Positions 1 through 64,000 of a DNA stretch of 64,000 bases are shown here, one piece after another. Position 1 is the stretch's first letter. Each line of letters begins with the position of its first letter. This stretch comes from Leptolinea tardivitalis (GTDB lineage Bacteria > Chloroflexota > Anaerolineae > Anaerolineales > Anaerolineaceae): NCBI RefSeq assembly GCF_001050275.1, contig NZ_BBYA01000014.1, forward strand, positions 62,001-126,000. Reading direction: 5' to 3'. The position numbers and the translations under genes are program-made. The notes under the pieces were generated by a model. The model searched no databases, was not told the origin of the DNA, and saw only the letters and a program-made list of their open reading frames with translations.

Positions 1-260
1 GTGTTCGAAAATCAGATGGACCAGTTTCACGTCAAATCTGGTTAATCAACCTGGAAACGAAAGAAATCAAACAAATAACTGATAATTATTCATTAATCAA
101 TGCCGCACCAAAGTGGAGGCCTGATGGAGACGAAATTGTATTTCAGCAGGCACAAATGGGTACTTCTGATGTGAAACCACGCATTGCAAAATGGAATAAA
201 GATGACGGAAATATCACCATTATTGCGAATGACGCTGCCTTGCCGAATTGGGTTCCTTAA
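1..260 (+). CDS. C-terminal end of a PD40/TolB-type beta-propeller protein (5' truncated)
   Basis: An open frame enters from the left edge in the third reading frame and stops at 258-260, leaving about 85 residues. The piece contains APKWRPDGDEIVF, which matches the blade signature of WD40-like PD40/TolB repeats, and a second partial blade ending ALPNWVP. Such repeats form extracytoplasmic beta-propellers in TolB-like proteins, prolyl oligopeptidases and many sensor proteins, so the full function cannot be told from this end. The stop codon overlaps the stop of the convergent queG by a few bases, so there is no room for a dedicated terminator between them. Confidence 0.6.
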   Translation, partial: VRKSDGPVSRQIWLINLETKEIKQITDNYSLINAAPKWRPDGDEIVFQQAQMGTSDVKPRIAKWNKDDGNITIIANDAALPNWVP

Positions 261-1399
261 GGCAAGTCAAGAGCCTGCCTGATCTCAGACTGCACAGATG
301 AATCTATCTCCCGGGTAAGCCGGACAGATAAAATTGTTCGGGCTTTTGATGTACGAATCTGACCCAATCCCCAGGCAGCATGGCAGCGTATGACAGGATC
401 TGGTTCATTTTCAAGTAACCAGCCAAGCGGTTTTACGGCATCCAATTGACCGGAATTCCCTAAAGCAACGGCAGCATTCCGGACAAGACGGGAACGCTTC
501 AACCGTTTTAAGGATGTACCGGAAAAACGAGATTTGAATTCATCATCCGAAAGATGGACAATTTCGACCAAATCAGGAAAGATGACACGTTCATCTGCAG
601 CTTCAAATTCAGGAAGTACATAATTATTTCCAGGTTTTCGATTCCACGGACACACAGCCTGACAGATCGTGCATCCATATATCCAATTCCCCATGGACTT
701 TCGCAGTTCGACCGGAATTATGCCGCGATGTTCAATGGTTAAATATGAGATACATCGGCGGGCTTCCAGCAATCCGCCGGGCAAAATGCAGGCGGTAGGA
801 CAGGCATCAATGCAACGGTGGCATGTTCCGCAGGAACCGTACAGATTGTTAAAGATAGGGTCAAGTTTTTCTTTAAGGAAAATATTGGTAAGAAAAAAGA
901 ACGATCCCAATCGGGGATGAATCAGAAGAGAGTTGTTACCCGTCCAGCCCAGGCGGGCACGTTTGGCCAGGGGTTTTTCGAGAATGGGAGAAGAATCCAC
1001 TGCCACAAAATTTTCAACCGGTTTTCCCAAAGAATCAGAAATATCTGACATCACCAGTTCAGCCCGATGTTGCAACACATCATGATAATCTTTCCCCCAG
1101 GCATACGAAGCGATTCGACCGGATAATGGAAACGGACTTTCCGTCAATCGATCTATAGTATATCTGGCTCCCAGAACAAGCACAGACATACTGCCGGGGA
1201 ATAATTGCTCTGGATTTGACCGTGATTTCATACCTTTGGGATCTTCTAAAAAATGCATGGTTCCCTGATATCCAGCCTTGATCCAATCCAGATACCGGTC
1301 AAACTCAGGCAAAGGATCGGTGCTGGCAGCTCCGCAGAGTACAAATCCATGGCGGGAGGTAATCGAAATAATTTCATTGGCGGTTATAAATGTGGACAT
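257..1399 (-). CDS. queG: Epoxyqueuosine reductase QueG
   Basis: Predicted cobalamin- and Fe-S-dependent enzyme that reduces epoxyqueuosine to queuosine, the last step of tRNA wobble-base modification in the cytoplasm. The 380-residue length is normal. Two [4Fe-4S] motifs are visible: CGTCHRCIDAC with a following PTAC (about residues 190-204) and CTICQAVCPWN (about 243-252). The VDSSP segment near residue 135 carries the conserved aspartate of the active site. The C-terminal 70 residues look like HEAT-type repeats (ALGNSG, AAWGLGQI), as in other QueG proteins. It is a single-gene unit, convergent with the preceding propeller gene. No clear ribosome-binding site is seen before the chosen ATG. 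Confidence 0.93.
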   Translation of the reverse strand: MSTFITANEIISITSRHGFVLCGAASTDPLPEFDRYLDWIKAGYQGTMHFLEDPKGMKSRSNPEQLFPGSMSVLVLGARYTIDRLTESPFPLSGRIASYAWGKDYHDVLQHRAELVMSDISDSLGKPVENFVAVDSSPILEKPLAKRARLGWTGNNSLLIHPRLGSFFFLTNIFLKEKLDPIFNNLYGSCGTCHRCIDACPTACILPGGLLEARRCISYLTIEHRGIIPVELRKSMGNWIYGCTICQAVCPWNRKPGNNYVLPEFEAADERVIFPDLVEIVHLSDDEFKSRFSGTSLKRLKRSRLVRNAAVALGNSGQLDAVKPLGWLLENEPDPVIRCHAAWGLGQIRTSKARTILSVRLTREIDSSVQSEIRQALDLP

Positions 1400-1444
1400 A
1401 AAATTAATTATACTTGTCGGAAATTTTGGTACGAAAAGAAACAG

Positions 1445-1480
1445 AAAAAAAGACTGTGAAGATTTCCCTCACAGTCTTTT
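1445..1480 (-). terminator. Rho-independent terminator of the lipoprotein cluster
   Basis: A perfect 9-bp inverted repeat (1451-1459 with 1469-1477, AGACTGTGA/TCACAGTCT) is followed on the minus strand by a T-run. It lies 24 bp past the stop of the last lipoprotein gene and upstream of queG. Confidence 0.85.
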
Positions 1481-1500
1481 CAATAATTGAACTGCTGATC

Positions 1501-2169
1501 TTATTTTACAGAGAAAACGTAATTGAAGTGGAAGAAGGTTACTCCGTCATCATTGACCAGACCCCATTTTGATACGTAGTTACCGGGTTTCTGGGGAGCG
1601 ACAAAATCAGCCAAAATCTCTGTCTCACCGCCGCGATTAACTTTCGGGAGCATCAGTACTTCAAAAGTGGAACTTTTAACGCCACTGATATACCGAATGT
1701 AGAATTCATTATTCCAATCGCGGGCGCCTATGTTCTTTATAACCCATTTGACATCAAAAGCCTGACCGGGTGCCATTACCAGGCCGTCTGCCGGGTTCTG
1801 GAAGGAAAGGGAGGCGCGATCTGTATAGGGAGTAACCGTCCAGGTCGGGTAACGGGTATAGGAACTTGCCGCAGTGAATGTTGATTTAGGCGCCACGGTG
1901 ATGATGGCAGGGAGCGTGATAGTAGGCGCAACAGGTGCGGCGGCTGTGGCTGTATCTATCGGAGTTGACGTGGCAGCCGCAGTGGGGGTTGCCTTTGGAG
2001 CGTCAGCCGTCAATTGGGCTACCACTGTCTGGTAGATTTCCTGTTTGATGGCCGCCACATCCAGGGTGGGTTCTGCGGTTGGAGTTGCCGTAGCAGGCGC
2101 ATTGCAACCGGTGAGGCTGAAAAGGCTTGCGGCAATCAGAAGCAGAAGGATACTCTTTGGGAGTTTCAT
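1501..2169 (-). CDS. Lipoprotein with NBR1-type Ig-like domain, copy 1
   Basis: A 222-residue exported lipoprotein. The N-terminus has a signal peptide ending in the lipobox LTGC, then a low-complexity Thr/Ala/Pro linker of about 80 residues, then one Ig-like domain of the NBR1 central-domain type (PGQAFDVKWVIKNIGARDWN, then PGNYVSKWGL). The family is common in Chloroflexota surface proteins, but its ligand is unknown. The first in-frame start is a TTG, but ATG at 2169 has an AGGAA box at good distance and places the signal peptide correctly, so it was chosen. It is the last of three tandem paralogues transcribed together, and a strong terminator follows. Confidence 0.8.
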   Translation of the reverse strand: MKLPKSILLLLIAASLFSLTGCNAPATATPTAEPTLDVAAIKQEIYQTVVAQLTADAPKATPTAAATSTPIDTATAAAPVAPTITLPAIITVAPKSTFTAASSYTRYPTWTVTPYTDRASLSFQNPADGLVMAPGQAFDVKWVIKNIGARDWNNEFYIRYISGVKSSTFEVLMLPKVNRGGETEILADFVAPQKPGNYVSKWGLVNDDGVTFFHFNYVFSVK

Positions 2170-2187
2170 GATCGTTTCCTTCAAAAA

Positions 2188-2949
2188 TTACTGAACGGTC
2201 AGGGTGATGTCAAACTTACCGACATTCAACCCGTCTGATCTCTGCAGCACCCACAGGGAATATACCTCACCGGGTGTTGCAGGCGCCACACAATCCACGG
2301 TGAAATCGATGGATGTATTGGGTTTAACATCTTTTGTGATCGGGTAGGCAGCCGCTTTGGAAAGCTGTGTTCCAGCATAAAACTTAAAGGAATAGGAGTT
2401 GGTCCAGGTTGTGGTGCCGATATTCTGGAGTTTCCAGGTGATTTTGAACGGCTTGCCGGCGGGAATCTTGCTTTTATCGGCAGGAATGTTGGAAACCCAC
2501 TGCAATTTGTCTGGAATCTGTGCCACAACCGTTCCCGCAGGTGCAGCCGGCGCCAGAGAGGCTGCCGGGGCCAGCGTGGACAGGTTGGTCATGGTGGGCA
2601 AAGCCGGGGCAGCCGGCAAGGTGGCATTCTGGTCAATCACGGCACCGGGTGTCACAGCCGCACCAGCAGGGGGCTGGGCTGCACCGCCTTCGACTGTAGC
2701 AAGAGGAGCCAGCGTGGGCAGAGTTTCCGCCGTGGGCGTCACGGGAATGGCGGCGGTGGGAACAGGACGGCTGGCAGCGTCCAGCGTAATCTGGGCGACC
2801 ACCGTTTGTGCGCCGGAAGTAAAGACCAGGTTGGGGTCAACCGTAGGCCCTTCTGCCACAGGGGCAGAAGGGCTGGCTGAACTGCCGCAACCCGACAGGG
2901 TAACAACCATAAAAAGCAGCGATATTAATCTTAGTGAATTCGATTTCAT
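2188..2949 (-). CDS. Lipoprotein with NBR1-type Ig-like domain, copy 2
   Basis: A 253-residue lipoprotein. It has a signal peptide with lipobox LSGC, a long Ala/Pro/Thr linker (about residues 25-145) and a C-terminal NBR1-type Ig domain (KITWKLQNIGTTTWTNSYSF, then PGEVYSLWVLQRSDG). ATG at 2949 is preceded by AGGTGAG and is preferred over an upstream GTG at 2961. The linker-coding DNA is visibly GC-richer than the flanking genes, which creates a long spurious open frame on the opposite strand. It shares with its neighbours a motif after the lipobox (TVVAQIT) that is probably structural. Function beyond a surface or periplasm-facing tethered Ig domain cannot be told. Confidence 0.8.
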   Translation of the reverse strand: MKSNSLRLISLLFMVVTLSGCGSSASPSAPVAEGPTVDPNLVFTSGAQTVVAQITLDAASRPVPTAAIPVTPTAETLPTLAPLATVEGGAAQPPAGAAVTPGAVIDQNATLPAAPALPTMTNLSTLAPAASLAPAAPAGTVVAQIPDKLQWVSNIPADKSKIPAGKPFKITWKLQNIGTTTWTNSYSFKFYAGTQLSKAAAYPITKDVKPNTSIDFTVDCVAPATPGEVYSLWVLQRSDGLNVGKFDITLTVQ

Positions 2950-2971
2950 ACTAAGTCTCACCTGTTTTGAT

Positions 2972-3949
2972 TTACGGGCATGAATTATTGGCTGCCCAGT
3001 AAAGAATTTTTGTGATTTTTACTGATGCAGATCCTGTAACCGTAATTGTAAAGGAGCTGGGATCTTTTGATGGTGATCCAAAATGCTCTGCAGATACCGA
3101 TTGACCAACAGGTACATCATTATTGTAGGAAGATGCTTTAATATTTATTCCTGAATTGGTTGTGGTATTTGCAACAAAATAGACTGTTGCCTGGCCACCA
3201 GAGATAGTAAAATCTTTCGAACTACCTGGATCAAGAACCCATGGAGCGCCAGCTAATTCTTGTGTATCACAGGCATTAGGCACACCCGTAGCCGTTGCTT
3301 CAGAGGAGCTTCCACTGGATCCTTGAACTACATTTAGTGTCAGGTCAAACGAAGAAAAGTTAACACCTTCCGGATTGGTGAGCACCCAGCGGGTGTCATA
3401 GGTGCCGGGGGTACCCGGTGCGGTGGCCACAACCTTCAATTCCACTTCGGCATTGGGAGCCACGGTGGTGGTGAGGTTATACCCGTTGGCAGAGGTGGGA
3501 ATCTTATTGGCTGCAGAATAGAAGCGGTACTGGTAGTTTTGATTCCAGGTGGTTGTTCCGACGTTGCGCAGCCGCCAGATGATATTGAATACCTGGCCGG
3601 TTTTTACAGAAGTGTTATCAGCCGGTGATTGGGTGACATACAGTGCTTTATCCGGGCTGTTGGCGGCAGCGGATGTTGCGGTCGGCATGGGAGCCAGAGT
3701 GGGGAGCATCGCCAATGTTGGCAGCGCCGCCAGTGTGGCTGTGGCCTCTGGTGTATTGGTGGCCGGGATGGTCGGGGTGACGGTGGGCGCATTCTGCGTC
3801 AATTGGGCAATTACCGTTACGGCCGCCTGAGTGAACAATTGATTGGCATCAATCGTAGGGGCCGGAGTCTCCTGTGGACCGCAGGCTGTCAACGCCAGAG
3901 AGAGGATCAGGAGGGTATTTAACCCTATTAATCTTTTCTTCAAAGTCAT
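2972..3949 (-). CDS. Lipoprotein with NBR1-type Ig-like domain plus extra C-terminal domain, copy 3
   Basis: A 325-residue lipoprotein, first gene of the tandem triplet. It has a signal peptide with lipobox LTAC, a shared TVIAQLT motif, a Thr/Pro-rich linker, and an NBR1-type Ig domain (about residues 105-210, with FNIIWRLRNVGTTTWNQNY). Unlike the other two copies it continues for about 110 residues in a Ser/Thr/Asn-rich region with two cysteines (NACDTQ and the terminal NNSCP). That region looks like a small beta-rich exported domain and I cannot assign it. ATG at 3949 has a GGAGG box 7 bp upstream. Confidence 0.8.
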   Translation of the reverse strand: MTLKKRLIGLNTLLILSLALTACGPQETPAPTIDANQLFTQAAVTVIAQLTQNAPTVTPTIPATNTPEATATLAALPTLAMLPTLAPMPTATSAAANSPDKALYVTQSPADNTSVKTGQVFNIIWRLRNVGTTTWNQNYQYRFYSAANKIPTSANGYNLTTTVAPNAEVELKVVATAPGTPGTYDTRWVLTNPEGVNFSSFDLTLNVVQGSSGSSSEATATGVPNACDTQELAGAPWVLDPGSSKDFTISGGQATVYFVANTTTNSGINIKASSYNNDVPVGQSVSAEHFGSPSKDPSSFTITVTGSASVKITKILYWAANNSCP

Positions 3950-3956
3950 AGCATTT

Positions 3957-3984
3957 CCTCCAGGTTAAAATCAGGTACATTATA
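3957..3984 (-). promoter_or_regulatory. Candidate -10 element and RBS of the lipoprotein operon
   Basis: On the minus strand a perfect TATAAT (3979-3984) lies 30 bp before the ATG at 3949, with GGAGG at 3957-3961. The -35 position is only T-rich. The rest of the 236-bp gap back to corA (3950-4185) holds nothing else I recognise. Confidence 0.45.
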
Positions 3985-4185
3985 ACGCTTAATAAAGCAT
4001 CAAAAAACGAGTGAAAACACAATTTACAATAGAAACAGGTTGAAATTGACGAGAGATTCATCCTTTTCATTGTGAAATGATCGTTGACTTCAAATAAGTT
4101 GTTTTATACAAGTCAACTCAAAAAATGCAGAGAACCGTTTTCCGAAGTTAAGACAAAAGTTTACTCTCTAGAAATATTCCTTTTA

Positions 4186-5160
4186 TTAAAACCATTGACG
4201 CTTTTTAAAGAATGTCAGCATTAAAACAACAATCAGGAGAAAAACAAACCAGAGCGCTGGATACGCCCAGGTAAGCTCAAGCTCGGGGAAATATTTAAAA
4301 TTCATTCCGTAGACACCCGCTAAAAAGGTCAACGGAAGAAAGATGGTCGAAACGATGGTGAGGGCTTTCATCACGGTATTTAGACGGAGAGAGGTTGAGT
4401 TCAGGTAAATATCAACTGCTCCTGAGACAATGTCGCGGATGGATTCACTCATATCCTGAATCCGAACCAAATGATCATAGATATCACGGAAATAGATGCG
4501 GCTGACGGCACTAATCTGCAGGAATTCATCGCGGGTTAAGCGGTTGATCAGTTCGCGCTGGGGGCTGATCACCCGACGTAACGACATAACCATATGTTTG
4601 AGGGTGAGAAGCCTTTCGAGGGTGGCCGTTTCAGGATTGGCCAGAACCTGATCTTCCAGCCATTCAACTTCTTCATCCATTTTATCCAGAAGCGGCATAT
4701 ATTCATCAACCAGCGTATCCAGAATGGCATGGCAGATAAAATCGGCTCCACGTGCAGAAAGACGGTCATCTTTGGACATACGCTGCCAGATATTTTGCAC
4801 GCAAGACATGGCTTCGTCCGTGAAACATGTCACTATATAATGTTCGCTCAGAAAAATATTCAGTTCGCTGGTGGCAAGGTCTTTTAAATTGGCATCCGGG
4901 TGGATGGCATTGGCAATGATAAAGAGATAGTGATCAAAATCATCCACTTTTGGGGTCTGGTAACCGATACTCTCGCAATCTTCAATAGCCAGAGGATGAA
5001 AATTAAACACTCCGGAGAGGATGGATTCAATTTCGGTATTGGAAGCCTTTTCCAGACTTACCCAGATGATTCCCCGCGGTTTTTCTAGAAAGCGAGAAAT
5101 ATCTGATAGAGATATGGATTCGGGTGGTTTGCCTGCTTCAAGTCTGACAGATTTGATCAT
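4186..5160 (-). CDS. corA: CorA-family magnesium/cobalt transporter
   Basis: A 324-residue divalent-cation channel of the CorA family, expected in the cytoplasmic membrane as a pentamer. The cytoplasmic alpha/beta domain occupies roughly the first 200 residues, followed by the long helix and two C-terminal membrane spans. The selectivity-filter motif GMN is present as YGMNF just after the first span, and a basic tail (FFKKRQWF) follows the last span. The gene stands alone, with about 64 bp separating it from the membrane protein downstream. Mg, Co or Zn specificity cannot be told from sequence. Confidence 0.93.
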   Translation of the reverse strand: MIKSVRLEAGKPPESISLSDISRFLEKPRGIIWVSLEKASNTEIESILSGVFNFHPLAIEDCESIGYQTPKVDDFDHYLFIIANAIHPDANLKDLATSELNIFLSEHYIVTCFTDEAMSCVQNIWQRMSKDDRLSARGADFICHAILDTLVDEYMPLLDKMDEEVEWLEDQVLANPETATLERLLTLKHMVMSLRRVISPQRELINRLTRDEFLQISAVSRIYFRDIYDHLVRIQDMSESIRDIVSGAVDIYLNSTSLRLNTVMKALTIVSTIFLPLTFLAGVYGMNFKYFPELELTWAYPALWFVFLLIVVLMLTFFKKRQWF

Positions 5161-5224
5161 AGTTGAGAGTATAGCAAATAAGGTTCCAGATTTTTTGTAG
5201 AAAAACGATCTGCGGAATACTTGA

Positions 5225-6907
5225 TTATTTCATGTTCTTGTTGATTATCACATGAATTCCATAATATGAATCGACTGCACCATCCAACCATAATGTGGTT
5301 CCGGCACCAAAGTCGCTTAAACCGAATGGATTATGTACTTCTGGAATAGACACAGAAGTTTTACCATTTTGTCTGGCATTCCGGATCATTTGGTCAGCCC
5401 GGTCAAAACGTGAGGCGAAGAAACGATAATCTGGGGCGACAGAAAGTACATCGCGAGTCATAGTCAACGAGAAGCCGATGAAGAAAAAAAGAGCGATAAA
5501 AACCGGCCACCTATTCTTTAGTGATTTTTCAACAAAATTGGATACCCGATAACCAAAAAAGATGCCTCCACAGGTTGAAAGAATTGCAGTCGTACAGGTG
5601 AGCAGAAATCCCGGCAATATCTGTGTCCGGAGTGGTGGAGCGGCTGACATTCCGTATGCTGCCGGTGGAAAGCAGACAAAGATAAGGAGAAGGCCAGATA
5701 AAAAGATTGTTGACAGCGAATGTCGGAAATCACAGAAAAAAGGATTTCCCTTAATAACAAAGAATTGAGCGGCTGTATTTTCATGAGAGAGAAAAAGACC
5801 AACCAACCCGGAGGATAATAAAACACTAAACATGGCGACCAGATTCTCGGGAGAAAGGAATATTATTCCCACAAAATCTATAAAAGATCGAAAAGCAATG
5901 GCCAGTAATGAAACAGGGTCAGGTGATGGAGGGAAATACGATTGGCGAATGTGGTTACCAGGAGCCGCAATGATCACAACCATGGCAGCGAGGGAACAAA
6001 GGAGACCGACACCCGACCATAATACCAACGTCTTGCGAAAACCTGCTGGTTCATGGAAAAAGGTAAAAATGAACAAAACTCCAAATAAAGATGTCTGAAT
6101 GACCACATATGTTTCACCGAAACCGCCGGCAAAGAAAGCGGAAAATCCAAATAACACTAACCATAAAGGTGAAATTGATTCTGTATGCCGGGTTTGAAAA
6201 TAAATTAACCCGGAAACCAGAAAGGAAAGGAATACCAGTGGAATAATCAATGATCGCATTCCCTGACCCCAGTAAAGGGATTGGGGGAGATCAGGAGCGA
6301 TCGCAAAGGTCGAAGTCAGGATAACAGCCGGCAGAAAAATGGATGTACAAATTTTTGTGTACTTCGAAGTATAGGAAAGGACCTGGGAGACAATTGAAAA
6401 AAGACCAATAAAGAGGAGGAGAAGAGTTAGCCCGGTTTCAAATTTCATCGCGCTGGGCGGCAGAGAACCCATAATACTATCGAGGAAACTGGCGGAAAAC
6501 CGACCAGACCAGTTCAAGTACCAGTCAAGTGTGGCACTTAAAACACCTTTATTTACTGCCAAGGTGGCGGAACTGAAATCATCCGCAGCAAAACGGATGA
6601 AAGAGCCTATGTAGGCATGGGAAAACAAAGGAAGAACCGCAAAAATAGAAAAGAGCGCATAGACATGAGTCAGCAGCCAATCAATCAGACGGCGAAAAAG
6701 CAGCAGAATCAAGATAGAATAAGCCAGGAACAACCCGATGGAGAAACCAATCTGGATTATAAGGTTTCGTCCCTGAAGCGCCTTTCCACCAGTGAAAAAA
6801 GCGAATACTGCACTATTGGTTAGACCGACAAAAATCAAACTTAATATAAAGATCACAACAAATGTAGCTTTGGAAGAAGAACCGGAAAAAGCCAATTTTT
6901 TTAGCAT
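5225..6907 (-). CDS. Polytopic membrane protein, GT-C/DUF6056-like
   Basis: A 560-residue protein with about eleven or more hydrophobic segments. An extracytoplasmic loop near residue 105 carries an acidic pair in RFAADDFSS, followed by WYLNWSGRFSASF. This arrangement resembles the GT-C-fold membrane glycosyltransferase-like families grouped as DUF6056 or GtrII-like, in which the acidic residues in the first loop are the proposed catalytic site. The soluble C-terminal tail of about 70 residues contains DYRFFASRFDRADQMIR, seen in the same families. It has no glycan-biosynthesis neighbours, so the substrate is unknown. The sufT terminator lies just upstream. Confidence 0.6.
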   Translation of the reverse strand: MLKKLAFSGSSSKATFVVIFILSLIFVGLTNSAVFAFFTGGKALQGRNLIIQIGFSIGLFLAYSILILLLFRRLIDWLLTHVYALFSIFAVLPLFSHAYIGSFIRFAADDFSSATLAVNKGVLSATLDWYLNWSGRFSASFLDSIMGSLPPSAMKFETGLTLLLLFIGLFSIVSQVLSYTSKYTKICTSIFLPAVILTSTFAIAPDLPQSLYWGQGMRSLIIPLVFLSFLVSGLIYFQTRHTESISPLWLVLFGFSAFFAGGFGETYVVIQTSLFGVLFIFTFFHEPAGFRKTLVLWSGVGLLCSLAAMVVIIAAPGNHIRQSYFPPSPDPVSLLAIAFRSFIDFVGIIFLSPENLVAMFSVLLSSGLVGLFLSHENTAAQFFVIKGNPFFCDFRHSLSTIFLSGLLLIFVCFPPAAYGMSAAPPLRTQILPGFLLTCTTAILSTCGGIFFGYRVSNFVEKSLKNRWPVFIALFFFIGFSLTMTRDVLSVAPDYRFFASRFDRADQMIRNARQNGKTSVSIPEVHNPFGLSDFGAGTTLWLDGAVDSYYGIHVIINKNMK

Positions 6908-6950
6908 AATAAATATTGTCTTTAAAGAAATGGAATACTTGATTATAAAG

Positions 6951-6984
6951 AAAAACAGATTTCACGGGGATGAAATCTGTTTTT
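6951..6984 (-). terminator. Terminator of the sufR-sufT operon
   Basis: A perfect 14-bp inverted repeat (6951-6964 with 6971-6984) with a 6-nt loop, starting in a run of A and ending in a run of T on both strands. It sits 32 bp beyond the sufT-like stop codon and ahead of the downstream membrane-protein gene. Confidence 0.9.
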
Positions 6985-7015
6985 ATGTTTCATGATCAAT
7001 GAAGTTGAAAAAACG

Positions 7016-7363
7016 TCAAAAGAGACCCCAATCACCGCCCAATCCTTCTTCCATCATGGAAAAATCCCACATTTCCATGCCGAGACTGATTTCTACCGGC
7101 ATTTTCAAACCTTCTTCTGCTTTTACACGGGTCATATCCAGCAAAGCAGGACCATATGGACAAAAGGGGGTTGTAAGAATCATTTTAAGAATGGCATTCT
7201 TTTCCGTAATCATCAGATCGCGTACCAGCCCAAGTTGAAGAATATTCAACCCAATTTCTGGATCGACCACCTGGGATAACGCTTCTTTAACAGCCGGCAT
7301 GAGATCAGGATGGGTGGATTCTGCCAACCAGACCGGACGATTTGTTCCAGGGACAGACGTCAT
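7016..7363 (-). CDS. MIP18/DUF59-family Fe-S assembly protein (SufT-like)
   Basis: A 115-residue DUF59 (MIP18) protein. The hallmark segment VVDPEIGLNILQLGLVRDL is present, and the family cysteine lies in TTPFCPYGP. Relatives (SufT, PaaD, eukaryotic MIP18) help mature Fe-S proteins. ATG at 7363 overlaps the sufR stop as ATGA, indicating translational coupling. An in-frame upstream start at 7399 would overlap sufR by 40 bp and is less likely. The C-terminal 25 residues are rich in Met, Glu and Gly (MEEGLGGDWGLF) and are not part of the core domain. Pairing with sufR next to the suf operon supports a role in Fe-S assembly. Confidence 0.8.
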   Translation of the reverse strand: MTSVPGTNRPVWLAESTHPDLMPAVKEALSQVVDPEIGLNILQLGLVRDLMITEKNAILKMILTTPFCPYGPALLDMTRVKAEEGLKMPVEISLGMEMWDFSMMEEGLGGDWGLF

Positions 7364-7992
7364 AATTTGGATCCTTCCAATGTTTCCTGGGATATGCAAT
7401 AGACACAGTTGGAGTCACCACTTAAAACACAGCTGATTTTTTCTACGGGTATATTCATAACTTTGGAAATCAGGGTTTGATCTACCGAACAAATTTCAGG
7501 GTGCGCCTGACTTACATGGTAATACGGGCAACCATTTTCAAAAATAAAGTATTGAGAATCCTTCTTTTCCCAGCCTACTGAAAAACCCTGCTTCTGCAGT
7601 AGATTCTTGATGAAATCAAGTTTCTGTTCAATGGAATAACCGCTGGTCTGCTTTTCATAATCTTTCACAAGATTTTCTGCCATATCTGTAAAGAAACGAT
7701 TAATAACAGAGGCAGGGAGCGATTCCTTCATCTGGTCCAACAGGCGGGAAGTCAACTCAAAGTAGCGTGTAGGAAAATGCTCCATTCCTTTCTGGCTGAG
7801 CGAATAGACCAGATGGGGCCTTCCAACTCCATGACGTTCTTCTTCACTTTCCACCAGACCGTCAAGCAATAGACTGGTCAAATGATGGCGCACCGATATT
7901 GAATTAATCGAAACTGCTTTTGCCAATTCATTAATTGTTGAACGAGGCTTATCCAACAGTGTCTCGAGTATTTTTTCTCGTGTACTCTTCAT
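7360..7992 (-). CDS. sufR: SufR-like Fe-S-sensing transcriptional repressor
   Basis: A 210-residue regulator. An N-terminal winged helix (about residues 5-75, with TINELAKAVSINSISVRHHLTSL) is followed by a C-terminal sensory domain. Cysteines occur in CPYYHVSQAHPEIC and GDSNCVYC, the spacing expected for the SufR Fe-S ligand set (CP..., C, then C after a Gly-Asp turn). SufR represses suf genes when it carries a cluster. Here it lies 1.5 kb from sufC, on the opposite strand, with a GGDEF-like gene between, and is coupled to a sufT-like gene. Its promoter shares a motif with the suf promoter (see 8046 and 9451). GAGG lies 5 bp before the ATG. Confidence 0.82.
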   Translation of the reverse strand: MKSTREKILETLLDKPRSTINELAKAVSINSISVRHHLTSLLLDGLVESEEERHGVGRPHLVYSLSQKGMEHFPTRYFELTSRLLDQMKESLPASVINRFFTDMAENLVKDYEKQTSGYSIEQKLDFIKNLLQKQGFSVGWEKKDSQYFIFENGCPYYHVSQAHPEICSVDQTLISKVMNIPVEKISCVLSGDSNCVYCISQETLEGSKL

Positions 7993-8020
7993 TCTTCCTC
8001 AAATCCCAAATGATGTTTTT

Positions 8021-8050
8021 AGTATAGCATGGAGAAAAGAATATAGTCAA
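8021..8050 (-). promoter_or_regulatory. Candidate sufR promoter
   Basis: On the minus strand, TTGACT (8045-8050) and TATACT (8021-8026) are separated by 18 bp. The -10 box is about 30 bp before the sufR ATG. The -35 box overlaps the palindrome described at 8046-8063. Confidence 0.65.
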
Positions 8051-8063
8051 TATACATGATATT
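8046..8063 (-). promoter_or_regulatory. Candidate SufR operator at sufR
   Basis: Read on the minus strand, AATAT-N5-ATATTGAC overlaps the sufR -35 box. The same string occurs over the -35 box of the suf operon at 9451-9468 on the plus strand. The shared sequence and shared position suggest one regulator, most simply SufR autoregulating and repressing suf. This is inference; the AT-rich half-sites are short. Confidence 0.45.
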
Positions 8064-8106
8064 TATACTAATAATTATTTATTATGTCGATTTAACGTTC
8101 AAATAG

Positions 8107-8135
8107 TTGCCTAAGATTTTTTTCATAGTTACAAT
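8107..8135 (+). promoter_or_regulatory. Candidate promoter of the GGDEF-like gene
   Basis: TTGCCT (8107-8112) and TACAAT (8130-8135) are separated by 17 bp, and lie about 45 bp before the ATG at 8181. It is divergent from the sufR promoter. Confidence 0.5.
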
Positions 8136-8180
8136 TATAGGCGTACATGATTTACCGGTTAAAGGAAAGGTAGACGGGCA

Positions 8181-9377
8181 ATGAAGAATACACCATCGGC
8201 GAGAACATTGATATTGTATCCCGGGCTATTATGTATCTGGCTTGCTCTATCTTGTGCCGCTTTATTCTATGTCGATATTCAGACAGCCATGTCTGGAACA
8301 CTGGTTCTGGCCACCGTTGCGGCGGCTTCCCTATCAGCCATGACCGCTGCCATCATCTGGGGGATGAATATCATCACAGTCATCGTATTTGGCGTAATGC
8401 TGTATGTGTTGTATGGATTCAATACAACCAGTCTGATGGTATATATCACATTCCTGGCCGGTGAAATTGGAACGGCTGTACTTGCCTGGAATACCGGCAA
8501 ACAGGTACTCTTATCGTACCGGCAGGTTGAACGAGATCATGTACTCATAGAAGAAATGCGTATTAATGACGAGACCACCGGGTTGATGCGATTTAATTAC
8601 GCCCGAAAAGCTCTCTCCAATGAAATTTCCCGAAGTCTGCGATATGGGAAGAAAATGTCACTGCTTCTAATAAAAACGAGGGGCTGGGACGAAATGGCCG
8701 AGACTATTGGATTGGAAGCCAGAGAGAGCCTGTTGAAGGATATTTGTGAAATACTGTTCAATAATTGCCGGAATGTAGATACCTTGTTTATTAACATCGA
8801 CAAAATTGGTGTAATACTTCCAGAAACAGATTATGACGGTGCAGAGGTCATTGCAAAACGGTTAATTGATCAGGTGGATAAAAAAATTAAAAAAGAACTG
8901 CAGATTGGTGTGGTGAGTTTCCCCGAAGATTCAATAATAGATGAAGATTTGCTTCTGAAAGCAGAAGCAGCATTACAGTACGCCATAAAAAACAATACAG
9001 TTTTAACTGGTTATCGGGAGATTTCTGAATACAGAGATCAAGTGCTGGAATCAGACAAAATCGAAACATCATTTCATGAGTACGAAAGAACTAACTCTCA
9101 AAACACAATAAGAGCCGATGAGACAGCCATCCATTTTTGTGGTATCCATACGCTGACTGATATCGAAGTATTGCAGCGAAAATTGAGTTGCATCCCCAAT
9201 ATCGGAAATATACGCCTGGTAGATTTTTCAGATAACGAGATTGTTTTTGCTGCAGATAAAAACCGAACAAATGTGATCGAGAATATTACCAACAAGCTCG
9301 ATATTAATAATGTTGCCATAGAAGAGATTGCTGATGGGGTCGTGATTAAACTTGATCCTTCTGTTTCAGTGGAATAA
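8181..9377 (+). CDS. Membrane protein with degenerate GGDEF-like domain
   Basis: A 398-residue protein. About four membrane segments (residues 10-105) are followed by a short linker and a GGDEF-fold domain (about 130-275; entry DETTGLMRFNYARKAL, with LPETDYDGAEVIAKRL after the active site). The signature is destroyed: at the GGDEF position (about 205-209) the protein reads NIDKI, and the metal-binding Asp of the first strand (normally in a D-x-D-x-F-K context) is replaced in LLLIKTRGWDE. It should therefore not make c-di-GMP and may be a sensor or scaffold. The C-terminal 120 residues form a separate small alpha/beta region (IHTLTDIEVLQRKLSCIPNI) that I cannot name. It sits between sufR and sufC, which may be coincidental. 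Confidence 0.75.
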   Translation: MKNTPSARTLILYPGLLCIWLALSCAALFYVDIQTAMSGTLVLATVAAASLSAMTAAIIWGMNIITVIVFGVMLYVLYGFNTTSLMVYITFLAGEIGTAVLAWNTGKQVLLSYRQVERDHVLIEEMRINDETTGLMRFNYARKALSNEISRSLRYGKKMSLLLIKTRGWDEMAETIGLEARESLLKDICEILFNNCRNVDTLFINIDKIGVILPETDYDGAEVIAKRLIDQVDKKIKKELQIGVVSFPEDSIIDEDLLLKAEAALQYAIKNNTVLTGYREISEYRDQVLESDKIETSFHEYERTNSQNTIRADETAIHFCGIHTLTDIEVLQRKLSCIPNIGNIRLVDFSDNEIVFAADKNRTNVIENITNKLDINNVAIEEIADGVVIKLDPSVSVE

Positions 9378-9401
9378 GTCAGCTATTGAGAAAGATACAT
9401 A

Positions 9402-9427
9402 CAGGCAGGGAAGAAAAAACCTGCCTG
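9402..9427 (+). terminator. Hairpin after the GGDEF-like gene
   Basis: An 8-bp inverted repeat CAGGCAGG (9402-9409) / CCTGCCTG (9420-9427), 24 bp past the stop codon. No T-run follows on the plus strand, so it may be a weak or Rho-assisted terminator. Confidence 0.45.
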
Positions 9428-9450
9428 ACAATATATTAAATTATATGAAT

Positions 9451-9492
9451 AATATTATAAATATTGACATAATCCCACTAAAATGGTAGACT
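9451..9492 (+). promoter_or_regulatory. Candidate suf operon promoter with SufR-type operator
   Basis: TTGACA (9464-9469) and TAGACT (9487-9492) are separated by 17 bp, 38 bp before sufC. The palindrome AATAT-N5-ATATT (9451-9465) runs into the -35 box, giving AATAT-N5-ATATTGAC, identical in layout to the site at the sufR promoter. A repressor bound here would block RNA polymerase. Confidence 0.6.
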
Positions 9493-9529
9493 TTAGGCAA
9501 TCTCAAAACAACGTCAGGAGATTTTCTTC

Positions 9530-10306
9530 ATGAGTGAACTGGTTATAAAAAACCTGCATGTACAAATAGAAAATAAACCAATTCTTAAAGGTTTGAATCT
9601 TACGCTTCCTCAGGGTGAAGTACACGCCATAATGGGTCCCAATGGGACGGGTAAATCCACCCTGGCTAATACGTTGATGGGACATCCGTCTTACCAGGTA
9701 ACAGAAGGGGATATACTTTTTGATGGAAAGAGTTTATTAAACCTTTCTCCAGCAGAAAGGTCCCATCTGGGAATTTTTTTGGCATTTCAATATCCGGTTT
9801 CAATTCCCGGAGTAACTGTGGCGAATTTTCTGAGAACGGCAGTAAATGCTCATCGAAAAGCCGCAAATCCAGACGATAAAGGTATTCCCATCCTAGAATT
9901 TCGGAAAATCATGAAAGAAAAGATGGAAATGTTGAAGGTGGATTCGGCCTTTGCCGGACGGTACCTTAATGAAGGTTTTTCTGGTGGAGAAAAGAAACGT
10001 GCCGAAGTTCTCCAGATGGCCATGTTGCAGCCTTCTATTGCCATACTCGATGAAACCGACTCTGGTCTGGATATTGATGCATTACGAATTGTTTCGGAAG
10101 GTGTAAATACACTGCGCAATAAGGAACTGGGTGTGCTAGTAATTACCCATTACCAGCGTATTTTGAATTACATTCAACCAGATATTGTACATGTGATGAT
10201 GGACGGCCGGATTGTGGAATCTGGTGGTCCGGATCTGGCTCTGGATCTGGAAGAACATGGTTACACCTGGGTACGCGAAAAGCTGGAAAACGGTACGTCT
10301 GCCTGA
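9530..10306 (+). CDS. sufC: Fe-S assembly ATPase SufC
   Basis: A 258-residue ABC-type ATPase that drives the SufBCD scaffold. The sequence shows Walker [10 protein letters not shown] (about residues 36-44), the SufC-type signature [13 protein letters not shown], Walker [17 protein letters not shown], and a switch His in VLVITHYQ. No membrane domain is linked to it, as expected for the cytoplasmic SufC. It is the first gene of the operon sufC-sufB-sufD-small protein-sufS-sufU-Rieske, with 39 bp to sufB. The ATG is preceded by AGGAG. Confidence 0.96.
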
Positions 10307-10345
10307 TCTGAAAATGCGAATAAAGGTGAAGATTGGAGATTCAAG

Positions 10346-11758
10346 GTGAGCAACGAACCGCAGGCTCAATTCTTAAATGAACTCGAGGATTACCGGTATG
10401 GATTTAGTGATAAAGATGTATCGGTATTTGAGACACGCCGGGGACTTGACCGGAAGGTTGTAGAACAAATTTCAGCCATGAAAGGCGAACCTCAATGGAT
10501 GCTCGAGTTCCGCCTGAAAGCACTTGAACATTTTCAACAACGCCCGATGCCTAAATGGGGCGCTGATATTACTGGATTGAATTTTGATGATATCTATTAT
10601 TATGTCAAGCCAGCCGAGGCTGAAGGTAAAACCTGGGACGATGTTCCTGAAACCATAAAGAACACATTTGAAAAACTGGGTATCCCGGAAGCGGAGAGAA
10701 AGTTCCTGGCTGGTGTAGGTGCACAGTATGAATCTGAAATGGTGTATCACTCCATTCAGGAAAATCTGGCAAAGATGGGAGTAATTTTCCTCAGTATTGA
10801 GGAAGGTCTCAGGCAGCATCCCGACTTGTTCCGGGAATATTTCGGAACCGTAGTGCCTATTGAAGATAATAAATTCGCGGCATTAAATTCAGCTGTCTGG
10901 TCTGGCGGATCATTTGTCTATGTTCCAAAGGGTGTGAAAGTTGATCTGCCGTTACAGGCATATTTCAGGCTTAATCGTGCCAATATCGGTCAATTTGAAC
11001 GATCGATAATCATTGCTGATGAAGGTTCACAGGTTCATTATGTCGAGGGATGTACAGCACCTCAGTACACAACTGATTCCTTTCACAGCGGCGTGATTGA
11101 GATTGTAGTAAAAAAGAATGCACGGGTACGTTATTCAACCATTCAGAACTGGTCAAATAATGTCTACAACCTGGTTACACAGCGATCAATCGTGCACGAA
11201 GGCGGAACAATGGAATGGGTGGATGCAAATCTTGGTTCAAAAGTTACCATGAAATATCCATCTTGTTATCTGGTTGGCCCGGGAGCACACGGAGAGATAC
11301 TCTCTATGGCTTTCGCCGGTAAAGGGCAGCAGCAGGATACCGGCGGGAAGGTAGTTCATTTTGCTCCGCATACCAGCAGCAAAATTACATCAAAATCGAT
11401 CAGCAAGGCTGGTGGACGGGCTTCGTACCGTGGGTTGTTGAAAGTATATAAAGGTGCAGAAGATGTCAAATCAAATGTAGTTTGTGATGCACTTCTGCTG
11501 GATCCACAATCGCAATCAGATACATACCCGTATATAGAAATTGACGAAGATGATGTTACCATCGGTCATGAAGCCAGCGTGAGCAAAGTCGGAGAAGACC
11601 AGCTCTTCTATCTGATGAGCCGTGGTTTATCGGAAGAACAGGCAACCACAATGGTTGTATCTGGTTTTATTGAGCCATTAGTCAAAGAACTCCCAATGGA
11701 ATATGCCGTTGAAATGAACCGGCTTATACAACTTCAGATGGAAGGATCCATCGGTTGA
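10346..11758 (+). CDS. sufB: Fe-S assembly scaffold SufB
   Basis: A 470-residue SufB subunit of the SufBC2D scaffold on which clusters are built. The beta-helix core is recognisable ([59 protein letters not shown]) and the C-terminal helical segment [28 protein letters not shown] is typical. The start is a GTG at 10346, supported by a GGAG box 7 bp upstream. It belongs to the suf operon. It is 12 bp before sufD, with which it should form a heterodimer. Confidence 0.96.
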
Positions 11759-11770
11759 TAAACCGGACGG

Positions 11771-13135
11771 ATGATGGTAGAACCTATGAATGAAACGCCT
11801 GTTGTAATTACCAGAAACAGAACATCAACAGCAAGCAGATCAACCCAATTCACATTTTCAGAAAATGATATCGTTCCTGAAAAGGCAAAAGATCTGGCAG
11901 CTGTTCGGGAACATGCCTGGGAAGTATATAAGACTCAAGGAATTCCTGCTACTACCGAAGAGGCATGGCGCAGAACAGATCTGTCCAGATTGAATGCCGG
12001 TCAATTCGGATTACAGAATAATGATTTAAATGATTATTCGGCTGCCACCCCCCCTGAAGAAATCCTTCGTCCACTGGCCGATACCGAACAGGCAGGGCAG
12101 ATTATTCTTTCAATAAATGACGAAAAAATTAAATTATCCAATGATCTGCTGGAAAAAGGTGTGGTGTTCACAACTTTTTCGGAATTACGAAAGAACAATC
12201 CATCGCTATTAGCCCGATACATCGGAAAAATTGTCAAACCAGAAGAGGGGTTGTTCCCTGCTATGGTTCAAGCCTTTGGGCAAGATGGAATTTTTCTCTT
12301 CATACCGAAAAATGTAAAGATTAGCCAACCTTTACATAGTATTATCTGGGGTGCCATAGAAAAGACTGCCAGACTTTCCCATGTCATTGTTGTTCTGGAA
12401 GAAAATTCGGAAGCAACATTTATCCATGAAACCGCTTCACCTGAAAATGAAAATGGATCTGCTTTTCATGCGGGCATTGTCGAGATTCTAATAGGTGAAA
12501 ATGCCAGATTGCAATTTGTAGAACTGCAATCCTTAGGAAAGAATGTGTGGAATTTTTCCAATGAACGTGCCAGAGTCGAGAACCAGGGCACGATTGAGTG
12601 GACTTTTGGTGCCATCGGGAGCCGCCTTACAAAAAACTTTACAGACCTTGACCTGGTAGGCGAAGGTGCAACGGGAAAAATGTCAGGTTTTTATTTTACG
12701 GATGGAACACAACATCTTGATCACGATACCCAACAAAATCATCTGGCACCCCATACAACAAGCGACCTGCTGTTTAAAGGGGCTTTATTGGATAACAGTC
12801 ATTCAGTCTGGCAGGGAATGATCTATGTAGCTCCGGGTGCCCAAAAAACCGATGGGTATCAGGCAAATCGAAATTTGATATTGAGCCGGAATGCACATGC
12901 CGATTCAATTCCCGGACTCGAAATTAAGGCAGATGATGTGCGTTGTACGCATGGAGCAACCGTAGGCAAGATCGATAAAGATGAACTGTTTTATCTATTG
13001 AGTCGTGGTATCCCTCAAAAAGAAGCAGAACGCCTGATTGTAGAAGGATTCTTTGATCCGATTATGCAGAGAATCCCCTTTGAAGGTGTTCGCAACCGTT
13101 TTCAACAGTACATTCATAATAAGATGGCAGTATAA
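11771..13135 (+). CDS. sufD: Fe-S assembly protein SufD
   Basis: A 454-residue SufD paralogue of SufB. It has the N-terminal helical part (ATTEEAWRRTDLSRL) and the beta-helix with DLDLVGEGATGKMSGFYF and QHLDHDTQQNHLAPHTTSDLLFKG, including the conserved HxxPHT-like region. The C-terminal FYLLSRGIPQKEAERLIVEGFFDPI mirrors SufB. It partners SufB and SufC. The start may be the ATG at 11771 or a later ATG at 11786; neither has a strong ribosome-binding site. The next gene begins 53 bp downstream. Confidence 0.95.
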   Translation: MMVEPMNETPVVITRNRTSTASRSTQFTFSENDIVPEKAKDLAAVREHAWEVYKTQGIPATTEEAWRRTDLSRLNAGQFGLQNNDLNDYSAATPPEEILRPLADTEQAGQIILSINDEKIKLSNDLLEKGVVFTTFSELRKNNPSLLARYIGKIVKPEEGLFPAMVQAFGQDGIFLFIPKNVKISQPLHSIIWGAIEKTARLSHVIVVLEENSEATFIHETASPENENGSAFHAGIVEILIGENARLQFVELQSLGKNVWNFSNERARVENQGTIEWTFGAIGSRLTKNFTDLDLVGEGATGKMSGFYFTDGTQHLDHDTQQNHLAPHTTSDLLFKGALLDNSHSVWQGMIYVAPGAQKTDGYQANRNLILSRNAHADSIPGLEIKADDVRCTHGATVGKIDKDELFYLLSRGIPQKEAERLIVEGFFDPIMQRIPFEGVRNRFQQYIHNKMAV

Positions 13136-13188
13136 ATTCTGCCGTGGTAATATGAATTGGCAAATTTTTTGAAATACAGGAGCAAAAA

Positions 13189-13491
13189 TTGGCATCTGTA
13201 CCTTTCATGAAAGATCCGACACCGGAAAATAATTTTGATGTAGGCGATACCGTAGAGGTATTGGCCGACCACGATAAAGGTGGAGACCGTGTACGCGGTT
13301 GGGTTCGTGGAATTGTGGTTCAGGTAGATGCGAAAATGGTTGCCGTTCAATTTCGCGGCAATGTCTATCTTACTGACGGCTGGATGGTGCCAGACCATAT
13401 TTTGTGGTTTCCACAGAATTCAACAAACCTTCGGGCACCGGCGAAAACCAAAACCGGGAAATCGATCTCTGGTAAAGCTGACCTGCTATAA
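13189..13491 (+). CDS. Small SH3/KOW-like protein of unknown function inside the suf operon
   Basis: A 100-residue protein between sufD and sufS. I do not recognise a named family. The centre (about residues 15-70) reads as a small beta-barrel of the SH3/KOW kind: FDVGDTVEVLAD, RGWVRGIVVQVDAKMVAVQF, DGWMVPDHILWF. A basic unstructured tail (KTKTGKSISGKA) follows. The start is a TTG at 13189 with an AGGAG box 6 bp upstream; an ATG at 13207 is the alternative. Position and orientation indicate co-transcription with suf genes, so a role in Fe-S assembly is plausible but unproven. Confidence 0.7.
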   Translation: MASVPFMKDPTPENNFDVGDTVEVLADHDKGGDRVRGWVRGIVVQVDAKMVAVQFRGNVYLTDGWMVPDHILWFPQNSTNLRAPAKTKTGKSISGKADLL

Positions 13492-13499
13492 AGAATCTT

Positions 13500-14723
13500 A
13501 TGTCTGTTGATTTCTCAAAATACAAACAAGATTTCCCGATATTAAGCAGGGAAGTTCATCCTGGCAAAAAGCTGATATATCTCGATTCCACTGCTTCAAC
13601 ACAGAAACCACAGATTGTATTGGATGCGATGGATGATTATTACCATCGCCATAATGCCAATATCCATCGCGGTGTTTATACCATTTCTGAAGAAGCAACA
13701 GAATTATATGAAAATGCACGTGCAAAAGTGGCAAGATTTATCCATGCACCTTCTGCCAGGTCCATCGTTTTCACACGAAATACCACCGAATCCATAAACC
13801 TGGTCGCTTTTACCTGGGGACGAAAAAATCTAAAAGAAAACGACCTCGTTCTTCTAACTGAATTGGAGCATCATTCGAACATTGTACCCTGGCAGATTCT
13901 GGTCCAAGAGAAAAAGATACGAATAGAGTTCATTCCGGTTCTACCAGACGGTATTCTGGACATGAATGCGTATAAGAATTTGTTGGAGAAAAAACCGAAA
14001 CTGGTTGCATTTGCGCATATGTCAAATGTCCTCGGAACAATCACACCGGTAAAAGAAATGACCACACTGGCCCATCAAGTCGGTGCCATTGTATTAATTG
14101 ATGGTGCGCAATCTGTTCCGCATTTGCCAGTTGATATCCAGGATATTGATGCAGAATTCCTGGCATTTTCGGCTCACAAAATGTGCGGGCCAACAGGCAT
14201 CGGAGCACTTTACGGCAAATTTGATCTATTGAATGAAATGCCGCCATTTTTGGGTGGTGGAGATATGATCCGTAAAGTAACATTTGAAGGTTTTTCAACC
14301 AATGATGTTCCGGCAAAATTCGAAGCAGGAACGCCGGCTATTGCTGAAGCCGTGGGTTTTGGCGCCGCTATTGATTATTTATCATCCATTGGGATGGAAG
14401 AAATCGCCAAACATGAGCAGGAAATTGCACTGTATGGATTAAGACGGCTGGAAGAAAGCGGCGGAATAAAAGTAATTGGTCCACATAATCAGCGTGGTGG
14501 GGTACTCGCATTTGATATGAGTGGAATACATCCTCACGATGTAGCCCAGATTCTTGATAGTGAAGGAATTGCTGTCAGGGCAGGGCATCATTGTGCCCAG
14601 CCGCTTCATATCAAATTTGGACTTCCTGCGACCACACGAGCCAGCTTCTACCTTTACAATTCAAAAGAGGATGTTGACTCATTAATCAAAGGCCTCGATA
14701 AAGTTAAGATGATGTTTGATTAG
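13500..14723 (+). CDS. sufS: Cysteine desulfurase SufS
   Basis: A 407-residue PLP-dependent class-V aminotransferase-fold enzyme that takes sulfur from cysteine for cluster assembly. The PLP lysine lies in AFSAHKMCGPTG (about residue 227) and the persulfide cysteine in RAGHHCAQPLH (about 364), typical of group II SufS. LDSTASTQKP near the N-terminus and ELEHHSNIVPW are also characteristic. It is followed 12 bp later by sufU, its usual sulfur acceptor in Gram-positive-type SUF systems, and no sufE is present. Confidence 0.96.
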   Translation: MSVDFSKYKQDFPILSREVHPGKKLIYLDSTASTQKPQIVLDAMDDYYHRHNANIHRGVYTISEEATELYENARAKVARFIHAPSARSIVFTRNTTESINLVAFTWGRKNLKENDLVLLTELEHHSNIVPWQILVQEKKIRIEFIPVLPDGILDMNAYKNLLEKKPKLVAFAHMSNVLGTITPVKEMTTLAHQVGAIVLIDGAQSVPHLPVDIQDIDAEFLAFSAHKMCGPTGIGALYGKFDLLNEMPPFLGGGDMIRKVTFEGFSTNDVPAKFEAGTPAIAEAVGFGAAIDYLSSIGMEEIAKHEQEIALYGLRRLEESGGIKVIGPHNQRGGVLAFDMSGIHPHDVAQILDSEGIAVRAGHHCAQPLHIKFGLPATTRASFYLYNSKEDVDSLIKGLDKVKMMFD

Positions 14724-14735
14724 AAATGGTGAATC

Positions 14736-15134
14736 ATGGATGATCTTTACAGGGAAATCATCATAGAACATTATAAAAACCCCGGATTTCGCGGAGAATT
14801 GGATCCAAATGATTACACATATGAAGATGAGAATCCAGTTTGCGGTGATCATATTCGTGTAGACATAAGAGTAAATGATTCAGGTATTGTCACTGAAGCA
14901 AAGTACAGTGGACACGGATGTGCTATATCACAGGCTTCTGCAGATTTATTGATGGAAGCAATTATTGGGAAAAAAGTTGAAGACGTAAAGAAATTGACAA
15001 AACAGGATGTTCTTGACCTGCTCGGAATAGAACTTGGGGCAGTCCGGTTAAAATGCGCTCTCCTGCCGCTCAAAGTGGTGAAAGCTGGTGTCTATGGCGT
15101 GGGAAAAGAATCGGAATTATCTGATCTGGATTGA
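14736..15134 (+). CDS. sufU: Sulfur-transfer protein SufU
   Basis: A 132-residue SufU/IscU-like protein. The three conserved cysteines are visible in NPVCGDHI, GHGCAISQAS and RLKCALLPLKV. SufU is a zinc-dependent sulfurtransferase that accepts persulfide from SufS. The ATG has a GGTGA box upstream. The gene follows sufS closely and its stop overlaps the region where the Rieske gene begins. Confidence 0.95.
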   Translation: MDDLYREIIIEHYKNPGFRGELDPNDYTYEDENPVCGDHIRVDIRVNDSGIVTEAKYSGHGCAISQASADLLMEAIIGKKVEDVKKLTKQDVLDLLGIELGAVRLKCALLPLKVVKAGVYGVGKESELSDLD

Positions 15135-15139
15135 TCCTG

Positions 15140-15457
15140 ATGGAAGAAAAAACTGAATTTCTTTATGTAGCTCAAGAACAGGATATACCGCTCAATGAAC
15201 GGTTATTCATTGAGATTAATGAACAACCAATCGTGATTTTTAATCTGGGTGGGAAATTATTCGCCATTGGTGATGTTTGCACTCACGATAATGGTCCAGT
15301 GGGCGACGGACAGGTTGATGGTTACGAAGTCGTCTGTCCACGGCATGGAGCTCGATTTGATATTCGATCAGGCAAAGCAACAAAATCTCCCGCTTTTAGA
15401 GATGTCCCGTCTTATCAGATCAAAGTAGAAGATGGAAAAATATTTATAAAAATCTAA
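15140..15457 (+). CDS. Rieske-type [2Fe-2S] ferredoxin
   Basis: A 105-residue soluble Rieske protein. The ligands are in CTHDNGPV (CxH) and CPRHGARFD (CxxH), giving a two-Cys, two-His [2Fe-2S] centre. It resembles NirD and biphenyl-dioxygenase-type ferredoxins and has no membrane anchor. It is the last gene of the suf operon, where such ferredoxins are often found, and may donate electrons for cluster assembly. ATG at 15140 is preferred over an overlapping TTG at 15131. Confidence 0.9.
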   Translation: MEEKTEFLYVAQEQDIPLNERLFIEINEQPIVIFNLGGKLFAIGDVCTHDNGPVGDGQVDGYEVVCPRHGARFDIRSGKATKSPAFRDVPSYQIKVEDGKIFIKI

Positions 15458-15460
15458 AAA

Positions 15461-15494
15461 AACAACCTCCTGAATAAAGACCTAGGAGGTTGTT
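15461..15494. terminator. Bidirectional terminator between suf operon and PIG-L gene
   Basis: A 10-bp inverted repeat AACAACCTCC (15461-15470) / GGAGGTTGTT (15485-15494) flanked by A-run and T-run. It lies between two convergent genes and can serve both strands. Confidence 0.88.
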
Positions 15495-15498
15495 TTTA

Positions 15499-16146
15499 TT
15501 AATTATATCCAAATTTGCCAATTACCCTCAGGATATCAAATCCTTCTGCGTAACGGCGTTCGGCAATAGCACCATATCGGATCAATGTTGCACGGGTAAG
15601 TTCGGCATTGAAATAGTATCTTGTTGAATATGTTGTGTATTGTTGCAATGCTTCGATCTTTTTACGAACATCATCTTCACTGACTTCCACAAGAAAATTC
15701 GGGAAGAAACCATAACTTGAACGAATAACATCAAAGCCAAGTACAGTTGTTCCTCGAAAGGCTCGAAGTGCTTCTTCCGTCACGGTGCCATGATCTTGAT
15801 GGATATCAGCACGTGTATGTACAAACACAATATCTGGTTTGAAGCTTTTATTCAGTTCGATCATGAATTCCAGAATTTCCTGACGGGCATGTGGAAACCG
15901 GCGGGTTTCAAACTGTCCAAGTATGACCTTTTCCTGAGGAATACCCAGCCTGGCCATGCTGGCATAATGCTCTTCAACCAAATGGTGCAATTCAGGATTC
16001 TTCTGATTGTCAGAAAGAGTTACACAACGGATATCTGATTGACCGGCTACTTGTGCGATAAGTGCGCCAGCACCCAATTCAATATCATCAGGATGTGCTC
16101 CTAAAAAGCAAATTCGTTTGCCAGAAAAAGTCAGCGATTCGGCCAT
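15499..16146 (-). CDS. PIG-L family (LmbE-like) N-acyl deacetylase
   Basis: A 215-residue zinc deacetylase of the PIG-L/LmbE family. The metal-binding motif AHPDDIELG lies at about residues 16-24, and the second part HQDHGTVTEEALRAFRG near 120, with VHTRADIHQD before it. Family members deacetylate N-acetylglucosaminyl substrates (mycothiol, bacillithiol, GPI or lipid-linked sugars). It is co-transcribed with the methyltransferase just upstream (2-bp gap). The substrate cannot be read from sequence. Confidence 0.85.
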   Translation of the reverse strand: MAESLTFSGKRICFLGAHPDDIELGAGALIAQVAGQSDIRCVTLSDNQKNPELHHLVEEHYASMARLGIPQEKVILGQFETRRFPHARQEILEFMIELNKSFKPDIVFVHTRADIHQDHGTVTEEALRAFRGTTVLGFDVIRSSYGFFPNFLVEVSEDDVRKKIEALQQYTTYSTRYYFNAELTRATLIRYGAIAERRYAEGFDILRVIGKFGYN

Positions 16147-16148
16147 AG

Positions 16149-16949
16149 TTATTTTGTGGCGAGGAATCCACCAACAACTTTGGTCATTACTAATTTACCG
16201 TCAGATTTGATGCGTTTTTCTGCTACGGTTTTGATTTTATTCATGATATCTTCAAATTCAGATTTATCTTTGAAGAAACTGGTCCAAAGCTTACGATCTT
16301 CTGAAAGGGAGGCACGCGTATATTCAATGAATGGTTCAGCCGATTCAAAAGTAAGCGGATTCTCAAAGACATGAACGTCTACTTTAGAGAAGGTTGCACG
16401 CATGCTGGCTAGAATCTGGCTTTCGTAGCGGGAGCTTCCGGGCATTGGAGGAATTGTCTTTCCAGTAGCTTCACGAATCACATCATAGAATAGCTGTTTA
16501 TTGGTTGGCATGGGTCCGCTTGTAAACAAACGACCACCAGGTTTCAATACACGGTGCATTTCACGAATAGTGAATGGAATATCTTCTGCATAATAAATGG
16601 CAAAACAGCACGATTCAAAATCAAATGTGTTTTCAGGAAGGTCGAATGGCCTGTTGAAATTTAACGTCATGAATGTAACAGCGTCATTGTATTTATGATT
16701 TTCTTCTTTTGCCTCTGACAATAATTCATCCGAAACATCGCCACCGGTGATATTGGCCTGACCTTTTAAATGTTTGTAATAAGAAAAACACTGTTTTCCG
16801 GCGCCGCATCCGACATCCAGAATTTTATCACCCTGCTTCAATTGAATGAGATCCAACATCCAAGCATCGATGTCGCGGCCGCCATATTTATTATGGATAT
16901 CAATTCTTTTTAAGAGGTCGTTTGTTGTTTCCTGGTAATCGATTTTCAT
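16149..16949 (-). CDS. SAM-dependent class I methyltransferase
   Basis: A 266-residue methyltransferase. Motif I is ILDVGCGAGKQC (about residues 43-54), followed by TGGDVSDELLSEAKE and MHRVLKPGGRLF (motif post-III). The fold is UbiE/Methyltransf_11-like. A GAGAGGG box precedes the ATG. Its only linked partner is the PIG-L deacetylase, suggesting modification of a sugar-containing small molecule or lipid, which is inference. Confidence 0.82.
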   Translation of the reverse strand: MKIDYQETTNDLLKRIDIHNKYGGRDIDAWMLDLIQLKQGDKILDVGCGAGKQCFSYYKHLKGQANITGGDVSDELLSEAKEENHKYNDAVTFMTLNFNRPFDLPENTFDFESCCFAIYYAEDIPFTIREMHRVLKPGGRLFTSGPMPTNKQLFYDVIREATGKTIPPMPGSSRYESQILASMRATFSKVDVHVFENPLTFESAEPFIEYTRASLSEDRKLWTSFFKDKSEFEDIMNKIKTVAEKRIKSDGKLVMTKVVGGFLATK

Positions 16950-17028
16950 AGAACCCTCTCAGGTTTGGGATATTTGTTCAGAATGGATCAAGTATAAATG
17001 ACGAGACATGAAACTTCAAGCAAATATA

Positions 17029-18105
17029 TCAACAAATTCGCGGCAGCATTTCTCCGGCAAGAACATCCAGAAGGCGAGTGCCACCAATAGGTGTCTGCAT
17101 AAGTACTTGCCCGGGGTGATTTGATGTAATTTGACCAATGATCGCCGAATCTTTGCCGTACTTTGTCTGTTTCATTGAATTCAGGACAATTTGCGCTTCT
17201 TCCTGAGGAACGATTACGATTAATTTACCTTCATTGGCTACATATAAAGGATCAAATCCCAACATATCACAGGCAGAACGTGTAGCCGGATTTAATGGAA
17301 TACTCTCTTCTACCAGAGTGATTCCAACATGACTCTGATTGGCAATTTCATTCAATGTTGTTGCCACCCCACCGCGGGTAGGGTCTCTTAAAACATGAGT
17401 ATGTGGTGATGCTTGAAGAATTGTGTCCACAAGGTGATTTAATGGGGCAGTATCAGAACAAACGGAGGTTTCAAACCCCAATTCGCCCCGGGCAGAAAGT
17501 ACAGCAATTCCATGATCTCCCAATGTACCCGATACTAAAATTGAATCACCTGGTCTGGCATATTGCCCGCCAATCTGGATGGTTGAATCCAACCATCCAA
17601 AGCCAGTCGTTGTAATGAAAATCTGGTCAGCACCACCTTTTTCAACCACTTTAGTGTCGCCAGCAACAACATTCACACCGGCTTCATCGGCAGCAGATTT
17701 CATGGATTGGACGATTGATTGAAGTGTGCTGATTGGTAATCCTTCTTCAAGAATGAAGCCAGCGGTTATATATAGCGGTTTTGCGCCAGAGACGGCAACA
17801 TCGTTGACGGTTCCACAGATGGCCAAACGGCCAATGTCTCCTCCGGGGAAAAATACTGGTTTTACGATGTGCGAATCGACAGATACGATCAATCGCCCGT
17901 TGGATGTATTAAAGGTAGGGACGGACACACTGGCAAAATCGTTGCCTTCATCTAGAGAAGGATTACTAAATGCAGGTTGAAAAATATCACGGATTAAGTC
18001 GGCTGTCATACGACCACCGCTTCCATGTCCCATCACAATTTGGTCCCGATGATATATAGGAACAGGGCATACAGGACCTTCAAACGAAGACAAATTAACT
18101 GGCAT
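17029..18105 (-). CDS. hypE: Hydrogenase maturation factor HypE
   Basis: A 358-residue HypE, which dehydrates the carbamoyl group received from HypF to form the cyanide ligands of the NiFe active site. The N-terminal MGHGSGGR and the C-terminal MLPRIC with the cyanide-carrying cysteine as the last residue are diagnostic. An internal [15 protein letters not shown] matches the AIRS/PurM-like fold. ATG at 18105 has GGAG 7 bp upstream and overlaps hypD by 11 bp. It is the last gene of the hypABFCDE block. Confidence 0.96.
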
Positions 18106-19228
18106 ATTGATTCTCCGATATACCTTTTCGTGCTCTACCATACCTTAAATAGGCGGCACAGGCGCCTTCCGATGAAACCATCGTAGCTCCCAAAGGATGA
18201 TCCTGGTTGCATATGGTTCCAAATGCAGGGCATTCTGGTGGTTTCTTTATTCCCTGTAAAATCTGGCCGGCGATGCAAATATCTGATTCTTTGGTTTGAA
18301 TATTTCCAATTTCAAAACGGGATTCGGCATTGTAATTATTAAATTCTTTTCGCAATCCAAGACCGCTCATTGGAATTTCACCAATACCCCGCCAACTACG
18401 ATCGCATGGTTCGAATACCAAGCGGATCATTTCTTGCGCAGGTAAATTTCCGTTTTCCGAAACTACACGTGAATAAGCATTTTCGACTACATGTTTACCG
18501 GTTTCAAGCTGCCTGATTGTAAAAAGAATCCCTTCTACCAGATCAAGAGGTTCAAATCCGGTGACAACAATGGGAATATTATATTTCTCTGCAATCGGAG
18601 GATATTCCCAGTATCCCATAACTGAACAAACATGACCTGCTGCCAGAAAGCCTTGGACACGATTTTGCGGGGCACCAAGAATAGCATGCATAGCCGGAGG
18701 AACACAAACCTGTGATACCAGAATGGAAAAATTCTTTAACCCTAAATTCTTGGCCTGTAAAACGCTCATCGCATTTACTGGAGCTGTGGTTTCAAAACCT
18801 ATGGCAAAGAATACAACCTGCTTATCTGGATTTTCTACAGCTATTTTTATCGCGTCCAATGGAGAATAGACGATGCGTACCTGGGCGCCTTCCGCTTTGA
18901 GACTGAACAGATCACGAGATGATCCGGGAACACGCATCATATCACCAAAAGTTGTGAAAATTACATTGGGTTGAGCTGCAATGGCTAAAGCCTTATCTAT
19001 CAATTCCAGTGGCGTGACACAAACAGGACAACCAGGTCCATGTACCAGTTCGATATTTTCTGGAAGCAATTCATCCAATCCATACCTCAGGATGGCATGA
19101 GTCTGTCCACCACAAATTTCCATGATCGCCCAGTGTCGGGTTGTAATGCGATGTATTTCAGAAATACCTGCTTTGACAAGGTTGGCATTCCGAAACTGGT
19201 TTAACATGGAAAAGGTATCTGATGTCAC
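18095..19228 (-). CDS. hypD: Hydrogenase maturation factor HypD
   Basis: A 377-residue HypD, the Fe-S scaffold that with HypC assembles the Fe(CN)2CO unit. Motifs include [25 protein letters not shown] and [10 protein letters not shown]. The cysteine-rich C-terminal half ([33 protein letters not shown]) is typical. Translation starts with GTG at 19228, which overlaps the hypC stop as GTGA, with AGGAG 7 bp upstream. HypC and HypD act as a complex, matching the coupling. Confidence 0.96.
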
Positions 19229-19482
19229 AGAACAGCTCCTGCATCCAATTCATTTTCAATTTCGCCCAATTCACGAAGAGCTTCCAACGTTTCTTGTGCT
19301 TCTTCTTCACTTAAAGTATTCAAGGCAAAACCGGCATGGATTATGGTGAATTCACCTACTTTTGCATCAGGTAATGCCTGAAGGCAGGCTTCACGAATAA
19401 CACCGCCAAAATCGATTTTGCACATGCGCATACCACCAGAATCATATATTTCGATGATTTTTCCGGGAACGGCCAGACACAT
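19225..19482 (-). CDS. hypC: Hydrogenase maturation chaperone HypC
   Basis: An 85-residue HypC/HupF chaperone. The essential N-terminal MCLAVPGKI with Cys2 is present, and the small beta-barrel core ([21 protein letters not shown]) follows. It carries the Fe unit between HypD and the hydrogenase large subunit. A strong AGGAGG box precedes the ATG. It lies between hypF and hypD. Confidence 0.97.
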
Positions 19483-19491
19483 TTGAACCTC

Positions 19492-21774
19492 CTAAAGATT
19501 CATCCGGGCGGCTATAACAGCCTGACCCAATGAAATACAGGCATCATTAGTGGGAACTTGATGATGCGATAAAACATGGAAATTGTTACTCTTTAATATT
19601 TCAGATGTTTTGGAAAAAAGGAAAGCATTTTGCCAGACACCACCACTGAGGGCAACATGAGAAATGCCTGTCTCATTTCTTATTATTTCACACAGTGAAT
19701 TACATAAATTCGCCAAACCATTATGAAAACGAGCAGAAATTGTACTAACCGAGAGCCCCGTTTGAAAATCATTCATTATGGAATGAAGAACAGGAGAATA
19801 ATTAATGGTATCAGGTTGAATATCAAAATAATAGCACCCGGTTTCTAATGGGTCTGAACAGGCTTCAAGTTCTATGGCTGCTTGACCTTCGTAGGTAACC
19901 TTCTGCCGAATTCCGATTAGAGAGGATATTCCATCAAAAAGACGACCCATGGATGTAGTTTCCGGGGAATTAACCTTATGAATAATCTGGGAAGAGACTA
20001 CATTCAATTCAGTCTTTGAAAAGGATTGAACACAGGGAAGCCCGGAAGACCAGGGCAAGTTTAAAGAGTGTAGTAGAGATAATGCAATTCTGGATGGATT
20101 CTTAATGGCTTTGTCACCTCCCGGTAATACGAACCTGGAAAGGTGGAAGCGTCGTTGAAAGCCTTTGTAACCACCAATTAAGACCTCACCTCCCCAGATA
20201 GTTCCATCAGTTCCGTAACCTGTACCGTCGAAAGTCAAACCAATGACTGGTTCATCAGAGTCCCATGTGTTATCGAGCAAGCAGGCCGCCAGATGGGCAT
20301 GGTGATGTTGTACTGGAATAACAGGTTTCCCATCCTTTTGCCCTCTTTCAAGTGCATACCTCGTAGAAAGATAATCAGGGTGAAGATCGCAGGCAATTAT
20401 CTCCGGTTGAATACGAAACAATCTCTCAAAGTGACATACTGCCTGTGTATAGGATTGAAGAGTCTCGAAGTTCTCAAGATCTCCAATGAAGTGACTGTGA
20501 AATGCATAGGAATCGCGTGTAAGGGTAAAGTGATTTTTCAATTCTGCTCCCGCTGCGAATATGGAGGGAACAGTAAATGGCAATGTTATCGGATCAGGAG
20601 CAAAACCGCGTGACCTTCTTATAAATACAGGACTATGATCCATCACACGCATTACAGAATCATCCACCCGCATGTGAATACCGCGGTTGTGAGTCAAAAA
20701 TGCATCAGCAAGGGGAGAGAGACGAATTTCAGCATCTTGATCTTCATATGCTATAGGTTCTTCGCTGAGATTCCCGCTAGTCATCACCAATACTTCCGGG
20801 AAATCATTTGCTGGCTCCAGAAGCAGGTAATGCAGTGGTGTATAAGGAAGCATAAACCCCAGATTCGATTGACCTGGTGCCAATTCTTCCGGGAGTGAAC
20901 AGTCTGATCTTTTTCTCAAAAGAACGATAGGGCGTTGACGAGTTTCCAATAATTTGATTTCTTCTGATGATATATTGCAAAATTTTCTTATTGACTCAAT
21001 GGAAAAAGCCATTAAGGCGAAAGGTTTTTCTACCCTTTTTTTTCTATTCCGTAATTCGCGAACTGCAGATGTATTGGCTGCATCACAGGCGAAATGAAAT
21101 CCACCGAGTCCCTTTATAGCCAGAATTTTTCCTGATCGGATGGCATTTCGAGCATACTGAAGTGCAGATTCATTCCGATCTATTTGCTGATTCTGTTCAA
21201 CATAAGAAATGGTTGGCCCACAGGCAGAGCAGGCAATCGGTTGGGCATGAAAGCGACGGTCCAATGGGTTTTCATATTCCTGTCGGCAATCCGGACACAT
21301 GGGGAATTCTGCCATGGTGGTAAATGGACGGTCATAAGGAATGTTCTTAATGATTGAAAATCTCGGACCGCAATTCGTGCAGTTGATAAATGGATATCGG
21401 TACCGCCGATTGGATGGATCAAATAATTCCTTTAGACAATCAGGGCATATTGCCATATCCGGAGAAATAGGGATGAAATGCGATGGATCTGATCGACTTT
21501 CAATAATGTCAAATTGCGCATAGCCATTTACAGGTATTTCATGGAATGATAGATTATCGATACGAGAAAGTGGTGGTGGGGATGATTTCAATTCAGAGAG
21601 AAATAACTCAATGGCGGGTTTTTCACCGTTGAGTTCAATCTCAACTCCGTTGGAGGAATTGCATACCCATCCGCACAGGTTATTCTTTACCGCAAGTTGA
21701 TAGACAAACGGCCGAAAACCAACACCCTGAACTATTCCACGCACATGGATGGCTAGACCGAAAAGCTCGTCCAT
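19492..21774 (-). CDS. hypF: Carbamoyltransferase HypF
   Basis: A 760-residue HypF, which makes the carbamoyl precursor of the cyanide ligands from carbamoyl phosphate. Domains in order are: acylphosphatase (HVRGIVQGVGFRPFVYQLA); two zinc-finger pairs (CPDCLKELF with NCTNCGPRF, CPDCRQEYE with ACSACGP); YrdC-like (IKGLGGFHFACDA, RKKRVEKPFALM); and Kae1-like (VQHHHAHLAACLLDN, ALSGGVWQNAFL). ATG at 21774 lies 8 bp after the hypB stop with AGAGG upstream. A longer in-frame start at 21843 would overlap hypB by 60 bp and adds a non-conserved basic stretch, so it was not used. Confidence 0.96.
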   Translation of the reverse strand: MDELFGLAIHVRGIVQGVGFRPFVYQLAVKNNLCGWVCNSSNGVEIELNGEKPAIELFLSELKSSPPPLSRIDNLSFHEIPVNGYAQFDIIESRSDPSHFIPISPDMAICPDCLKELFDPSNRRYRYPFINCTNCGPRFSIIKNIPYDRPFTTMAEFPMCPDCRQEYENPLDRRFHAQPIACSACGPTISYVEQNQQIDRNESALQYARNAIRSGKILAIKGLGGFHFACDAANTSAVRELRNRKKRVEKPFALMAFSIESIRKFCNISSEEIKLLETRQRPIVLLRKRSDCSLPEELAPGQSNLGFMLPYTPLHYLLLEPANDFPEVLVMTSGNLSEEPIAYEDQDAEIRLSPLADAFLTHNRGIHMRVDDSVMRVMDHSPVFIRRSRGFAPDPITLPFTVPSIFAAGAELKNHFTLTRDSYAFHSHFIGDLENFETLQSYTQAVCHFERLFRIQPEIIACDLHPDYLSTRYALERGQKDGKPVIPVQHHHAHLAACLLDNTWDSDEPVIGLTFDGTGYGTDGTIWGGEVLIGGYKGFQRRFHLSRFVLPGGDKAIKNPSRIALSLLHSLNLPWSSGLPCVQSFSKTELNVVSSQIIHKVNSPETTSMGRLFDGISSLIGIRQKVTYEGQAAIELEACSDPLETGCYYFDIQPDTINYSPVLHSIMNDFQTGLSVSTISARFHNGLANLCNSLCEIIRNETGISHVALSGGVWQNAFLFSKTSEILKSNNFHVLSHHQVPTNDACISLGQAVIAARMNL

Positions 21775-21781
21775 CCAACCT

Positions 21782-22450
21782 CTACCGGATTTCCTCTTTG
21801 ACTCTTTTTTCCAGCCAATCCAGCCATGCAGAAATTCCCTCACCTGTTACGCAGGAGACAGGGAAGGTTTGAAGACCCGGATTCAGCATTTCAACGCCTT
21901 CTTTGAAATAATCTGGGCGGAATTTGATATAAGGAAGAAGATCCATTTTATTCAAAATCAAAACATCCAGACCACGATAGATGGCCGGATATTTATAAGG
22001 TTTATCATCACCCTCTGGAACGGAAGCAATCAAAACATTAATATCTGTACCAAGATCAAATGCAGCAGGACAAACAAGATTGCCCACATTTTCAATAATC
22101 ATCAAATCAATATCGTCAAGCGGTAGTTGTTGAAGTCCGCCGGCAACCATAACGGCATCCAGATGACAATCGCCGCCAGTGTTTATCTGTACAGCCGGTA
22201 CGCCCATTTCATTGACTTTGTCGGCATCAATGGTCACAGCTGATGTGTCACCTTCTATAACGCCGATTTTCAAGCGACCCTGTAATCCTTTGATTGTCTG
22301 GAGAATAACGCTTGTTTTACCGGCACCTGGAGAAGCCATGATATTGATGGAAAAGACATGCTTGCTCTTTAACAGGGCATGATTTTGTGATGCCAGTTGA
22401 TCATTGGCGCTCAAGATTTTTTCTACAACAGGAACACGTATGGCATTCAT
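21782..22450 (-). CDS. hypB: Hydrogenase nickel-incorporation GTPase HypB
   Basis: A 222-residue GTPase that works with HypA to insert nickel. P-loop ASPGAGKTS, the metal-site region GGDCHLDA, IENVGNLVCP and NKMD are all present. There is no N-terminal His-rich nickel-storage stretch. ATG at 22450 is preceded by GTGAG; a GTG at 22462 overlapping the hypA stop is the alternative. It is translationally close to hypA. Confidence 0.96.
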   Translation of the reverse strand: MNAIRVPVVEKILSANDQLASQNHALLKSKHVFSINIMASPGAGKTSVILQTIKGLQGRLKIGVIEGDTSAVTIDADKVNEMGVPAVQINTGGDCHLDAVMVAGGLQQLPLDDIDLMIIENVGNLVCPAAFDLGTDINVLIASVPEGDDKPYKYPAIYRGLDVLILNKMDLLPYIKFRPDYFKEGVEMLNPGLQTFPVSCVTGEGISAWLDWLEKRVKEEIR

Positions 22451-22458
22451 AGGCAATC

Positions 22459-22803
22459 TCACTTTTCTATCTCAATGCTGTCTACAAAGAACTCTTCACC
22501 TGAGATTATTTTTACATCAGGACTTCCACAGTTAGGGCAGGGTTGAAGTGATGTATCAATACGATATTCTACGGAACACTGATTACAATGTAAAACAGCA
22601 TCACGGCGTTCAAAATGAAGCAATGCTCCTTTACAAAGACTATTATTGCTGATGATGTCCCAGTAAAACTGAACGGAATCATCTACAATACTGGATAACT
22701 TTCCAATCACCAGATTTATACCAGTAACTTTCAGGGCATCAGCTTCTCTGGCATATTTTTCTGAAATCTGTAATATTGATTCAGTAACAGCTAATTCATG
22801 CAC
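22459..22803 (-). CDS. hypA: Hydrogenase nickel-incorporation protein HypA
   Basis: A 114-residue nickel metallochaperone. The N-terminal MHELAVTESIL supplies the nickel-binding Met-His-Glu, and the zinc site is CNQC plus CPNCG. It is the first gene of the hyp block, separated by 100 bp from the lipoprotein gene upstream, so the block may have its own promoter, although I see no convincing one in that gap. Confidence 0.97.
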   Translation of the reverse strand: MHELAVTESILQISEKYAREADALKVTGINLVIGKLSSIVDDSVQFYWDIISNNSLCKGALLHFERRDAVLHCNQCSVEYRIDTSLQPCPNCGSPDVKIISGEEFFVDSIEIEK

Positions 22804-22903
22804 AGAGCAATTATATCTTCTTTTCCTTGGAAAAACGGATAATAAAGGTCATATAGATGCAATAAAATATTAAACTTGATGATATGTAAGCAAGTGGTTG
22901 GAA

Positions 22904-24013
22904 TCACTGCTTTATATTTACTACACACCGAAACCCAAGGCAATGGAATGTTCCTGTACCGCCACAATTCCTCGAAGAAACCAGATGAGGTGCGCCAAAT
23001 GCTTCATCCCAGGCACCACCACGTAATGAGTGGCATGGATAAGGATTTATTAAATTGGGATTTGGCGGAATCGGAGTCTGCGGGCCGGTGGGATTTTTAT
23101 ATGGAGATTCTGAATAATAGAAATCGAATTTCCAATCAGAAATATACTCATAAACATTTCCTGCCATATCCAACACACCGTAAGGACTGGCACCTTGAGG
23201 AAATGAACCGACAGGAGAGGTTTCAGGATACCCATCATTTACTGAAAAATCTTTGCTGGCTCCACCAATACAATTCTTGTCGCAGGTATTTGCTTTTAAT
23301 GGGTCTTGATCGTTCCCCCAGGGAAATAACCTGCCATCCGTTCCTCTGGCAGCCTTTTCCCATTGTGCCTCAGTTGGGAGTGACCCTCCAGCCCAATGGC
23401 AGTAATCAGTTGCCTGCTGCCAGGTGATTAGAACAACGGGATAATTATCAAATTTTTTATTACCATACCATTGTGGGTGATCTGGATCGACAAATTTTCC
23501 CGGTGCTTTACAAGCTTTATCTGCCACACATTTAGAGAACATGGCATTGGTTACTTCTGTTTGGTCTATCCAAAAAGCGTCAAGATATACTTTATGTTGT
23601 GGTTGTTCTTCTATAAAACTAGATTTTTTGCATGGATCATTCTTGCAGAGATTGGATTTCAGAATTGAATCGATTTCTTCATCACTTAATCCCATCAGGA
23701 ATTCACCTTCTGGAACATACATCATTGTCATTTTATCGGCATCACGAACAAATGATGAACCAATTCCAAGACTGGGAGTTGGAGTCAGTGTTTCTGTTGG
23801 AGTAAGAGTATATGTGGCAGAAGGTAATGGAGTAGCTGTTGAAGGAATTGTGGATGTAACCTCAACAGCCGTTGGAGATCTAGAAGCTTCTAATGATGGA
23901 ATAAGCGATGGTGTATTGCCGGAATTTTTCGAGACAGAACCAATACAAGCAGAAAGAATGAAACCGAAAAAGAAGAGAATAACAAAAGTAGAAAAATGAT
24001 CCGACATGACCAT
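22904..24013 (-). CDS. Lipoprotein with formylglycine-generating-enzyme-like (SUMF1) domain
   Basis: A 369-residue exported protein. It has a signal peptide with lipobox ILSAC, a Ser/Thr/Pro linker (about residues 30-85), then an FGE-sulfatase/SUMF1 domain: MMYVPEGEFLMG, HKVYLDAFWIDQTEVTNAMF, LPTEAQWEKAARG, FPWGND, VLDMAGNVYEYISDW, LRGGAWDE, LGFRCV. Most such domains are C-type-lectin-like modules without shown oxidase activity. Several ATGs are possible; 24013 was chosen because GGAGGGG lies just upstream and the signal peptide fits. It lies between the hydrogenase protease and hypA, which is unusual for a surface protein. Confidence 0.8.
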   Translation of the reverse strand: MVMSDHFSTFVILFFFGFILSACIGSVSKNSGNTPSLIPSLEASRSPTAVEVTSTIPSTATPLPSATYTLTPTETLTPTPSLGIGSSFVRDADKMTMMYVPEGEFLMGLSDEEIDSILKSNLCKNDPCKKSSFIEEQPQHKVYLDAFWIDQTEVTNAMFSKCVADKACKAPGKFVDPDHPQWYGNKKFDNYPVVLITWQQATDYCHWAGGSLPTEAQWEKAARGTDGRLFPWGNDQDPLKANTCDKNCIGGASKDFSVNDGYPETSPVGSFPQGASPYGVLDMAGNVYEYISDWKFDFYYSESPYKNPTGPQTPIPPNPNLINPYPCHSLRGGAWDEAFGAPHLVSSRNCGGTGTFHCLGFRCVVNIKQ

Positions 24014-24056
24014 ATACCCCTCCATCAATCTATTCTGCTAATTATTTCTGAAAAAA

Positions 24057-24569
24057 TTATATACCTGTTAAGTCAGGTGGAAGATTATTCAACCAATCCC
24101 AGGCTTTATTTGCTGCAATAGCAGAAAGGAAGGCCGTTTGTGGAGATAGGTTTTGTGCGAATCCAAAAGAATATCCTCGTACTGACAGTAGATAAGCTTT
24201 GGGTTCTGACCTGTAAAGGGTGTTTGTCAGCTTCAAACAAGCTTCTGCCGTCATATGATGTGTAAAAGGGGATGTTTGGTACCCTTCTGACACTTCTCCA
24301 AATTGGATGTCATTTGGAATATCGCCGGTATGGGCATCAACGAAACAAACAATTTGATATTGAGCCAGAGTTTCGGTCACTTCAGGATTTAATTGCAATT
24401 GAAACAGCAAATGGGGATATTCTTTCCCAATCTCAAAGGGTTCTTCCCAACTTGTCGGTACAGGTTTACCAAGCTTTTGCGCAAGGTTTGCCAGAATATG
24501 CCAGGCCACACCATCATCCTGACGGTCAGGATTACCATATCCAATAAAAATAGTTGAAGGTATATTCAT
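24057..24569 (-). CDS. Hydrogenase maturation protease (HoxW/HycI/FrhD type)
   Basis: A 170-residue endopeptidase that removes the C-terminal extension of the NiFe large subunit after nickel insertion. The N-terminus IFIGYGNPDRQDDGVAW carries the GxGNxxxxDDGxG-like signature with the nickel-sensing Asp. CFVDAHTGD and HHMTAEACLKL (nickel-ligand His region) are also present. ATG at 24569 is used because the longer frame to 24611 runs through the terminator hairpin at 24586-24618. The neighbouring large subunit has the matching cleavable tail. Confidence 0.85.
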   Translation of the reverse strand: MNIPSTIFIGYGNPDRQDDGVAWHILANLAQKLGKPVPTSWEEPFEIGKEYPHLLFQLQLNPEVTETLAQYQIVCFVDAHTGDIPNDIQFGEVSEGYQTSPFTHHMTAEACLKLTNTLYRSEPKAYLLSVRGYSFGFAQNLSPQTAFLSAIAANKAWDWLNNLPPDLTGI

Positions 24570-24585
24570 AGTAATCAAAATAAAG

Positions 24586-24618
24586 AAGGGCGATGCCAAC
24601 GAGGAAGGCATCGCCCTT
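24586..24618 (-). terminator. Strong hairpin between large subunit and protease genes
   Basis: A perfect 12-bp stem (24586-24597 with 24607-24618, AAGGGCGATGCC/GGCATCGCCCTT) with a 9-nt loop. On the minus strand it is followed by CTTTATTTTG. It lies 17 bp after the large-subunit stop and 17 bp before the protease ATG. It could end or reduce transcription from the structural genes into protease and hyp genes. Confidence 0.8.
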
Positions 24619-24634
24619 TTCTTAATAGAATTTA

Positions 24635-26062
24635 TTAATCCCGTCTCAACGTTTGAATTGTGGATCCTTCAGGATCTACGATATCTACAATCATCGGCAT
24701 CTGGCCGACAGCATGCGTAGAGCAAGACAGGCAGGGATCATGAGCACGGACAGCGGCTTCTACGCGGTTCAACAGGCCTTCACGTACCTGTTGGCCGGAG
24801 ATATACGTTTTTGCGACACTGTCTACAGCGTTGCTCATAGCCCAGTTGTTATGACCGGTGGAGACAATCAGGTTTACTTTTTCCAATTGTCCATTTTCAT
24901 TAGCCCAGTAATGATGGATCAATGTGCCACGAGGTGCCTCAATGACTCCAACACCAACACCCTGGAAGTTTTTCTTGGTGTTCATGATATCGGTGCTGAA
25001 AATATCAGGATCGTCCAGCAGAATTCGAATCCGTTCGATCGCAAATAATGTTTCAATTAACCGGGCATAGTGATAATGAAGTGTATTTTCAACCGGTTTA
25101 CCATTGTTGATTTGTTTGAAAAGTTTTAATTCTTCATTGGCCATCGGGGTTTCAATTACATCGGCAATGTTCAAGCGGCCAAGTGGACCAACACGATACA
25201 CACCATCAGGATAGCCCAGACGTTTATAATAGGGGAACTTTAGGTAAGACCAATTTTCGACATGTTCTGCAATATAGTCAAGGTAATTCTTGCCTTCGAA
25301 CAGTTCGAGCTGCTTGCCCGATTTATCCAACAAACGGATTTTGCCTTCAAATAATTCAAGACCATTTTTGGGAGTCACCAGACCAAAGTATCCCGTCGGG
25401 AAAACTGCAAATTTATCGATATCTTCTTTATTGGCGGCAGCCCAATCTTTAATGATCTGCAGACCAATTTTCGTTGTTTCAATCTGGGCATCGAGGTCTT
25501 TTAGAATAGCCTCACGCTCGGCAGGTTTGAGAGATTTATTAACACCGCCGGGAACTGCGAAGAGGGGGTGTATGCGGCGGCCACCAAGAATGGAAATGAT
25601 CTCCTGACCCCATTTACGTAAGTTCACTGCCTTTAATGCCAGTTCCGGGTTGGCTCCAATGACGCCAACCACATTGCGTATTGCCGGATCGGCATCAAAT
25701 CCGAGAAGAAGATCCGGTCCGGCCAGTTCAAAGAAATGCATGCCATGGCTCTGGACAATCTGCCCCATGTGCATTAATTCACGTAAAAGCGAGGCTGGAC
25801 GCGGTGGAGGAGTGCCCATCACTGCATCACCGGCTTTGGCAGCCGCCAGGTGATGACTAACCGGGCAGATACCGCAAATACGCGGTGTGATATACGGCAT
25901 TTCAAAGACCATACGGCCTTCGCAGAATTTTTCAAAACCGCGGAACTCATTCACATGCAGGTAAGCATGCGAGACATCCCCTTTTTCATCCAGGTGGATG
26001 GTCACCTTAGCATGACCTTCAATACGTGTAACCGGTTCAATCGTTATTTTTTGTGCAGGCAT
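24635..26062 (-). CDS. [NiFe] hydrogenase large (catalytic) subunit, group 3-like
   Basis: A 475-residue NiFe subunit. The active-site cysteines are in [11 protein letters not shown] (about residues 61-71) and DPCLSCSTH (about 442-450). The latter form is typical of the soluble NAD-linked HoxH group (3d) and relatives. About 25 residues ([13 protein letters not shown] onward) follow the last His and should be removed by the adjacent protease. There is no signal peptide and the small subunit has no Tat signal, so the enzyme is cytoplasmic. It is the last structural gene of a series NuoE/F-NuoE/F-NuoG-small-large. GAGGAG precedes the ATG. Confidence 0.95.
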
Positions 26063-26084
26063 TTTCTATATCTCCTCATTACCT

Positions 26085-26627
26085 CTAATGCCAGTCCAGC
26101 AGGTCGCCTTTAATTTCCGGACGGCGGCCCTGTGCCAGCTCACTCAATACATGGAAGATCACCTCTGGACTGGGAGGGCAACCAGGGACATAAATATCTA
26201 CTGGCACTACATCTTGAAGAGCGCGTACCTCGGTTGGTTTTGCCAATTCAGGATCAGAAGGAACGGCACTGTTCGGTTCTGTAGATTCTGTCTCTACATA
26301 TGCACGACGGAGAGTTTCTTCCAGAGTAAAGAAATTGCGCATGGCTGGTACACCACCAAAGACGGCGCAGTCACCTAGGGCAACAAGGAGTCCACAGCGG
26401 TTGCGCATTCGATGAGCCACTTCTTCGTTGTATGTATTGTTGATCCCACCCTCAAGAATACCTACATCGACGCCGCTTTCGTCTGGTTCTTTGAGGTCTG
26501 TTATGGGAGTGGCGCGGAGATCTGTTAGTTCAGCGACCTTGACGATACGTTCATCAATATCCAGTAATGACATGTGGCAGCCCGCGCAGCCAGCCAACCA
26601 GTCTGATGCTATTTTTGGTTTTGCCAT
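26085..26627 (-). CDS. [NiFe] hydrogenase small subunit, HoxY-like
   Basis: A 180-residue small subunit carrying the proximal [4Fe-4S] cluster. Ligands are in LAGCAGCHMS (C14, C17), ALGDCAVFGG (C87) and VPGCPPSPE (near 153). It is short, lacks the C-terminal Fe-S domain and Tat signal of uptake hydrogenases, and matches the soluble group-3 type that transfers electrons to a HoxU/NuoG-like partner. That partner is encoded 28 bp upstream, and the large subunit follows 22 bp downstream. Confidence 0.93.
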   Translation of the reverse strand: MAKPKIASDWLAGCAGCHMSLLDIDERIVKVAELTDLRATPITDLKEPDESGVDVGILEGGINNTYNEEVAHRMRNRCGLLVALGDCAVFGGVPAMRNFFTLEETLRRAYVETESTEPNSAVPSDPELAKPTEVRALQDVVPVDIYVPGCPPSPEVIFHVLSELAQGRRPEIKGDLLDWH

Positions 26628-26655
26628 GATTACTCCTTATATTAATCCCATGCTG

Positions 26656-28587
26656 TTAAGCTTCAACAATTTCCACGGGAGATACTCGCGATTTAATCGC
26701 TTCTTTCCAATTATCATTTGTCTTTACACCCAGGGCAGATGCTAATGCTTTCAAGGCGTCAACATCGCTAAAGACACCCTCGGGTGCAGTCAAAGATTTG
26801 GATGTTTTCTGCAGGTGACCGTCCATGCTGATGAAATGACCGGAAATTTCCGCCCACATTTCAACAGGGATGACAACATCTGCCCTGGCTGTAAGTTTGG
26901 TGTGATATGCAGCAGATACAGCGAGGAAAGGCGCTTTTTCAAGATCCGTCAAAAGACCTTCAGTCGGTTCATCGTCACCTATTGCCACAAAGTAAGCCTG
27001 GTGTTTTCCAGCCTCAAAAGGTTTGTCCAACTTAAGTTGAGAGGCAGCCAGACTATTCGCTTTTCCCTTTGTGTTGATAATGGCACTATTCTTTACTGAA
27101 CCAGCCAGATCAATAAGTGCCGAAACAGCTTTCTGACCATCTTTGGCACTTAGTTTGTCACTGTAGATGAAAACAGGATGTTCTGCGCTGGAAATGATTG
27201 AGGCAGCATTTACCAGATCAGCTTCTTTAACGCCGCATTTTGCTGCTTCATCTGTTACTTTTTGTTTCTTTACAGCAGATTGAAGGGCATCAAGTATGTC
27301 TACATTAGAACCCTTTCCTGCTTTGACTTTCACATCGGCAAATGGGTCAAACCCGTTTTCATCGGAATCGATAACAATCAGCTTGGTGCCGCTTGGAAGA
27401 ATCCGCTTGACCATGAAGCCAAGTACCTGATGTTCTTTGTACAGATCGGTATTGACCACAACAACACAGTCGGCCGAATTCATCGAATCAATTTTGCTTT
27501 CAAATGATTTCTTCAAACTATCTGTAAAACTGGCTGACGCCGAAGTCATGGCGCCTTCCTCGATAGTTGTTACCATGGAGCTTTTCAGCCCATCAGAGAA
27601 TATTTGTTTGAAAAGTGACAAAGATTCAACGGACAGTTTCGTCGAGGCTAATGCAGCAACACCAGATCCTGCTGATTTAATCGCAGTGGCAATAGCTGCA
27701 ACCGCTTCTTCCATTGTGGCAGCTTTTAAAGAACCATTCTTGCGAACCATCGGAGTTAGAATGCGTTCACGTTTTTCTTCAAGGGGAAGAAAACGTCCAC
27801 TTTTACAAAGAATACCGTCACTCACACCTTCACCCCAGCGTCCTTCTATTCGAACGATCTGGTTATCTTTTACAACAATATTGATCGCACAACCGATCGA
27901 GCAACCAGTGCAAACTGAAGGTACTTTTGTTACCTGAGCATCTCTCCCACGGTAGGCTGATTGACGGTCGATAATGGCTCCGGTCGGACAGACCTGAACA
28001 CAGGTTCCACAAGAAACACAGGAAGATTCTCCAATGGGAACACCATAATCGGCGACAAGATAGCTCTTTGCGCCGCGTTCTTCAAATCCCCATGTAAAGT
28101 TACCAACAAGTTCGCCACATGCACGCACACAACGTCGACACAAAATACAGCGATTATTATCAAGTACGAAATAAGGACCAGAAGCATCAACACCAAAAGT
28201 ATTGAAATTAGGCGACAGAGGCCAATTTGTCATACCTTCCTGGTAGGCAGCATTTTGCAATTCACAATCACCACCAGATTCCTGACAGAACGGACAAAAA
28301 TGATTACGCTCGCTGAATAGCAGGGTTAAAACAAATTTCCTTGCTTCCTTAACGCGATCTGTAGTCGTTTTAACAACCATTTTTTCACTTACAGGAAGTG
28401 TGCAGGATGGTTGTAACGTTCGCGCCCCTTCTACTTCAACCAGACATAAACGGCAACCTCCATAAGGGGTTAATTCTGGGTGATCGCACAGGGTGGGAAT
28501 TTCAATCCCCGCAGACTGAGCTGCCCGGAGGACTGTCGTTCCTTCTTTTACTTCAATGTTTTTGCCGTCAATGGTTAAGTTGACCAT
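26656..28587 (-). CDS. NuoG/HoxU-like Fe-S subunit with molybdopterin-oxidoreductase-type C-terminus
   Basis: A 643-residue electron-transfer hub. N-terminal ligands: [2Fe-2S] C34, C45, C48, C62; His-ligated [4Fe-4S] in ERNHFCPFCQESGGDC (H96, C98, C101, C108), with the short H-x-C spacing seen in HoxU-type proteins; two ferredoxin clusters in CILCRRCVRAC and CVSCGTCVQVCP; and a further [4Fe-4S] in CTGCSIGC...C (C226, C229, C233, C261). The rest (about 265-643) is a shortened molybdopterin-oxidoreductase fold, as in NuoG. None of the [FeFe] H-cluster motifs are present. It would pass electrons between the diaphorase subunits and the NiFe pair. Confidence 0.92.
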   Translation of the reverse strand: MVNLTIDGKNIEVKEGTTVLRAAQSAGIEIPTLCDHPELTPYGGCRLCLVEVEGARTLQPSCTLPVSEKMVVKTTTDRVKEARKFVLTLLFSERNHFCPFCQESGGDCELQNAAYQEGMTNWPLSPNFNTFGVDASGPYFVLDNNRCILCRRCVRACGELVGNFTWGFEERGAKSYLVADYGVPIGESSCVSCGTCVQVCPTGAIIDRQSAYRGRDAQVTKVPSVCTGCSIGCAINIVVKDNQIVRIEGRWGEGVSDGILCKSGRFLPLEEKRERILTPMVRKNGSLKAATMEEAVAAIATAIKSAGSGVAALASTKLSVESLSLFKQIFSDGLKSSMVTTIEEGAMTSASASFTDSLKKSFESKIDSMNSADCVVVVNTDLYKEHQVLGFMVKRILPSGTKLIVIDSDENGFDPFADVKVKAGKGSNVDILDALQSAVKKQKVTDEAAKCGVKEADLVNAASIISSAEHPVFIYSDKLSAKDGQKAVSALIDLAGSVKNSAIINTKGKANSLAASQLKLDKPFEAGKHQAYFVAIGDDEPTEGLLTDLEKAPFLAVSAAYHTKLTARADVVIPVEMWAEISGHFISMDGHLQKTSKSLTAPEGVFSDVDALKALASALGVKTNDNWKEAIKSRVSPVEIVEA

Positions 28588-28617
28588 AAGAAAACCTCTC
28601 TTTTTCGAGATTACAGT

Positions 28618-30258
28618 TTATGCATGTACCTTATGTCCACTCATAGAACAAACTCCGGATGGACATACTTTAAGACGAATATGTGCCTCAACTTCTGCTC
28701 TAAAATACTTTAAGATATCCCGAATGGGTGTTCCAGATGTTTGACCAAGACCACAATTTGATAGTTGGAACAAATTGTCACTTATCAATTCCAGGTCATC
28801 CAGGTCGCTCAAAGAACCAATCCCTTCGGAGATTTGATCTAGAATTTCGTATGCTCTCTGGTTCCCGATTCGGCAAGGAGCACATTTTCCGCAACTTTCT
28901 ACACGGAAAAAGTTCATAAGCACTTTTGCTAAATCGACTACACAGGTCTCTTCATTGCAGATGAGAAGAGCACCTGAACCAAGAGCTACACCGGCCTTGT
29001 TGAATGAATCAAAATCCATGGGTGTATCCTGCAAACTTGCAGGAATGATCGATCCACTGGAACCACCCGTTTGTGCTAATTTGAAGTTGGCGCCATCTTT
29101 CATACCTTTTCCATAAATAGCGACAACTTCTCGGAGGGTAATTCCCATTGGAACTTCAACCAGACCGGTTACATTTACATTACCCAGAATGGTGTAGACT
29201 TTTGTGCCCGGGCTGCTTGGTGTGCCAATTGATTTAAACCAGGCGGATCCTTCACGAATAATGGCCGGAATATTGGCCAATGTTTCAACATTGTTGATTA
29301 ACGTTGGCTTATTCCATAAACCATTTGTGGTTGGATATGGTGGACGTGCCCGGGGTTCACCGCGATTGCCTTCAATGGATTCCAACAGCGCAGTTTCTTC
29401 ACCGCAGATATATGCACCAGCACCTGAATGGAGATGGATTTCAAAAGAGAAATCAGAATTGAAGATATTCTTCCCAAGAAATCCCATTTCTTTAGCGGCA
29501 ACAATGGCTGCCTCAAGTCTTTGACGTGCCAGAGCATATTCTCCACGAATATAGATATATCCTTCTGAGGCACCTACGGCAAAACCGGCGATTGTCATTG
29601 CTTCAAGAATGGAAAATGGGTCACCTTCAAGGATCAATCGATCTTTAAATGTGCCAGGTTCACTCTCATCTGCATTGCATACGACAAATTTCTGATTCCC
29701 TTTTGCCTGTGCGACAAATTTCCACTTCAGGCCGGTTGGAAAACCTGCGCCGCCGCGTCCACGCAGCCCTGATTTGATGATCTCATCAATAACCTCAGTT
29801 GGTTTCATACCAGAGATTACTTTACCCAGAGCTTCGTATCCATCATGGATAATGTATTCTTCAATATTGTTCGGATCTATAAGTCCAGCTCTTTGAAGTA
29901 CTATCCGATTCTCTGCCGGGAGGGTTCCTTTGCGGGAATTCAACCAGGCGATACGTCCGGAAAGTTCACGACTGGATGCCAATAATTCACTGGCAATCCG
30001 ACCTTTGTAAAGGTGCTCTTCAACAAGATGATGAACGTCTTCGGTTTTTATCGGGCCATATATCGCTGCTTCTGGATAGATGATTACCAGGGGAAGGGCA
30101 TCATGCCGTCCAACATCACCCACCATTGTCAGTGAAATTTCATCTGATATTCCAAATGATTCCAAATCCTGTTGAATTTTCTCAAACACTTGCCGGGCTC
30201 CCCGTTCCATTGAGAGCGGGTCACTGGAAACCAATACCATAGATCGGTAGGCTTTCAT
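28618..30258 (-). CDS. Second NuoF/HydB-like diaphorase subunit, Fe-S-depleted paralogue
   Basis: A 546-residue FMN/NAD(P)H-binding subunit. GRGGAGFPTGLKW, CNADESEPGTFKD and GAGAYICGEETAL mark the NADH/FMN site, and ESCGKCAPCRIGN plus SNCGLGQ hold the N3-type [4Fe-4S] cluster. Compared with the paralogue at 30848-32629, the N-terminal thioredoxin-like domain has Ser at positions 11 and 16 and Val at 49 where the paralogue has cysteines. The C-terminus stops right after VCPSGVC, lacking the paralogue's two-cluster ferredoxin. So only FMN and one cluster remain. It is co-transcribed with the second NuoE-like gene, 9 bp away. Confidence 0.92.
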   Translation of the reverse strand: MKAYRSMVLVSSDPLSMERGARQVFEKIQQDLESFGISDEISLTMVGDVGRHDALPLVIIYPEAAIYGPIKTEDVHHLVEEHLYKGRIASELLASSRELSGRIAWLNSRKGTLPAENRIVLQRAGLIDPNNIEEYIIHDGYEALGKVISGMKPTEVIDEIIKSGLRGRGGAGFPTGLKWKFVAQAKGNQKFVVCNADESEPGTFKDRLILEGDPFSILEAMTIAGFAVGASEGYIYIRGEYALARQRLEAAIVAAKEMGFLGKNIFNSDFSFEIHLHSGAGAYICGEETALLESIEGNRGEPRARPPYPTTNGLWNKPTLINNVETLANIPAIIREGSAWFKSIGTPSSPGTKVYTILGNVNVTGLVEVPMGITLREVVAIYGKGMKDGANFKLAQTGGSSGSIIPASLQDTPMDFDSFNKAGVALGSGALLICNEETCVVDLAKVLMNFFRVESCGKCAPCRIGNQRAYEILDQISEGIGSLSDLDDLELISDNLFQLSNCGLGQTSGTPIRDILKYFRAEVEAHIRLKVCPSGVCSMSGHKVHA

Positions 30259-30267
30259 CGTGTGCTC

Positions 30268-30756
30268 CTATTCGTAACGAGCCAAAATGGATTGAAGTTC
30301 ACCGGGTGCGATGTTTCCGTAAATATCTTCATCTACGGTCATAACAGGTCCAACACCGCATACACCAAGGCAGGAAGTGGTTAACAATGTCCATTTACCA
30401 TCAGGGCTGGTTTCACCAGATTTCAAATGAACCTGTTTTTGAAGTTCTTCCCAGACTTCTTTTCCACCTACCACATGACATGGTGCACTCTCACAAAATT
30501 GGATTACATGTCTGCCGCGCGGCTTTGTGGAAAGCATCCGATAAAAACTGGCTACCGAATATAACTGGCTCTTCGGGGCTTTCAAAAGCATGCTTACTTC
30601 GTCCAGCGCTTCCGGAGGAATATACCCGAGCTTCTTATTGATCTCATTCAAGATCGGGATCATTTCTTCTCGTTTGGCGCCAAAGGCATCAACAGCTGCC
30701 TTTACTGCTACTATGACTGAATTTGCCACATCACTTTGTTTGGTATTTTGGACCAT
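30268..30756 (-). CDS. Second NuoE/HydC-like [2Fe-2S] subunit
   Basis: A 162-residue thioredoxin-fold [2Fe-2S] protein. Ligands are CESAPC and SCLGVC (C-x4-C and C-x3-C). The N-terminal helical domain (GAKREEMIPILNEINKKLGYIP) is typical of NuoE. ATG at 30756 has GGAGG 5 bp upstream; longer in-frame starts up to 30825 lack a box and conserved sequence. It partners the Fe-S-depleted NuoF-like protein downstream, forming a second diaphorase module. Confidence 0.93.
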   Translation of the reverse strand: MVQNTKQSDVANSVIVAVKAAVDAFGAKREEMIPILNEINKKLGYIPPEALDEVSMLLKAPKSQLYSVASFYRMLSTKPRGRHVIQFCESAPCHVVGGKEVWEELQKQVHLKSGETSPDGKWTLLTTSCLGVCGVGPVMTVDEDIYGNIAPGELQSILARYE

Positions 30757-30847
30757 TATTCCTCCAGCATGTCGGAACGATGCGAACAGCATAGAAAGCG
30801 TTTTATAAAACGAAAGTCCCAGCAAGTATTCAATTGTGAAATTAAGG

Positions 30848-32629
30848 CTACTTCACCTCCACAGCATTGAAGTTACAAACCTGAGCGCAGATACCGCAAC
30901 GAATGCAGATATCCGGGTCAATGACATGTGTTTGCCGTCTCTCACCAGATATGGCATTCACCGGGCAGTTACGAGCACAGACAGTACAACCTGTGCATAC
31001 GCCATCAGTAATTGAGTAATGGATCAAGGCTTTGCAGACCTTGGCCGGACAGCGTTTATCATAGATATGAGCTTCATATTCATTGCGGAAGTGTTTTAAA
31101 GTGCTGATGACAGGATTGGGCGCACCCTGACCAAGTCCGCACAATGAAGCCGCGTTGATTTCTTTACAGAGATATTCAAGAGTCTCGATATCGCCGTCTT
31201 TTCCTTTTCCATCGCAAATATTCTGAAGGATTTCCAGAATACGGCGGGTTCCCACGCGACAGGGGGTACATTTACCGCAGGATTCATCCTGGGTGAAATC
31301 CATGAAGTAACGGGCAATGTCGACCATACAGGTCTCATCATCCAAAACAATCAGGCCGCCTGATCCCATCATGGCACCGGCAGAGATTAATGATTCATAA
31401 TCAACTGGTAGATCAAGGTATTTAGACGGGAGACAACCGCCCATGGGGCCACCTATCTGGGCGGCTTTAAAACCTTTATCATCTTTAATTCCACCGCCAA
31501 CATCGTAAACGAGTTCACGAAGAGTAATACCAAGTGGAACTTCAACCAAACCTGGTTTCTTCAAGTCGCCGGCAAGGGCAAATGTTTTAGTGCCTTTACT
31601 TTTTTCTGTACCCAGACTGGAATACCAATCTGCACCTTTCAGAATGATCTGAGGAACATTGGCATAACTTTCTACGTTGTTGATATTTGTCGGTTTTGCA
31701 AATAGACCTTTAACAGCCGGGAAGGGAGGGCGAGGCCGAGGTTCACCACGTTTGCCTTCAATGGAAGCCATCAATGCTGTCTCTTCACCACAGACAAACG
31801 CACCTGCACCCATGCGGACTTCAAGATCAAAGTCGAATCCGGTTCCGAGAATATTTTTACCCAGCAAACCCAGTGAACGAGCCTGTTCAATGGCTATGTT
31901 CAATGTATGGACAGCGACAGGATATTCAGCACGACAATATATGTAACCCTGGTTGGAACCGATGGTATAACCTGCAATAATCATACCTTCTAGTACCGCA
32001 TGTGGATCGCCTTCCAAAACACGGCGATTCATAAAAGCACCAGGATCACCCTCATCAGCATTACAGACGGTGTATTTAGGGGTTTCTGTGCTGGCACGCG
32101 CGAAGCTCCATTTCTTACCAGTGGGGAAACCGGCACCACCGCGTCCACGTTCACCAGATTTCAACATTACATCAATGACATCATCCGGTGTCATTGATGT
32201 GAGCACCTTGGCAACTGCCTGATACCCATCTTCGGCAATATAGTCTTCTATGTTTTCTGGATCAATCTTGCCGCAATTGCGCAAGACAACACGCATTTCT
32301 TTGGGAGTAGGAGCCGAAAGTTCTTCATCTTTCGCTTTTTCTGTTTCGATGATGAATTTTTTCGCAATGCGGCCCTTCAAAAAATGTTCTTCGACCAGAA
32401 AGGGAACATCGTCAACAGTTAACCCACCGTAATGAACACCTTCGGGGTAGACCATTATTTCTGGTCCCTGGGAGCAATCGCCGATTCGGGATGTTTCCAA
32501 TACCTGGACTTCATCAATTAAACCCTGGGCGACCAATTCATCTTGAATGGCGTCCATGACCTCATGAGCACCCTTTTTAAGGCATTCAGGGTCAACGCAA
32601 ACTAATATATGTGAACGAAAATACTTCAT
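30848..32629 (-). CDS. NuoF/HydB (HndC)-like diaphorase subunit with C-terminal 2x[4Fe-4S] ferredoxin
   Basis: A 593-residue subunit. The N-terminal thioredoxin-like domain retains three cysteines (C11, C16, C52) of the usual [2Fe-2S] set. The FMN/NAD(P) domain follows (GRGGAGFPTGKKW, CNADEGDPGAFMN, GAGAFVCGEETAL), then the N3 cluster (ESCGKCTPCRVG, SLCGLGQ). The segment RCPAKVC leads into two [4Fe-4S] ferredoxin motifs (CTGCTVCARNCP, CIRCGICAQVCN). This architecture is that of HydB/HndC in electron-bifurcating and NADP-reducing hydrogenases. It is preceded by the HndB-like gene. Confidence 0.95.
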   Translation of the reverse strand: MKYFRSHILVCVDPECLKKGAHEVMDAIQDELVAQGLIDEVQVLETSRIGDCSQGPEIMVYPEGVHYGGLTVDDVPFLVEEHFLKGRIAKKFIIETEKAKDEELSAPTPKEMRVVLRNCGKIDPENIEDYIAEDGYQAVAKVLTSMTPDDVIDVMLKSGERGRGGAGFPTGKKWSFARASTETPKYTVCNADEGDPGAFMNRRVLEGDPHAVLEGMIIAGYTIGSNQGYIYCRAEYPVAVHTLNIAIEQARSLGLLGKNILGTGFDFDLEVRMGAGAFVCGEETALMASIEGKRGEPRPRPPFPAVKGLFAKPTNINNVESYANVPQIILKGADWYSSLGTEKSKGTKTFALAGDLKKPGLVEVPLGITLRELVYDVGGGIKDDKGFKAAQIGGPMGGCLPSKYLDLPVDYESLISAGAMMGSGGLIVLDDETCMVDIARYFMDFTQDESCGKCTPCRVGTRRILEILQNICDGKGKDGDIETLEYLCKEINAASLCGLGQGAPNPVISTLKHFRNEYEAHIYDKRCPAKVCKALIHYSITDGVCTGCTVCARNCPVNAISGERRQTHVIDPDICIRCGICAQVCNFNAVEVK

Positions 32630-32674
32630 TGTAAGAACCTTCGATAATGGATTACACCGTTGAACGGTGAAAAA

Positions 32675-33046
32675 CTAGGCTTGAATAACATTTTCTTTTA
32701 TGATATTTCCCTTGCCGATGTGTTCCTTCATAATCCGGCGGGCGAGCTCTGGAGTTACTTTTCCGTAGACAACTTTAGGTTCAGTACCTACTGTTACCTG
32801 AACGATCGGTTCTTTTTCACAAAGGCCGATGCACCCGGTTTGAGTAACAATTATTCCACTTATGTTATCTTTTTCGATAACATCAAGAATGGCTTTCATG
32901 GTTTCACGAGCGCCAGCTGCAATACCGCAAGTCCCCATAGCTACTGAAACCTGTGCTTTTCCTTCGGAGGCTTTTACCTTGCGCTTTTCAAGAGCTTCTT
33001 CGCGAATTTTCTTCAGATCTTCAAGCGATTTAATGGTTGTCATCAT
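32675..33046 (-). CDS. HndB-like thioredoxin-fold [2Fe-2S] protein
   Basis: A 123-residue thioredoxin-like ferredoxin as found between hndA- and hndC-type genes in hydrogenase operons. The start has a helical segment (IKSLEDLKKIREEALEKRK), followed by MGTCGIAAGA and GCIGLCEKEP, holding three cysteines of the site. AGGAG precedes a double ATG at 33046. It is thought to be an electron-transfer or regulatory subunit; its exact role is unsettled in the family. Confidence 0.88.
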   Translation of the reverse strand: MMTTIKSLEDLKKIREEALEKRKVKASEGKAQVSVAMGTCGIAAGARETMKAILDVIEKDNISGIIVTQTGCIGLCEKEPIVQVTVGTEPKVVYGKVTPELARRIMKEHIGKGNIIKENVIQA

Positions 33047-33070
33047 TTTTCTCCTGAAAACAGGGTTCAT

Positions 33071-33619
33071 TCAGGCAACAGTCTGAATACTGTGGATGCC
33101 TGATTCAAAAAAATTCCGTAAAAAAGTCAGAACTACCGGTTCCGTCATCGACACACCTTGAAGTTCGCTTTTTATCGTTTCATCGTCCAGGTAGAATTCC
33201 TTCTCGCCAATCATATATCGGAAAATGAAATGTATGGGCGGATGAGCAATCAACAGATTTAAGAACGTTGTAGCAATATCACCCAGAGGCATTCGATCTA
33301 TATGGCTCCGTTGGAAATCTACGTAGACCGATGTACCTTTTCCGACCTTGGAAGTGATGGTTAAAGAACCGTTGCACGCTTCAGCCGCTTCTTTAAGTAA
33401 AGGAAGTCCCAACCCGACTTTGCGCGTTGTTCGGGATGTAACAAATGGATCAGTTACACGTTGCACCATCTCTTCCGTCATTCCCTTGCCATCATCCTCA
33501 ACCTTCATTGATAAGCGATCTCTGGAAATATCTTCACAAATTTCAATGCGGATCGTCTTTGCATCTGCTGCAACGCTGTTTTCAGCAATATCCAACAGAT
33601 GAAGGGCAAGTTCCCGCAT
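33071..33619 (-). CDS. HATPase (histidine-kinase-type ATPase) protein of hydrogenase operon
   Basis: A 182-residue stand-alone GHKL ATPase domain. The N-box is DIAENSVAA, G1 is DDGKGM, and G2 is GLGLPLL. There is no phosphorylatable His domain. About 60 C-terminal residues (PPIHFIFRYMIGEKEFYLDD) are extra. Such proteins recur between NuoE-like and HndB-like genes in hydrogenase operons of Clostridia and Thermotogae; regulation is suspected but not established. It lies 12 bp after the NuoE-like gene. Confidence 0.88.
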   Translation of the reverse strand: MRELALHLLDIAENSVAADAKTIRIEICEDISRDRLSMKVEDDGKGMTEEMVQRVTDPFVTSRTTRKVGLGLPLLKEAAEACNGSLTITSKVGKGTSVYVDFQRSHIDRMPLGDIATTFLNLLIAHPPIHFIFRYMIGEKEFYLDDETIKSELQGVSMTEPVVLTFLRNFFESGIHSIQTVA

Positions 33620-33631
33620 GAAGAGTATCTC

Positions 33632-34147
33632 CTACTCCTGACCTGGTTGAATCGATTTGATCAATTGTGGGAATTTATTGGGACGTACACGTCCATGAAG
33701 ATCTTCGTCAATGACGACAACCGGAGCTTGACTGCATGCACCTACACACCGGCAGACTTCAAGGGTAATTTCTCCATCTTCGGTTGTCTGACCAGGTTCA
33801 ACACCCAATATCTGTTTAGCCTTTTCAATGATTTGAGGAATTCCACCTACATAACAGGCTGTGCCAAGACAGAATTTAACAGTGTGTTTTCCTCTCGGAC
33901 TAGTAGTGAAGAAAGAATAAAACGAAACAACACCGTGCACCTGGCTGACCGGAATACCCAATCGTTGGGCTACATAAACCTGCATGGGGCGTGAAATAAA
34001 GCCAATTTTGCTCTGAAGTTCATTCAGAACAACCATTGTCGCTCCATTCAAATGTTTGTTTCGGTCAATTACTTCGTCAATAATTTTCTTTAATTCTGGT
34101 TTTGCTAGGGGGTCATTAGATGAAATACTGAATTTTATTTCTGCCAT
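33632..34147 (-). CDS. First NuoE/HydC (HndA)-like [2Fe-2S] subunit
   Basis: A 171-residue NuoE-type subunit. Ligands are CLGTAC (C-x4-C) and CRCVGAC (C-x3-C). The segments GFISRPMQVYVAQRLG and VSFYSFFTTSPRGKHTVKFC are typical. ATG at 34147 with GGAG 7 bp upstream is preferred to a TTG at 34159. It begins the operon of structural genes after a 216-bp gap from the PHP gene and would pair with the HydB-like subunit at 30848. Confidence 0.94.
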   Translation of the reverse strand: MAEIKFSISSNDPLAKPELKKIIDEVIDRNKHLNGATMVVLNELQSKIGFISRPMQVYVAQRLGIPVSQVHGVVSFYSFFTTSPRGKHTVKFCLGTACYVGGIPQIIEKAKQILGVEPGQTTEDGEITLEVCRCVGACSQAPVVVIDEDLHGRVRPNKFPQLIKSIQPGQE

Positions 34148-34352
34148 AACCGGCTCCAATGAATTTAAGAGTTTCCTCTAAGATACCTTTTCTATACCAA
34201 TACTCTCCAAATTATGTACTTCAAGTGTACAGTCAGGCTAATCATCAGACATAGAACGAATGTCATCGAAAAGTTGGAAAGATGGTCATCAAAAATGTTT
34301 ACAACCGGCGAAATAATTTTCACCGATTAGGTTGATTGATTTTACCTCAACC

Positions 34353-34368
34353 TGTGATTTCTGTCACA
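34353..34368. promoter_or_regulatory. CRP/Rex-type palindrome upstream of hydrogenase structural genes
   Basis: TGTGA-N6-TCACA (34353-34357, 34364-34368). Extended on the minus strand it reads TTGTGA-N6-TCACAG, one base off the Rex 18-mer layout (TTGTGA-N6-TCACAA), and it also equals the CRP core. It overlaps the stop codon of the PHP gene and lies about 205 bp before the first NuoE ATG. Whether it is used is unknown. Confidence 0.4.
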
Positions 34369-35125
34369 AATTTGGTTGATTTATAGCAAAATCTCTTCCA
34401 TCCAAATTTGAAAACGCCAGCGACAATTCATGAATTGATGGTTTTTCCAAATGAAAATAATTAACCCCAAGAAATTCCGAAAGTCTATGTACATCACCAC
34501 TCTGAATGAGTGTTTTTCCGGATAATTGTGGATATTCAAGTAGAGCTTTTTCTGCTGAGATGTGCCGGGAGATTTCCATTACCTGGTTGCATGATAACTC
34601 TTCGGGAATAAAACCCAGGGTGGGTAGAAGTCCAAATGCTTTTCGATTAACATGAGCGGGAATAAGCAATCCACCTAGATCAGAGACAAGGTCGCATGCC
34701 TGTTTTATTGAAAGAGAAGAAGATGCCAGAAGCATTGATTCTTCTCTGCGAATAAAATCACCTGTTGAATCAACCACAAATTGTTCGCCAAAATAATCGG
34801 GATTGTTTTGAAGACCAGGCATGGTTTTATCTACCTGAATTTGCATTGACCGAATCTGGTCAAGTGAATCGAACAGACATAGCAAATGGACTTCTTCATG
34901 AGACTGAAGCTCCATGCCGGGAAATATGTGAATGCCAGATCCTCTGGCTGCCTTAATAACCGCCTCTATATTGGCAGTGGCGTTATGATCTGTAATGGCA
35001 AGCAGATTGATACCAAGGTCCATTGCCTCCTGAATAATGAGTGGTGGAATCATTTCCACTTCGGCACATGGAGAAAGAACCGTATGAACGTGAAGTTCTG
35101 CGCGGAATAGATTTATTGGGCTCAC
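34364..35125 (-). CDS. PHP-domain metal-dependent phosphoesterase-like protein
   Basis: A 253-residue PHP protein. Motifs are ELHVHTVLSPCAEVE (HxH), AITDHNAT, GMELQSHEEVHLL, IPAHVNRKAFG and QSGDVHRL, giving the full set of metal-binding residues. The start is GTG at 35125, overlapping the preceding stop as GTGA. PHP proteins of this type accompany DRTGG and HATPase genes beside [FeFe] hydrogenase operons; their substrate is unknown. Confidence 0.88.
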   Translation of the reverse strand: MSPINLFRAELHVHTVLSPCAEVEMIPPLIIQEAMDLGINLLAITDHNATANIEAVIKAARGSGIHIFPGMELQSHEEVHLLCLFDSLDQIRSMQIQVDKTMPGLQNNPDYFGEQFVVDSTGDFIRREESMLLASSSLSIKQACDLVSDLGGLLIPAHVNRKAFGLLPTLGFIPEELSCNQVMEISRHISAEKALLEYPQLSGKTLIQSGDVHRLSEFLGVNYFHLEKPSIHELSLAFSNLDGRDFAINQPNL

Positions 35126-35466
35126 GGATTACGAAGCCCCATCTCCCATAACTGCCCGATAACATTAAATGTGGATGCCGAAGTTGATAGAAGAGTCACA
35201 CCTTCATCATTGGCTTTTTGGATTGTGTTTTCATCTGGCATGGCACCTTCGGTGATGATGATAGCTGTCAATTCCAGAAGAGCCGCCACGGCTACGATAT
35301 TGCCATGGGCTTGCAAGGTAACCCAGATACCTTGCTTTGGAGCACCGGCCATCACGCAACTTAACAGGTCTGAACTATATCCAAATGTTGGTTGAATGGA
35401 GGAGAAATCCTTATTCTCAGTAAGTACTTTTAATTTAAGAGTATCAATGATTTGTTGAACATTCAT
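35122..35466 (-). CDS. DRTGG-domain protein, copy 2
   Basis: A 114-residue DRTGG-domain protein. Recognised by the pattern MNVQQIIDTLKLKVLT, YSSDLLSCVMAGAPKQGIWVT, AIIITEGAMPDENTIQKANDEGVTLLSTSASTFNVIGQL. The domain is found between CBS domains and in phosphotransacetylase; its ligand is unclear. It shares its pattern with the gene at 36479-36865. It is linked by a 1-bp gap to the CBS/HATPase gene and overlaps the PHP gene. Confidence 0.85.
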   Translation of the reverse strand: MNVQQIIDTLKLKVLTENKDFSSIQPTFGYSSDLLSCVMAGAPKQGIWVTLQAHGNIVAVAALLELTAIIITEGAMPDENTIQKANDEGVTLLSTSASTFNVIGQLWEMGLRNP

Positions 35467-35467
35467 G

Positions 35468-36469
35468 TTATCGTTTCTCCATTGAATTCGGATTAGATTC
35501 TCCCAGTGTATCTTTACTTTCCAGGTTTATTTTCATCCTTAACCGCGTTCCTTTACCCAAGACAGATTCTAATTTCATACTATCAACGCAACGGGCAATA
35601 TTGGCAAGCCCCATACCAGCACCAAAACCCAATTCTCGTATTTCTTCACTGGCTGTTGAATAACCGGGTTTCATGGCTTGCTCAACATCTGCGATCCCAG
35701 GTCCATCATCTGTTACATCAATGGTGATTTGATGAGGTTCTATCTCCACTCGAATAATCCCCCCATTGTTAGTGTGAATGATAAGATTGATTTCTGCTTC
35801 ATATATAGCAATAGAACAACGCCGGGCAATTTGCGGACTAGCGCCAAGGCGTAACAAGGCACGTTTGATATTGCTGGAAGCGGCACCACCATGAACAAAG
35901 TCATGCTGTTTGATTGTGTACCGCAGAATAAGGCTGGTTCGATCTGATTCGATATCTTCAAAAAGATGAGATGCGCGATAACGACGCATTTCTTCTTCCT
36001 GAGTTTTTGATTGAAGAACTTTCAATAAACCCCGGGTAATATCACCTTTGGTGATTATTCCTGAAAGTTTCCCTTCGGTATCAACGACAGGAAGTCTCCC
36101 TACACCGGTGGCGACAAACACTTTCAAAGCCTCGACAACAAGATCAACGTCTTTGACCGTATATGGATTGGGCGTCATATACTGGGTGGTGTAGGCATTC
36201 AGGTCACCTTCCATAAGGCAATGGAAGATATCTTCCATGCTGATTATGCCGATAAGGTGATCATTTTCTGTTACAGGCATGCCCGATATTCCCGTTTTCC
36301 GGAATATCTCGACGACATCCTTCATTTGCATTTCTGGTGAAGCAGCACGCACGTTGCGTGTCATTACCTCACTAATTCTTAATTCATACGCCAGTTCTTC
36401 TGACCGAGTGATACTCTCGGCCTGTTGGTCGGTCAACACTACAGTTGAACGATTCGAAGTAGCGTTCAT
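35468..36469 (-). CDS. CBS-pair and RsbW-like HATPase protein
   Basis: A 333-residue two-part protein. A tandem CBS pair occupies about residues 30-155 (VSEVMTRN-like EVMTRNVRAASP, GMPVTENDHLIGIISMEDI, YMTPNPYTV, RLPVVDTEGKLSGIITKGDI). An anti-sigma-factor-type HATPase follows (about 185-315; N-box IYEAEINLIIH, G1 DDGPGI, G2 GFGAGMGLANI). CBS pairs usually bind adenine nucleotides, so it may couple energy charge to a partner-switching output. It is flanked on both sides by DRTGG genes. Confidence 0.9.
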   Translation of the reverse strand: MNATSNRSTVVLTDQQAESITRSEELAYELRISEVMTRNVRAASPEMQMKDVVEIFRKTGISGMPVTENDHLIGIISMEDIFHCLMEGDLNAYTTQYMTPNPYTVKDVDLVVEALKVFVATGVGRLPVVDTEGKLSGIITKGDITRGLLKVLQSKTQEEEMRRYRASHLFEDIESDRTSLILRYTIKQHDFVHGGAASSNIKRALLRLGASPQIARRCSIAIYEAEINLIIHTNNGGIIRVEIEPHQITIDVTDDGPGIADVEQAMKPGYSTASEEIRELGFGAGMGLANIARCVDSMKLESVLGKGTRLRMKINLESKDTLGESNPNSMEKR

Positions 36470-36478
36470 TCTTTCCGG

Positions 36479-36865
36479 TTAGGAAAATTGTTCACACGAG
36501 CAATCTCCATCAGCCACAGAAGACTCAAAACTCTTTAGGCCATTCTGATACAAACGACCACATAATTCAAACATGCCATAGGGACTGGTTATCAGAGGAA
36601 TTCTTTCATTATTAGCCAGATCAATGGTTTCCTGGGGTGGAAGTTTGCCGCGTACCAGAACAATTGCAGATACATCAGCCATCTGTGCCGTTCGCACAAC
36701 CTGTGGATTGCACAAACCTGTAAGTAGTACTGCTTCAGGCTGAATGGAAGCAAGAACATCACTCATTAAATCGGCGCCGCACCCTCCTTTTATTTCTTTT
36801 GAAAGGTCGGCATCCGGATTGATCAATGTACCTTCAACAGTCTTAATCAGCTCTTCAGCATTCAT
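36479..36865 (-). CDS. DRTGG-domain protein, copy 1
   Basis: A 128-residue DRTGG-domain protein. Pattern: MNAEELIKTVEGTLIN, GCGADLMSDVLASIQPEAVLLTG, AIVLVRGKLPPQETIDLANNERIPLITSPYGMFELCGRL. The C-terminus is cysteine-containing (DGDCSCEQFS). It is the first gene of the hydrogenase island, and hisS diverges 168 bp away across an AT-rich gap in which I see no confident promoter. Confidence 0.85.
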   Translation of the reverse strand: MNAEELIKTVEGTLINPDADLSKEIKGGCGADLMSDVLASIQPEAVLLTGLCNPQVVRTAQMADVSAIVLVRGKLPPQETIDLANNERIPLITSPYGMFELCGRLYQNGLKSFESSVADGDCSCEQFS

Positions 36866-37033
36866 GAAATTCTCTTTTTGAAAAACAATATTTCAGACAA
36901 TTGTACACAAATTTCTTGATTGAATCCAGATAAAGTATGAATACAACTTTAACTGCTGGATAAATTTTTGATTAATATCCACAGCATACAAGATGGTTTA
37001 GAATAGAACCATACCACCAATTTGGAGATAACT

Positions 37034-38302
37034 ATGAAAACTCTAATACAGCCAGTAAAGGGAACAAGAGATTTTTATCCGGAAGAGATGTCTATTCGAA
37101 CATGGCTGTATCAACAAATAAAGAAAGTAAGCTCATCATTTGGATATGAAGAATATGAAGGTCCGATTTTAGAGCGGTTAGACCTTTATGCGGCTAAATC
37201 CGGCGAAGAATTAGTTAAAGAACAATCATTTGTATTTTCCGACAGGGGTGGAGATCAAATCACCCTGCGGCCAGAATTGACGCCAACTCTGGCCAGAATG
37301 ATTGCCCAGAAACAAAATGAGCTGGCTTTTCCTGTACGCTGGTGGTCGTTTGGGCCGTTCTGGCGATATGAACGCCCTCAAAAGGGCAGAACCCGAGAGT
37401 TCTTCCAATGGAATATTGATATTCTCGGAGTTGATTCGCCTGAGGCAGATGCTGAATTGGTTGCGGTGGCGGCCAGTTTTTTCCAGAGTGTTGGATTAAC
37501 TCCAAATGAAATTAAGATTTTCGTAAATAACCGCCGACTGATGGACGTAACACTGGCAGAAATGGGAATTGCTCCAGAAAACCGGAAGACTGTTTTCCAT
37601 ATTATTGATAGGCGTGATAAATTAAATCCCAATTCCTGGAAAGAATATGCTTTAGAATGTGGATTAACTCCAGATCAATTTGAGCAATTGTGCCATATTC
37701 TGGAAGATAAAGACCTTTGGAAGAAGTCCGATGAGTTGGTTCGTTTCTTTAATGTATTAAAAGCTATGAAGTTGGATGAATTCGTTGTTTTTGATCCACA
37801 GGTAATTCGCGGTCTGGAGTATTACACCGGAACTGTATTTGAAGGCCGTGATGCTGCCGGCGAAGGCCGGGCGGTTTTTGGAGGAGGTCGTTACGACAAC
37901 CTCGTAGGGGATGTTGGTGGTGATCCTTTACCTGGTGTTGGGTTTGCCATGGGGGATGTAATGGTTACGCTGTTGCTTCAAAAATATGGAAAAATTCCTG
38001 CCAAGCAAGAACAACAAAAGATGGTGCTGGTGACAATCTTTGATTCCACTTTATTGCCTTCCTCATTTTCGCTTGCCAATAAATTGCGGTTGGAAGGGAT
38101 TACGGTAGTAACATATCCTGAAGCCGTCAAATTACAAAAGCAATTGAAGTTTGCGGATAGAAAAGGTATCCGTTTTGCTGCTATACAAGGGCCGGATGAA
38201 GCTGCTGCTAATACGGTAACATTGAAAGATTTATTAAAGCGGGAACAACAAACAGTGCCGGTTGAGGAAGCCGGAAAAACTTTACAGTCAATGATGGCAT
38301 GA
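37034..38302 (+). CDS. hisS: Histidine-tRNA ligase
   Basis: A 422-residue class II aminoacyl-tRNA synthetase. PVKGTRDFYPEE at the N-terminus, the motif-2 stretch FRYERPQKGRTREFFQ-like (FWRYERPQKGRTREFFQWN), histidine-specific RGLEYYTGTVFEG, GGGRYDNL and the C-terminal anticodon-binding domain are present. ATG at 37034 has GGAG 7 bp upstream; an in-frame TTG at 37022 is less likely. A tRNA-His gene begins 48 bp after the stop. Confidence 0.97.
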   Translation: MKTLIQPVKGTRDFYPEEMSIRTWLYQQIKKVSSSFGYEEYEGPILERLDLYAAKSGEELVKEQSFVFSDRGGDQITLRPELTPTLARMIAQKQNELAFPVRWWSFGPFWRYERPQKGRTREFFQWNIDILGVDSPEADAELVAVAASFFQSVGLTPNEIKIFVNNRRLMDVTLAEMGIAPENRKTVFHIIDRRDKLNPNSWKEYALECGLTPDQFEQLCHILEDKDLWKKSDELVRFFNVLKAMKLDEFVVFDPQVIRGLEYYTGTVFEGRDAAGEGRAVFGGGRYDNLVGDVGGDPLPGVGFAMGDVMVTLLLQKYGKIPAKQEQQKMVLVTIFDSTLLPSSFSLANKLRLEGITVVTYPEAVKLQKQLKFADRKGIRFAAIQGPDEAAANTVTLKDLLKREQQTVPVEEAGKTLQSMMA

Positions 38303-38307
38303 TTTGC

Positions 38308-38336
38308 TTGCCGATGGCGTGTGCGTGTGATAAAAT
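38308..38336 (+). promoter_or_regulatory. Candidate promoter of tRNA-His
   Basis: TTGCCG (38308-38313) and TAAAAT (38331-38336) are 17 bp apart, 14 bp before the tRNA, just after the hisS stop codon. Confidence 0.5.
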
Positions 38337-38349
38337 AGCTCACGTTTAT

Positions 38350-38425
38350 GGTGGCTGTAGCTCAACGGCAGAGCGCCACACTGTGGATGTGGATGTTGTG
38401 GGTTCGAAACCCATCAGCCACCCCA
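38350..38425 (+). tRNA. tRNA-His (GTG) with encoded CCA
   Basis: A full cloverleaf: acceptor stem GTGGCTG/CAGCCAC (38351-38357 with 38415-38421), with the His-specific extra G-1 (38350) opposite C73 (38422). D-arm is GCTC/GAGC, anticodon stem CCACA/TGTGG, and anticodon GTG at 38383-38385. The T-arm contains GGTTCGAAACC. CCA is encoded at 38423-38425. It lies directly behind hisS. Confidence 0.97.
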
Positions 38426-38435
38426 CCATATACAG

Positions 38436-38450
38436 AAAAAACCCCTGTTT
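38436..38450 (+). terminator. Left half of the hisS/tRNA-His terminator, split by an IS
   Basis: AAAAAACCCCTG (38436-38447) followed by TTT (38448-38450). It is exactly complementary to CAGGGGTTTTTT at 39859-39870 on the far side of the IS. Removing the IS and one TTT copy restores a 12-bp hairpin with a TTTT loop and a T-run. Confidence 0.85.
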
Positions 38451-38474
38451 TGAACTGCACCCCAAAAGTTGGAC
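38451..38474 (+). repeat. IS left terminal inverted repeat
   Basis: It begins TGAACTGCACCCC and ends AAAAGTTGGAC. About 20 of 24 positions match the reverse complement of 39831-39854. Confidence 0.88.
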
Positions 38475-38502
38475 ACCACCAACGGAAAGGGGTGCAGTTT
38501 TT

Positions 38503-38991
38503 ATGACCAAGTGCAACCAGGAAGAGAAATTATTGGCAATTATTGAAGTTGAAAATGGAGGAAGTATTTATCAAGTAGCAAAGCTACATCAAATAAGCAA
38601 ATCAGAGCTTCAGATGTGGATAAGGAATTATCAACAAAATGGCGAAAATGGGCTAAAAACCCATGCATATGGGTGTACATCGAAACAGAAATATGAAGTC
38701 TTAAAATACATGCATGACAACCAAATATCTTTCAAAGAGACAGGTGTAGTATTAGGGATAAGACCTAGCACAATATGGCAATGGGAGAAAAGATACTTGG
38801 AAAATGGGATAGAGGGGCTAGAAGACAAGAAAAAAGGCAGAAAGCCAAGGGTTCAAAAACCCAAACCACCGATGACCAGGGAAGAAGAGCTATTGGATAG
38901 GATTCAATACCTGGAAGCAGAGAACGCTTACCTAAAAAAATTGAACGCCTTGGTTGGGGAGCGGGAAAAACGCGAAAAAGGGATCAGATAG
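38503..38991 (+). CDS. IS3-family transposase OrfA
   Basis: A 162-residue OrfA with two helix-turn-helix parts (ISKSELQMWIRNYQQNGENGL and LGIRPSTIWQWEKRYLENGIEGL), a basic linker (KKKGRKPRVQKPKP), and a C-terminal leucine-zipper-like helix (LLDRIQYLEAENAYLKKL). The A7 run at 38934-38940 (in CTA AAA AAA TTG) would allow a -1 shift into the orfB frame (KKIERLGWG...), the usual way IS3 elements make OrfAB. ATG at 38503 lies 52 bp inside the left end. The frame itself is intact. Confidence 0.88.
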   Translation: MTKCNQEEKLLAIIEVENGGSIYQVAKLHQISKSELQMWIRNYQQNGENGLKTHAYGCTSKQKYEVLKYMHDNQISFKETGVVLGIRPSTIWQWEKRYLENGIEGLEDKKKGRKPRVQKPKPPMTREEELLDRIQYLEAENAYLKKLNALVGEREKREKGIR

Positions 38992-39825
38992 CTGTTATCT
39001 CTGAACTAAGGCAAAAATATCCATTGAAGAAGCTCCTAAGAACAGCTAAACTCCCCAGGAGCTGCTATTACTATCACCTGAAGCATCAGAGAGAACCTGA
39101 AAAGCATAGTGGTGATCTGGAAGCAATAAAGCAGATCTGTAATGAGAATAAAGGCCGGTATGGCTACCGGCGGGTCACACTGGAACTTCGAAATAGAGGG
39201 CTTCAAATCAATCACAAAGTGGTGATGAGGCTTATGAAACAGGAACACCTAACCTGTCAGTTGAGACCGAAGAAATATCGCTCTTATCGTGGACAGTTGG
39301 GAAGGATTGCTCGAAACCATTTGAGGCGTGATTTCAAGGCAGAAAAGCCGGGTCACAGATGTCACAGAATTCAAATTATTTGGGCAGAAACTCTATCTAT
39401 CCCCAATATTAGATTTCTTCAATGGCGAGATTATTTCTTATACCCTTTCCAAAAGTCCAAATTTCCATCAGATCACCGAAATGCTAAAACAGGCTTTTCA
39501 GAAGGTTCCTGATAACACCCAGTTGATCCTTCATTCTGATCAGGGGTGGCAATACCAGATGCGCCTATACCAGAAGATGCTCAAGGATAAAGGGATCAAA
39601 CAGAGCATGTCCAGAAAGGGTAACTGTTATGACAATAGTGTCATGGAAAACTTCTTCGGGTTACTAAAGTCAGAGTTTTTTTACAACCAAAAGTTTGCTT
39701 CTGTGGATCAGTTCATTACTGAACTATCTGAATATATTGATTACTACAACAATCGTAGAATCAAGGTTAAACTAAAAGGACTGAGCCCTATTCAATTTCG
39801 AACTCAGTCCTTAACTACTACTTAA
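38991..39825 (+). pseudogene. IS3-family transposase OrfB, broken by a frameshift
   Basis: The DDE integrase half of the IS. The first part (ISELRQKYPLKKLLRTAKLPRSCYYYHLKHQ to IARNHLRRDFKAEKPG) is in one frame. The rest (VTDVTEFKLFGQKLYLSPILDFF, SDQGWQYQ, SVMENFFGLLKSEFF, DYYNNRRIK) is in another. The junction is at about 39349-39355, just before the first catalytic Asp. Relatives have a short NQKW-type stretch there, so a deletion of about 11 bp would explain both the missing residues and the shift. All three DDE residues survive in the second frame. The protein should not be made intact. Confidence 0.85.
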
Positions 39826-39830
39826 TTATT

Positions 39831-39854
39831 GTCTAACTTTTCGGGTGCACTACA
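39831..39854 (-). repeat. IS right terminal inverted repeat
   Basis: Read inward on the minus strand it begins TGTAGTGCACCCG and ends AAAAGTTAGAC, an imperfect match to the left end. Confidence 0.88.
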
Positions 39855-39871
39855 TTTTCAGGGGTTTTTTT
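39855..39871 (+). terminator. Right half of the split hisS/tRNA-His terminator
   Basis: The duplicated TTT (39855-39857) is followed by T and CAGGGGTTTTTTT (39859-39871), the complement of 38436-38447. On its own this half cannot fold as a terminator. Confidence 0.8.
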
Positions 39872-40023
39872 GATAATCAATTCCAGGGAGTGGCAATAAA
39901 GACCATATCACAAATTCCCTGAAGGCGTATAAATTATCATCATCCCTCTACGAAAATCCACAAATAATATACAATTTCTCTTAACGATTTCCCTCTTCTC
40001 ACAAGTTATGCGAAAATGAGTCT

Positions 40024-42009
40024 ATGATTTATCAAACCGGTGATCTCATATTTGCAAAATATCGCGTTGAAACATTAATTGGTAAAGGCACACTTGCCTA
40101 TGTTTACCGGGTTAATAATTTGGCCTCAAAAACCAAGCGGGCTTTGAAAGTCTTGACGCTGGGTGATCCAGGCGTTGGAAGTGGGGAGTATGAATACTGG
40201 CGCCAATACTTCCTTCTTGAAAAACAGCTATATGACAAATTAAACGCTTCACAGGAAAATCCATATCTTTTACAGGTGGTTGATTTAGTCGAAAATAATA
40301 ACGCTCTTCTTCTTGAAATGGAATTTGCTGTTGGTGGAAACCTGACTGACCAGATTCTTTTGTATAGAAGCAAAGGAATTCCGTTCCCAAAAGATAAAGC
40401 ATTGCGAATTGCGTTGGAAATCGCATACAGTCTTGTTCCTTTACATAAGAACCACATTGTCCATAGAGATTTAAAACCAACTAATATCCTTTTCAACGAT
40501 ACTGATCATGTAAAAGTTTCCAGTCTTGGATATTCTCAAATCCCAACAGATTTGAGCCGACAACAAACTACCAAACAGAGTATCAGTATTCATCCTCCCA
40601 TTTCTGATTATGGAAGCCCGGAACAACGTGAATCTATAAAAAGAATTAAACCCTCTTCCGATGTCTATTCGATCGGATTGCTCCTATTTGAAATGCTTAC
40701 AGGAGAGAACTATTCACATATCAATAGTCCTGCCCGGGCAGAAGAATTGACAATAGGTATTCGTCAATCTTTGATTGATTTGTTAGCTCGAATGCTCTCG
40801 CAAAATCCTGATGAGCGACCAGGGGATGGGAGAGAGGCTGCTGCTGAGCTATTCAGAGAAATGGAACGGGAAGAACAGGTACAAAAAGCGCTCTTAGAAA
40901 AAAAACGTAAGGAATCAGAAGAATGGGAGAGAATGAAAAACGCAGAACTCGCCCGCCGGGAAGGCCAGGCAATCAACTCCAGCGTTTTTCATCCAAATGG
41001 CACTAATGACATTAAGACACGTCCGATAGAGAAAGAATTTGGGTTAAAAGATTCAGAAAAACATACATCTATCCGTACATTTGAGGATACTGAAATTACG
41101 GAAGAAACAAATAAACAAAATTCTGATGCCCGTGTTCATGAAATATCAAACGATAAAAACCCCCAGGGGATTGATGAAAAGACAAAAGGCCTGCGAAAAA
41201 CACGTTGGTTCTATTGGCTGAGCATTCCTTCGTTTATCGCTGGGATTGCGATCATATTGATATTGGGACGCGGAAATTTAATCCATGGGTTGGAAATAAA
41301 ACAGAATATTGGGGAGAAAACAGACCCGATACCATCCATTACAACAAAAGCCATCCCATCAAGCTCGCCTGATACTGGAATGATTTTAACCAGTGAATTA
41401 CCAACACAATCAAGTCAACCAGAATTAATAATTGATAATTTAACCACTCAGACGAAAATTCCAAATAAAACGATGGATTCTTCCGGATCTGAGCATGTGT
41501 TGTCTGGAGTTATTCAGAATTCCAGTTTTGAAGATTCAACAGATTGGGTGAATAAGGTTGGCGAGTCGCATATTCTGGGAAGTTATTCAAAAACCTGGGC
41601 CAGTGAAGGATCATCAAGTTATCGAATCACGCTTTTTGGAGATAAAGTTTATGAATTCTGCTTCCTTCCAGGGATGCGGACTAGTGTAAACCAGACTATA
41701 GACCTCACAGCAGTTGATGAAATATGGTTTGATATGTTTTTCAAACCCGGAAAGAGCCAAAAAGATTCAAGTGGAAATCCAATTAGAACAAAAGTCATTG
41801 CCTTTATTGATAAAGATCAAATATATCAATCCGATGATGGAATATCCGGGGAAATGATTGACAACAAGATAATATTGAACCAAAAATACACCGGAAAGCA
41901 TGAATTGAAATTCGGATTGATGGTAATGTCAAAATTCTGTGCAAAAGGGAATTCCGAAGAAGACAATTTGTCTGTCTATTTTGATAATATCCGGTTAATA
42001 TCCAAATAA
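40024..42009 (+). CDS. Membrane Ser/Thr kinase-like protein lacking the DFG aspartate
   Basis: A 661-residue PknB-like protein. The N-terminal kinase domain (about 10-275) has a Gly-rich loop GKGTLAYVY, VAIK-type ALKVL (K42), catalytic loop HRDLKPTN (147-154), activation-end GSPEQ and SSDVYSIG. The Mg-binding DFG is replaced by SLG (167-169, in VKVSSLGYS), so normal catalysis is doubtful. A Glu/Lys-rich coiled region (280-315), one membrane span (about 396-415) and an extracytoplasmic Ser/Thr linker follow. The C-terminal beta domain (about 500-661, starting NSSFEDSTDWV, ending VYFDNIRLIS) looks like a jelly-roll carbohydrate-binding-like module. It may be a sensor pseudokinase. Confidence 0.85.
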   Translation: MIYQTGDLIFAKYRVETLIGKGTLAYVYRVNNLASKTKRALKVLTLGDPGVGSGEYEYWRQYFLLEKQLYDKLNASQENPYLLQVVDLVENNNALLLEMEFAVGGNLTDQILLYRSKGIPFPKDKALRIALEIAYSLVPLHKNHIVHRDLKPTNILFNDTDHVKVSSLGYSQIPTDLSRQQTTKQSISIHPPISDYGSPEQRESIKRIKPSSDVYSIGLLLFEMLTGENYSHINSPARAEELTIGIRQSLIDLLARMLSQNPDERPGDGREAAAELFREMEREEQVQKALLEKKRKESEEWERMKNAELARREGQAINSSVFHPNGTNDIKTRPIEKEFGLKDSEKHTSIRTFEDTEITEETNKQNSDARVHEISNDKNPQGIDEKTKGLRKTRWFYWLSIPSFIAGIAIILILGRGNLIHGLEIKQNIGEKTDPIPSITTKAIPSSSPDTGMILTSELPTQSSQPELIIDNLTTQTKIPNKTMDSSGSEHVLSGVIQNSSFEDSTDWVNKVGESHILGSYSKTWASEGSSSYRITLFGDKVYEFCFLPGMRTSVNQTIDLTAVDEIWFDMFFKPGKSQKDSSGNPIRTKVIAFIDKDQIYQSDDGISGEMIDNKIILNQKYTGKHELKFGLMVMSKFCAKGNSEEDNLSVYFDNIRLISK

Positions 42010-42034
42010 ATTCAGTTCTCCCTGATTTCTCTTA

Positions 42035-43321
42035 TTAAGAGATCAAACCCAATTCTAAGAATCTCTCAATATTCTTTTTATTCTTAATTACTTTTTGCCT
42101 TTGTTTTTCTAGAAATGAAAAATGAAAAGGCATATGGATTTCGTAGGTGCCTAAATTATTCTTGTTGAAATAAGATATTGCTTGACCTATTGAGGTAAGC
42201 AACATCGGATCTATACACGTGGTCATCAATTCAGATAGTAATTGAACATCTTTCCCCGGGAAGGCATTAAGATTCTGAATAACAATATGCCCAAAATCAT
42301 AAAAACGATTAAAAAGTCTATCAAGCTTACAGAAATGAGATGTGGTTGAAAAAATACTCGCACGATTTTCTATTAAATCAGTGTGAACATCTTCAAGATC
42401 ATCCATCAATTGCGTAAACGCACCAAAACCGAAGAGAGCCTCCTCCTGATCAAGTGTCAAATCACCGGCAATAAGGTAGCCATCGGTAAGGACTGAAGTT
42501 CCTCCTTTTTCGAAACTGATCCCAAGAATATCCTTTTCAAACGGGGAGATTTCTTTAGATACAAGAGATAGGCTGTTTACCTGGGCCTGGTAAATTGATA
42601 GTAGACTTTCATATACTTTTGGATATTGCATTCTGTCCCATTCACTTTCAATCATTCCAACCAGAGTACTTATTGTTTTCTCATTTGGATTGGAAGATTC
42701 AACCATTTCACCCTGGAGACGTTTAAGAAATTTCATATTAAAGGCATATTTGGTTGTACTCGAAATAGAAGGGTCATCGAGATAATTATCGGTATATGGA
42801 TAAAGCATGGAATAGGCAAAAATAGATGGAGAAACCCGCACAGGTAAACCTAGAAGCATTTGGATTAGATTGGCTGTAATAACATTTCTTCCAGCTTGAT
42901 ATATATCTTCTATAGAAATGTCAGGATCAAATTTACGGGATAGTATAAAAAAAGTTTTAATGGAATCATAAATTCCGCATGAATCAATGAATGCAAATAA
43001 ATGAGGAGGTATGTGAAAACTCTCCTGCAAGAATTCTGCTGCGACTTGACGAACCGCCTCTATTGTCTCTTGATACTCAGGTGCTTTTTTTTGAAAGTCA
43101 ATTTGTCGAAATAACTGATCTACATACTTATCCGATTTATTTTCATATATAAATTGTTCAGTTCTAGTATATGAATTAATAAAAGAAGGTATATCTGAAG
43201 AACAATTCCACCAGATGTTTTGAAAATGGCTTTTTAAGGAAGGGATTCTCGATGTAACAGTATCGTATCGAGAAATGTTATCAGATTTCGCTATAAATTC
43301 AGAACGTGTTGCCAGTACCAT
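42035..43321 (-). CDS. Class I isoprenoid-synthase-like protein
   Basis: A 428-residue, mostly helical protein. Two Asp-rich motifs are spaced as in the class I terpenoid/prenyl-diphosphate synthase fold: TDNYLDDP (D178...D183) and QLMDDLEDVHTD (D307...D315), the second in the context GFGAFTQLMDDLEDV typical of helix H. Overall similarity to polyprenyl synthases is low and there is no N-terminal FARM-like substrate motif. It is an orphan gene, convergent with the kinase-like gene and divergent from the zinc-ribbon gene. Assignment rests on the motifs and should be taken as fold-level. Confidence 0.55.
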   Translation of the reverse strand: MVLATRSEFIAKSDNISRYDTVTSRIPSLKSHFQNIWWNCSSDIPSFINSYTRTEQFIYENKSDKYVDQLFRQIDFQKKAPEYQETIEAVRQVAAEFLQESFHIPPHLFAFIDSCGIYDSIKTFFILSRKFDPDISIEDIYQAGRNVITANLIQMLLGLPVRVSPSIFAYSMLYPYTDNYLDDPSISSTTKYAFNMKFLKRLQGEMVESSNPNEKTISTLVGMIESEWDRMQYPKVYESLLSIYQAQVNSLSLVSKEISPFEKDILGISFEKGGTSVLTDGYLIAGDLTLDQEEALFGFGAFTQLMDDLEDVHTDLIENRASIFSTTSHFCKLDRLFNRFYDFGHIVIQNLNAFPGKDVQLLSELMTTCIDPMLLTSIGQAISYFNKNNLGTYEIHMPFHFSFLEKQRQKVIKNKKNIERFLELGLIS

Positions 43322-43569
43322 TTTTTTGCCTTTTCCATGTTTTTAGTCATCAAGAATATATACGGAAAACAATGTTGCAAAGTGTCATGATGAATAATTA
43401 GTTAACCAAATGAATGAAGAGGAAGAATAGAAATGGAATATAAAAAAACAAATGTCTTTGTTAATTTTTGTCAATATCTATAACCTGAAAGTAACCTTTC
43501 ATTTTTGTATATAAAAATCATGCTGAAAAATACGATAATCTATTCAGAGAAATGTAATAAAAAAGATCA

Positions 43570-44136
43570 ATGGGGTTTTGCATGGATAACTGTCAAACGA
43601 TAAATGTCAATCAACAAGAAAAATTACTAGAACAACTTGATGAACAAGAAACAAAAGATTATATTTGGAAATCACTCTACTCGCATTCGTATACACTTCT
43701 CTTTTCATGTGATACATGCGGATATGAATTTGATATAGATGGATGGTTTTACAAGTTTGACCCCATTTCATGCCCAAAATGCAAATCAACTTATGATGGA
43801 TTATTCGGCAGAGTAATTCAAACGCATTCCAATGGAACCGAGAAAGTTTCAATTGAGACATTTGAAGGGCAGGAGATGCAAATTTCCTTGCCAAACAAGA
43901 ATAAATACATCTCTTACAAGAAGGATCACATAATTCTTATACTAAACCAGATTCGCCCCAATACGTCGAATAGCCCATTTGGTGTGATCGATTTTACAGA
44001 ACAAAAACCAAGAATCCTGTTTTTTGATCCACAGGTAGAGCAACGACAGAATAAGAATAAGGATAAAAATAAAGATGAGAAAAAAGGGAAGTCATTCCTT
44101 TCTTCTCTTTTATTTGGCATTATTTCAATTTTTTAG
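43570..44136 (+). CDS. Zinc-ribbon protein with basic, hydrophobic-ended tail (unknown)
   Basis: A 188-residue protein of no named family. A zinc ribbon is formed by CDTCGYEF and CPKCKSTY (about residues 49-80). The middle part is probably beta-rich. The C-terminus has a Lys/Asn/Asp repeat-like stretch (KNKDKNKDEKKGK) followed by a hydrophobic end (FLSSLLFGIISIF) that could insert into or lie on the membrane. ATG at 43582 (after GGGG) is an alternative start. The 248-bp gap upstream is AT-rich with no confident promoter. Confidence 0.6.
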   Translation: MGFCMDNCQTINVNQQEKLLEQLDEQETKDYIWKSLYSHSYTLLFSCDTCGYEFDIDGWFYKFDPISCPKCKSTYDGLFGRVIQTHSNGTEKVSIETFEGQEMQISLPNKNKYISYKKDHIILILNQIRPNTSNSPFGVIDFTEQKPRILFFDPQVEQRQNKNKDKNKDEKKGKSFLSSLLFGIISIF

Positions 44137-44188
44137 GTAATTATTGAAAAATTAATTTACTGGCATTTATTCTTGAAAAATTTTTTTG

Positions 44189-44398
44189 TTATTCACGGTT
44201 AGATTCGATAATTCTCTTTGCAAGGTAAATACGTCTTCTATGTTCTGAATCATATAACATAGAAACTACTTCCCATCCTTCTTTCCCGATTTCTAAAAGA
44301 TATTGCCAGACAAATTTCTTTTCTGATTGGGTTTTTCCATTAATTCGATCGACTTGATAATATTCCGTTTCAAATTCAAGGTATTCCCATTCAGTCAT
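44189..44398 (-). CDS. Small DUF4177-like protein
   Basis: A 69-residue protein with the pattern WEYLEFETEYY, LLEIGKEGWEVVSML, IYLAKR, matching the beta-alpha-beta layout of DUF4177 proteins (Trp-Glu-Tyr start and Gly-Trp-Glu-x-Val core). Function is unknown. A GAGAGG box precedes the ATG. It is convergent with the zinc-ribbon gene. The terminator of the next upstream gene separates it from that unit, so it is probably transcribed alone. Confidence 0.6.
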   Translation of the reverse strand: MTEWEYLEFETEYYQVDRINGKTQSEKKFVWQYLLEIGKEGWEVVSMLYDSEHRRRIYLAKRIIESNRE

Positions 44399-44422
44399 CG
44401 GATATCCTCTCGGGTTGAATTA

Positions 44423-44454
44423 AAGACAATCGCCATTTTCATGGCGATTGTCTT
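44423..44454 (-). terminator. Terminator of the 44.5-46.5 kb gene pair
   Basis: A perfect 14-bp stem (44423-44436 with 44441-44454) and a 4-nt loop, immediately past the stop at 44456. On the minus strand it is followed by TAATTC. Confidence 0.88.
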
Positions 44455-44455
44455 A

Positions 44456-44890
44456 CTATTGACCTACAGGGCGGAGACCTTTATAAACTTGAATTCCGCC
44501 GATGGTTCTCAGAATTGTTTCAGCCGGTTTACCAATTTGCTCTTCAAGTTCTCTGGGAGACATAGGAGTATTGCCATGAGAAATGAGTGTTCGAAAAACT
44601 GCATCCACCAGGGTTGTATGATTAGTAAGAAAATCAGTCTGTTTAGCACAATGGGTCATCAATGTATCCTGGAGACCGTCAACAGTCTGAACTTCTGCTG
44701 TGACTGGGTCAACCCAGTCAATTGTTGTGCTTTCTTCAATGTTCTCAAAAGCAGCCTGATGCTCAGGGCAGAGACAGGAATGAAGATATATTCTCCAATT
44801 CCCATCATGTAGTTTCCACCACTCAAAATCGATATGAAATGGAGTATCAGCCGTTGGTTTAACGAGGCTAAATTTCTTTGTCTCAATCAT
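44456..44890 (-). CDS. Uncharacterised 144-residue protein paired with 44892-46478
   Basis: I do not recognise a family. Visible features: an N-terminal segment with CLCPEHQAAFE, a conserved-looking tryptophan-rich start (FEWWKLHDGNWRIYLHSCLC), and a C-terminal winged-helix-like part (VDAVFRTLISHGNTPMSPRELEEQIGKPAETILRTIGG). ATG at 44890 with GAGG upstream lies 1 bp after the stop of the preceding gene, so the two are coupled. The C-terminal half could bind nucleic acid; that is a guess. Confidence 0.6.
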   Translation of the reverse strand: MIETKKFSLVKPTADTPFHIDFEWWKLHDGNWRIYLHSCLCPEHQAAFENIEESTTIDWVDPVTAEVQTVDGLQDTLMTHCAKQTDFLTNHTTLVDAVFRTLISHGNTPMSPRELEEQIGKPAETILRTIGGIQVYKGLRPVGQ

Positions 44891-44891
44891 C

Positions 44892-46478
44892 TCAGACCTC
44901 TTCTTCAGTTTCTGCCAGGCGGAAATAGAGATCACCCATATGATTTGACCATTTACTATTTTGAAGGATAGAAAGAATAATTAGAGGGGGACACCGACGG
45001 ATTAAATTTACGGCAGAATACAACTCTTGAACATGTACATGTCCTTGAGGATTTAATTTCGCCTGTTCTTTCATAACTTTTTTCAAAATTGATTCCAATG
45101 ATTGGCGAGAATAATTTCCATTTTGCCATAATTTATCCAGAGCTTCAACATCTGGAATGGCAACCGCCATTCTTTCATCGAAACTTCCACTGACCAATTG
45201 TTTGAGCATCGCAAAAACGATACCACCGTCAGCTCCAATTAGAGCTGTACGGACCCATTCACGTGATGGTTTCTTTTTACCGGCAGATATTAGTACTTCC
45301 CCAGGTTTTTGACCTCGTGAAATGGTTACATAATTTCCTGGAATTAATTCCATTGATTCGTACCAATTTCTCAATCCAAAAACATATTTATTTGTGCGCA
45401 CAACCCAACCAGAGATATCTTCATTTGTTTCAGTATCGATAAATTTGAACTGGACTCTTGGAGCTTCATAGGCAGAAGGGAAGAGTCTGCGTATAGCTTT
45501 TGTCATTGGAAGAGTACCAGCCCGCCAATGTGGATAGATCAGACTAATTGTTACCTGGTCGGGTTTGTCTACTTTACCAGAATCTGGTTCAAGTTCATCA
45601 ATAACATTCTTTATCAACTGATCTACCAGATCACTTTCCATTGTTTCAAGTTTCTCAGTTGGTTGAGTATATCGAAGCGTAATAGGGGATTCGCGAACTC
45701 CTTCAGGTTCCAGACGGTGCAAAAACCAGAGCGTTTCTCCAGCAGGACCAACTTCATCAAAACGCTCATCTTCCTCAAGCGCCAGATTAAGTGAAAATTC
45801 AGTAAGCTTGGAATTTACGTCGGTCGGCAGGTCAATCTGTTCCATAAGATTGCGGGTGGCAAGCGGTCCACCACCGTTCATATCGAGTACAGCTTCAACA
45901 AGATTCAGATGACCGACATTAATATCGACCAACAAAGCCCTGGGAAACCATCTTCCGGCAATACGAACAAGATCATCTACGGCTTCAAGATGTTCTGTCA
46001 CTTTCTCCGTGATGGCTTCGCCAAATTTCTCAAAGACCAAATTTGCATTAAAAGCCGGATCGTTTTCATCTACTTTCAAGGGTTGATTCAAGATGTGATC
46101 AGATAGACCGGCGGCAAACAGATGATTGGTATTATCAATATTCACTGAAAGAACTTCAAAAGGTGGGAGATTAGGGTTATTAGAAGGCCGAATATCTGTG
46201 ACGACACCTTTTTTCCATCCCAGCGCAGGAAATATCAAAATATCAGATTTGTTATACCTTTCGCCTGGTTGATAACGAAGTCCATCTGAAGGTTTCTGGT
46301 TTATTAATGCGAAAATTTCTTTCTCGATACGGTGAGAAATCAAAGCTTTGGTAAGCTCTTCTGCCGTTTGAGGTAATTCAATTTCTAAAAGATGGTTATA
46401 TAGAAACTCGAGATCCTGATTAGTGAACTTAAAATCACTCCAGTAATCTTGCTGCAAGGTAAGAGTAGATGATGCCAT
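44892..46478 (-). CDS. Uncharacterised 528-residue protein
   Basis: No named domain is recognised. The N-terminus looks helical (FTNQDLEFLYNHLLEIELPQTAEELTKALI), followed by a beta-rich portion (DILIFPALGWKKGVVTDIR) and a mixed C-terminal half with a helical end. It is acidic, with no signal peptide or membrane span. ATG at 46478 was chosen over an upstream TTG. It forms a two-gene unit with the 144-residue protein, ended by a strong terminator. Probably lineage-specific. Confidence 0.6.
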   Translation of the reverse strand: MASSTLTLQQDYWSDFKFTNQDLEFLYNHLLEIELPQTAEELTKALISHRIEKEIFALINQKPSDGLRYQPGERYNKSDILIFPALGWKKGVVTDIRPSNNPNLPPFEVLSVNIDNTNHLFAAGLSDHILNQPLKVDENDPAFNANLVFEKFGEAITEKVTEHLEAVDDLVRIAGRWFPRALLVDINVGHLNLVEAVLDMNGGGPLATRNLMEQIDLPTDVNSKLTEFSLNLALEEDERFDEVGPAGETLWFLHRLEPEGVRESPITLRYTQPTEKLETMESDLVDQLIKNVIDELEPDSGKVDKPDQVTISLIYPHWRAGTLPMTKAIRRLFPSAYEAPRVQFKFIDTETNEDISGWVVRTNKYVFGLRNWYESMELIPGNYVTISRGQKPGEVLISAGKKKPSREWVRTALIGADGGIVFAMLKQLVSGSFDERMAVAIPDVEALDKLWQNGNYSRQSLESILKKVMKEQAKLNPQGHVHVQELYSAVNLIRRCPPLIILSILQNSKWSNHMGDLYFRLAETEEEV

Positions 46479-46544
46479 CAGATAATCTTTTTCTCCCGTA
46501 AAGAGAATTAGCAAGCATTTAATTATACCGTAGCTTGTAATGTG

Positions 46545-47936
46545 TTATGGATAGGCTCTTTCCAACCATTGAACCGGATTTACCTTTTGGCCGTTGACCC
46601 AAATTTCCCAGTGAAGATGTGGTCCAGTAACGCGGCCTGTGGCGCCGATAATGCCAATCAATTGTCCTGGTTCAACATGATCACCAACTTTAACTCTTAT
46701 CTCCGCTTGATGACCGTAACCGGTATAAATTCCATGTCCATGATCAATGAATGTGGCATTACCCATTGCTGTCAACGGCCCGGTGAAAACAACAGTTCCG
46801 GCTGCCGGTGCATAGATATTCAAATTCGCACAAACACCATAGTCAAGACCACCGTGATATCCAACAAATTGCCCCCCATTATATGAACGCCTAACGCCAA
46901 AAATTGATTTTGTACAAATTGGTTCATCAACAGGGTCTCGAAAGAGACCATTCCAAAGTTGTTGAGGGGATACGGGGGAAATAACCTTCTTGATTGTATC
47001 GTCTTCGGGTTTTGTATATGCCGGATCAATGGTCTCAGGATCGACTGTGAGAGGAGGATCTTCGGGATAATATCCTGATTGAACATAAACCATCTGCGAA
47101 AATTGAAATGATAAAGAATCAGGACGTGTCACTGTCAATTCAAAATTAGTAAGACCTGTATCCATCATCGCATTTATACCTTGCAGAGCCACATATTTCC
47201 CTTCTTGGACGGGGAAAAAGTGCAATGGATTACCGGCTAGTTTCCCAGAGAATTGCAAGTTTGTTTCTCCTGTGGCAGTTATCTCCACAGTTCGACCCTG
47301 AATTATGGGAAGGGCATCAAATTGCAAACTCGATAAAAATGGAAGAGTGTAGGAAGGTTGTTTGGGATCTGCCGAATCTTGTGAATAAAAAATAGGTTGA
47401 GATGGAATCGCCTGCCATGTCTGGTCAAGGTTATTTTGAAGAGCGATAACCCATGGATTCTTTTTTAACTGGCCTGCGGAATCAAGAAGGGAATCACCCT
47501 GTTTTAAACTCAGAACATTTTTTAATCCTGTCTGCTCAGACACTGGCAAAATGAGACTCGCGCCGGCATAAACTTCATAAGGACTGGTAACTTTGTTTAA
47601 CTTTGCCAGCATGGCGATCGGGAATTGATGCTGAATACTTAAGCTGGATAGATTCGCACCAAGTGGAACATCTTCAGCAGTTAAATTTCCAGTAACACCT
47701 TCTAGTCCAGGAATAATTATTTGTTGGCCGGCCGATAATACATTTGGGTTTTCAATCTTGTTGACATTTATGATGTCGTCTACAGAAACACCAAATTTTG
47801 TCGCAATTACTCCCAATGTGTCTCCCGGCTGAATCGTATAGGTAGGGCCTGATGGTTGGTCTTGCGCGTAAACTGGTTGATAGCAAAAAATAGAGAAGAT
47901 TAGAGTAAATAAAACAATTTTATTAAATTTAATCAT
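46545..47936 (-). CDS. Exported LysM/M23 peptidase
   Basis: A 463-residue cell-wall protein. It has a signal peptide (IVLFTLIFSIFCYQPVYAQ), a LysM repeat (YTIQPGDTLGVIATKFGVSVDDIINVNKI) and a second LysM-like part, a beta-rich middle, and a C-terminal M23 (lysostaphin-type) domain. The zinc ligands are in YHGGLDYGV (HxxxD) and HLHWEIW (HxH). ATG at 47936 overlaps the DUF192 gene by 8 bp. It likely cuts peptidoglycan cross-links or acts as a wall-binding regulator. Confidence 0.9.
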   Translation of the reverse strand: MIKFNKIVLFTLIFSIFCYQPVYAQDQPSGPTYTIQPGDTLGVIATKFGVSVDDIINVNKIENPNVLSAGQQIIIPGLEGVTGNLTAEDVPLGANLSSLSIQHQFPIAMLAKLNKVTSPYEVYAGASLILPVSEQTGLKNVLSLKQGDSLLDSAGQLKKNPWVIALQNNLDQTWQAIPSQPIFYSQDSADPKQPSYTLPFLSSLQFDALPIIQGRTVEITATGETNLQFSGKLAGNPLHFFPVQEGKYVALQGINAMMDTGLTNFELTVTRPDSLSFQFSQMVYVQSGYYPEDPPLTVDPETIDPAYTKPEDDTIKKVISPVSPQQLWNGLFRDPVDEPICTKSIFGVRRSYNGGQFVGYHGGLDYGVCANLNIYAPAAGTVVFTGPLTAMGNATFIDHGHGIYTGYGHQAEIRVKVGDHVEPGQLIGIIGATGRVTGPHLHWEIWVNGQKVNPVQWLERAYP

Positions 47937-48297
47937 ATTGAAAGTCCAATTTATCTCCACAATTATATTCGTCAAAACGATCTATGTGAGTCTCTAGAAT
48001 ATATTTTGCATTTTGTTTTGGTGCTGCCAGAGTCTTCCATTTACAGGCAATAACTTTATCAACAATTATCCCTGAATTATCTGCCCAAAAGATGGAAAGG
48101 TCATAATTCATAAACCACATATGTATGGCAGAATTGATTCGATCTTCTGACGAATTAATAAAAAAGAGACCTCCATCAATTGGAATACTCGATGTAAACA
48201 TTAATCCCTGTAACCGGGAGAAAAAATCATCGCAGATTCCCAGATGTAAAGGATGAGCAGATTGATTTGATATATTCGTAATTTTAATCAAACGCAT
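47929..48297 (-). CDS. DUF192-family protein
   Basis: A 122-residue DUF192 protein with the typical pattern FFSRLQGLMF, INSAIHMWFMNYDLSIFWADNSGIIVDKVIACKWK. It lacks the signal peptide that many family members carry. Function is unknown. It lies between the response regulator gene (8-bp gap) and the peptidase gene (overlap), so the three are one operon. Confidence 0.8.
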   Translation of the reverse strand: MRLIKITNISNQSAHPLHLGICDDFFSRLQGLMFTSSIPIDGGLFFINSSEDRINSAIHMWFMNYDLSIFWADNSGIIVDKVIACKWKTLAAPKQNAKYILETHIDRFDEYNCGDKLDFQYD

Positions 48298-48305
48298 TCT
48301 TTTGT

Positions 48306-48704
48306 TTATACCTGTATTCTATTTTTCTGAGAAATGCGATCAATACTGGCAATAAGTTCATTCGGACTGAATGGTTTACAAATATAATCGTCTACTTTGG
48401 CGATACGTAATCCAAGAACTCGATCAATTGCTTGAGCTTTCGCTGTGATCACAATTACCGGAATATTTCTTGTTTTTGCTTGAGCTTTCATCTGCTGATA
48501 AACATCCCAACCATCCAGGTCAGGCATCATGAGATCAAGAAGCACGAGATCTGGAATCTCTGACAAAACCAACTCCAATCCCTGCACACCCCCTTTTGCA
48601 CCTTTGACAGTAAACCCTCGACGTGTCAAAATGAGAGTAATGAGGTCGATCATATCAGGGTCGTCTTCAATATATATGATCCTGTTAATCGATGAAATTG
48701 CCAT
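48306..48704 (-). CDS. CheY-like response regulator receiver protein
   Basis: A 132-residue stand-alone receiver. Acidic pair EDD in YIEDDPDM, phospho-acceptor Asp in LVLLDLMMPDLDGWD, Thr/Ser switch VITAKAQ and Lys in CKPFSP. There is no output domain and no histidine kinase nearby. It is first in an operon with a DUF192 protein and a cell-wall peptidase. Confidence 0.9.
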   Translation of the reverse strand: MAISSINRIIYIEDDPDMIDLITLILTRRGFTVKGAKGGVQGLELVLSEIPDLVLLDLMMPDLDGWDVYQQMKAQAKTRNIPVIVITAKAQAIDRVLGLRIAKVDDYICKPFSPNELIASIDRISQKNRIQV

Positions 48705-48837
48705 CTCAACTCCTATTTTATGAAGTGTATCACAAGAGAAATCTGGACGTTAAAGATTAAATATAAATTAGTTCAATATTATGATACGACTTTTTTACAA
48801 TCGGGTATACTCCTTATCATAACCTGCAGGAGATATT

Positions 48838-49533
48838 ATGGAGAAACAACGAATTCTGATTGTTGATGATCATGAAGTGGTTCGAATTGGATTGAGGTCT
48901 TTATTACAACATCATCCTCAATTTGAAGTGGTCGGTGAAGCGGGAACAGCAAAAGAAGCCATTGAGAAAGTGGCTCAATTATTACCTGATGCAGTACTTA
49001 TGGATATTCGCCTCCCTGGACCTTCCGGTATCGAGGCTTGCGAAGAGATTACGCACACCTATCCAAATACAAAAGTGATCATGCTTACATCGTATGCGGA
49101 AGATGAAATGTTATTCTCAGCCATACGCGCAGGAGCTTCAGGGTATGTATTAAAACAAATTGGCGGGGATGATCTTGTGAAGGCTCTGGAAGCAGTAGGG
49201 CGTGGTGAAGCACCTCTTGATCCGGCGATGACAAAACGAATTTTCCAAGAAGTTAAACGTGTTGTGAAGCAAGAAGAAGCCTCTGCTTTTGCGCATTTAT
49301 CCGATAATGAAAAAAAGGTGCTTCTTAAAGTATCCGAAGGGAAAACTAACAGAGAAATCTCCAAAGAACTATTCCTTGGAGAAGGCACTATTCGGAATTA
49401 TGTTTCGAGCATTCTATCAAAACTTGGTGTCAGTAACCGTGCTGAGGCTGCCGCCTTTGCAGTTGAGCATAATTTAAAAGAATATATGCCAAAAGAATTA
49501 ATTGAAAAAATGGATAGTAAATCGGAAGAATAA
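48838..49533 (+). CDS. NarL/LuxR-family response regulator
   Basis: A 231-residue regulator. The receiver (VDDHEVVR, phospho-Asp in AVLMDIRLPGPSG, MLTSYAED, YVLKQIGG) is followed by a LuxR-type HTH (LSDNEKKVLLKVSEGKTNREISKELFLGEGTIRNYVSSILSKLGV). A CAGGAG box precedes the ATG. No partner kinase is in the window. It is divergent from the CheY-like gene, with 133 bp between. Confidence 0.92.
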   Translation: MEKQRILIVDDHEVVRIGLRSLLQHHPQFEVVGEAGTAKEAIEKVAQLLPDAVLMDIRLPGPSGIEACEEITHTYPNTKVIMLTSYAEDEMLFSAIRAGASGYVLKQIGGDDLVKALEAVGRGEAPLDPAMTKRIFQEVKRVVKQEEASAFAHLSDNEKKVLLKVSEGKTNREISKELFLGEGTIRNYVSSILSKLGVSNRAEAAAFAVEHNLKEYMPKELIEKMDSKSEE

Positions 49534-49535
49534 AC

Positions 49536-50372
49536 TCAGACTTGCATCATCATCTCTTGAATATATAAAGCATCATCTTCCATGATGGGACTTTCGCACA
49601 TGATTCTGCCTGAGCATCCTGTTGTTTTTAATACCTTTAGCAACTCAATTAAATTGAAATCTGATTCTTTAATAGGCAAATGATTCCTTTCACCTTTTTC
49701 GGAATATTCGATTCCGGAAAGATGGATATGCATTTTTTTCAAAACATCGGCACCCAATGTTTTATCTATCAGATCGATAAGTGAAAGCCACTCTTCGCTA
49801 GTATTCAATTTACCTGCTGACCGTGCATGGAGATGGGCAAAATCAATACAGGGAAGTACTCCTGGAATATTTTTACTCATTTCCAGTGTATCTTCTAATG
49901 AGCCTAACATGGCACTTTTGCCCATCGTTTCGGGGCGCAACGTAACTTGATTTCCGGCATCGCGAAGTTCTCGCACACACTCTTCCAATCGTGGTATAGC
50001 TTTAGCCAAAACCTCGCTTGCCGGTTGCTCAAAATATGAACCAGGATGGAAAATAATATCCGTTGCACCTGCAAGGTTTCCATAACATGACGCATCCATC
50101 AATCTTTTCCGTGATTTCGGCCACTCTTCATCATTCGCATTTAGATTGATGAAATACGGAGCGTGAACGCTGATAGCAACATCAAGATTAGTAGATTCTT
50201 TTTTTATCGCCTGACAGGTTTCTTCAGAAACCCGTACACTCTGAACCCAACCAAGTTCCAGAGCATCAAGTCCGAGCGATCGAAGTTGCTGGATAGCTCC
50301 CACGCTGCCACCAGGTTTTTTGGGAGTTGATATGGGGGATCCTACTGTGCCAAAACGGAAAGGTGATGTCAT
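49536..50372 (-). CDS. Endonuclease-IV-like / sugar-phosphate-isomerase-like TIM-barrel protein
   Basis: A 278-residue AP-endonuclease-2 superfamily protein. Metal-site segments include SVHAPYFINLN, DIIFHPGSYF, LRPETMGKSAMLG, CIDFAHLHARS and MHIHLSGIEYSEKGERNH. This resembles bacterial and archaeal deoxyribonuclease IV rather than sugar isomerases, because the HAPY and the Glu/Asp/His spacing are kept. ATG at 50372 overlaps dgkA by 14 bp. It is the last gene of the operon starting at 56710. Confidence 0.75.
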   Translation of the reverse strand: MTSPFRFGTVGSPISTPKKPGGSVGAIQQLRSLGLDALELGWVQSVRVSEETCQAIKKESTNLDVAISVHAPYFINLNANDEEWPKSRKRLMDASCYGNLAGATDIIFHPGSYFEQPASEVLAKAIPRLEECVRELRDAGNQVTLRPETMGKSAMLGSLEDTLEMSKNIPGVLPCIDFAHLHARSAGKLNTSEEWLSLIDLIDKTLGADVLKKMHIHLSGIEYSEKGERNHLPIKESDFNLIELLKVLKTTGCSGRIMCESPIMEDDALYIQEMMMQV

Positions 50373-50385
50373 TAAAACAACTCCA

Positions 50386-50760
50386 TTAGTAACCAAGTTT
50401 TCGTAATAAAGCAGGCCCAAGAATTATTAATCCAATAATCACCGATGACATGGCGGCAATTAAGACGGCAGCAGCCCCCACATCCTTTCCAACTTTAGCA
50501 AGTGGATGTTTTTCAGGACTCGCCAGGTCAACTACAGCTTCCAGTGATGTATTGATAAATTCTGCCGTCCAGACGGTACCTATGGTAAGGATCAAAATGG
50601 CAAAATCACTGGCAGGAATTCGGAGCCAAAGAGCAATACAAATGACAAGTATTGTGGCCAACGAGTGGATGTATGCATTTTTCTGTGTTCGCAAAACATA
50701 CCCAAGGCCGCAAAACGCGTGTCCAAATGAGTGAATTCTACTGATAAAAAAATCCATCAT
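50386..50760 (-). CDS. dgkA: Diacylglycerol kinase / undecaprenol kinase family protein
   Basis: A 124-residue integral membrane kinase of the DgkA family with three predicted spans. The signature TAEFINTSLEAVVDL and AKVGKDVGAAAVL are clear. Gram-positive-type members phosphorylate undecaprenol. It lies directly after ybeY (adjacent codons), a common arrangement. Confidence 0.92.
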   Translation of the reverse strand: MMDFFISRIHSFGHAFCGLGYVLRTQKNAYIHSLATILVICIALWLRIPASDFAILILTIGTVWTAEFINTSLEAVVDLASPEKHPLAKVGKDVGAAAVLIAAMSSVIIGLIILGPALLRKLGY

Positions 50761-51216
50761 TTAAATTTCCTCAGGCCATGAATAATTCTTGATTCCTAGA
50801 TTTGCAAGAATTGATTCCTGTAATTTTTTCATCTCATCTCTTTGTTCATCTGAGGAGTGATCAAAACCTGCCAGATGAAGGCAACCATGAACTATTAACA
50901 TTGAAATTTCATCAAATAATGGTTTCCCAGCGATTTTTGCTTGAGTAGCAGCTTTTTCTACAGATATAACAATATCTCCCAGATATCGGACACCAGAATC
51001 TGGATCCACCTCATCAGAAGGAAAGGAAAGAACGTCTGTAGGAGCATCAACGTCCCGAAAATCACGGTTTAAATTATGAATTTCTGTATTGTTGGTAAAA
51101 ATAATACTAACGTCACCATCCGTTTGGGTTGTAGACAAAGAACTTTTAGCAATATGACGAATACATGACAAGGTCATTTCATTTGGCAAGATTACTTTTC
51201 GAGATATGTGAATCAT
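50761..51216 (-). CDS. ybeY: Endoribonuclease YbeY
   Basis: A 151-residue zinc endoribonuclease for rRNA maturation and quality control. The motif HGCLHLAGFDH (H-x3-H-x5-H) is present, preceded by LGDIVISVEKA and TDVLSFP. ATG at 51216 overlaps the upstream HD-protein stop as ATGA. Confidence 0.96.
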   Translation of the reverse strand: MIHISRKVILPNEMTLSCIRHIAKSSLSTTQTDGDVSIIFTNNTEIHNLNRDFRDVDAPTDVLSFPSDEVDPDSGVRYLGDIVISVEKAATQAKIAGKPLFDEISMLIVHGCLHLAGFDHSSDEQRDEMKKLQESILANLGIKNYSWPEEI

Positions 51217-53369
51217 TTTGATTTGTTATCCAGATCAAATTTCTCTTGAGGTGTCAAAAATATAATTGGCTCTGTGGGACTGCTAGGTGGTTTTATTTCT
51301 GGATATATAATGCGCGGATGGTAGCTATTACGTAAAGTTGAAACAAAAGAATCAGAAGCCACATTTAGGTCCCGAAGTGTCAATGATGTCTGATCAAGTT
51401 GTCCTTCCTGTTGAAGATAATCAAAAACTTTCTTAACAAGAGACCGTAATTCCACCTCTGATCGGGGCAATTCAGCTCTTGCACGCGCCTCACAACCATC
51501 CGCCAGCATTAGCAATGCTGTCTCCCTGGAACAAGGTCTGGGACCAGGGTATCGAAATTGTTCAATATTCACTTGCTCAATCTGTCCAGCGGATTCCTGA
51601 ATGGCTCGGGCATATTGATAACGAGTCAACAATGTACCGTGATGTTCTTTAATGAAATCAATAATTCTGGGTGGTAGGTGATTCTTTCGGGCAATCTGGA
51701 TCCCGTCACTAACATGACGAATAATTGTGGCAGATGAAACCTCGGGTGTCAGATCATCATGTGGATTGGATTTCCCTGTAACCTGGTTTTCAATAAAAAA
51801 TTGAGGGTTGGCAGCTTTACCAATATCATGATAAAGTGCGCCGACTCTAGTTAGTAGAACGTCAGCTCCGATTGCTTCAGCAGCCTGTTCTGCCAGGTTG
51901 GCAACTTGTAGACTATGTTGATAACTTCCCGGAGCGTTTCTTAACATGAATTGCATAACCGGATGATCTGGCCTTGATAAATCCAATAATTGAAGGGCAG
52001 TCGTTGTACCAAGAAGTTGAGAAAAGAAGTATTGAAAAAGCAAGGCAAGACTTGCCGAAGCCAGCCCGTTGATAAACGCGCTACCTAATAAGGTTGCCAG
52101 CCCAATCAAGTCGAGACTGCCGGGTGAAAGGCGATAGGCAATAATTATGGCGCAACCTGTCATGCCGATGCCTGCTGCCGCATAGAGAAAATTAGAAATC
52201 CTCATTCCTTTTCCAAGAATGAGGATTCCAATAATTGAAGTTAAAGCATAATAAAGAGTTATATCAAAAGTGGAAGAAAGCCCAAAAGAAGCCACTATGG
52301 AAAGTGCTAAAGATAAAATCAGGCCAACTTCAAAATTAAACAGGCATGAAATAGTCAATCCAAAGGCAGCCATTGGGAACAGATAGGGAAATACTGTCCG
52401 ATTGGGAACAATAAATCTCGCCAGAACGAGGAAAATGATGAACAATCCCGCGACCAGCAACAAACCCTGCCAATTATTGATAGGAGAAATGGGTCTTCGG
52501 ATGAAATAGAAAACTATGAATGCAGCAATAATTGCAATTAGTGCTGCTGGTGCCAGATAATTCGTATAACCAGATTTCGGTTTTACAAGATCAAATTTCT
52601 CAAGTGTTTCAAAAATCAGGGGGGTGACAATTTGTCCACGGCGGACAATAATTTCACCGGAAAGCAATGACCGAGACACAGGTTGGACAGCATTTCTAGC
52701 CTGTTCTACGGATGCCCGTGTTCGATCTTCACTAAATTGTGAATTTGCTTCGATATGCGGTTCTACAAGGCGTGAAATAATGGTATTGGAGGCAGGAGAA
52801 AAAGCCAATGAAATGCGGCTCGGAACGGATTGACGAGCTTCATAGATCTGATCCGTGCGAATTGTTGTCCGCATCACTTCTTCTAGAACACGAAGCGCTT
52901 CCTGTTGTATTGAATCCCAACGTTCATCTGATAGATCCAGAATACTCGAAGTTTCATTTGCCTCAAATTTAACATTTTTCAATGCCTGGAGATCGGCACT
53001 TTTCTGTTCTCTAGTGGCATATTGATCCATCCGAATAGATGTAATGTACCCCATAGTCTTTCTGAGGTCATCCATCTTTTGCCGCGCTATGGCAGGATCA
53101 GCCGGTAGATATATGGGAGCTATACTTCTTTCTGCATCTTTTCTCGCAGCTTCAGTCTGTATTTCACTAATATATGTTAATGAGGAAGGTGCCTGAATGT
53201 CTTGCGGGGCAACATTGCCAACAGTTATAGGTAGATAAGATGGTCTTAATGCTAACGGGAAAATCAGGGCTGCATAGGATAAAACGGCAGCCAGCAAAAG
53301 TAATATGATCCGAGAAACGACTCGGTTGCTGAAAAAGTGTTTCAATCCCTGATAGGGGAGCAATGACAT
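51213..53369 (-). CDS. 7TM-HD phosphohydrolase (PgpH/YqfF-like)
   Basis: A 718-residue membrane protein. An N-terminal span and extracytoplasmic 7TMR-HDED domain (about 40-290) are followed by seven membrane spans (about 300-480) and a C-terminal HD domain: GSYQHSLQVANLAEQAAEAIG, ALYHDIGKA, PNPHDD-like SNPHDDLTPE, IKEHHGT and LMLADGCEARAR. Family members such as PgpH degrade c-di-AMP. A phoH gene often found upstream is not here. Confidence 0.92.
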   Translation of the reverse strand: MSLLPYQGLKHFFSNRVVSRIILLLLAAVLSYAALIFPLALRPSYLPITVGNVAPQDIQAPSSLTYISEIQTEAARKDAERSIAPIYLPADPAIARQKMDDLRKTMGYITSIRMDQYATREQKSADLQALKNVKFEANETSSILDLSDERWDSIQQEALRVLEEVMRTTIRTDQIYEARQSVPSRISLAFSPASNTIISRLVEPHIEANSQFSEDRTRASVEQARNAVQPVSRSLLSGEIIVRRGQIVTPLIFETLEKFDLVKPKSGYTNYLAPAALIAIIAAFIVFYFIRRPISPINNWQGLLLVAGLFIIFLVLARFIVPNRTVFPYLFPMAAFGLTISCLFNFEVGLILSLALSIVASFGLSSTFDITLYYALTSIIGILILGKGMRISNFLYAAAGIGMTGCAIIIAYRLSPGSLDLIGLATLLGSAFINGLASASLALLFQYFFSQLLGTTTALQLLDLSRPDHPVMQFMLRNAPGSYQHSLQVANLAEQAAEAIGADVLLTRVGALYHDIGKAANPQFFIENQVTGKSNPHDDLTPEVSSATIIRHVSDGIQIARKNHLPPRIIDFIKEHHGTLLTRYQYARAIQESAGQIEQVNIEQFRYPGPRPCSRETALLMLADGCEARARAELPRSEVELRSLVKKVFDYLQQEGQLDQTSLTLRDLNVASDSFVSTLRNSYHPRIIYPEIKPPSSPTEPIIFLTPQEKFDLDNKSK

Positions 53370-53377
53370 AATCGAGA

Positions 53378-53830
53378 TTATTGGGCTAACAATTCCCGAA
53401 CCGATTTGGATATAGTCTCTCCACTGGCTCGACCTTGAACTTGAGGAACGACCAGTTTCATTACTTTTCCCATATCAGACGGTGATTTTGCCCCTGTTTC
53501 ATCAATGGCTTTCTTGATGATAGCTTTCAATTCCGCAGAATCCATTTCTTTAGGGAGAAAACCTTCAAGAATGGATATCTCTTTCTCAACAAGGGCAATC
53601 GTTTCTGGACGGCCGGCTTTTTGAGCGTCAAGAATTGTCTCACGCCTATTCTTAACCTCTTTTTGCAAAACGGTAATTATTCCTGCATCGTCCAATTTGA
53701 TCTGTTTATCTACTTCAATCTGTTTGATGGCAGCCAATGCTAAGCGTACGGTTGTCTTTCGAACATCATCTCCGCTTTTCAATGATTCCTTAAGTTCAGT
53801 TTCTAATGCTTCTTTAATAGTCATAGCCAA
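53378..53830 (-). CDS. GatB/YqeY-domain protein
   Basis: A 150-residue YqeY protein (MTIKEALETELKESLKSGDD, LLPKEM-type GFLPKEMDSAELKAIIKKAI, DMGKVMKLVVPQVQGRASGETISKSV). Homologous to the tail domain of GatB; it may bind tRNA. A TTG at 53830 sits 6 bp after AAGGAG and is better supported than the ATG at 53824. Confidence 0.9.
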   Translation of the reverse strand: MAMTIKEALETELKESLKSGDDVRKTTVRLALAAIKQIEVDKQIKLDDAGIITVLQKEVKNRRETILDAQKAGRPETIALVEKEISILEGFLPKEMDSAELKAIIKKAIDETGAKSPSDMGKVMKLVVPQVQGRASGETISKSVRELLAQ

Positions 53831-53858
53831 ATTATACTCCTTGGTCTAATTTGCAGAT

Positions 53859-54431
53859 TTAATCAATATACAAAAAAGGTCGAATTTGATCTAATAAATT
53901 CTTGGAGATTCCTGATACTTCAAGCAATTCGTCAATAGATTGGAATCTTCCTTTTTGTTCTCGAAAGGCGAGTATGGCTTTTGCTTTACCTTCGCCAATA
54001 CCGGGAAGGTTTTCAAGATCTTTCAATGTAGCAGAATTAATAGGAATAACGGAGACCTCATCAATAGAAGTTCCTGATTTAGACAATTCTTCCTTTGATG
54101 ACGTTTCATTAATATGTGGAACATAAATCTTTTGTCCATCAGAGATAGGAGCCGCAAGGTTGAGTTTTTCAGCATTGGCATCATCAAGAAGCCCACCGGC
54201 TGCATCTATCGCCGATTGGACTCGGCTTTCTTGAGGAAGTATATAAACGCCTGGTTTGGATACTGCACCAACAACATAAACCTGGAAAGGTTCAATCGTG
54301 GTTGTCGGAAGAATGTTTAAAGGCGACATCCTATCAGGCAGCGTGATCACCAGAGCAGCTGAAATGGCGGCTGCTCCAAGAAGAACTCCAAGAAGGATAT
54401 GCTGCCACGGTTTCAACTCAGGAAGATTCAT
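53859..54431 (-). CDS. ComEA-like DNA-binding competence protein
   Basis: A 190-residue protein with an N-terminal membrane span (HILLGVLLGAAAISAALVI), a SLBB-type domain (VYVVGAVSKPGVYILPQESR, AIDAAGGLLDDAN) and a C-terminal helix-hairpin-helix pair (INSATLKDLENLPGIGEGKA, IDELLEVSGIS). This is the order in ComEA, the surface DNA receptor for transformation. No other competence genes are in the window. ATG at 54431 overlaps the DUF1385 gene by 14 bp; a TTG further upstream is unlikely. Confidence 0.88.
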   Translation of the reverse strand: MNLPELKPWQHILLGVLLGAAAISAALVITLPDRMSPLNILPTTTIEPFQVYVVGAVSKPGVYILPQESRVQSAIDAAGGLLDDANAEKLNLAAPISDGQKIYVPHINETSSKEELSKSGTSIDEVSVIPINSATLKDLENLPGIGEGKAKAILAFREQKGRFQSIDELLEVSGISKNLLDQIRPFLYID

Positions 54432-55329
54432 GGGCAAGTTCAAGTGGAACTTCTTGTACCTTATGCTCTTCTTCAATCATGGATTTGAATGCAGCAATGG
54501 ATACTTCTAGCATATCTAAAGTTGGTTCATTGGTAGTGAGATGTTGCAACGCAAGATTGGGTTTAACAATCAGATTGACCAATGAATTGTTTCGATGATT
54601 GCTGCTCCATCGAATCAATTCATATGAAAGAGACGCAAGTGGAATAATTAGCAACAATCGGGCTATATACCGCCATATCCCTCCCAAAGGGCCAAGAAAC
54701 GAAAAAACAAGAATTGAAAGAACAATCAATGTGAGAAGAAACGCTGTTCCGCATCGGGGATGTTCAACCGAGTATCTGCTAACAATTTCGGGGGTCAACT
54801 CAGCGCCATCTTCAAAAGCATTAATCGTCTTATGTTCTGCGCCATGATAGGAGAATACCCGGGCAATATCTGGCATCTTGCCGATGGCCCATATGTAGCC
54901 TATGGCAAGTATCAATCTCACAATTCCTTCAACTACATTGCTCCACCATGTGCTGAAATTCAGGAAATAAATCGTCAAATGCCCGATTGCAGCCGGTAAC
55001 AGAAAAAACAGGCCTACACCAAGAGAAAGCGAAAGGGCAAGAGTGAGATATAACGCAGGACCCTCGAGTTTTTCATCCTCACCAGTTTGCATATTAGCTG
55101 AAACGGTTAAAAAATGCATTCCAATGCCCAGAGAATCCCAGAGAGAGATAATACCGCGGATGAACGGCAATTTAAAAAGCGGGTTTGTATAAATCCCCGT
55201 TAGTTGCTGGGTTTCAATGACAATTTGACCATCGGGCTTTCGCATGGCAGCAGCTAAACCTTTGCTGCCACGCATAAGAACACCCTCAATTAATGCCTGC
55301 CCACCATATGATGGTAATTTTTCACTCAT
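54418..55329 (-). CDS. DUF1385 membrane protein
   Basis: A 303-residue DUF1385 protein. The family core is clear: YGGQALIEGVLMRG, FSYHGAEHKTINAFE, HPRCGTAFLL, with about four or five membrane spans between. The family is widespread in bacteria that also encode ribosome and translation genes nearby; its function is unknown. The C-terminal 50 residues are soluble and acidic. Confidence 0.9.
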   Translation of the reverse strand: MSEKLPSYGGQALIEGVLMRGSKGLAAAMRKPDGQIVIETQQLTGIYTNPLFKLPFIRGIISLWDSLGIGMHFLTVSANMQTGEDEKLEGPALYLTLALSLSLGVGLFFLLPAAIGHLTIYFLNFSTWWSNVVEGIVRLILAIGYIWAIGKMPDIARVFSYHGAEHKTINAFEDGAELTPEIVSRYSVEHPRCGTAFLLTLIVLSILVFSFLGPLGGIWRYIARLLLIIPLASLSYELIRWSSNHRNNSLVNLIVKPNLALQHLTTNEPTLDMLEVSIAAFKSMIEEEHKVQEVPLELAHESS

Positions 55330-55333
55330 CTTT

Positions 55334-56710
55334 TTACTTTTCTGTTAAGTTATAGAGAAAATGGATAATAGATTCAATTCCTCTGTGGAAGGTTGGCATA
55401 TGTTGAGATTCATTAGGTGAATGAATCGCATCTTCCGGCATACCAAATCCAGTCAAAACCGAGTCTACACCGAGAATTTCTTTCATATCAGCAGTTACAG
55501 GTACAGATCCACCTTCACGTTTTAATACTGGAGGAATACCCCAAACAGTTTCCAAAGCTTTTGCCATAGCAATAGCTTCAGGTAAATTGGGATTCGTTAA
55601 TGAAGGCAATCCGCCTGACATTTTTGTGACTTCCCATCGAACGGTTTTGGGCATATTTTGTCGTAGGAATTCCATCAATTGCGCATATACATCTTCAGGA
55701 TCTTGATCAGGTACCAACCGGGTTGAAATTTTTGCCATGGCATAAGCTGGTAACACAGTTTTTGAACCAGGACCTGTAAAACCGCTTAATAATCCATTGA
55801 CCTCCAATGTTGGCCGAATTCCAATACGTTCAACTGCAGTATAACCTTCTTCTCCCCAGAGTTCAGGTACACCTGCTGCTTCTTGATAATATTGATCATT
55901 AATTGGAAGGCGGGCAATTTCTGCTCTTTCATTGGATGTCAGTGTAATCACTTTATCGTAGAAACCGGGTAAAGTGATCTTTCCCTGTTCATCATGCATT
56001 TTTGCTATGATTTCACATAATGCCTGAGCAGGATTGTGAATAGCTCCTCCAAAGCCGCCAGAATGAAGATCTTTATTGGGTCCATATACCCGCAGTTCAA
56101 AATAAGCCAGACCACGCAGTCCATAGGTAATAGCCGGCAATTCGGCGGAGACCAGCCCCGCATCTGGATTTAGGATGTAATTGCAGGCAAGTAATTCCTT
56201 GTTGTCCTTAATAAACCTGGCAAGATTGGGAGAACCAATTTCTTCTTCGCCTTCAAATATCACCTTGATATTAAGGGGAATCTCACCCTGGTTTAAAACA
56301 GATTCAATAGCAGAAAGACTGGCAATAATCTGACCCTTCATATCAGATGCGCCGCGGCCAAAAAGACGATCACCTTTCATGGTTGGTTCAAAAGGTTTCG
56401 TTTCCCATAATTCCAATGGATCAGGAGGTTGGACATCATAATGACCATAAATCAACAATACAGGCAATCCATTCTTACTTGGCCTGGATTGCCCAACTAC
56501 TACAGGATGTCCTTCAGTTGGATATACGCCCGCTTCCTTAAAACCTATAGTTTTTAAATGTTCGACGAGCTTTTCTGCTGTCTGAAGCATGGCATCTTTA
56601 TATTCAGGATCTGTAGATACCGATGGTATTTTTACCAGATCAATAAGGTTCTTTTCAAACCTGACTTTGTTCTTCTTTGCATATTCGATGGCATTTGCTC
56701 GGGTGGTCAT
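55334..56710 (-). CDS. M20-family dipeptidase
   Basis: A 458-residue zinc peptidase. Metal-site motifs are LIYGHYDVQPPDP, GRGASDMKG, FEGEEEIGSPN, LNPDAG and MPEDAIHSPNE. The length and HYDVQPP sequence match M20 dipeptidases rather than acetylornithine deacetylases. ATG at 56710 has AAGGA 9 bp upstream; the ATG at 56719 lies inside that box. It is first in the operon that ends at 49536. Confidence 0.92.
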   Translation of the reverse strand: MTTRANAIEYAKKNKVRFEKNLIDLVKIPSVSTDPEYKDAMLQTAEKLVEHLKTIGFKEAGVYPTEGHPVVVGQSRPSKNGLPVLLIYGHYDVQPPDPLELWETKPFEPTMKGDRLFGRGASDMKGQIIASLSAIESVLNQGEIPLNIKVIFEGEEEIGSPNLARFIKDNKELLACNYILNPDAGLVSAELPAITYGLRGLAYFELRVYGPNKDLHSGGFGGAIHNPAQALCEIIAKMHDEQGKITLPGFYDKVITLTSNERAEIARLPINDQYYQEAAGVPELWGEEGYTAVERIGIRPTLEVNGLLSGFTGPGSKTVLPAYAMAKISTRLVPDQDPEDVYAQLMEFLRQNMPKTVRWEVTKMSGGLPSLTNPNLPEAIAMAKALETVWGIPPVLKREGGSVPVTADMKEILGVDSVLTGFGMPEDAIHSPNESQHMPTFHRGIESIIHFLYNLTEK

Positions 56711-56778
56711 TATAGTCATTCCTTGCTATGTTGAGATATCTATGGATTATAAGACAATTACATTAAGGGAGGAACAAT

Positions 56779-56847
56779 ATGAACAATGATGACAGATGTC
56801 TTACATCTGGACTTGATGGTTGTGCTACAATTTTTTTACTTCCATAA
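56779..56847 (+). CDS. Possible 22-residue leader peptide before the SsnA-like gene
   Basis: A short frame (MNNDDRCLTSGLDGCATIFLLP) with a strong GGGAGG box 7 bp upstream, ending 19 bp before the ssnA-like ATG. It contains a 7-bp hairpin CAGATGT-CTT-ACATCTG (56793-56809). It may be a translated leader or chance. Confidence 0.3.
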   Translation: MNNDDRCLTSGLDGCATIFLLP

Positions 56848-56866
56848 TGTTGTAGAGGAGAGCATT

Positions 56867-58219
56867 ATGATACTTACAAACGGTGTTCTAGTAACATGGG
56901 AAGATGAAAACCGGATTTTGGAAGGGTGGGCGCTTCGAATAGCGGGGGGGAAAATTACGCATGTTGAGCCGCAAAAGACACTGATACAAATGTTTCCAGA
57001 TGAAGATAGATTGGATGCTCAAGGTCAATTGGTATTGCCAGGTAATATTTGTGCGCACACACATTTCTACAGTGCATACTCACGTGGATTGGGAATACCT
57101 GGTGATGCCCCATCAGGTTTTGTGGAAATTTTAGAAAAACTCTGGTGGCCGTTGGACAAAGCCCTGGATAAGAAAAGCGTACGTGCCTCTGCTGATGTTA
57201 GTCTGATAGATGCCATTCGGCATGGAACGACGACTTTGTTCGATCACCATGCTTCTCCATTGTATATAGACGGATCTCTTGATGAAATATATGAAGCGGT
57301 AAAAGCATCTGGCTTGAGGGTTAGTCTCTCATATGAAGTGACCGATCGAAATGGAAAAGACCAGGCATATGAAGGCATCAAGGAAAATGTCCGATTTATA
57401 AATTTCGTTAAGAAAAATCATCCTTTGAATGGAAGAATTTCTGCCGCATTCGGATTGCATGCCAGTTTGACCCTTTCAGATGATACATTGGAAAAATGTC
57501 GGAGTGCAATACCAGAGAATTATGGATTTCATATACATGTTGCTGAATCTGATGCGGATGAATATGACAGCATTAAAAAATGTGGAATGAGAACTGTAGA
57601 CCGCCTTCATAAATTCGGAATTTTGGGCCCTAAAACAATCATTGCACATGCTGTACATGTCGATGCCCGTGAAATGCAGATTCTTGAAGAAAATGATTGC
57701 TGGGTAACCCATCAGCCACGCAGCAATATGAACAATGCAGTGGGAATGTCTGCAATTGAATCCATGGATAGAATGGGGATCAAACTTTGCCTCGGCAATG
57801 ACGGCTTTTCCAATACAATGTGGGATGAATGGAAAACTTGTTACCTGGCACATAAACTTTGGCATAAAGATCCAAGAAGAATGAATGGAATGCTAGTTTC
57901 CAAGATGGCTGTTTATCAAAACAGGAAACTGGTTGCCAATCAATTTCCAGGGATAGAAGTAGGCATATTAAAACCAGGTGCCCAGGCAGACATAATCCTC
58001 GTGGATTATGAGCCATTTACTCCTCTATTGGCAGGAAATTTACCGTGGCATATTCTTTTCGGTTTAAATGAGAGTATGATCACTATGACGATGGTTGATG
58101 GGGAAATTCTCATGAAAAATCGAGAAATCACCTGTCTTGATGAGAAGAAGGTCATAGCAGATGCTCGACAGCTTGCACCTGAAGTCTGGCAACGGTATTC
58201 GGCACAATTCAAATCTTGA
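56867..58219 (+). CDS. SsnA-like amidohydrolase
   Basis: A 450-residue metal-dependent amidohydrolase of the SsnA/chlorohydrolase group. Motifs: ICAHTHFYSAYSRG (HxH), HIHVAESDADE, IIAHAVHVDAREM, GNDGFSNTMWDEW. ATG at 56867 is preceded by AGAGGAG; the in-frame extension to 56786 lacks conservation. SsnA-type enzymes accompany selenium-dependent molybdenum hydroxylase genes in some bacteria, and a molybdenum hydroxylase operon begins at 62946. The substrate is unknown. Confidence 0.85.
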   Translation: MILTNGVLVTWEDENRILEGWALRIAGGKITHVEPQKTLIQMFPDEDRLDAQGQLVLPGNICAHTHFYSAYSRGLGIPGDAPSGFVEILEKLWWPLDKALDKKSVRASADVSLIDAIRHGTTTLFDHHASPLYIDGSLDEIYEAVKASGLRVSLSYEVTDRNGKDQAYEGIKENVRFINFVKKNHPLNGRISAAFGLHASLTLSDDTLEKCRSAIPENYGFHIHVAESDADEYDSIKKCGMRTVDRLHKFGILGPKTIIAHAVHVDAREMQILEENDCWVTHQPRSNMNNAVGMSAIESMDRMGIKLCLGNDGFSNTMWDEWKTCYLAHKLWHKDPRRMNGMLVSKMAVYQNRKLVANQFPGIEVGILKPGAQADIILVDYEPFTPLLAGNLPWHILFGLNESMITMTMVDGEILMKNREITCLDEKKVIADARQLAPEVWQRYSAQFKS

Positions 58220-58234
58220 TTTTGGCGAAGGCTG

Positions 58235-58912
58235 ATGATGAAAACAAATAACCCTAGAAAAATCGCTATTTTAGGCGGCACTGGAAAAGAAGGGAAAGGT
58301 CTTGCCTTTAGATGGGCTTTAGCCGGACATACGATAATTATTGGATCAAGATCACCTGAAAAAGCGGCTATTGCAGCAGACGAAATAATAAAGCTGACTG
58401 GAGAAGAAATTTCGATAAGTGGAACTGATAATATTTCTGCGGCAAAAGATGCAGATGTGATCGTACTCACTGTTCCGTTTTCATTTCATAAAGAAATGCT
58501 TGAATCAATAAAAAATTACGTTCAAGGGAAGGTTTTTATTGATGTGACCGTTCCAATCGTTCCACCAAAAGTCACCCGAGTTCAGATGCCGCCAGAAGGT
58601 TCTGCGGCGCAACAGGCACTTTCCATTCTGGGGGAAAATGTAAAAATTGCGGCGGCATTCCAAAATATTTCCTATGAAAATTTATTATCTGGAAATAATG
58701 TTGATTGTGATGTTCTGGTAACCGGAACAGACAAAGAAACAAGAACAGAAGTAATTCGTCTTGTAAAAGATACGGGTTTATTCGGATTGGATGCTGGACC
58801 GATTGAAAACTCGGTTTGTATTGAAGGTATGACATCCATATTGATTGGGATCAATAAACAATTCAATGTTCAGGCATCCGGTATCAGAATTACCGGCATT
58901 CCTAGAGAATAG
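58235..58912 (+). CDS. npdG: F420H2:NADP oxidoreductase
   Basis: A 225-residue NADPH-dependent F420 reductase (NpdG/Fno type). The Rossmann start IAILGGTGKEGKGLAFRWA, IIGSRSPEKA, DVIVLTVPFSFH and VTVPIVPP are typical. It transfers hydride between F420 and NADP. It is 6 bp upstream of cofE, consistent with an F420 operon. The start may be either ATG of the pair at 58235-58240. Confidence 0.9.
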   Translation: MMKTNNPRKIAILGGTGKEGKGLAFRWALAGHTIIIGSRSPEKAAIAADEIIKLTGEEISISGTDNISAAKDADVIVLTVPFSFHKEMLESIKNYVQGKVFIDVTVPIVPPKVTRVQMPPEGSAAQQALSILGENVKIAAAFQNISYENLLSGNNVDCDVLVTGTDKETRTEVIRLVKDTGLFGLDAGPIENSVCIEGMTSILIGINKQFNVQASGIRITGIPRE

Positions 58913-58918
58913 GAAAAG

Positions 58919-59686
58919 ATGGCATTAACACTAACACCAATACCAGGCATTCCTTTAATATATCCTGGTGATGATTTAGGTGAAATCATCTACAAGAAAA
59001 CGATTGAAAGCCATTTAGAACCAAAACCAGGTGATATCTGGGTTATTGCTCAGAAAATTGTCAGTAAATCGGAGAATCGAATAATAAATATCCAAACGAT
59101 TGTTCCGTCTGCGCGGGCATTTGAAATTGCAAATAAAACATTGAAAGACCCAAGATTTGTGGAACTTGTATTAAGAGAAAGCAAAACTGTTCTCAGACAA
59201 AAACCCGGCGCCCTGATTGTTGAGCATAAGAATGGTTTTATTTGTGCCAACGCAGGAATTGACCATTCCAATGTTGAATCTTCTCAAGAAAATCCAGAAG
59301 ATTGGGTTCTTTTATTACCTGAAGATGCAGATAAATCCGCTCAATATATAAGAGCTAAACTGGAGAATTTATTCAAAATGCCATTTGGCGTTTTAATTAT
59401 CGATTCTCATGGCAGGGCATGGCGAAATGGAACTGTAGGAACAAGTATTGGCCTTTCAGGATTGCCAGCAGTAGTAGATTTACGAGGAAAGCCAGACCTG
59501 TTTGGATTTAAATTGAAAATAACTCAGGTTGGTGCAGCAGATGAACTGGCTGCAGCGGCTTCATTGGTTATGGGGCAGGCGGATGAAAGTCAACCGGTGA
59601 TTTTGGCCAGCGGTTTTCCGTACCAATTGCGAGAGGGAAGTATGAAAGAATTGATCCGGGATGAAAAGGAGGATCTCTTCAGGTAG
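58919..59686 (+). CDS. cofE: Coenzyme F420-0:L-glutamate ligase CofE
   Basis: A 255-residue ligase that adds glutamate to F420-0. Motifs: GDIWVIAQKIVSKSENR, FICANAGIDHSNVE, LLPEDADKSA, IDSHGRAWRNGTVGTSIG, LAAAASLVMGQ. It contains the CofE domain only, without the FbiB-type C-terminal reductase. AGGAAAAG precedes the ATG. The 2H-phosphoesterase gene follows within 3 bp. Confidence 0.95.
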   Translation: MALTLTPIPGIPLIYPGDDLGEIIYKKTIESHLEPKPGDIWVIAQKIVSKSENRIINIQTIVPSARAFEIANKTLKDPRFVELVLRESKTVLRQKPGALIVEHKNGFICANAGIDHSNVESSQENPEDWVLLLPEDADKSAQYIRAKLENLFKMPFGVLIIDSHGRAWRNGTVGTSIGLSGLPAVVDLRGKPDLFGFKLKITQVGAADELAAAASLVMGQADESQPVILASGFPYQLREGSMKELIRDEKEDLFR

Positions 59687-59688
59687 CC

Positions 59689-60240
59689 ATGTTTTATGCT
59701 GTCGCCACTTTAATTGAATCGAAAATTTGGAACAATATTCTTGTGCAAAACGAGGATACTCAGAGGATTTTACAAAGGTATTCTTCAGAAAATGACCCTA
59801 TTCATTTTTCCTGGCTTGTATGTCAGGGTATCGATAAAGGTCAAATAAAGGAAGTGTTGGAAGATATTACTAAGAAGATCAAACCTTTTTCAGTTCAAAG
59901 TGGCGGAATAGGAATTTTCCCAGGAGACAAACCTGTAGTCACATTTCAAATCGTAAGAAATTTACTGGTATCGGATATACAGAGGGAAATATGGGAAAAA
60001 TGTGTTCCTTATATAGATCATGTAAATGGATTCTATTCACCTGATTTTTGGATTCCTCATATAACACTCATTCATCAAAACATCGGAAGAGAAGTATTTT
60101 GTCAATTTATTGAAAATAGTATTTTCACTGATGTTAGGTTTTCTTTTGATGTGACAAACCTTTCCATTATTTTCCAGAATGGAAAAAAGAAAGGAATACT
60201 TTACCGATTCGATTTTCTTGAGGAACCAGATCAGATTTGA
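59689..60240 (+). CDS. 2'-5' RNA ligase-like (2H phosphoesterase) protein
   Basis: A 183-residue 2H-superfamily protein with two HxT/S motifs: IHFSW (H39) and PHITLI (about residue 124), the expected spacing for a LigT/CPDase-like fold. These enzymes hydrolyse or form 2',3'-cyclic or 2'-5' phosphodiesters. It begins 3 bp after cofE and precedes cofD by 46 bp, so it is probably co-transcribed with F420 genes, where it has no known role. Confidence 0.75.
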   Translation: MFYAVATLIESKIWNNILVQNEDTQRILQRYSSENDPIHFSWLVCQGIDKGQIKEVLEDITKKIKPFSVQSGGIGIFPGDKPVVTFQIVRNLLVSDIQREIWEKCVPYIDHVNGFYSPDFWIPHITLIHQNIGREVFCQFIENSIFTDVRFSFDVTNLSIIFQNGKKKGILYRFDFLEEPDQI

Positions 60241-60286
60241 TCAAGTGTTTTCCAAATATTATTTTCTTATGAGGCAATAATTATTT

Positions 60287-61240
60287 ATGGATAAAAAGAT
60301 CCATGTTGTTGCATTGGCTGGCGGTGTTGGTGGCGCAAAGTTGGCTGATGGCTTATCTGGCATACTTGAACCAGATTGTCTTTCAGTAATAGTTAATACA
60401 GGCGATGATCTGAAACTATGCGGTCTGCAAATATGTCCTGATCTTGATACAGTCTGTTATACCCTGGCAGGTTTGGCAAATCCAGTTACCGGGTGGGGGA
60501 GGAAAGATGAGACCTGGGAGGTATTTTCTGAAATTCAGAAATTAGAAGGACCTGATTGGTTCAAGCTGGGCGATCATGATATTGCGTTCCATCTTGCCAG
60601 GACGAACCTTTTAGACTCTGGATTATCTATTACAGAAACTACGAAAATTCTCTGTAGAAAAATCGGCGTATTAAATTCAGTTTTACCGATGACAGATTCT
60701 TCCGTACGAACGATTGTTCATACAAAAGATGGTAGAGACCTTGGATTTCAGGAATATTTTGTGAAAGAAAATTGTGAACCTGTAGTCACAGGTTTTACTT
60801 TTAAAGGGATGTCCCACGCAGTACCTACAGAAGCTGTCATTAATGCGATTGAAAATGCTGATCTGGTGGTCTTATGTCCATCGAATCCATGGGTGAGTAT
60901 TGATCCAATTTTAAAATTACCAGGTTTACGGGAAAAAATCCAGAAGAAGGTAGTAGTGGCAGTCTCACCAATAATAGGTGGAAAAACCATAAAAGGACCG
61001 GCCGCAAAAATGTTCTTAGAACTTGGCTTGTTACCTGGAACAATTGAAGTTGCCAAGCATTATCTGGATTTTCTATCCGGTTTGGTGATTGATGCCATAG
61101 ACCATGATGATGCCGATTCTATATCTGCTGCAGGTATAATTCCATTGGTTACTGGGACGATCATGCGAACAAAGGAAGATCGCACCAGATTAGCAAAAGA
61201 AACGATTGAATTTGGTTTGAAATTACACCCAAAAGGTTGA
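60287..61240 (+). CDS. cofD: 2-phospho-L-lactate transferase CofD
   Basis: A 317-residue CofD, which joins the activated phospholactate or phosphoenolpyruvate moiety to the deazaflavin FO. VVALAGGVGGAKLADGL, VNTGDDLKLCGLQICPDLDTVCYTLAG, GWFKLGDHDIA-like DWFKLGDHDIAFHL, CPSNPWVSIDPIL and AVSPIIGGKTIKGPAAK are diagnostic. It lies 7 bp before cofC. Confidence 0.96.
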   Translation: MDKKIHVVALAGGVGGAKLADGLSGILEPDCLSVIVNTGDDLKLCGLQICPDLDTVCYTLAGLANPVTGWGRKDETWEVFSEIQKLEGPDWFKLGDHDIAFHLARTNLLDSGLSITETTKILCRKIGVLNSVLPMTDSSVRTIVHTKDGRDLGFQEYFVKENCEPVVTGFTFKGMSHAVPTEAVINAIENADLVVLCPSNPWVSIDPILKLPGLREKIQKKVVVAVSPIIGGKTIKGPAAKMFLELGLLPGTIEVAKHYLDFLSGLVIDAIDHDDADSISAAGIIPLVTGTIMRTKEDRTRLAKETIEFGLKLHPKG

Positions 61241-61247
61241 AATTGGT

Positions 61248-61862
61248 ATGAGTTTATGGGCGATTATTCCGGTAAAGCCGTTTCGGCGCGGAAAAACGCG
61301 CCTTGCGGGCGTATTATCAGAAGATGAAAGAGAGATATTAAATCTTTCATTGCTGGGTCACACTCTTCAAGTGGTTAAACAGGTAAATGGAATTGAACAA
61401 ATACTTGTTGTAAGCAGTGATACAGCAGTATTGGCTCTTGCACGCGAGCAAGGAGCAAGAACTGTTATGGAAGATGGCAATCCAGGTTTAAATATGGCTC
61501 TTCATCGTGCTACGATGGTAGCGCAAATGTATTCTGCTCAAGGTGTATTGATTCTTCCCTCGGATTTGCCTCTTTTATCTAAAGAGGATGTCACAAGAAT
61601 AATCGACCTGTCTTTAGAACCACCGGTTGTTGTCATTGCTCCAGACCGACGAAATGAAGGTACAAATGCATTGCTAATTCGGCCTACCGGATTAATTTCA
61701 TATCAATTCGGCGACAATTCATTTTTTAAACATTGCAACCAGGCAGAGAAATATCATCTGCCATTGAAGATAGTATCCAGTGAAACATTAGGGCTTGATC
61801 TGGATTATCCGGAAGATTTGGAGATATTACAGCAGTACGAACAAAAGCAAGTTAATCTATAA
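61248..61862 (+). CDS. cofC: 2-phospho-L-lactate guanylyltransferase CofC
   Basis: A 204-residue nucleotidyltransferase that supplies the GDP-activated precursor for CofD. Motifs: AIIPVKPFRRGKTRLA, LVVSSD, ILPSDLPLLS, APDRRNEGTNALLIRP, GLDLDYPEDL. The archaeal- or FbiD-type substrate (phospholactate versus phosphoenolpyruvate) cannot be told. The FO synthase genes (cofG/cofH) are not in the window. Confidence 0.94.
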   Translation: MSLWAIIPVKPFRRGKTRLAGVLSEDEREILNLSLLGHTLQVVKQVNGIEQILVVSSDTAVLALAREQGARTVMEDGNPGLNMALHRATMVAQMYSAQGVLILPSDLPLLSKEDVTRIIDLSLEPPVVVIAPDRRNEGTNALLIRPTGLISYQFGDNSFFKHCNQAEKYHLPLKIVSSETLGLDLDYPEDLEILQQYEQKQVNL

Positions 61863-61885
61863 TTATAGTTGTATGACAACTATAA
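61863..61885. repeat. Perfect 10-bp palindrome between cofC and the F420 oxidoreductase
   Basis: TTATAGTTGT (61863-61872) and ACAACTATAA (61876-61885) around ATG. It starts at the base after the cofC stop. There is no T-run, so an operator or mRNA-processing hairpin is as likely as a terminator. Confidence 0.5.
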
Positions 61886-61900
61886 AACCCTGGAGGAATT

Positions 61901-62899
61901 ATGGCTGATCGAGTTGCGCTTTACTTGCAGGATGCCCACAATCTTAGGGATGGTCTTGATTATGTTCGGTATGCCGAAAAACGGGGATTCGAGGCTGTTT
62001 GGCAGGCTGAAAGCCGGTTGGTAAGAGATGCGATCGTTCCCATGGCTGCTTATGCAGCCGTGACAGAAAAAATAAAAGTGGGATCTGGTGTTATCAATAA
62101 TTGGACACGTAATATCGGATTATTGGCAGCCACATTTCTAACTCTGGATGATCTGGCTCCGGATAGGATCATTTGTGGCATTGGTGCCTGGTGGGACCCG
62201 TTGGCAAAAAATGTTGGTATTGATAGAAGAAAACCATTATTGGCCATGAAGGAAACCGTTACAGTAATGAAACGGTTATTGAACATGGAAAAAGTGACAT
62301 TTCATGGAGAATTCATTCATGTTGATGGTATTGAATTAGACGTGGTCCATGGACGCCGTGAACCTCGCAATGTGCCCATTATGATCGGTGCAACAGGCGA
62401 TCAAATGATGGAAATGACGGGTGAAATTGCAGATGGCGTAGTGCTGAATTATTGTGTTGCCCCAAAATACAATGAAAAAGCCATGTCACTCCTACAGTCC
62501 GGATTGAAAAAAGTAAATAAAACATTTGAAAACCTTGACCGACCCCAATTGATTGTTTGCTCTGTTGATTTAGATCATGACAAAGCTATTGATACCACTC
62601 GCGGTTTGTTGACCCAATATCTGGCTCAACAGCCGCATATTGCAAAGGCATCGGGAGTATCTGAAGATATTGTAAGAGAGATTCAATCGATACTTGGATG
62701 GCCGGCGACAAAAGAGCAGATCGATAGGGCAAAACACCTGGTACCTGAACAATTAATCCTGGACATCACAGCTTCCGGAACGCCAGATGAAGCCAGGAAA
62801 AAAGTAGAAGAATATCGGAAGTATGGTTGCACTTGCCCGATTTTGTATCCTGTTGGTGGTGATGTCAAATTGTTAATTGATACATTTGCCCAACAATAA
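61901..62899 (+). CDS. LLM-class F420-dependent oxidoreductase
   Basis: A 332-residue luciferase-like TIM-barrel oxidoreductase resembling methylenetetrahydromethanopterin reductase (Mer). Features: [73 protein letters not shown]. The position after cof genes supports F420 rather than FMN as cofactor. TGGAGG precedes the ATG. Its substrate is unknown. Confidence 0.88.
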
Positions 62900-62945
62900 G
62901 GACAATACGGAATTCAAAAACAGCTTTTTTAGATAGCGAGGCTTT

Positions 62946-63722
62946 ATGATTATTGAGTATCATCGGCCTGTAAATTTAGAACAGGCAAAAAAGCTTCTTA
63001 ATCGCGAAACACCGATGACAGTACCTCTTGGGGGAGGTACTGAACTAAGTAAATATACAGAAAAACCAATAGCTGTTGTTGATCTGCAATCTCTGGGATT
63101 AGACAAAATTACTACTGCAAAAAACATTTGCAAGATAGGCTCGATGACCCGATTACAAGATTTAGTAGAGAATAATGAAATTCCAGGTGGACTTTCAAAA
63201 GCTGCTCGAAGAGAAACCACGATTAATATTCGTCGAACGGCCACTATTGGAGGTCTATTAATGAAAGCGGATGGACTTTCACCATTGCTGGGATGTCTGT
63301 TGGCGTTAGATGTGAAAATTCATTGGGAACCCGGCGGTAAGACCATTTATCTGGGCGAATGGCTGGCTAAAGAAAGAAAAAAGAGTCCGGGAAAATTAAT
63401 CACAGAAATTGAGTTTACAACACCGGTCGAGGTTGAATATGACGATGTTGCGCGGTCACCTGAAGATCGCCCAATAGTTTATGTGATAGCGGCCAAGTGG
63501 GAAACCGGAGAAATCAGGGTAGTTTATGGCGGTTGCGGATATGCACCCGTTCTAGGTTCTGATGGATCGAAAAATATGATCAGTGATATTTTTAATCGAT
63601 ACACCTATGCTGCATCTATGGAACGAGCCGGATTTACCGAGTATCAACAATCTGCGATTAGAACACTGATTGACCGTATGGTTCCTCAAAAGGGAATCTT
63701 TGGTGGAAAGGGACTGTTATGA
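62946..63722 (+). CDS. FAD-binding subunit of a molybdenum hydroxylase (CoxM/XdhB type)
   Basis: A 258-residue FAD subunit of the xanthine-dehydrogenase family. VPLGGGTELSK binds the FAD pyrophosphate, and INIRRTATIGGLLMKADGLSPLLG is the second conserved region. It is slightly short of the usual 280-290 residues. It overlaps the next gene as ATGA. The large molybdopterin subunit would lie beyond the window. Confidence 0.9.
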   Translation: MIIEYHRPVNLEQAKKLLNRETPMTVPLGGGTELSKYTEKPIAVVDLQSLGLDKITTAKNICKIGSMTRLQDLVENNEIPGGLSKAARRETTINIRRTATIGGLLMKADGLSPLLGCLLALDVKIHWEPGGKTIYLGEWLAKERKKSPGKLITEIEFTTPVEVEYDDVARSPEDRPIVYVIAAKWETGEIRVVYGGCGYAPVLGSDGSKNMISDIFNRYTYAASMERAGFTEYQQSAIRTLIDRMVPQKGIFGGKGLL

Positions 63723-64000
63723 TCAGCCGTTTTTCCATCAATGGTATCCAAAAAGATTTTGAATATGAACCTGGAATTACATTACTACAATTGCTTAGAC
63801 GTGAAGGTTACTTCGGAGCAAAATACGGTGGTTGCTCAAATGGTGAATGCGGCGCCTGTGCCATTCTTTTGGATGGTGTCCCGGTTAATTCTTGCCGAAT
63901 TTTAGCTGCACAGGCGGTAGGACATCTCATTGAAACAATTGAAGGTATTGGGAAGCATCCGGAGCAAGGTTGGAAAAAGACAGAAGGTTTGCACCCCATA
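63719..64000 (+). CDS. [2Fe-2S] subunit of a molybdenum hydroxylase (CoxS/XdhC type), 3' truncated
   Basis: The first 94 codons are present. The plant-type [2Fe-2S] motif is GAKYGGCSNGECGACAIL (C-x4-C-x2-C) with the fourth Cys in VPVNSC. The second, helical [2Fe-2S] domain has just begun when the window ends. The ATG overlaps the FAD-subunit stop, so the two are translated together. Confidence 0.92.
   Translation, partial: MISRFSINGIQKDFEYEPGITLLQLLRREGYFGAKYGGCSNGECGACAILLDGVPVNSCRILAAQAVGHLIETIEGIGKHPEQGWKKTEGLHPI

Follow-up and report, generated by a model that had tools for sequence, protein, structure and literature searches.

An IS150-like insertion sequence in the loop of a tRNA-His terminator, and the apparent preference of its relatives for terminator hairpins

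Targeting of DNA hairpins by insertion sequences (IS) is already known, both at the axes of REP sequences and in the terminators entered by IS1272. ISPsy8, a member of the IS3 family, enters hairpins at their axis of symmetry and duplicates 3 bp of the target (excerpt of PMC1525189). For the staphylococcal IS1272/TnSha1 of the IS1182 family, excerpts of PMC4923244 describe hairpin targets without a consensus sequence, five of which are terminators confirmed by RNA-seq. In IS2, again of the IS3 family, a circular junction acts as the attacking intermediate according to excerpts of PMC3299598. Among short palindromic repeats, the pneumococcal SPRITE resembles a terminator, and in the excerpted account its authors could not establish a duplication (PMC3049150); REPINs are doublets that form hairpins (excerpt of PMC3116915).

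The element described here interrupts the terminator that follows hisS and tRNA-His in a window of 64,000 nucleotides (the whole stretch of Leptolinea tardivitalis DNA that was analysed). The best explanation of the evidence as a whole, to which we would assign a probability of roughly 0.73, is that it belongs to an IS150-like clade that often inserts at the dyads of intrinsic terminators, carries a hairpin of its own in the left end, and gives rise to mobile mini-elements.

The insertion at hisS/tRNA-His

Table 1. Features of the interrupted locus, in window coordinates
Feature	Coordinates	Strand	Basis
hisS, histidine--tRNA ligase, upstream gene	37022..38302	+	TIGR00442, 373 bits (cut-off 286.75)
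tRNA-His (GTG)	38351..38425	+	ARAGORN; Rfam RF00005
Interrupted intrinsic terminator, 5' arm AAAAAACCCCTG	38436..38447	+	read from sequence, folding
TTT target-site duplication, left copy, in terminator loop	38448..38450	+	read from sequence
IS3-family (IS150-like) insertion sequence, 1404 bp, TG...CA	38451..39854	+	sequence, NCBIfam/Pfam profiles
Left terminal inverted repeat TGAACTGCACCCCAAAAGTTGGACA	38451..38475	+	sequence; compared with relatives
Nested left-end hairpin, 12-bp outer stem (38452-38463 with 38489-38500), 5-bp inner stem	38452..38500	+	folding, comparison
orfA, 162 aa, helix-turn-helix (HTH_28, HTH_Tnp_1)	38503..38991	+	open frame, profile matches
orfB region (HTH_21, rve, rve_2), frame broken near 39350	38982..39825	+	open frames, profile matches
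Right terminal inverted repeat, TGTAGTGCACCCGAAAAGTTAGACAA as read from the right	39829..39854	-	sequence
TTT target-site duplication, right copy	39855..39857	+	read from sequence
Interrupted terminator, 3' arm CAGGGGTTTTTT	39859..39870	+	read from sequence, folding

The initial annotation placed the IS in the loop of the hisS/tRNA-His terminator, and folding of the rejoined site agrees: once the IS and one TTT are removed, the two arms pair over all 12 bp around a TTTT loop, with a folding energy of -16.4 kcal/mol (z -4.5; 0 of 200 dinucleotide shuffles as good), a single T standing between the right TTT copy and the 3' arm. The split terminator begins 10 bp past tRNA-His and the IS 25 bp past the tRNA end. 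The TG...CA ends, the terminal inverted repeats and the 3-bp TTT duplication, all part of the same annotation, can be read directly in the window; the repeats are imperfect. A large open frame to the right of the IS (40024-42009) encodes a protein kinase domain.

Comparison with an empty site, which the annotation had named as its own refuting test, was carried out by searching three same-genus genomes for the hisS/tRNA-His locus, two of which gave it. One of these (G001) is 73% identical across hisS/tRNA-His; it lacks the IS and carries an intact hairpin, AGAAAATCCCCGATTTTTTCGGGGATTTTTG, 11 bp after tRNA-His, like the window terminator in position and unlike it in stem sequence. The second (G003) showed no clear terminator directly after tRNA-His, and the locus search in the third (G002) was without a match; both were treated as uninformative.

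Membership in the IS3 family is indicated by a match to a DDE (rve) transposase model, the TG...CA ends, the inverted repeats and a duplication of the 3-4 bp class. The C-terminal piece of orfB scores 200.6 bits against the NCBIfam model transpos_IS3 (NF033516, cut-off 160), the other two transposase pieces score 55.5 and 108.6 bits, i.e. under this whole-protein cut-off, and Pfam rve and rve_2 are both matched. The element has orfA and a second frame, and in this copy orfB is broken into two overlapping frames (39024-39512 and 39328-39825) where a relative of 82% identity (L083) has one frame of 268 codons. No other full-length copy of the IS was found in its own assembly. Records named ISEnfa3, ISKpn8 and IS150 match the C-terminal piece at 58-66% identity, the identity of the transposase to that of E. 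coli IS150 being 58%. When 61 transposase pieces were placed in a tree, the IS of the window and E. coli IS150 fell within a 51-row clade with 100% SH-aLRT support; the tree is a quick one of 157 columns with several long branches and a midpoint root, and the IS150 subgroup is the one IS3 subgroup sampled in it by name. Judged by its sequence, the element is a degenerate copy of an IS150-like insertion sequence of the IS3 family.

Flank pairing at the insertion points of relatives

Relatives were taken as the best 80 matches in genome contigs, 60-82% identical over 157 transposase residues, from hosts among the Bacillota, Bacteroidota, Spirochaetota and Chloroflexota. Of the 80, 26 lacked a delimited end, which left 54 with both ends in place; with the window copy these make 55 insertions, ten of which were dropped for short flanks or N, so that 45 were compared (44 relatives and the window copy). 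The measure was the duplex energy between left and right flank after deletion of one duplication (3 bp where none was found), and the control consisted of 1980 mismatched pairs whose left and right flanks come from different copies. Such pairs keep the base composition and the A/T tracts, and the pairing measures whether an insertion is inside a hairpin. Own flanks pair with a median of -14.6 kcal/mol, as against -6.6 for mismatched pairs; -10 kcal/mol or below is reached by 33 of the 45 copies and 17.8% of mismatched pairs, and -15 or below by 21 copies and 2.6% of the pairs, in rows that are partly non-independent (identical transposases within one genome, G165, differ in flank pairing). In 23 of the 45 the left flank pairs best with its own right flank out of all those compared, and in 12 pairing across the site at -10 or below is absent. 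The signal is maximal at offset 0 and near background by about +-12 nt, with 1-9 of the 45 copies still reaching the threshold when the junction is shifted by 12-30 nt. An earlier metric that counted stems with loops of at most 9 nt gave 21 of 45 with a control mean of 4.9; it was too strict, and duplex energy was used in its place.

Other IS3-family elements in three genomes served as a negative control: 4 of 19 copies reach -10 or below, compared with 22% of mismatched pairs, the ends of three copies (L285, L286 and L289) being doubtful. The initial suggestion that terminator loops may be a preferred target of this IS is strengthened by these two comparisons, and the check on other copies that was proposed with it found the insertions of relatives to lie often inside terminator-like hairpins. 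The two Chloroflexi relatives gave one weak hairpin (-10.3) and one copy that could not be delimited. An automatic end search at 20 mixed loci returned mostly unreliable ends, which were left out of the counts; ends were also poor or missing for L224, L228, L241 and L295. At locus L037 in the own genome a value of -37.7 was obtained from automatic ends judged untrustworthy, and it too was left out.

The targets look like terminators. A lenient test looked for 8-nt windows with at least six T on the right (30 copies) or at least six A on the left (27); each of the 33 hairpin-flanked copies has one, and the same test on stretches 33-58 nt away gives 8 of 33 and 10 of 32; the runs fit bidirectional intrinsic terminators. 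The position of entry was followed in a strong set of 28 copies with duplexes of -15 or below (21 of the 45 plus seven from genomes G165 and G166). The loops in this set have a median length of 5.5 nt. A duplication was detected in 22 of the 28, mostly of 3-4 bp, in the loop and usually no more than 1-2 nt from the loop centre; the duplication centre is at most 1 nt from the loop centre in 19 cases and at most 2 nt in 23. By eye, the insertions at L099, L120, L145 and L040 occupy an arm or the base of the hairpin and not its loop. Inspection by eye revealed neither a primary sequence common to the target hairpins nor a consensus among the duplications, and GC-rich stems without long tracts also serve as targets (L238 and L026). 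The neighbours of 40 hairpin-flanked copies are convergent in 13, divergent in three, both opposite to the IS in 12, both along it in five, and of unknown direction on one side in seven; these figures rest on rough open-frame calls and no conclusion was drawn from them.

A further transposase search in ten genomes gave one match each in eight of them. In G166 all six delimited copies have 3-bp duplications and lie in strong terminator-like hairpins (-22 to -42); one further copy was not delimited. The G166 copies represent three subfamilies, of 67, 53 and 44% identity, one copy (L116) is already among the 45, and the six target hairpins differ in sequence. G165 has two clear copies out of four, one that is weak (-11.9) and one that is negative (-5.9). 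More distant relatives in G035 (38% identity) are mixed: four of six reach -15 or below, a single clean loop insertion is apparent by eye, one insertion occupies an arm, and in one case the left flank is palindromic by itself. E. coli IS150 was followed in 12 chromosome copies, hand-picked from 40 matches listed and representing seven distinct sites. An annotated hok or mok gene adjoins ten of the 12, flank duplexes range from -6.8 to -18.0 with three of the seven sites at -10 or below (-12.0, -10.6 and -18.0), and the folds of several sites place a large hairpin to one side and not around the insertion; a plasmid copy (L294) has a flank duplex of -1.9, and the IS150 left end folds weakly (-9.1). 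In one copy of ISEnfa3 the flank pairing is borderline (-10.4), and the left end forms a hairpin.

The left-end hairpin and its solo copies

Hairpins of this kind at IS ends shield transposase genes from transcription that comes from outside the element. A short T-run and then the orfA ATG at 38503 follow the left-end hairpin of the window IS. The comparison covered 57 left ends, some near-identical: those of the window copy, of 51 among the 80 relatives, of three more copies from G165 and G166, and of IS150 and ISEnfa3. The left repeat pairs as a hairpin arm at eight or more of nine positions in 38 of the 57, as against 1.2% of shuffled sequences; the other 19 miss this test, folding still showing hairpins in many. 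Compensating changes occur in the stems, e.g. TGCACCCC/GGGGTGCA, TGCCCCC/GGGGGCA and TGAACCC/GGGTTCA, covariation counts having been made without one alignment (A2) in which both strands of the palindrome are mixed. Among the 38 paired left ends, 33 combine an ATG within 15 nt with a Shine-Dalgarno-like core that lies in the 3' arm or adjoins it, and 35 have at least four T in the 8 nt from the arm end. A search of Rfam gave no match to the left-end hairpin at E <= 1.

The left end thus looks like a built-in terminator combined with a mask over the orfA start or ribosome site. Therefore, the expectation of the initial annotation that the insertion should abolish termination after tRNA-His, or give read-through into the transposase, is doubtful, since the IS carries its own hairpin and T-run ahead of the orfA ATG; it appears more likely that the IS replaces the terminator and masks the transposase start against read-through.

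The same hairpin is found without the rest of the IS. Its pattern matches seven places in the own genome, namely the IS and six solo copies, with an identical length of 41 bp in all seven and no match to a reversed control pattern; the solo copies correspond to the first ~50 bp of the IS, the best of them agreeing with the IS end at 48 of 48 bases. Three of them (L002, L003 and L004) are nested in terminator-like hairpins between convergent open frames, with flank duplexes of -22.6, -20.2 and -20.2, and the remaining three have duplexes of -6.3 to -8.5. L002 is flanked by a duplication, GTCG, and its predicted fold retains both the host stem and the stem of the mini-element. With a covariance model, related hairpins were found at E <= 0.1 in 42 of 147 genomes of the host family, many of them being left ends of full IS. 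Inspection by eye classed 33 of 60 fetched places as solo; with the six from the own genome they make a set of 39. Duplexes of -15 or below surround 13 of the 39 (L163 among them is a weak match to the model), compared with 2.9% of mismatched pairs, and the other 26 fall short of this value. Re-examination of 32 solo places gave TG..CA bounds in 19, and a duplication of at least 3 bp at such bounds in seven (shuffled mean 0.8, maximum 4); the solo hairpins also share repeats with a resident IS and might be MITEs. Three copies (L182, L187 and L200) end in GTGCACTACA, the tip of the right repeat of the IS, which suggests an origin by internal deletion between similar GGGTGCA stretches. We infer that the solo copies are non-autonomous derivatives that would be moved by the same transposase.

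Possible mechanism, alternatives and known systems

The mechanism that we infer from these comparisons consists of recognition of a hairpin or palindrome, replacement of termination, masking of orfA and mobilisation of mini-elements. The OrfAB transposase, or its complex with the IS circle junction, would recognise a palindrome or an extruded hairpin and no sequence motif. The IS would then enter the terminator at the dyad of the loop, leaving a duplication of 3-4 bp. Transcripts entering from the host gene would be terminated by the left-end hairpin, or their translation blocked by it; the host terminator would in this way be exchanged for an IS-borne one and the transposase kept silent. A mini-element would consist of the left hairpin fused to the right tip through internal deletion and would be mobilised by the IS transposase; nested in a terminator loop, it should leave the host terminator foldable. 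A closer coupling of these steps can be put forward tentatively, at somewhat under even odds: this widespread clade would join entry at terminator dyads to a portable left hairpin, by which termination is taken over and the transposase start masked, and the left hairpin of ~50 bp, hardly more than two ends set side by side, would itself be mobile, nest in host terminators and spread terminator modules in the family. If so coupled, the element would therefore land with almost no effect on the host, its transposase silenced by design.

Paired flanks could also arise if the element inserted anywhere and the harmless intergenic copies, above all those after genes, were the ones to persist. Terminators are the places where insertion harms least, and the right-hand open frame points towards the IS in 28 of the 40 hairpin-flanked copies (rough calls). 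However, selection for harmlessness would not favour the loop centre over a point 15 nt away; the concentration of duplications within 2 nt of that centre in 23 of the 28 strong cases, the fall of the pairing signal to near background 12-30 nt off the insertion point, and the lack of such a bias in the other IS3-family elements, whose genomes belong to the same phylum, make persistence alone an unlikely explanation. It is likewise improbable that sequence and not structure attracts the element, e.g. a pair of A- and T-tracts or an AT-rich bend near gene ends. A- or T-runs are present at all 33 hairpin-flanked copies, and curvature is predicted beside IS2 target sites in excerpts of PMC3299598, but mismatched flanks retain the A/T tracts and pair far worse (median -6.6 as against -14.6), the GC-rich stems of L238 and L026 are used without long tracts, and the duplications lack a consensus by eye. 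A single random insertion into a terminator, with no general preference behind it, would suit an assembly with one full copy and a broken transposase; it is scarcely credible when 33 of 45 copies and all six delimited G166 copies are hairpin-flanked, the control of other IS3 elements is flat, and three solo mini-elements of the same genome have strongly pairing flanks.

The solo ~50-bp hairpins might, for their part, be ordinary terminators that are not mobile and share their sequence by chance or descent. Two of them (L005 and L164) do read as plain T-run hairpins in which no duplication was detected, and 25 of the 32 re-examined places are without a duplication at TG..CA bounds. This is nevertheless a rather doubtful account of hairpins that share up to 48 of 48 bases with the IS end, of a 41-bp pattern that occurs seven times with no reversed match, of bounded duplications well above the shuffled mean (7 of 32 places as against 0.8), and of the IS right tip GTGCACTACA in three copies.

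If the preferred reading of a clade that often enters terminator dyads is true, a large branch of the IS3 family lands on a structure that is present after very many operons, and terminator targeting would explain its spread across phyla at little damage. Landing sites would then follow a simple rule, structure-specific target choice by a DDE transposase would become directly testable, and the left end would be a case of an IS supplying its own replacement terminator. That reading would also suggest that some host terminators descended from, or were extended by, mini-elements.

Among the matches listed in open-access full text there was no report of IS3-family insertion into terminator loops. 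The combination described here (an IS150-like element, terminator loops, a retained duplication, hosts in several phyla, a terminator-like left end and ~50-bp derivatives) was likewise not seen among the listed open-access matches and may be unreported. The nearest elements by descent are those of the IS150 subgroup (E. coli IS150, ISKpn8 and E. faecium ISEnfa3), which are similar to the window IS in end sequences and length; IS150 itself looks different in the copies followed, with hok/mok beside ten of 12, a large one-sided hairpin at several sites and a weak left end (-9.1), but it may share the trait in part. The REP/PU-targeting elements IS1397, ISKpn1 and ISPsy8 resemble the window clade in belonging to the IS3 family and in inserting at a hairpin axis with a 3-bp duplication, as described for ISPsy8. 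They use one repeat family of conserved sequence, whereas the window clade enters varied terminator-like hairpins in several phyla; its targets share the dyad with REP sites, and those in G166 differ from one another in sequence. IS1272, as described in excerpts of PMC4923244, inserts in the stem with deletion of part of the hairpin and no target duplication, and has a transposase of another family. In contrast, the window clade has an IS3-family transposase and inserts mostly in the loop, with 3-4 bp duplications common and no deletion evident. MITEs, REPINs and SPRITE are like the solo hairpins in being short, palindromic and possibly mobile repeats; the solo hairpins differ in that they are ~50 bp long and made of the left-end hairpin of an IS, and some of them are nested inside host terminators.

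Copies at assembly ends and in the Leptolinea genome

Many left-end hairpins, which the IS terminal repeat forms upstream of the orfA start, lie close to contig ends in genomes G116, G077, G008, G150 and G061, at distances that are alike within any one genome. IS copies of the window element's group therefore probably break assemblies in the host family, with full-copy counts that are too low as a result.

Another IS3-family element of the Leptolinea genome itself (L037, contig C13) lies between long inverted repeats; its left and right flanks pair across the insertion at -37.7 kcal/mol, a value computed with untrusted element ends. A solo mini-element of this genome, L005, a ~50-bp copy of the left-end hairpin, reads by itself as a whole terminator, AAAAAACTGCACCCC...GGGGTGCAGTTTTTTTT, and has possibly been taken over by the host. 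Within the window, a small protein gene is found directly upstream of hisS on the opposite strand.

Coordinates of individual features
Feature	Location	Strand	Basis
Small protein with DRTGG domain	window 36482-36865	(-)	domain match
Solo mini-element L005	G000:C10:508260-508311		
Tandem left ends, Flavobacterium sp. Root420	L144:1972-2111		
Second left-end-like sequence	L148:2040-2120		

Base insertions and doubled left ends

Several Flavobacteriaceae copies (L120, L138-L141, L145) appear by eye to be inserted at one base, not in the loop, of a short hairpin of the type GAAAATCC-TCGC-GGATTTTC, possibly a recurrent target repeat. In the IS copy L144 the two tandem left ends are spaced 96 bp apart and adjoin an N-containing flank. 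In L148 the second left-end-like sequence lies ~30 bp inside the left end of the IS copy, and this inner copy forms a hairpin.

hok/mok neighbourhoods of IS150/ISKpn8

Among E. coli and Klebsiella records (loci L294, L295 and L297-L308), a hok-type gene is annotated near IS150/ISKpn8 in 10 of 12 E. coli chromosome copies, themselves chosen from more, and near both plasmid copies. A large hairpin adjoins several of these hok/mok-neighbouring copies. The hok/mok toxin-gene neighbourhood seems to be another target of the IS150 subgroup, and a more specific one.
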